From the NCBI GenBank assembly GCA_020725805.1, contig DYEF01000106.1, forward strand, positions 1 to 19,391: a stretch of 19,391 bases of DNA, given 5' to 3'. Positions 1 to 19,391 of this stretch are shown here, piece by piece. Source of the stretch: Bdellovibrio sp. (lineage in GTDB: Bacteria; Myxococcota; SpSt-1050). Position 1 is the first letter of the stretch, and the number at the start of each line of letters is the position of its first letter. The translations under genes and the position numbers were made by a program. Below the pieces are notes generated by a model. The model searched no databases. It had not been told where the DNA came from and saw only the letters and a list, made by a program, of their open reading frames with translations.

Positions 1-2
1 CT

Positions 3-32
3 CTGGGATACCCCATTTTCCATATATCCCAG
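3..32. repeat. 8-bp inverted repeat at left edge
   Basis: The arms CTGGGATA (3-10) and TATCCCAG (25-32) are exact reverse complements separated by 14 bases. No T-run follows either arm, so it is a poor intrinsic terminator. It lies about 47 bases upstream of the -35 box of the transporter gene and could be an upstream operator, or the tail of a gene outside the window. It may also be chance. Confidence 0.25.
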
Positions 33-78
33 TGCAACGCAAAAAGCTCGGTCCTTATGAATTATTTCAATAATATTC

Positions 79-107
79 TTTACAACCAAAGTAAAACCAA
101 ATATTAT
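79..107 (+). promoter_or_regulatory. sigma70-type promoter for the transporter/cNMP unit
   Basis: A -35 box TTTACA (79-84, 5 of 6 to consensus) and a -10 box TATTAT (102-107, 5 of 6) are separated by exactly 17 bases. The predicted transcript starts near 114, leaving a leader of under 20 bases. The leader contains an AGGGG ribosome site (121-125) six bases before the TTG start at 132. Confidence 0.6.
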
Positions 108-131
108 ATAAATTTCAGACAGGGGCATTAA

Positions 132-2969
132 TTGGAAGAAAAAAATAAAATCATTGAAAGCCTTTTCAATATACAGAGCAGAGAGGTAAAAAAGACCTTT
201 TTAATGTTCTTCTATATTCTCTTAGGGGTCAGTACCTTTATCGTTGGACGTGCAGTAAGGGATGCACTCTTTCTTTCAAGATACAACATATCATCGCTCC
301 CTTATATGTATGTACTCGTTGCAATAGTTGTATCGGTTTCGGCACTCATATATTCGAGATATATCAAAAACTTCAGGACATCCTCGGTTATAATGTTTAT
401 AGATATTCTCTTTTCTGCTGTATTTATTCTCTTCTGGCTTGCAATCAGACTGAAATTTTCAAACTATGTCTACCCTGCACTGTATGTCTTTGTAGAGATA
501 GCCGGAAGTCTAATAATAGTTCCGTTCTGGACATTCGCTAATGAGATATTTACCTCACGCGAGGCCAAAAGGCTGTTCGGTATAATCGGAGCCGGAGGCG
601 TACTTGCCAATGTTGCGGCAGGCGGTCTTACCAAGATGATAGTACATTATGTTGGCACCGAAAACCTGCTTCTGATATGCTCACTGATTCTCCTCTTTGC
701 ATCTGCCATAATCTTCAGGGTGAGCAGGAGTACGGATATTATCAATGTCCTGCCTATGCAGGAACAGAAGAGACAATCCCAGAATATCCTGAGAGATATC
801 GGTAATATATTCTCCGAAGACTATACCCGAAAACTGGCCCTTATCGTAATCGTGATGGCCATTGTAATCACGTCTGTTGACTATCAGTTCAAGGTTCTTG
901 CAAAGAGCAGCTTTACGAAGGAGAATTCACTGACCGAATTCCTTGCAATGTTTGTATTCTCTACAGGTATAATTGCCTGCATTATTCAGTTTTTCATTAC
1001 CGGAAGATTTGTCAACAAATACGGAATCTTTGCAGCCCTCTTTACACTTCCGCTCTTTACCGGTCTGGGTATAACGGTCTTTATCTTCTACGGCACACTT
1101 CTGGCAATAGGTATATCGCAGGCCTCAAACTATATGTTCAGATATACTGTCTGGGATTCGACGTTTCAGATGCTCTATATCCCTATTTCACCAAAGAAGA
1201 GAAATTCATCCAAGGCAATTATAGACGGCGTATTCAAACAGCTGTCAAACGGCATAGCAGGTCTGATTCTCATATTTATGGTAAAAGGTCCCAGAATACT
1301 GATTCTCTCCCTGATGGTTATTATGGCTGTTACCTGGATTGTTTTACTCATAAGACTCCGTAAAAATTATATGCAGGTGCTCTTTGAATCGCTCCAGAAG
1401 AAGAGAATAGACCTCGAAGACTCAGGGTTTTCAATCAGTGACGAAAAGACTATCCGGCAGCTCGAGGAGATACTCGCAAGTTCAAAGAACAAGGAAGAGA
1501 TACTGGGCGCAATGGACCTGATACAGTATGCAAAAAATTATAACTGGATAAACACTATCAATAAGCTCCTCAGTCATCAGGAACCGGAAATCAGAAAAAA
1601 GGCAATTATGCTCTATGCACAGTGGGGATGGGGAATAGATATTTCACATCTTATTAACGCCCTCAATGATAAAAATGAAGAGGTAGTTGCAGAGGCAATC
1701 AACTCAGCCTGTATCATTATGAAGGAACGCGCTATAAATCTCATTGGCAAATATCTGACAAACAACAATCCCATGATCCGCTCATATGCAATAGCGGGTC
1801 TTATCAAATACGGCGGACTGGATGGTATTCTCAGATCTGCCGAACAACTGAAAAAGATGCTCGATTCAAAAGATAATGAAGAAAGGAAGTATGCGACTCG
1901 GGCACTGAGAATCATCGGCTCGAGAAATTTTTATCAGCCTCTCTTCAAGCTTCTTGCAGACTCCGACCCTGAAATTCAGAAAGAGGCTATACAGGCATCC
2001 TGTGAAATTAAGAGTATAGAATTACTGCCGGCACTGATCTACAAACTTCAGGACAAGGAACTATCGCCGGTTTTGATAACATCACTCCCCAATTACGGGG
2101 ATGACGCAATCGAGACACTCGGCAAGGTAGCAGAATTCAGGGCCGAAAAGATGGCTATCAGGGAAAAAATCCCGAAAATCATTGCCGGAATCAGGTCTCA
2201 GAAGGCTCTCGACAAACTCGTCTATCTCCTCCACCTCCCGGAGGAGTATATGCTTCTGAAAATATCCGTATATATCTCGAAACTGATTCATGAAAATCCC
2301 AGTCTCAGAATCGATGAAAAACCTGTCTACGATAAAATTAAGGCGATCAACGAGAAGATTTACAGATATATACTGATTGACGAATATTTCAACAAGACAC
2401 GTGACCCTCTGCTCTCAGAATGTATAAGAGACCGTATAAAGACAAATATACTTATTTCCCTGAGACTTCTGGACGCCCTCTATCCCCAGAAACAGATTTC
2501 GACCATAATATTCAATCTTGACTCATCCGTTCTTTCAAGGCGGGCAAATGCCATTGAAGCCATTGATAATATGTTTAACCAGCAGGAGTTCAAGAGACTG
2601 ACACAATTTATGGAATTTATCTATCTCGAGGGGAAAAGGCCCGAAGTCCTGAAATCAGGTGTCGAGGACGAGCAAGGTAAACGGGATAATATTCTTAGAG
2701 AAATATTCGAACAAAAGGATTACTGGCTTACTTTCTGCCTTATTAATGTCCTTTCCGCCGACTATCTCATGAATTTTTCATCACTGCTCGAAAAACTCTT
2801 CAAGGAATCTGAAGATATCATCAGGGAGGCCATACTGCTCAAAATAGTCTATTCGGGCATGAGGCTCCTTCCGGAAGACCTCGCAGAAAAGGTCAAACAC
2901 TACAATTCAGATATAATAAAGTTTCTTGAGTCCAAGGTCAAACAGGTCTATACGGAGGGTGCAAAATGA
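132..2969 (+). CDS. NTT/Tlc-family nucleotide transporter with C-terminal HEAT repeats
   Basis: This inner-membrane carrier resembles ATP/ADP translocases (NTT/Tlc). About residues 20-410 hold some 12 hydrophobic segments; about 440-720 is soluble and shows HEAT-like helical repeats, followed by a further helical tail to residue 945. Family landmarks are visible: RDAL in helix 1 (R43), VEIAGS with the PFWTFANE stretch (E122 on), SVDYQFK (D250, K254) and SKAIID (K361). From memory of the plant and chlamydial carriers these align with the four essential charged residues K, E, E, K, with charge kept but two conservative swaps (K to R, E to D). The start is TTG at 132, chosen for its AGGGG ribosome site. 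The next gene, a cyclic-nucleotide-binding protein, overlaps by ATGA, so the two are probably translationally coupled. Free-living bacteria have such carriers; the substrate (ATP/ADP exchange, net nucleotide uptake or something else) cannot be told from sequence. The family call is solid, the function less so. Confidence 0.85.
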   Translation: MEEKNKIIESLFNIQSREVKKTFLMFFYILLGVSTFIVGRAVRDALFLSRYNISSLPYMYVLVAIVVSVSALIYSRYIKNFRTSSVIMFIDILFSAVFILFWLAIRLKFSNYVYPALYVFVEIAGSLIIVPFWTFANEIFTSREAKRLFGIIGAGGVLANVAAGGLTKMIVHYVGTENLLLICSLILLFASAIIFRVSRSTDIINVLPMQEQKRQSQNILRDIGNIFSEDYTRKLALIVIVMAIVITSVDYQFKVLAKSSFTKENSLTEFLAMFVFSTGIIACIIQFFITGRFVNKYGIFAALFTLPLFTGLGITVFIFYGTLLAIGISQASNYMFRYTVWDSTFQMLYIPISPKKRNSSKAIIDGVFKQLSNGIAGLILIFMVKGPRILILSLMVIMAVTWIVLLIRLRKNYMQVLFESLQKKRIDLEDSGFSISDEKTIRQLEEILASSKNKEEILGAMDLIQYAKNYNWINTINKLLSHQEPEIRKKAIMLYAQWGWGIDISHLINALNDKNEEVVAEAINSACIIMKERAINLIGKYLTNNNPMIRSYAIAGLIKYGGLDGILRSAEQLKKMLDSKDNEERKYATRALRIIGSRNFYQPLFKLLADSDPEIQKEAIQASCEIKSIELLPALIYKLQDKELSPVLITSLPNYGDDAIETLGKVAEFRAEKMAIREKIPKIIAGIRSQKALDKLVYLLHLPEEYMLLKISVYISKLIHENPSLRIDEKPVYDKIKAINEKIYRYILIDEYFNKTRDPLLSECIRDRIKTNILISLRLLDALYPQKQISTIIFNLDSSVLSRRANAIEAIDNMFNQQEFKRLTQFMEFIYLEGKRPEVLKSGVEDEQGKRDNILREIFEQKDYWLTFCLINVLSADYLMNFSSLLEKLFKESEDIIREAILLKIVYSGMRLLPEDLAEKVKHYNSDIIKFLESKVKQVYTEGAK

Positions 2970-3400
2970 TAACTACTCTTGAGAAGGTACTCTTTCTGAA
3001 AGAAGTAAGTCTGTTCAGGAATATATCATCCGAGAGACTCGCAAAGATTGCAACAATAGCAAAGGAGGTTGAATTCCTGAAAGGGGATAAGATAATCAAT
3101 GAAGGTGACGAGGGAGATTCACTGTTTATAATAGTAGAAGGAAATGTCAGCATAATAAAGGGTAAGGATATTATAGCAAAACTCGGCCCGAGGGACTTCT
3201 TCGGAGAGATGGCAATTCTCGATTCGGAGCCGCGTTCGGCATCCGTTATTGCTGATTCGGAGATTGTATGCCTTAAGATTCTAAGAGAAGATTTTACCGA
3301 GATACTGATAGACGAACACGAGATAATGCTGGCAATCATCAGGTCACTCGTCCACAGACTGAGACAATCAAATATCAAGTCAGAAAAGAAGAATCAATAG
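2966..3400 (+). CDS. single-domain cyclic-nucleotide-binding protein
   Basis: This 144-residue protein is almost wholly one CAP/PKA-type cNMP-binding beta-roll. It opens with the LFLKEVSLFRNIS stretch typical of the domain, has glycine turns at EGDEGDSLFIIVEGN (about 46-60), and a phosphate-binding cassette FFGEMAILDSEPRSAS at about 78-93. Glu81 and Arg90 of the cassette are present, so real cAMP or cGMP binding is plausible. There is no helix-turn-helix, so it is not a CRP-type transcription factor. The ATG overlaps the transporter stop as ATGA, implying co-translation. The obvious inference is a detached sensory subunit for the HEAT-tailed transporter. Alternatively it is a stand-alone protein of unknown partner. 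Its stop overlaps the convergent sugar transferase gene by 7 bases. Confidence 0.88.
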   Translation: MITTLEKVLFLKEVSLFRNISSERLAKIATIAKEVEFLKGDKIINEGDEGDSLFIIVEGNVSIIKGKDIIAKLGPRDFFGEMAILDSEPRSASVIADSEIVCLKILREDFTEILIDEHEIMLAIIRSLVHRLRQSNIKSEKKNQ

Positions 3401-4821
3401 GCACCGGCTTTTGTAAAGACAACTTTTACAGTCCTTATTATAACCGTTATATCGAGCCACAGGGAATAATTTTTGACATACCAGGTCTCGAGCTCCACTC
3501 TCTTCTGAAAATCTATATCGGACCTTCCGGATATCTGCCAGAGACCTGTAATACCGGGTTTGACCTCGAGATAGTAGTCAGAACCTTCCTTAAATAGCTC
3601 GAGTTCCTCATACAGAACAGGTCTTGGTCCGACCAGACTCATCTCTCCTTTGATAACATTTATAAGCTGGGGGAGTTCGTCAAGACTTGTCTTTCTGAGA
3701 AATCTGCCGAACTTTGTTATACGCGGGTCATCAGGAATCTTCTTGAATCTGTCCCATTCGGCCTTCATCTTAGGATTGTTCTTCAGAATATCTTTGAGCA
3801 TTTCATCTGCACCCACAACCATACTTCTGAATTTGAGGCAGTCAAACTCCCTTCCCTTATAGCCGATTCTCCTGTGCTTATAGATTACAGGTCCCGGTGA
3901 ATCCAGTTTTATCAAAACTGCCAGCACCAGCATCAGAGGAAGTGACAGAAGAAGCAGAATACTGCCCACAACCAAATCAAATATTCTCTTGATCGCCCTG
4001 TAAAACGGATTTTTTAGTCTGTTCTTTATGTTGATAATCATCAGCTGTTCGTTGAAGAAATAATCCATTTCGATTCCCAGAAGCGGGATTCCGTAAAGGT
4101 CCGGAATGATCAATATATCTATATTGTGACCGTTAAACGACTTGATAAAATTTGTAATATTGATTCTGAGAGGTCCGTTTAATCCCACTATAAGGGTCGT
4201 AGCCCTTGTCTGTGAAATTCCGTTCTGAATATCTTTTACAGATTCCCGGTCAATTGATGTGCTCCCCTCATGAAAGAGGTATTCACCCACTATTTCAAAA
4301 GACAGATATGGTTCGTTTTCGATTGCACGTTTAATATTCGGCATCATATCCATCGAAGCAACGAGATATATCCTCCTCTGAAGGCCCAGAATCTTCAGCA
4401 CCAGAGGTTTTATGAGCAGTTTCATAAGCGGCAGGAAGATAATGACAAGGATATATCCGAGAAGTAGGACCGTCCTCGAGACATCAGGGCTGAATTTGCC
4501 AATCGAAACTATGGAGAAAATAATCAGTATAGCCAGTGTCGAACCCTTGATTATGCGCTCATACTCTCTCCAGAAAGGAATCCGCTTTGTATAAATGCCT
4601 TCAAAGACGAAGATAATGATATAGATAAACAGAAAGAGGAAGAAGAAGGTCGAGAACCTCTCAGGCAGAGTATCCTGATATAATCTGTGAAAATGCGGCA
4701 GAATCTTGATTCTTATCAGGAGTGCGGAAGAATAAAGTGCAAAGATAGCCAGATAATCAATAATTATAAGGACCGAGAGTTCAAGCAAAGCACTGATCTG
4801 TCTGAATAACGCCTTCTTCAT
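3394..4821 (-). CDS. WbaP-like undecaprenyl-phosphate hexose-1-phosphate transferase
   Basis: This polyprenyl-phosphate sugar transferase moves a hexose-1-phosphate from a UDP-sugar to undecaprenyl phosphate and so starts O-antigen or exopolysaccharide assembly at the inner membrane. The layout is that of the large WbaP/EPS_sugtrans type. Four to five N-terminal membrane segments (about 8-140) are followed by a cytoplasmic Rossmann-like domain (about 150-265). A re-entrant hydrophobic helix (about 280-305) leads into the bacterial sugar-transferase catalytic domain. Motifs seen are SPGPVIYKHRRIG, KFRSM, TSLDELPQ with the catalytic-type Asp-Glu pair (D381-E382), LVGPRP and KPGITGLWQISGRS, with a terminal GAY. 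I chose ATG at 4821, giving 475 residues, close to the length I recall for Salmonella WbaP. A GTG at 4854 would add 11 residues but they are encoded by promoter-like DNA and neither start has a Shine-Dalgarno site. Which hexose is used is not decided by sequence. Confidence 0.88.
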   Translation of the reverse strand: MKKALFRQISALLELSVLIIIDYLAIFALYSSALLIRIKILPHFHRLYQDTLPERFSTFFFLFLFIYIIIFVFEGIYTKRIPFWREYERIIKGSTLAILIIFSIVSIGKFSPDVSRTVLLLGYILVIIFLPLMKLLIKPLVLKILGLQRRIYLVASMDMMPNIKRAIENEPYLSFEIVGEYLFHEGSTSIDRESVKDIQNGISQTRATTLIVGLNGPLRINITNFIKSFNGHNIDILIIPDLYGIPLLGIEMDYFFNEQLMIINIKNRLKNPFYRAIKRIFDLVVGSILLLLSLPLMLVLAVLIKLDSPGPVIYKHRRIGYKGREFDCLKFRSMVVGADEMLKDILKNNPKMKAEWDRFKKIPDDPRITKFGRFLRKTSLDELPQLINVIKGEMSLVGPRPVLYEELELFKEGSDYYLEVKPGITGLWQISGRSDIDFQKRVELETWYVKNYSLWLDITVIIRTVKVVFTKAGAY

Positions 4822-4828
4822 TATTAAA

Positions 4829-4837
4829 ATTATATCA
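4829..4837 (-). promoter_or_regulatory. extended -10 promoter just before the sugar transferase ATG
   Basis: Read on the minus strand, TGATATAAT is a perfect extended -10 element (TG, one base, TATAAT; the hexamer lies at 4829-4834). No good -35 box is seen, which extended -10 promoters can lack. A start point about seven bases downstream falls at 4822-4821, on or next to the ATG, so the transcript would be leaderless or nearly so. This agrees with the lack of a Shine-Dalgarno site there. Confidence 0.45.
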
Positions 4838-4879
4838 TAATTTATTTTAATCACAAAAGCTTATTTGCTATTAATTAGA

Positions 4880-5167
4880 CTATTTTTTTCCGAACAACTC
4901 TTCGAGTCTTCTCTTCGCTTCGTCTTTTTTACTCTCTGCCCTGTTGTCCGTAAGAGGTGAAAAGAAGTCGCATACATTTGCCTTCTCTTTATCGAAGACC
5001 TGTTCTGCCTGTGGTTCACGGCACTGATGGTATGCCCCTTCATCATAAAACTCACAGTTTAAGCATATATGCAAATCTCTTTTGCAGAACGGACATTCGT
5101 CTCTTATGTAAATCTTTGTGTCATAAGGGACATCTTTTTTGCAGAAATAACATTTGAGTATTTTCAT
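4880..5167 (-). CDS. small cysteine-rich (predicted zinc-binding) protein
   Basis: This is a 95-residue soluble protein of unknown function. Eight cysteines fall as CxxC pairs at 6/9, 25/28 and 35/38, plus C49 and C66, with His33 and His47 near them. This is enough for two structural zinc sites, like a pair of zinc ribbons. The central stretch LNCEFYDEGAYHQCREPQAE and the following DKEKANVCDFF resemble a short protein I recall as widely conserved in diderm bacteria, where it has no assigned role. The C-terminus is a short charged helix (about 75-95). The ATG start lacks a close ribosome site. It lies 11 bases after the crotonase gene and before the sugar transferase, probably on one transcript. 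Regulation or protein-protein contact is a guess only. Confidence 0.75.
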   Translation of the reverse strand: MKILKCYFCKKDVPYDTKIYIRDECPFCKRDLHICLNCEFYDEGAYHQCREPQAEQVFDKEKANVCDFFSPLTDNRAESKKDEAKRRLEELFGKK

Positions 5168-5178
5168 AGCAAAGTTTT

Positions 5179-5928
5179 CTATTCCTTTCTCTGATTTCTG
5201 TCAAGCATAAGCAGGACCTGATTGCGGTCTTCTATGTTCAAAGCCGCTTCCAGAGACGGGACATCCATTGCAATATTTATTGCCTCTTTGGTCATTTTGA
5301 TACCCAGTGGATTTTTTGAACATATTATATCTGCAATCCTTTTCGCCTCGTTCATCAGGTCTTCCCGCTTAACGATTTTTGAGGCAAAACCGAGTTTTAA
5401 TGCTTCATCGGCATTCATCCATTCTCCTGTCAGAAGAAATTCATAGGCCCTTCCTGCACCAATCAGTCTCGGCAGAAAATACGAACTCGCCATATCCGCC
5501 CCGCCAAGTCCGATATTCAGATAAGCCGCACAGAATCTTGCATCAGGAGTAATAATTCTGATATCAGATGCCATTGCAAATGAAAATCCGAGACCCGCTG
5601 CGCTACCATGGATAGCTGCAATGACCGGCTGCGGAATCTCTCTCATCCTGAGCAGAAGCCTCGATAGCCGTGCCTGAGCGATATACATCTTCTTTGCATC
5701 CATCCTGAATATATCAGGCCCGAATGTCTTCATATCCAGACCGGCACAAAAACCTTTGCATTCTCCTCCGTTCAATATCAGAACAACGATATCCTCTCTT
5801 TCTTTCAGACTATCAAACAAGACCTCGAGCTCCTCGAGCATTTTCAGATTTACTGCATTATAACTCTCTTTTCTGTTCAGAGTTAATATCCCTGTATTCT
5901 TACTCTGTTCAAAAATTATAGTTTCCAT
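5179..5928 (-). CDS. enoyl-CoA hydratase/isomerase (crotonase) family protein, atypical active site
   Basis: This 249-residue protein has the full-length crotonase fold. Both oxyanion-hole segments are clear: GFCAGLDM (about 59-66) and the IHGSAAGLGFSFAMASD stretch (about 107-122), and the CoA-binding helix region is present. Both glutamates that make a classical hydratase are missing. The position of the GGGCEL glutamate is Ser116, and the PEI glutamate is Tyr136. An aspartate (D145, in GGADMA) sits where dienoyl-CoA isomerases place their catalytic Asp. It may therefore be an isomerase or an enzyme with other CoA-thioester chemistry rather than a beta-oxidation hydratase. No acyl-CoA dehydrogenase, thiolase or ligase is nearby. 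The ATG has a strong AAGGAG site that overlaps the stop of the upstream DUF2891 gene, so the two are coupled. The family is certain and the reaction unknown. Confidence 0.85.
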   Translation of the reverse strand: METIIFEQSKNTGILTLNRKESYNAVNLKMLEELEVLFDSLKEREDIVVLILNGGECKGFCAGLDMKTFGPDIFRMDAKKMYIAQARLSRLLLRMREIPQPVIAAIHGSAAGLGFSFAMASDIRIITPDARFCAAYLNIGLGGADMASSYFLPRLIGAGRAYEFLLTGEWMNADEALKLGFASKIVKREDLMNEAKRIADIICSKNPLGIKMTKEAINIAMDVPSLEAALNIEDRNQVLLMLDRNQRKE

Positions 5929-5937
5929 AAACTCTCC

Positions 5938-7137
5938 TTATTTGATAGTTGCCTTTGTGTAGAAAAATATTGCAAATGAGGCAAGCCAGTGTTCACCTCC
6001 GTATCCCGATTTCTCAATATATTCCTCTGCTTTTGCACAATTCATATCGATAATAGTTTCAAAAAACGGCCTTCTGTAATCATTCTCAGGAAGTGCCGAC
6101 ATGATTCCATCAAGTGAACCCGCCCTCTGATAGAACAGCCCTATCAGATGTCCGATTCTCGGGTCTTCAGGGTTTATTATTTCGACAGGCTTCAGACTGG
6201 CTTTGAGCTTTTCGTCTGTCATAAATCTGTCAAACCATTTAAGGAATTGTTCCTGAGGTAAAATCCTCCTCATAAGGTCTGCCTCAGCAAGGCAGGGTGA
6301 AATAAAGTCCTCGCCCGAGGGTTCATAATTGACAGGACAGTCTTCATCAGAATAATAAAAGAAAGTTGCTCTTAAGATTACTTCATTTAGATAATCTATT
6401 GCATTCACAGCTTTAAGGTAATCATACAGGTGAATCATAGAGAAGGCTGTGTTCTGATGAGTCCCTTCCCTGATTGGTCTTGATAACTGATTCAGGTAAC
6501 CGATAAAACTATTGGCAATAAAGGCCGAAAAGGGTTCGATATTTTTATAAATTATTCTGAGTTCAGGGTCATTGCTTCTCTTTAATTCTGCGGCAAGTCT
6601 TAAGAGCCACCCCCAGCCATAAGGTCTTTCGAAGAGCCGGTTCCTCTTTTTTTTAAAAAATTCAATCTCATTAAGTATATTCTCCTGCGAAAGGTCTTCC
6701 GTAAGCCGCTTCTTAATCTCAGAACCGTTATTTATATCCGGATATCTGTTCAGTATTCTTACCATCGACCAGTGGCCGTGGACCGCAGAGTGCCAGTCAA
6801 AACAACCAAAAAATGCAGGTGTATTCATTCTCGGAGGTGTAAGGTCGTCATCGCTCTCAAAAACATAATTGGGTTTATTGGGATATTCCCTGTTGGTGCA
6901 GTCAAGTGAGAGTTTTATGAGTTTTGAGGCCTTCTCTTTATCTAACTGGGGACATTTCTTTACATAACTGGCATCATTAATCAGAATCCCCTTTTTCTCT
7001 CTTTTGTCCGTATCCCTGTTTCTAAAATCGGGTTCGATCTTCAGAAAGTATATGACCAGAAAGAGAAAGGCAAGGGAGAATCCGAGGAAGATATAATCTC
7101 TTCTTATCCTGCTCTTCTCTTTATCTGCATTCTGCAT
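5938..7137 (-). CDS. DUF2891-family protein with N-terminal membrane anchor
   Basis: This 399-residue protein has a basic N-terminus, one hydrophobic helix (about 16-33) and then a large soluble domain. The segment TPAFFGCFDWHSAVHGHW (about 107-123) is the hallmark of the DUF2891 family as I recall it. That family has no agreed function; its helical, tryptophan- and histidine-rich character suggests an alpha/alpha barrel that could act on carbohydrates, which is inference. The helix is either a signal anchor or an uncleaved signal peptide, so the domain probably faces the periplasm. The start is ATG at 7137, five bases after a perfect AGGAGG (7143-7148). A TTG at 7158 in the same frame would swallow that ribosome site and is rejected. 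It is the first gene of the four-gene minus-strand series ending with the sugar transferase. Confidence 0.8.
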   Translation of the reverse strand: MQNADKEKSRIRRDYIFLGFSLAFLFLVIYFLKIEPDFRNRDTDKREKKGILINDASYVKKCPQLDKEKASKLIKLSLDCTNREYPNKPNYVFESDDDLTPPRMNTPAFFGCFDWHSAVHGHWSMVRILNRYPDINNGSEIKKRLTEDLSQENILNEIEFFKKKRNRLFERPYGWGWLLRLAAELKRSNDPELRIIYKNIEPFSAFIANSFIGYLNQLSRPIREGTHQNTAFSMIHLYDYLKAVNAIDYLNEVILRATFFYYSDEDCPVNYEPSGEDFISPCLAEADLMRRILPQEQFLKWFDRFMTDEKLKASLKPVEIINPEDPRIGHLIGLFYQRAGSLDGIMSALPENDYRRPFFETIIDMNCAKAEEYIEKSGYGGEHWLASFAIFFYTKATIK

Positions 7138-7142
7138 CAATC

Positions 7143-7148
7143 CCTCCT
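7143..7148 (-). promoter_or_regulatory. Shine-Dalgarno site that fixes the DUF2891 start
   Basis: AGGAGG on the minus strand lies five bases before the ATG at 7137. It decides in favour of this ATG over the longer in-frame TTG at 7158. Confidence 0.75.
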
Positions 7149-7265
7149 GAATGCCCAATATTTATTCAATTATCTGCCAAAATCAATATAAAACTTCAAT
7201 TACCTACTGTTTAAGCCCGACATTTACACTGACCCGACAGGTAACTAATCGATTTAACAGAGTTC

Positions 7266-7291
7266 TTGACAATCGCAAAATTTTAGATAAT
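7266..7291 (+). promoter_or_regulatory. possible tRNA-Gly promoter
   Basis: A perfect -35 hexamer TTGACA (7266-7271) lies 34 bases before the tRNA. The best -10 candidate is GATAAT (7286-7291, 5 of 6), but the spacer is only 14 bases. Other hexamers inside the tandem TTTTAGATAA copies give spacers of 12 or 22. The -35 call is good and the -10 uncertain. Confidence 0.4.
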
Positions 7292-7300
7292 TTTAGATAA
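7281..7300 (+). repeat. tandem duplication of TTTTAGATAA
   Basis: Two exact, adjacent 10-base copies (7281-7290 and 7291-7300) sit between the TTGACA box and the first base of the tRNA. They cover the place where the -10 box should be. Confidence 0.85.
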
Positions 7301-7305
7301 CGGAT

Positions 7306-7380
<75 letters not shown>

Positions 7381-7394
7381 TCTTCCATCAAAAA

Positions 7395-8333
7395 TCAGTT
7401 AATTTTTCTGAGAACTGTACTATTTTCTATCAGATTGCAGACCTTCAATGTTCTGAGCACCGAGAGTGCAGAAAAACTACTCTCTCTCTTCTTACCCGAA
7501 ATCATATCAATAAAATCATTATCGATACTGTTAATCGGGTCGTTCTCCCTGTCCTTAAAGTCACCGCTATTTGCTTCGACCTTCTTTCCGTTTAATACAA
7601 TATGTCTGTAATCCTTCCCGACAAGGTCAGCGGATATATAGCCACCTTTATAGAATACTCTGATTTTTCTCTTCTTTTCGAAGGCTGCACGACTCGCGTT
7701 CAGTATTGCGAAAGAACCGTTACTATATTCTATCCTGACGTTGAGAATATCTGTCCGGCCTGTCAGAAGAGATAGTCCGGTGGCACATATTCGTCTGATT
7801 TTATAGGGAATAATTCCGAGCATAATATCAAGGTCGTGTATCATAATATCATAAAGTACCGAAATATCAGTCGACCTTTCAGAAAAAGGGGCAACACGGT
7901 CTGACTGGAATACCAGACCCCTGTCTGAAGATTCATTCAGTATGTATTTTACAACCGCATTTTCGCGCTCCGGCATTACCACATTAAACAGTGTCCTGTT
8001 TTTTTGGGACAATCTTATCATCTCACAAAGATCCTTATATCTGAGTACCGGCGGTTTTTCGCATAAACAATGAATATTATTGCCAAGGAAATATTTTAAG
8101 TATTTTTTATGTGTAATTCCGGGTGAGGCAATCACTACTCCGTCGACAAGTCGGACAAACTCCCTGTAATCCCTGCACCTGACAACACCTTTATCGGTTA
8201 TTTGCCTGTATCTGCCGGAATCTGTGTCATAAACCGCCGTGACAGATGAATTTTTAATATTTCTGATTTTACTGTAATGAATACTCCCCATATGTCCGAG
8301 ACCAATTATCCCTATTCTGATTTTATCCCGCAT
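7395..8333 (-). CDS. Gfo/Idh/MocA-family NAD(P)-dependent sugar oxidoreductase, GnnA-like
   Basis: This 312-residue dehydrogenase has an N-terminal Rossmann domain with GIIGLGHMG (about 8-16), the family catalytic motif CEKP (K93) and a second-domain IHDLD motif (H166). The sequence STDISVLYDIMIHD resembles the oxidoreductase often found beside lpxA and lpxI. The best-studied relative in that setting is GnnA, which oxidises the 3-OH of UDP-GlcNAc before GnnB aminates it to give UDP-GlcNAc3N for amide-linked lipid A. Here it is the last gene of TPR-lpxA-lpxI-gfo. Its ATG overlaps the lpxI stop by 22 bases, with an AGAGG site nine bases upstream inside lpxI. No GnnB-type aminotransferase is in the window, so a GnnA role is a hypothesis. 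It could oxidise another nucleotide sugar. Confidence 0.85.
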   Translation of the reverse strand: MRDKIRIGIIGLGHMGSIHYSKIRNIKNSSVTAVYDTDSGRYRQITDKGVVRCRDYREFVRLVDGVVIASPGITHKKYLKYFLGNNIHCLCEKPPVLRYKDLCEMIRLSQKNRTLFNVVMPERENAVVKYILNESSDRGLVFQSDRVAPFSERSTDISVLYDIMIHDLDIMLGIIPYKIRRICATGLSLLTGRTDILNVRIEYSNGSFAILNASRAAFEKKRKIRVFYKGGYISADLVGKDYRHIVLNGKKVEANSGDFKDRENDPINSIDNDFIDMISGKKRESSFSALSVLRTLKVCNLIENSTVLRKIN

Positions 8334-9118
8334 ATACTGATGCCTCTTTTTTCTGCATAAGCGATTGTCTCTTCGTCACCTATAATCATTGTCTTTTCTG
8401 CCTCCAGAAAGACCCATCTGATATCAGCCTTTATGAGCAGGTCTACCGTCTTTCGCCCGACAGAAGGGATATCAATCCTTTCGTCCTGTGTATTCTTCGG
8501 ACATTTCACAAATACTGCATCTATGAATCTGTACCCTTTGATGCCTGAAAGCATCTCATCAGTCCCGAGCGCGGTCTCTACAGCTATCAGATTTTCGCTT
8601 TTTACCACAACCGACTGACCGACCGAAAAGGAGGAGTTGTGTTTGATAAAAGCCATACCATATCCGGCATCTCTCAGTAGCTGAGGTTCCGGTTTCTTCC
8701 CGCAGATTATCCCTTCTCTGGTGAGACCCTCTTCATAATACTGCCTGAAATCCAGCACATTGAATCCGTGACTGCTGATAAGACTTATGATTCCCTTAAA
8801 AATACCTTCATCTGAGAGCGAACTGAACTTTATCAGATTCTTTACCATCTCAGGTCTGAATATATTCAGAAAACCGGTCTTTCTCACTCCGCCGACGAAT
8901 ATGACGTTTTTATTGCCGTATTTTTTCAGAATATCGATGCCTTTATCAATCTCATAGAACCTTATACTTTCAAATCTGTCCGAAAATTTTTGAATCTCCC
9001 TCAGGTATTCATCCTTTATCCCGATAACATCTGCCCTTATCTTTCTTTTGTGCAGATTTTTCAAGACCTTTAAGGGAAGTTCGCCGTTTCCGGCAATTAC
9101 TGAAACAGATTCCGGCAT
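8312..9118 (-). CDS. lpxI: UDP-2,3-diacylglucosamine pyrophosphatase LpxI
   Basis: LpxI hydrolyses UDP-2,3-diacylglucosamine to lipid X and UMP, the fourth step of lipid A synthesis, and replaces LpxH in many non-enteric diderms. The 268-residue length fits the family. The N-terminal half starts VIAGNGELPL, a family signature. The catalytic C-terminal domain shows GQSVVV (about 167-172), AVETALGTDEM (about 179-189) and a VKCPKNTQDERIDIPSVG stretch (about 204-221). The aspartates of the QDERID part correspond to the region holding the essential Asp of the Caulobacter enzyme. The usual KPxQD reads KNTQD here, a small deviation. Its ATG shares one base with the lpxA stop (TAATG), so translation is coupled. 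No lpxB is present in the window. Confidence 0.92.
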   Translation of the reverse strand: MPESVSVIAGNGELPLKVLKNLHKRKIRADVIGIKDEYLREIQKFSDRFESIRFYEIDKGIDILKKYGNKNVIFVGGVRKTGFLNIFRPEMVKNLIKFSSLSDEGIFKGIISLISSHGFNVLDFRQYYEEGLTREGIICGKKPEPQLLRDAGYGMAFIKHNSSFSVGQSVVVKSENLIAVETALGTDEMLSGIKGYRFIDAVFVKCPKNTQDERIDIPSVGRKTVDLLIKADIRWVFLEAEKTMIIGDEETIAYAEKRGISICGIKSE

Positions 9119-9897
9119 TACCTTACAATACCTCTTGAAGATGACCTTATAAAACCTGTAAATATTCCGAGTTCCGGCATAAGAGGCAGAAGTTCACTAT
9201 CTATCTTCGACAGGGCATCTCTGAGGAGTAAACCTTCCTGATATATAATTCTGTATGCCTTTTTGATCAGGGATATCTTGGCGGAATCAAATCCGTTTCT
9301 CTTCAGACCTTTAATATTGATTCCGAAAGGTTTTGCCCTGTTCCCCTCGACAAGCAGAAACGGCGGAACATCCTGAGAAACCATAGAACCGCCGCCTACC
9401 ATAACATATTCACCGATCTTGACAAACTGATGAATCCCAACCATTCCGCCAATCACGGCATAATCCCGTATCTCGACATGTCCGGCAAGCGTTGCCAGAT
9501 TTGCAAGAATTATATTGTTGTGCAGAATGCAGTCGTGTGCGATATGGGAATAACTCATAATCAGATTATTATCACCTATAACCGTCTTTCCGTTCCCGTC
9601 AACGGAACCGATTGAAATATTTACATATTCCCTTATCTGGTTATTCTTCCCTATGACAAGCTCAGTATCCTCGCCCTTATATTTAATATCCTGAGGTCTG
9701 ACACCAATTGATGAAAAATGACCTATATACGAATTCTCTCCAATTGAAACACGGTTTTCTATAATAACAGACCTACCTATCCTCACCCTTCTTCCGATTC
9801 TGACATTGTCTCCAATAACAGTAAAAGGTCCAATATACACATCTTCATCAAGTTGTGCCTTCTTCGAAACTGTTGCCGAAGGTTCAATTATTGTCAT
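9118..9897 (-). CDS. lpxA: acyl-ACP--UDP-N-acetylglucosamine O-acyltransferase LpxA
   Basis: LpxA transfers a 3-hydroxyacyl chain from ACP to UDP-GlcNAc, the first step of lipid A synthesis, in the cytosol. The 259 residues begin with many hexapeptide repeats of the left-handed beta-helix (about 10-180), followed by the helical C-terminal trimer region. The catalytic His is H121 in SHIAHDC, equivalent to E. coli H125. HQF (156-158) and NRAKPFGIN (about 186-194) are conserved. The chain-length ruler position, E. coli Gly173, is Gly169 here. The normally strong motif TIHRGT reads NISIGS (93-98), a striking change close to the active site. It follows the TPR gene by three bases and overlaps lpxI by one. 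The assignment is secure; whether the acceptor is UDP-GlcNAc or its 3-amino analogue is open. Confidence 0.95.
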   Translation of the reverse strand: MTIIEPSATVSKKAQLDEDVYIGPFTVIGDNVRIGRRVRIGRSVIIENRVSIGENSYIGHFSSIGVRPQDIKYKGEDTELVIGKNNQIREYVNISIGSVDGNGKTVIGDNNLIMSYSHIAHDCILHNNIILANLATLAGHVEIRDYAVIGGMVGIHQFVKIGEYVMVGGGSMVSQDVPPFLLVEGNRAKPFGINIKGLKRNGFDSAKISLIKKAYRIIYQEGLLLRDALSKIDSELLPLMPELGIFTGFIRSSSRGIVR

Positions 9898-9900
9898 AAA

Positions 9901-10776
9901 TTATTCTGTCTTCTCTTTGGTTAAAGCCCTGATTCTTCTTAGGGCATTCTTTGCTAAAGGAGAATTCGGATATAGTTTTAATAATTCATTATATGTATTG
10001 ATTGCATCTTTTCTTCTGCCGTACATCTCATAGAATAGGGCAAGTTTATTATAAAGTTCTGCTGCATTCTGCGCCTGCTGATATTTTTTGGTGGCACTCT
10101 GAAGAATCTCTTCTGCCTTTGCGCTGTCACCTTTCTTGATATAGAAGTCAGACTCCACGCTTATAATTTTTATATACTCCTCATCAGTATTGATAAACCC
10201 ATACGCCTTTTTTATATTCTCTTCTGCAAAATCGAGCTTCTTGTTATTGATATTATCAAGTGCCTTACCGGTATATTTGAGAAAAAGTTCACGTTTGATG
10301 CTGTTTATGTTATCATTTATCACACGTTTCTGAAATGCAGTCATATCCTTCGATGCAATCTTCATAATCATATCTGCAGCCTCTTCCTTTTTACCTTCAT
10401 CGACGAGAGAGAGTGATTGCAGAATGGTTTTTTCTATATTGTCCCTTCCCTGAATCTGTTCCTTCAGGTTCCTGACTTCCTGTGAATACTGGTCGAGTTC
10501 ATCCTTCATTCTGTTACGCTCATCAGTAACCACCTTTATCTTGACGTCAAAGGCCTTGTAGGAAAGAAATATTATTACAATGATGAACAGAATATAGACA
10601 ACAATGCCATTAATATATGACCTCTTATAAAAAACTTCCTGCCGCTTATACACATTCTTGATATCAGCGGAGAGATTCATAACGAGATTGTCGGTCTTGT
10701 TTATAAGATTTCTGATATCCTGAATCTCTTTTTTCAGATTCTCGAATTCCGGACTTTTATTCTGATTATCAGCCAA
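9901..10776 (-). CDS. membrane-anchored coiled-coil/TPR protein
   Basis: This 291-residue protein has no recognised specific name. A charged cytoplasmic-type N-terminus with heptad character (about 8-50) is followed by one membrane helix (about 56-73). A coiled coil runs about 83-112, then an alpha-helical region with TPR-like repeats, clearest at about 200-285 (SAKAEEILQSATKKYQ; LYNKLALFYEMYGRRKDAINTYNELLKLYPNSP). This is an inner-membrane scaffold topology. Topology from the positive residues before the helix suggests the TPR part is periplasmic. The start is TTG at 10776, supported by AGGAGGT five bases upstream. It is first in the lipid A operon, three bases before lpxA, so it may tie an envelope assembly task to lipid A supply. 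This role is only inferred from position. Confidence 0.75.
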   Translation of the reverse strand: MADNQNKSPEFENLKKEIQDIRNLINKTDNLVMNLSADIKNVYKRQEVFYKRSYINGIVVYILFIIVIIFLSYKAFDVKIKVVTDERNRMKDELDQYSQEVRNLKEQIQGRDNIEKTILQSLSLVDEGKKEEAADMIMKIASKDMTAFQKRVINDNINSIKRELFLKYTGKALDNINNKKLDFAEENIKKAYGFINTDEEYIKIISVESDFYIKKGDSAKAEEILQSATKKYQQAQNAAELYNKLALFYEMYGRRKDAINTYNELLKLYPNSPLAKNALRRIRALTKEKTE

Positions 10777-10781
10777 TTCAG

Positions 10782-10788
10782 ACCTCCT
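10782..10788 (-). promoter_or_regulatory. strong Shine-Dalgarno site supporting a TTG start
   Basis: AGGAGGT on the minus strand, five bases before the TTG at 10776, is a full match to anti-Shine-Dalgarno. It supports the rare start codon of the TPR gene. Confidence 0.8.
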
Positions 10789-10835
10789 GAAGATTAAATA
10801 AAGTCTGCAAAAGCTCTCTGAAACAATTGCCCCCT

Positions 10836-10862
10836 AATATAACATAATTGCCAAAAATTCAA
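10836..10862 (-). promoter_or_regulatory. candidate promoter for the TPR-lpxA-lpxI-gfo operon
   Basis: On the minus strand an extended -10 TGTTATATT (10836-10844) is preceded, with a 15-base spacer, by a partial -35 TTGAAT (10857-10862). A start near 10829 would give a leader of about 50 bases. It lies in the 94-base gap between two minus-strand genes, the only non-coding DNA near this operon. Confidence 0.45.
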
Positions 10863-10870
10863 ATTATAAA

Positions 10871-11827
10871 TTATTTACCGAGAATCTTTCTGAAGTATCC
10901 GATTGTTTTTCTAAGTCCTGTCTCGAGGTCGGTTTTGGGATTGTAACCGAATAGTTTTTTTGCAAGTGAAATATCAGGACATCTTCTCACGGGATCATCT
11001 GGAGGTATTTTCTTATAGATAATTTTTGACTTTGAATGTGTAAGCTTTATGACAAGTTCTGCGAGCTCGATAATCCTGAATTCCGACGGATTCCCCAGAT
11101 TTACAGGACCCGAAAGGTCGGTCTTTCCGTTACGTCCCGTCTTTTCTGTAAACATATACTTCAAAAGCCCCTCTATAAGGTCATCTATATAACAAAACGA
11201 CCTCGTCTGCTCCCCTCTGCCATAGACAGTTATAGGTTCATTCTCAAGTGCCTGAACAATGAAATTCGAGATTACCCTCCCGTCGTTAGGCAGCATATTC
11301 GGTCCGTATGTATTGAATATTCTGACAACCCTAATATCAACCCCGTTTTGTCTGTGATATGAAAAGCAGAGCGCCTCTGCACACCTTTTACCTTCATCGT
11401 AGCAGGCTCTCAGACCGATGGGATTGACATTGCCCCAGTAGTCTTCATTCTGCGGATGAAGAGTCGGGTCACCATAAACTTCGCTTGTTGATGCCTGAAG
11501 AATCCTCGCCCTTACCCTTTTGGCAAGACCGAGCATATTCAGCATCCCGAGGACATTGGTCTTTATGGTCTTTACAGGATTATGCTGATAATGAACAGGA
11601 GATGCGGGACAGGCAAGATTGAATATCATATCGACTTCCAGAAGAATAGGCAACGTAATATCGTGCCTGATAAATTCAAAGTTTGAAAGTTTGAAAAGAT
11701 GATTTATATTCTCTTTTGAACCGGAAAAGAGATTGTCGAGACAAATAACATAGTGTCCCTCTTTTACAAGTCTTTCACACAAGTGCGACCCAATAAAACC
11801 AGCTCCTCCTGTAACAAGGATTCTCAT
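10871..11827 (-). CDS. UDP-glucuronate decarboxylase (UDP-xylose synthase)
   Basis: This extended short-chain dehydrogenase of 318 residues converts UDP-glucuronate to UDP-xylose with bound NAD. It has the GGAGFIGSH dinucleotide site (7-15), [10 protein letters not shown] (about 71-80), the catalytic set TSEVYGD (T114, E116) and YDEGK (Y143, K147). The [11 protein letters not shown] stretch just before the tyrosine and RIFNTYGP are diagnostic of UXS rather than of epimerases. The similarity to animal UXS1, as I remember it, is high across the whole length. The start is ATG with a strong AGGAGGAG site that overlaps the ugd stop. Ugd, directly upstream, makes its substrate. The product could be a donor for a xylose-containing glycan, or an intermediate. 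An ArnA-type decarboxylase is less likely because that enzyme is a fusion with different signatures. Confidence 0.92.
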
Positions 11828-11836
11828 AATCTCCTC

Positions 11837-13156
11837 CTATATACCTATTCCAAAATATTCAAACCCTTTATCCCTTAGAACATCTTTTGAATAGATATTT
11901 CTGCCATCGAATATAACTGGAGTTTTCATAAGCTTTTTCATTCTGTCATAGTCTGGTCTTCTGAATTCGTTCCATTCAGTAATGAGAAGCAGGGCATCAG
12001 AATTCTTTGATGCATCATAAATGTCGCTGGCTATATAGATATTTGTCCTGCCATTTTTATCGTACAGACCCGAATATTTCTTAAAGTTTTCGACCGCCGC
12101 CGGGTCGAATACCCGCACCCTGCCGTTATGCTCCAGAATCTTGCTGATAACGAATACAGACGGTGCCTCACGGATATCATCTGTATTCGGCTTGAAAGAC
12201 AGACCCAGAACCGCAAATGTCAGATTTTTCAGATTATTACCGAATCTTCTGATTATTTTCCCGAAGAAGTTCTCTCTCTGCAACAGATTTATTCTGTCAC
12301 AGGCCTTAGCCAGACTTACATCCATACCGAATTTCCTGCCAAGACTGATCAGCGCCTTTACATCCTTCGGAAAACAACTGCCGCCATACCCTATACCCGG
12401 ATACATAAACTGGGTTCCGATCCTCCTGTCAGAACCGATACCCTTTCTGACCTCTTCCACATCCGCACCTACCTTTTCACACAGCATCGATATTTCGTTG
12501 ATAAAAGAGACTCTCATTGCAAGATATGTATTTGCAGCATATTTTGTGAGTTCGGATGAACGTCTCTTCATAAAGATTATCGACTGACCCCTTTTTGTAT
12601 AAGGGGAGTACAGTTCATAAAAGACCTTCTTTGCCCGTTCACTCTCTGTCCCGACCACAACCCTGTCCGGATACATAAAGTCTCTCACGGCGTCTCCCTC
12701 TTTAAGAAATTCCGGATTTGATACCACAACTATCTTTTTTCTCCTGCCGCTGTTGAGAATCTTCTCAACCTCGTCGCAGGTTCCAACAGGGACTGTACTC
12801 TTTACAGCCACAATTGTATCGTCACCCAGATATTTTTTCATCATACGGGCTGATTCAAGGACATAGTTTATGTCTGCTGAACCGTCTTCCTTTGGCGGAG
12901 TCCCGACGCAGATAAAGACCACTTCCGAATTCTTTACAGGGACTTTATAATCACTTGTGAAGAAGAGCCTCTTCTCCTTATATGACGATTTTACAATGTC
13001 ATCGAGCTGCGGCTCATAAAATGGAATCCTGCCCCTTGTTAGTTCTTTCAGTCTTCTGGTATCTTTATCTATACACCAGACAGTATTACCCATCTCGGCA
13101 AAGCAGGCACCTGTTACCAGTCCCACATAACCTGTTCCTATAACTGTAATTCTCAT
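11837..13156 (-). CDS. ugd: UDP-glucose 6-dehydrogenase
   Basis: Ugd oxidises UDP-glucose to UDP-glucuronate with two NAD. At 439 residues it has the full set of family motifs. These are IGTGYVGLVTG (about 6-16), FICVGTPP (81-88), KSTVPVGT (119-126), SNPEFLKEG (146-154), LTKYAANT (K205, N209) and YGGSCFPKD (257-265). The last contains the catalytic thiol Cys261 and Asp265. The ATG at 13156 has GGAGGT but at a long spacing of 11 bases, which may give lower translation than its neighbours. It lies 18 bases after glgX and 9 before the UDP-glucuronate decarboxylase, so the pair forms a UDP-glucose to UDP-xylose module at the end of the purM operon. Confidence 0.95.
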   Translation of the reverse strand: MRITVIGTGYVGLVTGACFAEMGNTVWCIDKDTRRLKELTRGRIPFYEPQLDDIVKSSYKEKRLFFTSDYKVPVKNSEVVFICVGTPPKEDGSADINYVLESARMMKKYLGDDTIVAVKSTVPVGTCDEVEKILNSGRRKKIVVVSNPEFLKEGDAVRDFMYPDRVVVGTESERAKKVFYELYSPYTKRGQSIIFMKRRSSELTKYAANTYLAMRVSFINEISMLCEKVGADVEEVRKGIGSDRRIGTQFMYPGIGYGGSCFPKDVKALISLGRKFGMDVSLAKACDRINLLQRENFFGKIIRRFGNNLKNLTFAVLGLSFKPNTDDIREAPSVFVISKILEHNGRVRVFDPAAVENFKKYSGLYDKNGRTNIYIASDIYDASKNSDALLLITEWNEFRRPDYDRMKKLMKTPVIFDGRNIYSKDVLRDKGFEYFGIGI

Positions 13157-13174
13157 GATGTTTATATACCTCCA

Positions 13175-15304
13175 CTATCTGCTGTCATATCTCAAAAGAC
13201 ACACAACTGTCCTTGCATTTACAAAATAGCCGTTTGATACATCCAGCGGATATTCTGTCTCGCTTTCAGCCGCACATTCAGGGAATCTGAGACTTGTGTC
13301 AATGATTCTGTACCATCTGCTGTTTTTAATCTTCGGGATTTTGAAGAGTTTTGGTTCCCAGAATGAATTGATTATAATGAAAAAATCCTTATTTTTCGGT
13401 CTGTCAGAGTTCTGTTCCCTTACATACCCTTCTATTAGGAACGCAAGAGAATACTCATCATATTTATTCCAGCTGGGTACTCTGAGTTTTTCATTATACC
13501 ACTTTACCGTAAAATGCTCTGTATCAATCCTCCGTATCTCGTCGAAGAAATATGGTCTTCTGAAATGCGGATTATTATTCCTTATTCTGATACATCTTCT
13601 GACAAATTCAAAAAACTCGTTATTCTTTTTCAGAAAATCCCAGTTGTAATATGAAATCTCGTTGTCCATACAATATGCATTATTGTTACCCTTCTGTGTT
13701 CTCTTGATTTCATCTCCTCCAAGCATCATAGGGACGCCTTGTGACAACATCAGAACCGCCATAAAATTCTTCATAAGTCTGTCTCTTATACCCAGAATCT
13801 CGGGATTATCCGTCTCTCCTTCAACTCCCCAGTTATATGAATAGTTCTCATCGGAACCGTCTTTATTATTTTCGAGATTCATCTCATTATGCTTTTTCGA
13901 ATAACTGACAAGGTCATTTAGTGTAAAACCGTCGTGAGAGGTAATAAAATTAATACTATGAGAGGGTGTCCTTCCGCTGACACCATAAAGGTCTGAACTG
14001 CCCGTAAGCCTGTAACCCATTTCGGCAATCATACCTGCATCGGATTTGATAAATCTCCTTACCGCATCCCTGTATTTGCCGTTTAGCTCAGCCCAGTTGA
14101 GAGGGAAATTACCCAGCTGATAGGAATCCTCGGGTGCTACATCCCATGGTTCGGCAATTAGCTTTACACTTGATAGTACCGGGTCCTGATGAACTGCCAC
14201 GAAGAAGGAACTGACCTGTGAAAATCTTCCGTTACTTCTTCCCAGAACAGATGCCAGGTCAAATCTGAATCCGTCAACGTGCATCTCAGTTACCCAGTAT
14301 CTGAGGGAATCCATTATAAGTTTTATTACCTGAGGTTCGTCATAATTCAGAGAGTTCCCGCATCCGCTGTAATCCTCATAATATCTCCTGTCGTCTTTGA
14401 GTTTATAATATGTAGGGTTGTCAATCCCTCTGAAACAGAGTGTGGGCCCGAGTTCATTACCTTCACAGGTATGATTATAAACTACGTCGAGGATTACTTC
14501 TATTCCTGCTTTGTGGAGCTTCTTTACCATCTGTTTGAATTCGCTGACCTGACAGCCGGGATATGCATTGGTTGAATATCTCGAATCAGGTGCAAAATAA
14601 CCAAGGGTGTTATACCCCCAGTAATTGGAAAGTCCCTTATGCCTCAGAAAGATATCCTGATGGGAATGATGGACAGGCAGAAACTGGACGCAGTTTATCC
14701 CGAGTCTCTTCAGGTAATCAATCTTTTCGATGACACCGGAATATGTACCCGGATGCTCTACAGATGAACTCGGATGTGCCGTTAGTCCCTTTATGTGTGT
14801 CTCATATATTACAATTTCATTTGCGGGCAAAAAGAGCTGTCTGTCTCCCTCCCAGTCGAATCTGTCGTCAACGACCACACATTTCGGGGCATAGGCGATA
14901 TTGTCGGTATTCGAAAAGGAGAGGTCTTTTTGAGGAGAATTAAAGTCATAGCCAAAATGGTCACCCCTGATGTCGTAATCACCCGTAATCGCCTTTGCAT
15001 AGGGGTCCATAAGGATTTTATTGGGATTAAATCTAAGTCCTTCTTCCGGTTTGTATTTCCCGTAAATCCTGTATGCGTACAATTGTCCTGCCCCGAGTCC
15101 CTCAGTAAAAATGTGCCAGACATTCATTGTCCTGTTCTTTAGCAGAAATGTGTGGGAAGGAACGGTATCATCAGGATAATCGAAGAGAAGAAGCTCTACT
15201 GCCTCGGCATATTTTGAATAGATGGCAAAATTGACCCCTCCCTCACATAATGTTGCGCCTAAGGGGAAGAATCTTCCGCTGCTCACTCTGATCTTTCTGT
15301 CCAC
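13175..15304 (-). CDS. glgX: glycogen debranching enzyme GlgX (GH13 isoamylase type)
   Basis: GlgX hydrolyses alpha-1,6 branches of phosphorylase limit glycogen in the cytosol. The 709 residues hold an N-terminal CBM48 domain (about 10-110), a GH13 catalytic barrel (about 165-560) and a C-terminal beta domain. All GH13 conserved regions are present: DVVYNH (D273), DGFRFDLAS with nucleophile D349, AEPWD with acid E385, and TSHDG with D458. LGGDEIKRTQKGNNNAYC is the usual GlgX/TreX segment. The start is GTG at 15304 sharing one base with the upstream stop (TAGTG), with AGGT a few bases earlier. It is placed between a FAD-fold gene and ugd. The link to sugar-nucleotide synthesis may be glucose supply. 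No other glycogen gene is in the window. TreX-like activity on longer branches cannot be excluded. Confidence 0.92.
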   Translation of the reverse strand: MDRKIRVSSGRFFPLGATLCEGGVNFAIYSKYAEAVELLLFDYPDDTVPSHTFLLKNRTMNVWHIFTEGLGAGQLYAYRIYGKYKPEEGLRFNPNKILMDPYAKAITGDYDIRGDHFGYDFNSPQKDLSFSNTDNIAYAPKCVVVDDRFDWEGDRQLFLPANEIVIYETHIKGLTAHPSSSVEHPGTYSGVIEKIDYLKRLGINCVQFLPVHHSHQDIFLRHKGLSNYWGYNTLGYFAPDSRYSTNAYPGCQVSEFKQMVKKLHKAGIEVILDVVYNHTCEGNELGPTLCFRGIDNPTYYKLKDDRRYYEDYSGCGNSLNYDEPQVIKLIMDSLRYWVTEMHVDGFRFDLASVLGRSNGRFSQVSSFFVAVHQDPVLSSVKLIAEPWDVAPEDSYQLGNFPLNWAELNGKYRDAVRRFIKSDAGMIAEMGYRLTGSSDLYGVSGRTPSHSINFITSHDGFTLNDLVSYSKKHNEMNLENNKDGSDENYSYNWGVEGETDNPEILGIRDRLMKNFMAVLMLSQGVPMMLGGDEIKRTQKGNNNAYCMDNEISYYNWDFLKKNNEFFEFVRRCIRIRNNNPHFRRPYFFDEIRRIDTEHFTVKWYNEKLRVPSWNKYDEYSLAFLIEGYVREQNSDRPKNKDFFIIINSFWEPKLFKIPKIKNSRWYRIIDTSLRFPECAAESETEYPLDVSNGYFVNARTVVCLLRYDSR

Positions 15305-16755
15305 TACTTACCTGCTATATTCTTCGAAATTATCTCTGCCGCCCTGACAGCGGCCATAAAATCACCAAAAATTCCTATTGGTGCAAATACAGAAAAGATA
15401 TTTACAAAGTTGTCTATCCCTGTCTTCATATCACCAAGAAGTATACCGTCTTTCAGAGAAAAATCCGTAAAAAGATACTGTGAATATCTGTAATCAGTCT
15501 TCTTAATCTCGTTCATATTGACATCAAGAAGCATATCTGCATCAAGTACCGAGGATGAACTGACAATAAACTCATTTACGAAGGGAAAGATATTCTGGAG
15601 AATCTCCAGTGCGTTCCTGTTGAGAATATCAGAGTTTTTCCTGATAAATTCCTGAGGTTTAATGAAGGTCGTAACTGAGATTATCTGATTTTCCTTTAAA
15701 ATCGCCCTCCCCTTTATTGCCTTCGAGACCGATATCTGAAAAAGGTCAGCCGCACTTACATCTGACGCATTACGGTTATAGACAATATACTTCGAGGCAA
15801 TCTCCGGAATACAACCTGAATTTACAACAAAATTGGTAGTATATCTTACGAGATATTCCTGTCTTGGCAAAAGGAGTTTCTCAAATCTCTTTGGATTGAT
15901 AATACGGGAGAGCGATAATGCGTCAGACGAAATGAGAACGGAATCCACTCTGAAACGGCTCTCTCTCTTCTCATCCTTCAGATAATATGAAAATCCCTTT
16001 TTTTCTATAGAATAACCCTCCTTGAAATCTTTCAGGATAAGATTTCCTCTCTCTTCAAGTCTTCTGATAAGAAGTGACCTGATTCTTTCAGCGGATGGCA
16101 CTAGAATCCAGCGGTCCAGAAAGAGAAAACCAAGAAGGGCCTCCTGAGCAGGCACAGTGCGTTTTGCCTCAAGATTGGAGATAAAACACAGAATGCTTCT
16201 GAATGCATTCTTTATCTTTTCTCCTTCAAACTGGTCAAGAAGAGAACCTTTTTCCATATAACCGGCAAAAAGGTTTTCCCTGATCTTTCTCTTGTCCCAG
16301 AACGAATAAGGCGGATATGGTATGTGCCTGTTGAAGATTTCTGACAGCTCTTCCATCCGGGTACCTGCTGATTCCAGAAATCTGCGTGTCAGCTCCTTCT
16401 TTATTCCAAGTTCGCAATACAATTCCTCGATTGTTTCGTTCTTATCGACAGATATATCGAGTCTGAGCTTTCTTGTTATATACTGGAACTTATCGACAAA
16501 TTCCGCGTCTTCCTCAAATTCATTCTGGGAGAGAGAGAGATACTGGCGGATCTGTGAGAGCAGCTGTCCGAACTGAAGCGGCGGAAGCAGCACAGGAGAG
16601 ACGGGAAGCAGAAAACCCTGATACTGATAACGGTCGGCAGGAACGGAATTTCTCAGTACAACAACGTTGAAATTGAAGTGAGAGAGCAGATTGGCCGCAA
16701 TCAGACCTCCCAGATCATCACCGAAAACTAGAGTATCAAATCTCTGCAATGACAT
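15304..16755 (-). CDS. FAD/NAD(P)-fold protein of unknown function (amine oxidase/phytoene desaturase-like)
   Basis: This 483-residue protein opens with a Rossmann beta-alpha-beta unit, FDTLVFGDDLGGLIAANLL (about 6-24), followed by the strand VVVLR. The glycine pattern is GDDLGG rather than GxGxxG. At the C-terminus, GILLGDMKTGIDN and a short helix near the end resemble the closing FAD segment of flavin amine oxidases and CrtI-type desaturases. The middle is poorly conserved, with no clear substrate motif. It may be a flavoenzyme with relaxed cofactor motifs, or a derived non-catalytic member. The start is ATG two bases after the purM stop, and its stop overlaps the glgX GTG, so it is firmly in the operon. 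I do not recognise a specific function. Confidence 0.7.
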   Translation of the reverse strand: MSLQRFDTLVFGDDLGGLIAANLLSHFNFNVVVLRNSVPADRYQYQGFLLPVSPVLLPPLQFGQLLSQIRQYLSLSQNEFEEDAEFVDKFQYITRKLRLDISVDKNETIEELYCELGIKKELTRRFLESAGTRMEELSEIFNRHIPYPPYSFWDKRKIRENLFAGYMEKGSLLDQFEGEKIKNAFRSILCFISNLEAKRTVPAQEALLGFLFLDRWILVPSAERIRSLLIRRLEERGNLILKDFKEGYSIEKKGFSYYLKDEKRESRFRVDSVLISSDALSLSRIINPKRFEKLLLPRQEYLVRYTTNFVVNSGCIPEIASKYIVYNRNASDVSAADLFQISVSKAIKGRAILKENQIISVTTFIKPQEFIRKNSDILNRNALEILQNIFPFVNEFIVSSSSVLDADMLLDVNMNEIKKTDYRYSQYLFTDFSLKDGILLGDMKTGIDNFVNIFSVFAPIGIFGDFMAAVRAAEIISKNIAGK

Positions 16756-16757
16756 AT

Positions 16758-17792
16758 CTATACAATCTCAGCAGACGGTTCTCCCTTTGACTTTATTATC
16801 TCTCCTATTATGTACGACTTTAATCTGAATTTTGAAGACATAAATCTGATAATTCCCTGTGATTCGGATTTCGGGACCACAAAGACATACCCGATTCCCA
16901 TGTTGAAGGTATCATACATATCCTTTTCCGGTACATCTCCGTTCTCCTGAAGCCACCTGAAGACAGGCAGAACAGGGAAAGAACCTTTTCTTATAACTGC
17001 CATTGTACCTTCAGGAAGAACCCTCGGAATATTTCCCGGAAGTCCGGAACCCGTTATATGCGCCATTGCCCTAACATCAAATTTCGATGCCGCAGCGAGA
17101 GCCGGTCTTACATATATTTTTGTCGGCTTCATTATCGTATCCACAAAGGGTCCCTCAAATCCCTTTACCCTGCTCTTATTGTTCAGTTTTTTAATATCAA
17201 AAAATATCTTCCTGACAAGTGAATATCCGTTACTGTGAATGCCGCTCGACTCCACACCAATCAATACATCACCGGCCTTTACCCTTCTGCCATCTATAAT
17301 CTTCTTCTTATCGACGATTCCGACCACGAAACCCGCAAGGTCATACTCTCCTTCCTGATAAAATGAAGGCATCTCTGCCGTTTCGCCTCCGACCAGTGCA
17401 CAGCCGGCCTCCCTGCAGCCTGCCGCAATACCTTTAACCACTTCTGCTCCGGTTCTTATATCAATCCTGCCTGTTGCAAAATAATCCAGCATAAATAGCG
17501 GTCTGGCACCCACAACAACAAGGTCATTGACACACATTGCAACGAGGTCAATTCCGACAGTGTTATGTCTTCCCGTCAAAAACGCAAATTTGAGTTTTGT
17601 CCCCACACCATCAGTAGAAGAAACAAGCAGAGGGTCTTTCATCTTTCTGAATTCGGGTCTGAACAGTGCAGCAAACCCACCCAGTCCGCCAACAACCCCC
17701 TTTATATATGTAGACCTTACATAACGGCTTATCTCATCTACAAATCTGTCACCGGTCTCGATATCTACTCCTGCATCCTTATAAGTCGGCAT
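16758..17792 (-). CDS. purM: phosphoribosylformylglycinamidine cyclo-ligase (AIR synthetase)
   Basis: PurM closes the imidazole ring of purines: FGAM plus ATP gives AIR. The 344 residues match the usual length. Family motifs run in order: AGVDIETGDRFVDEI at the N-terminus, STDGVGTKLKFA (about 60-70), GIDLVAMCVNDLVVVGARPLF, VGGETAEMPSFY, HSNGYSLVRK and HITGSGLPGNIPRVLP. The start is ATG with AAGGAG upstream. It is the first gene of a five-gene run with a FAD-fold protein, glgX, ugd and the UDP-glucuronate decarboxylase. No other purine gene is present; purN, its common partner, is absent here. It has its own strong promoter overlapped by an inverted repeat, so purine-responsive control is possible. 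Confidence 0.96.
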   Translation of the reverse strand: MPTYKDAGVDIETGDRFVDEISRYVRSTYIKGVVGGLGGFAALFRPEFRKMKDPLLVSSTDGVGTKLKFAFLTGRHNTVGIDLVAMCVNDLVVVGARPLFMLDYFATGRIDIRTGAEVVKGIAAGCREAGCALVGGETAEMPSFYQEGEYDLAGFVVGIVDKKKIIDGRRVKAGDVLIGVESSGIHSNGYSLVRKIFFDIKKLNNKSRVKGFEGPFVDTIMKPTKIYVRPALAAASKFDVRAMAHITGSGLPGNIPRVLPEGTMAVIRKGSFPVLPVFRWLQENGDVPEKDMYDTFNMGIGYVFVVPKSESQGIIRFMSSKFRLKSYIIGEIIKSKGEPSAEIV

Positions 17793-17823
17793 ATGCTCTC
17801 CTTGAAAAACTCATTGGATTAAG

Positions 17824-17852
17824 ACTATAAATTCAACATACTGGTTCGTCAA
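17824..17852 (-). promoter_or_regulatory. sigma70-type promoter for the purM operon
   Basis: On the minus strand, TTGACG (17847-17852, 5 of 6) and TATAGT (17824-17829, 5 of 6) are separated by exactly 17 bases. The expected start is near 17817, giving a leader of about 25 bases, too short for a purine riboswitch. It is the best promoter match I found on this strand. Confidence 0.65.
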
Positions 17853-17860
17853 GTTGAATT
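17830..17860. promoter_or_regulatory. inverted repeat overlapping the purM promoter (possible operator)
   Basis: AATTCAAC (17830-17837) and GTTGAATT (17853-17860) are perfect 8-base inverted arms with a 15-base centre. One arm lies in the spacer just upstream of the -10 box and the other just upstream of the -35 box. Their centres are 23 bases apart, about two helical turns. No T-run follows, so it is not a typical terminator for the upstream gene. Confidence 0.45.
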
Positions 17861-17890
17861 ACAAATAATAATTTTTCAAACAAGAGGGAT

Positions 17891-19391
17891 TTACTTGTTT
17901 ATCGGTATCAGATTGAGCCCGCCCGGATAGGCATAGGAAGTGTATCTTGCATACCCGTAGACCATAATACCAAAAGGCACAGATGCACTTATGCTGTGCT
18001 GACCCGGATTGATCTTTACCCTTGCCACCGAGTATTTTCCGCTTCCCAGAGAGGTAAATCCGCTTACAGGCGAGCCGTCAAGCATAATCTGCTGACCTGT
18101 AGGGGCAGTAATATTTACATAGGATTCGGTATATGTCGAGGGTGTCAGGAAATTGTAATAATCCCTGTACTGTTCAACAGGAATACCGAGCGAGAATGCC
18201 GGGTCACCCATATCGGATGTATGTGAATTCGGCCCGTTGTAATCTTCTCCTACAAGATATTGTGCAATGGAAAATGCGGAAGTCCCTTTTACCTCAAAAT
18301 CAGCGGTGGTATAGAATTCAAACCATTGCCCTTTATTGATAGTCCTGCTTGACTGGACACTCGGGGGATTGAATGTAATTGTGTTGTTATCAAATGCAGA
18401 GATAATTCTGTAGAGATTGGGCTCCTGAGGATTCTGCTTGGAAATGGTGTGGGTCATAACATAGTTCATACCCCACGTTTCAACAGGAAAGAGATTCTCC
18501 TCGAGATGGTCACAGGCCCATCTGTTAAACGGAATAAAGGCACAGTTATGAATACCAAATACGGATATCGGCTTATCGCTCTGGATATAAGTACCCGTTG
18601 CATCGTAATCCTGTCCCAGATCACAGTAGCTATAACCGCTTCCGTCGCCCTGCCAGCTCGAACAACTCGTAGGCATACTTGCCGAAATGAGTAATACTTC
18701 ACCCCTGTTCAGGGAGAAGCTGGCTGTCTGTCCTTTGGAATATGCCGGTACCCCTGAACCTGCTATTGTATTAAAGGAAAAGTTTACATTTACATTTGTT
18801 CCGTTCTGGGTCCCGACTATTGCAAAACCTGAAGGCGAACCGATAATTGTACCTACTGAGTTTTTTACAGAAAGATTTTTATAGGAAAACACATAATACC
18901 TGTAGCCAAGAACACTTGTGGGCAATAGTATGGATGCATCATTTGTATATGTATAAGCCGAACCGGATTGATACTCCAAAGGATTGAACTGGTAGACTGT
19001 AACCGGTATATTACTTACAAGATTATACGAACCGTCTGCGAGTTTTATTGATGTCTCGCTTCTGTATGTCATTTTCAGCTGGTCAACCCACGGTAGAGTC
19101 AGCACTTTGACTTCATTCGGATTTACCTGTGTGGTCGTTATTGTATTGCTCCCTCTCTTTACTGTAATATTTGCAACATATTTCTGTGTATTCGAAACCG
19201 CCACTGCAAAACTGAATCCTGTCGCGAGCTGGGAATTCATTGTCACAGTTGGCCAGTATTCGCAGCCGATATATGATTTCTCCGCCTCCGCCCTGTCACA
19301 CAACGTCATACACCTCCCGTTTATACACTGATTACCAAGATTGTTCGGGTCCGTACACTCCTCCACCTGTATAAACCCAGTCCCCGTATCA
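17891..19391 (-). CDS. IgGFc-binding-like secreted surface protein, 3' part (runs off the window)
   Basis: The reading frame stays open to the right edge of the window, so the N-terminus and signal peptide are outside; the GTG at 19366 is not a convincing start. The visible start of the protein has a cysteine cluster (ECTDP, NQCINGRC, LCDRAEAE) ending in YIGCEYWP. Next come about 450 residues of beta-rich sequence with two related segments. One is the LPTSVLGYRYYVFSY stretch, and the other contains GTYIQSDKPISVFGIHNC and CDHLEENLFPVETWG, both marks of the IgGFc-binding N-terminal domain family. The end is YGYARYTSYAYPGGLNL. Such proteins are common in myxobacteria-like genomes and are thought to be exported adhesins or surface proteins. 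IgG binding itself is not implied. It ends 98 bases before purM and is probably a separate unit. Confidence 0.82.
   Translation of the reverse strand, partial: DTGTGFIQVEECTDPNNLGNQCINGRCMTLCDRAEAEKSYIGCEYWPTVTMNSQLATGFSFAVAVSNTQKYVANITVKRGSNTITTTQVNPNEVKVLTLPWVDQLKMTYRSETSIKLADGSYNLVSNIPVTVYQFNPLEYQSGSAYTYTNDASILLPTSVLGYRYYVFSYKNLSVKNSVGTIIGSPSGFAIVGTQNGTNVNVNFSFNTIAGSGVPAYSKGQTASFSLNRGEVLLISASMPTSCSSWQGDGSGYSYCDLGQDYDATGTYIQSDKPISVFGIHNCAFIPFNRWACDHLEENLFPVETWGMNYVMTHTISKQNPQEPNLYRIISAFDNNTITFNPPSVQSSRTINKGQWFEFYTTADFEVKGTSAFSIAQYLVGEDYNGPNSHTSDMGDPAFSLGIPVEQYRDYYNFLTPSTYTESYVNITAPTGQQIMLDGSPVSGFTSLGSGKYSVARVKINPGQHSISASVPFGIMVYGYARYTSYAYPGGLNLIPINK

Follow-up and report, generated by a model that had tools for sequence, protein, structure and literature searches.

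Does a carrier of the NTT type with a long HEAT tail work together with the lone cyclic-nucleotide-binding domain (cNBD) protein encoded directly behind it, and what might such a pair move and sense? The two genes stand in the window analyzed here, one whole contig of 19,391 bp from a Myxococcota MAG of 3.29 Mb (Table 1). A sequence-only reading of this DNA had proposed a nucleotide transporter gated by cAMP or cGMP through the HEAT platform and had called such a system little described. The latter holds for its function, as we found no functional test of the NTT-HEAT/cNBD arrangement in the literature searched, but not for the arrangement itself or the hypothesis, both of which were published in 2017: Major, Embley and Williams described NTT-HEAT genes with a cNBD gene several nucleotides downstream, reported single-chain NTT-HEAT-cNBD fusions, and proposed that cAMP may tune ATP uptake (PMC5381601). 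Their systems are likened to the window pair by architecture, the common features being a C-terminal HEAT region and a downstream or fused cNBD. The main text of that paper contains no analysis of transport residues, and the words 'residue' and 'lysine' are absent from it (PMC5381601). What goes beyond that main text is the exact co-occurrence of the two genes where they are unlinked, the invariant cassette of the cNBD protein, and the missing lysines of the carrier.

Layout and conservation of the gene pair

The coupled pair was confirmed at both gene positions. The stop codon of the NTT-HEAT gene and the start codon of the cNBD gene overlap as ATGA, and GGAGG lies ∼9 nt 5' of the cNBD ATG, so translational coupling is likely; the TTG start of the NTT-HEAT gene is preceded by AGGGG. 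The ATGA overlap is retained in a congeneric sister species, where the pair stands free as a two-gene unit: the gene upstream of it is encoded on the opposite strand, and the one downstream is convergent. Raw pN/pS values against the sister species were ∼0.13/0.86 for the NTT-HEAT gene and ∼0.08/0.85 for the cNBD gene, which indicates strong purifying selection on each of them. An antisense ORF of 146 aa (2938-3378, minus strand) covers the cNBD gene and is matched by a 143-aa frame in the sister species; it is most likely a shadow frame of the cNBD gene and was treated as such.

Table 1. Features of the NTT-HEAT/cNBD locus, in window coordinates
Feature	Position	Strand	Description and basis
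NTT-HEAT gene	132..2969	+	TTG start, 945 aa; NTT/TLC-type carrier with HEAT tail
NTT/TLC-type (MFS fold) membrane domain, ~residues 1-430	132..1421	+	PF03219, 81 bits; best structural match AtNTT1
HEAT-repeat tail, ~residues 431-945, with stop codon	1422..2969	+	HEAT_2, 72 bits; helical repeats in model
Lone cNMP-binding domain (cNBD) gene	2966..3400	+	ATG start, 144 aa; PF00027, 79 bits
Phosphate-binding cassette FGEMAILDSEPRSA, cNBD residues 79-92	3200..3241	+	G80, E81, R90, A92 present in all 52 paired cNBDs
Shine-Dalgarno-like CGGAGGG for cNBD gene	2953..2959	+	Sequence; within 3' end of NTT-HEAT gene

The pairing is conserved in relatives. We scanned 69 loci encoding an NTT-HEAT protein, at 62 of which the 3' flank could be evaluated. 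At 41 of these 62 loci a cNBD of the same subtype starts no more than 600 bp downstream in the same orientation; at eight it lies 2 to 4 kb downstream, at one it is fused to the NTT-HEAT protein, and at 12 it is not nearby. Six of the eight more distant cases belong to one lineage, in which the cNBD gene follows DUF1571 and ROK genes. The single fusion (L095) is the only true one in the 69-locus set; L099 and L105 were rejected as fusions, the long cNBD frames there being shadow frames in another phase. The genome holds 12 cNMP domains in 3.29 Mb, and at that density adjacency at 41 of 62 loci by chance is negligible.

Both profiles were also searched, with thresholds set beforehand, in 156 Myxococcota genomes that were at least 90% complete. 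Sixty genomes contained both this type of NTT-HEAT protein and this subtype of cNBD, 96 contained neither, and none contained just one of them. The two genes are adjacent in 31 of the 60, on the same strand within ∼1 to 4 kb in nine, and on other contigs or opposite strands in 20. The Fisher value for this co-occurrence, 1e-44, ignores shared ancestry; the mixed families f4, f9, and f13 nevertheless show joint gain or loss of the two genes on more than one occasion. As a control for specificity, the cNBD subtype is missing from genomes that have the fused paralogue alone. Among the first 58 genomes, the one exception to the co-occurrence was a genome that is 70% complete (G044). A chance neighbor was rejected on the basis of the identical presence sets. 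Since the two genes are kept or lost together across the phylum, their products very probably work as one unit, and genomics strongly supports a functional coupling of the pair. The exact co-occurrence is a strong reason for testing it.

Fold and transport residues of the carrier

The TLC family PF03219 matches residues 109 to 413 of the NTT-HEAT protein (Pfam cut-off 21 bits). An AlphaFold2 model (mean pLDDT 83.5) places about a dozen membrane-type helices at residues 16 to 422, followed by stacked helical repeats that reach residue 944, and Pfam assigns HEAT_2 to residues 504 to 593. The best structural match of the carrier is AtNTT1 (9j3m, with a Z score of 40.6, rmsd of 2.6 and 409 aligned residues), against a Z score of 32.6 for the best non-NTT chain, an unrelated MFS protein, and the modeled domain thus has the NTT fold. 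In a tree with five canonical NTTs, the NTT-HEAT clade forms a separate branch with full support.

AtNTT1 requires four charged residues, K155, E245, E385, and K527. Its K155R variant no longer binds ADP and its K527R variant has an ATP affinity above 1 mM (PMC3306366). Some microsporidian NTTs deviate at these four positions. We located the equivalents from profile and MAFFT alignments, which were mutually consistent. The position of K155 is occupied by Y60 in the window (Tyr in 70 of 71 clade sequences) and that of K527 by N373, with Lys in none of the 71 sequences, while the acidic positions are E122 for E245 (Glu in 70/71) and D250 for E385 (Asp in 71/71). All four charged residues are retained in each of the five canonical NTTs, three of which come from reduced Myxococcota genomes. 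Compared with AtNTT1/AATP1 and Chlamydia Npt1 (PF03219), the window carrier shares the fold and the E245- and E385-type acidic residues, but has Tyr for K155, has lost K527, and comes with a HEAT tail and a sensor partner. Many further basic NTT residues are retained (R40, R43, K146, R147, R357, and K361, the last in all 71 clade sequences), which makes an anionic substrate plausible and even a nucleotide possible.

With 70.1 bits to TIGR00769 (NTP/NDP exchange transporter), the protein falls below the curated cut-off of 387.2 bits. The carrier is a member of the fold, but its residues lack the signature of an ATP/ADP exchanger. With the phosphate-binding lysines of the characterized NTTs absent, it probably moves something other than ATP/ADP. 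Of the 'nucleotide carrier' in the earlier reading, the NTT fold thus stands, whereas the label 'nucleotide transporter' is doubtful: the two ATP/ADP-binding lysines are absent across the clade, and the organism, with a genome of 3.3 Mb that carries its own purM, is not a reduced parasite. For this broadly distributed fusion group, a name taken from the fold may be wrong.

In a Myxococcota family with reduced genomes of 0.3 to 1.8 Mb, some members encode canonical TLC ATP/ADP transporters that retain all four charged residues (L128:254-1813, L129, and L130; L128 scores 621.8 bits to PF03219), which suggests a host-dependent life.

The cNBD protein and its single-chain relatives

The cNMP_binding domain (PF00027) spans residues 35 to 114 of the cNBD protein and is the sole Pfam domain found. 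The protein ends after the cNBD and has no helix-turn-helix; it shares with CAP/CRP-type proteins the cNMP-binding fold and a PKA-like cassette but lacks their DNA-binding domain, and a CRP/FNR-type transcription regulator was rejected for this reason. The intact phosphate-binding cassette claimed from the sequence was borne out, as FGEMAILDSEPRSA carries both E81 and R90, and Gly80, Glu81, Arg90, and Ala92 are invariant in the 52 paired stand-alone cNBDs. All 52 fall on a branch of their own (local support 0.90), apart from the fused cNBDs and from the remaining cNBDs encoded in the genome, and a conserved start, MISTVEKVLFLK, is common to them. The subfamily profile of the paired type gives the window cNBD 214 bits, against 98.5 for the next best cNBD of the same genome. 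The genome holds four class III cyclase domains, two of which have the full catalytic set, including the Lys and Thr that are typical of adenylate cyclases. With two catalytically complete adenylate-type cyclases predicted, cAMP is a plausible ligand of the cNBD.

Fused relatives of the kind mentioned in the sequence-only reading exist. In a deep paralogous clade from the Myxococcota, each of the ten members sampled (L118-L127) carries NTT, HEAT, and cNBD in one chain; they have the domain order of the window pair, belong to a clade separate from it, and also occur in genomes without the split pair. A fused protein used as a query against the window's genome matched the window NTT-HEAT protein with 258.7 bits; of the cNBD proteins, the window cNBD came first (80.6 bits, the next at 48.9). 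The tree grouping of paired with fused cNBDs is only weakly supported (0.42). The model of a fused homolog has a low-confidence linker (932-944). Several of the paralogues have a degenerate cassette: Glu and Arg are lost in five of the ten, with LGGVSLLDQKPHAA or a sequence near it in L118-L122, so a ligand is not always needed. Genomes of the L118-L122 family also hold a split pair with an intact cassette.

Proposed mechanism, alternatives and neighboring genes

In the mechanism that we propose, the NTT-HEAT protein would be a carrier of the NTT fold in the inner membrane, with a cytoplasmic HEAT tail that serves to dock the small cNBD protein. The latter would be the sensor, a separate subunit with a cyclic nucleotide as its ligand, most likely cAMP from the cell's class III cyclases; by docking on the HEAT tail it would change the activity of the carrier, the substrate of which is probably other than ATP/ADP. 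Physical docking, cAMP as the ligand, gating, and a non-ATP substrate are what we infer, and cyclic-nucleotide gating is plausible. On balance we lean, with modest confidence, toward such an obligate two-subunit membrane system of carrier, HEAT dock, and cAMP-sensing subunit. A more specific version is put forward only tentatively: the pair would be an obligate two-component carrier of the NTT fold, gated by a cyclic nucleotide, that no longer transports nucleotides but moves another substrate and bears a separate, dissociable sensor on its HEAT arm. If a cyclic nucleotide does directly control a secondary carrier by way of a separate subunit, this would be an unusual kind of bacterial signaling.

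The same fold could instead belong to a true translocase of ATP/ADP or another nucleotide under the control of cAMP, the view that Major et al. put forward and that the sequence-only reading suggested. The AtNTT1 match, a PF03219 score above cut-off, the conserved E122 and D250, and the many basic residues speak for it, but the K155 position is Tyr in 70 of 71 sequences and the K527 position is never Lys, changes at the very residues whose conservative replacement in AtNTT1 costs ADP binding or ATP affinity (PMC3306366). The TIGR00769 score of 70 bits against a cut-off of 387 also counts against a translocase, and a genome of free-living size that encodes its own purM offers no obvious reason for ATP import; we think this reading unlikely. 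The loss of the two key lysines would also fit a membrane domain that no longer transports and has become an anchor or receptor, on which HEAT and cNBD recruit another protein in a cAMP-dependent manner. HEAT repeats are mainly protein-binding platforms, and the variable, envelope-related neighbors, such as PD40-Omp85 and TgpA proteins, would suit that role. However, conservation of E122 (70/71), D250 (71/71), and K361 (71/71) over deep divergence fits a transport path better, and an anchor or receptor is likewise improbable.

That the cNBD is instead a structural subunit with no need for a cyclic nucleotide is suggested by the fused L118-L122 proteins, whose cassettes lack Glu and Arg, but all 52 paired stand-alone cNBDs retain the four cassette residues Gly, Glu, Arg, and Ala, and we regard a purely structural role as very unlikely.

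A survey around the NTT-HEAT loci found lineage-specific neighbors only. In one family (L054, L055, L067, L069, and L116), two tandem NTT-HEAT genes are followed by DUF1571, ROK, and cNBD genes. A gene for a PD40 beta-propeller and Omp85 protein lies directly upstream of or near the NTT-HEAT gene in several lineages (L067:2995-5901, L097:3035-5914, and L050:1843-4773). Relatives in the Archangiaceae/Myxococcaceae have a TgpA-type transglutaminase gene just upstream of the pair and a HEAT-repeat gene downstream of it (L070:3963-5951 and 9353-11137). Elsewhere in the window, a 483-aa ORF at 15304-16755 (minus strand) has zero Pfam or NCBIfam matches, and a 491-aa protein encoded at 17891-19366 (minus strand) contains an IgGFc_binding domain (PF17517, 264 bits).
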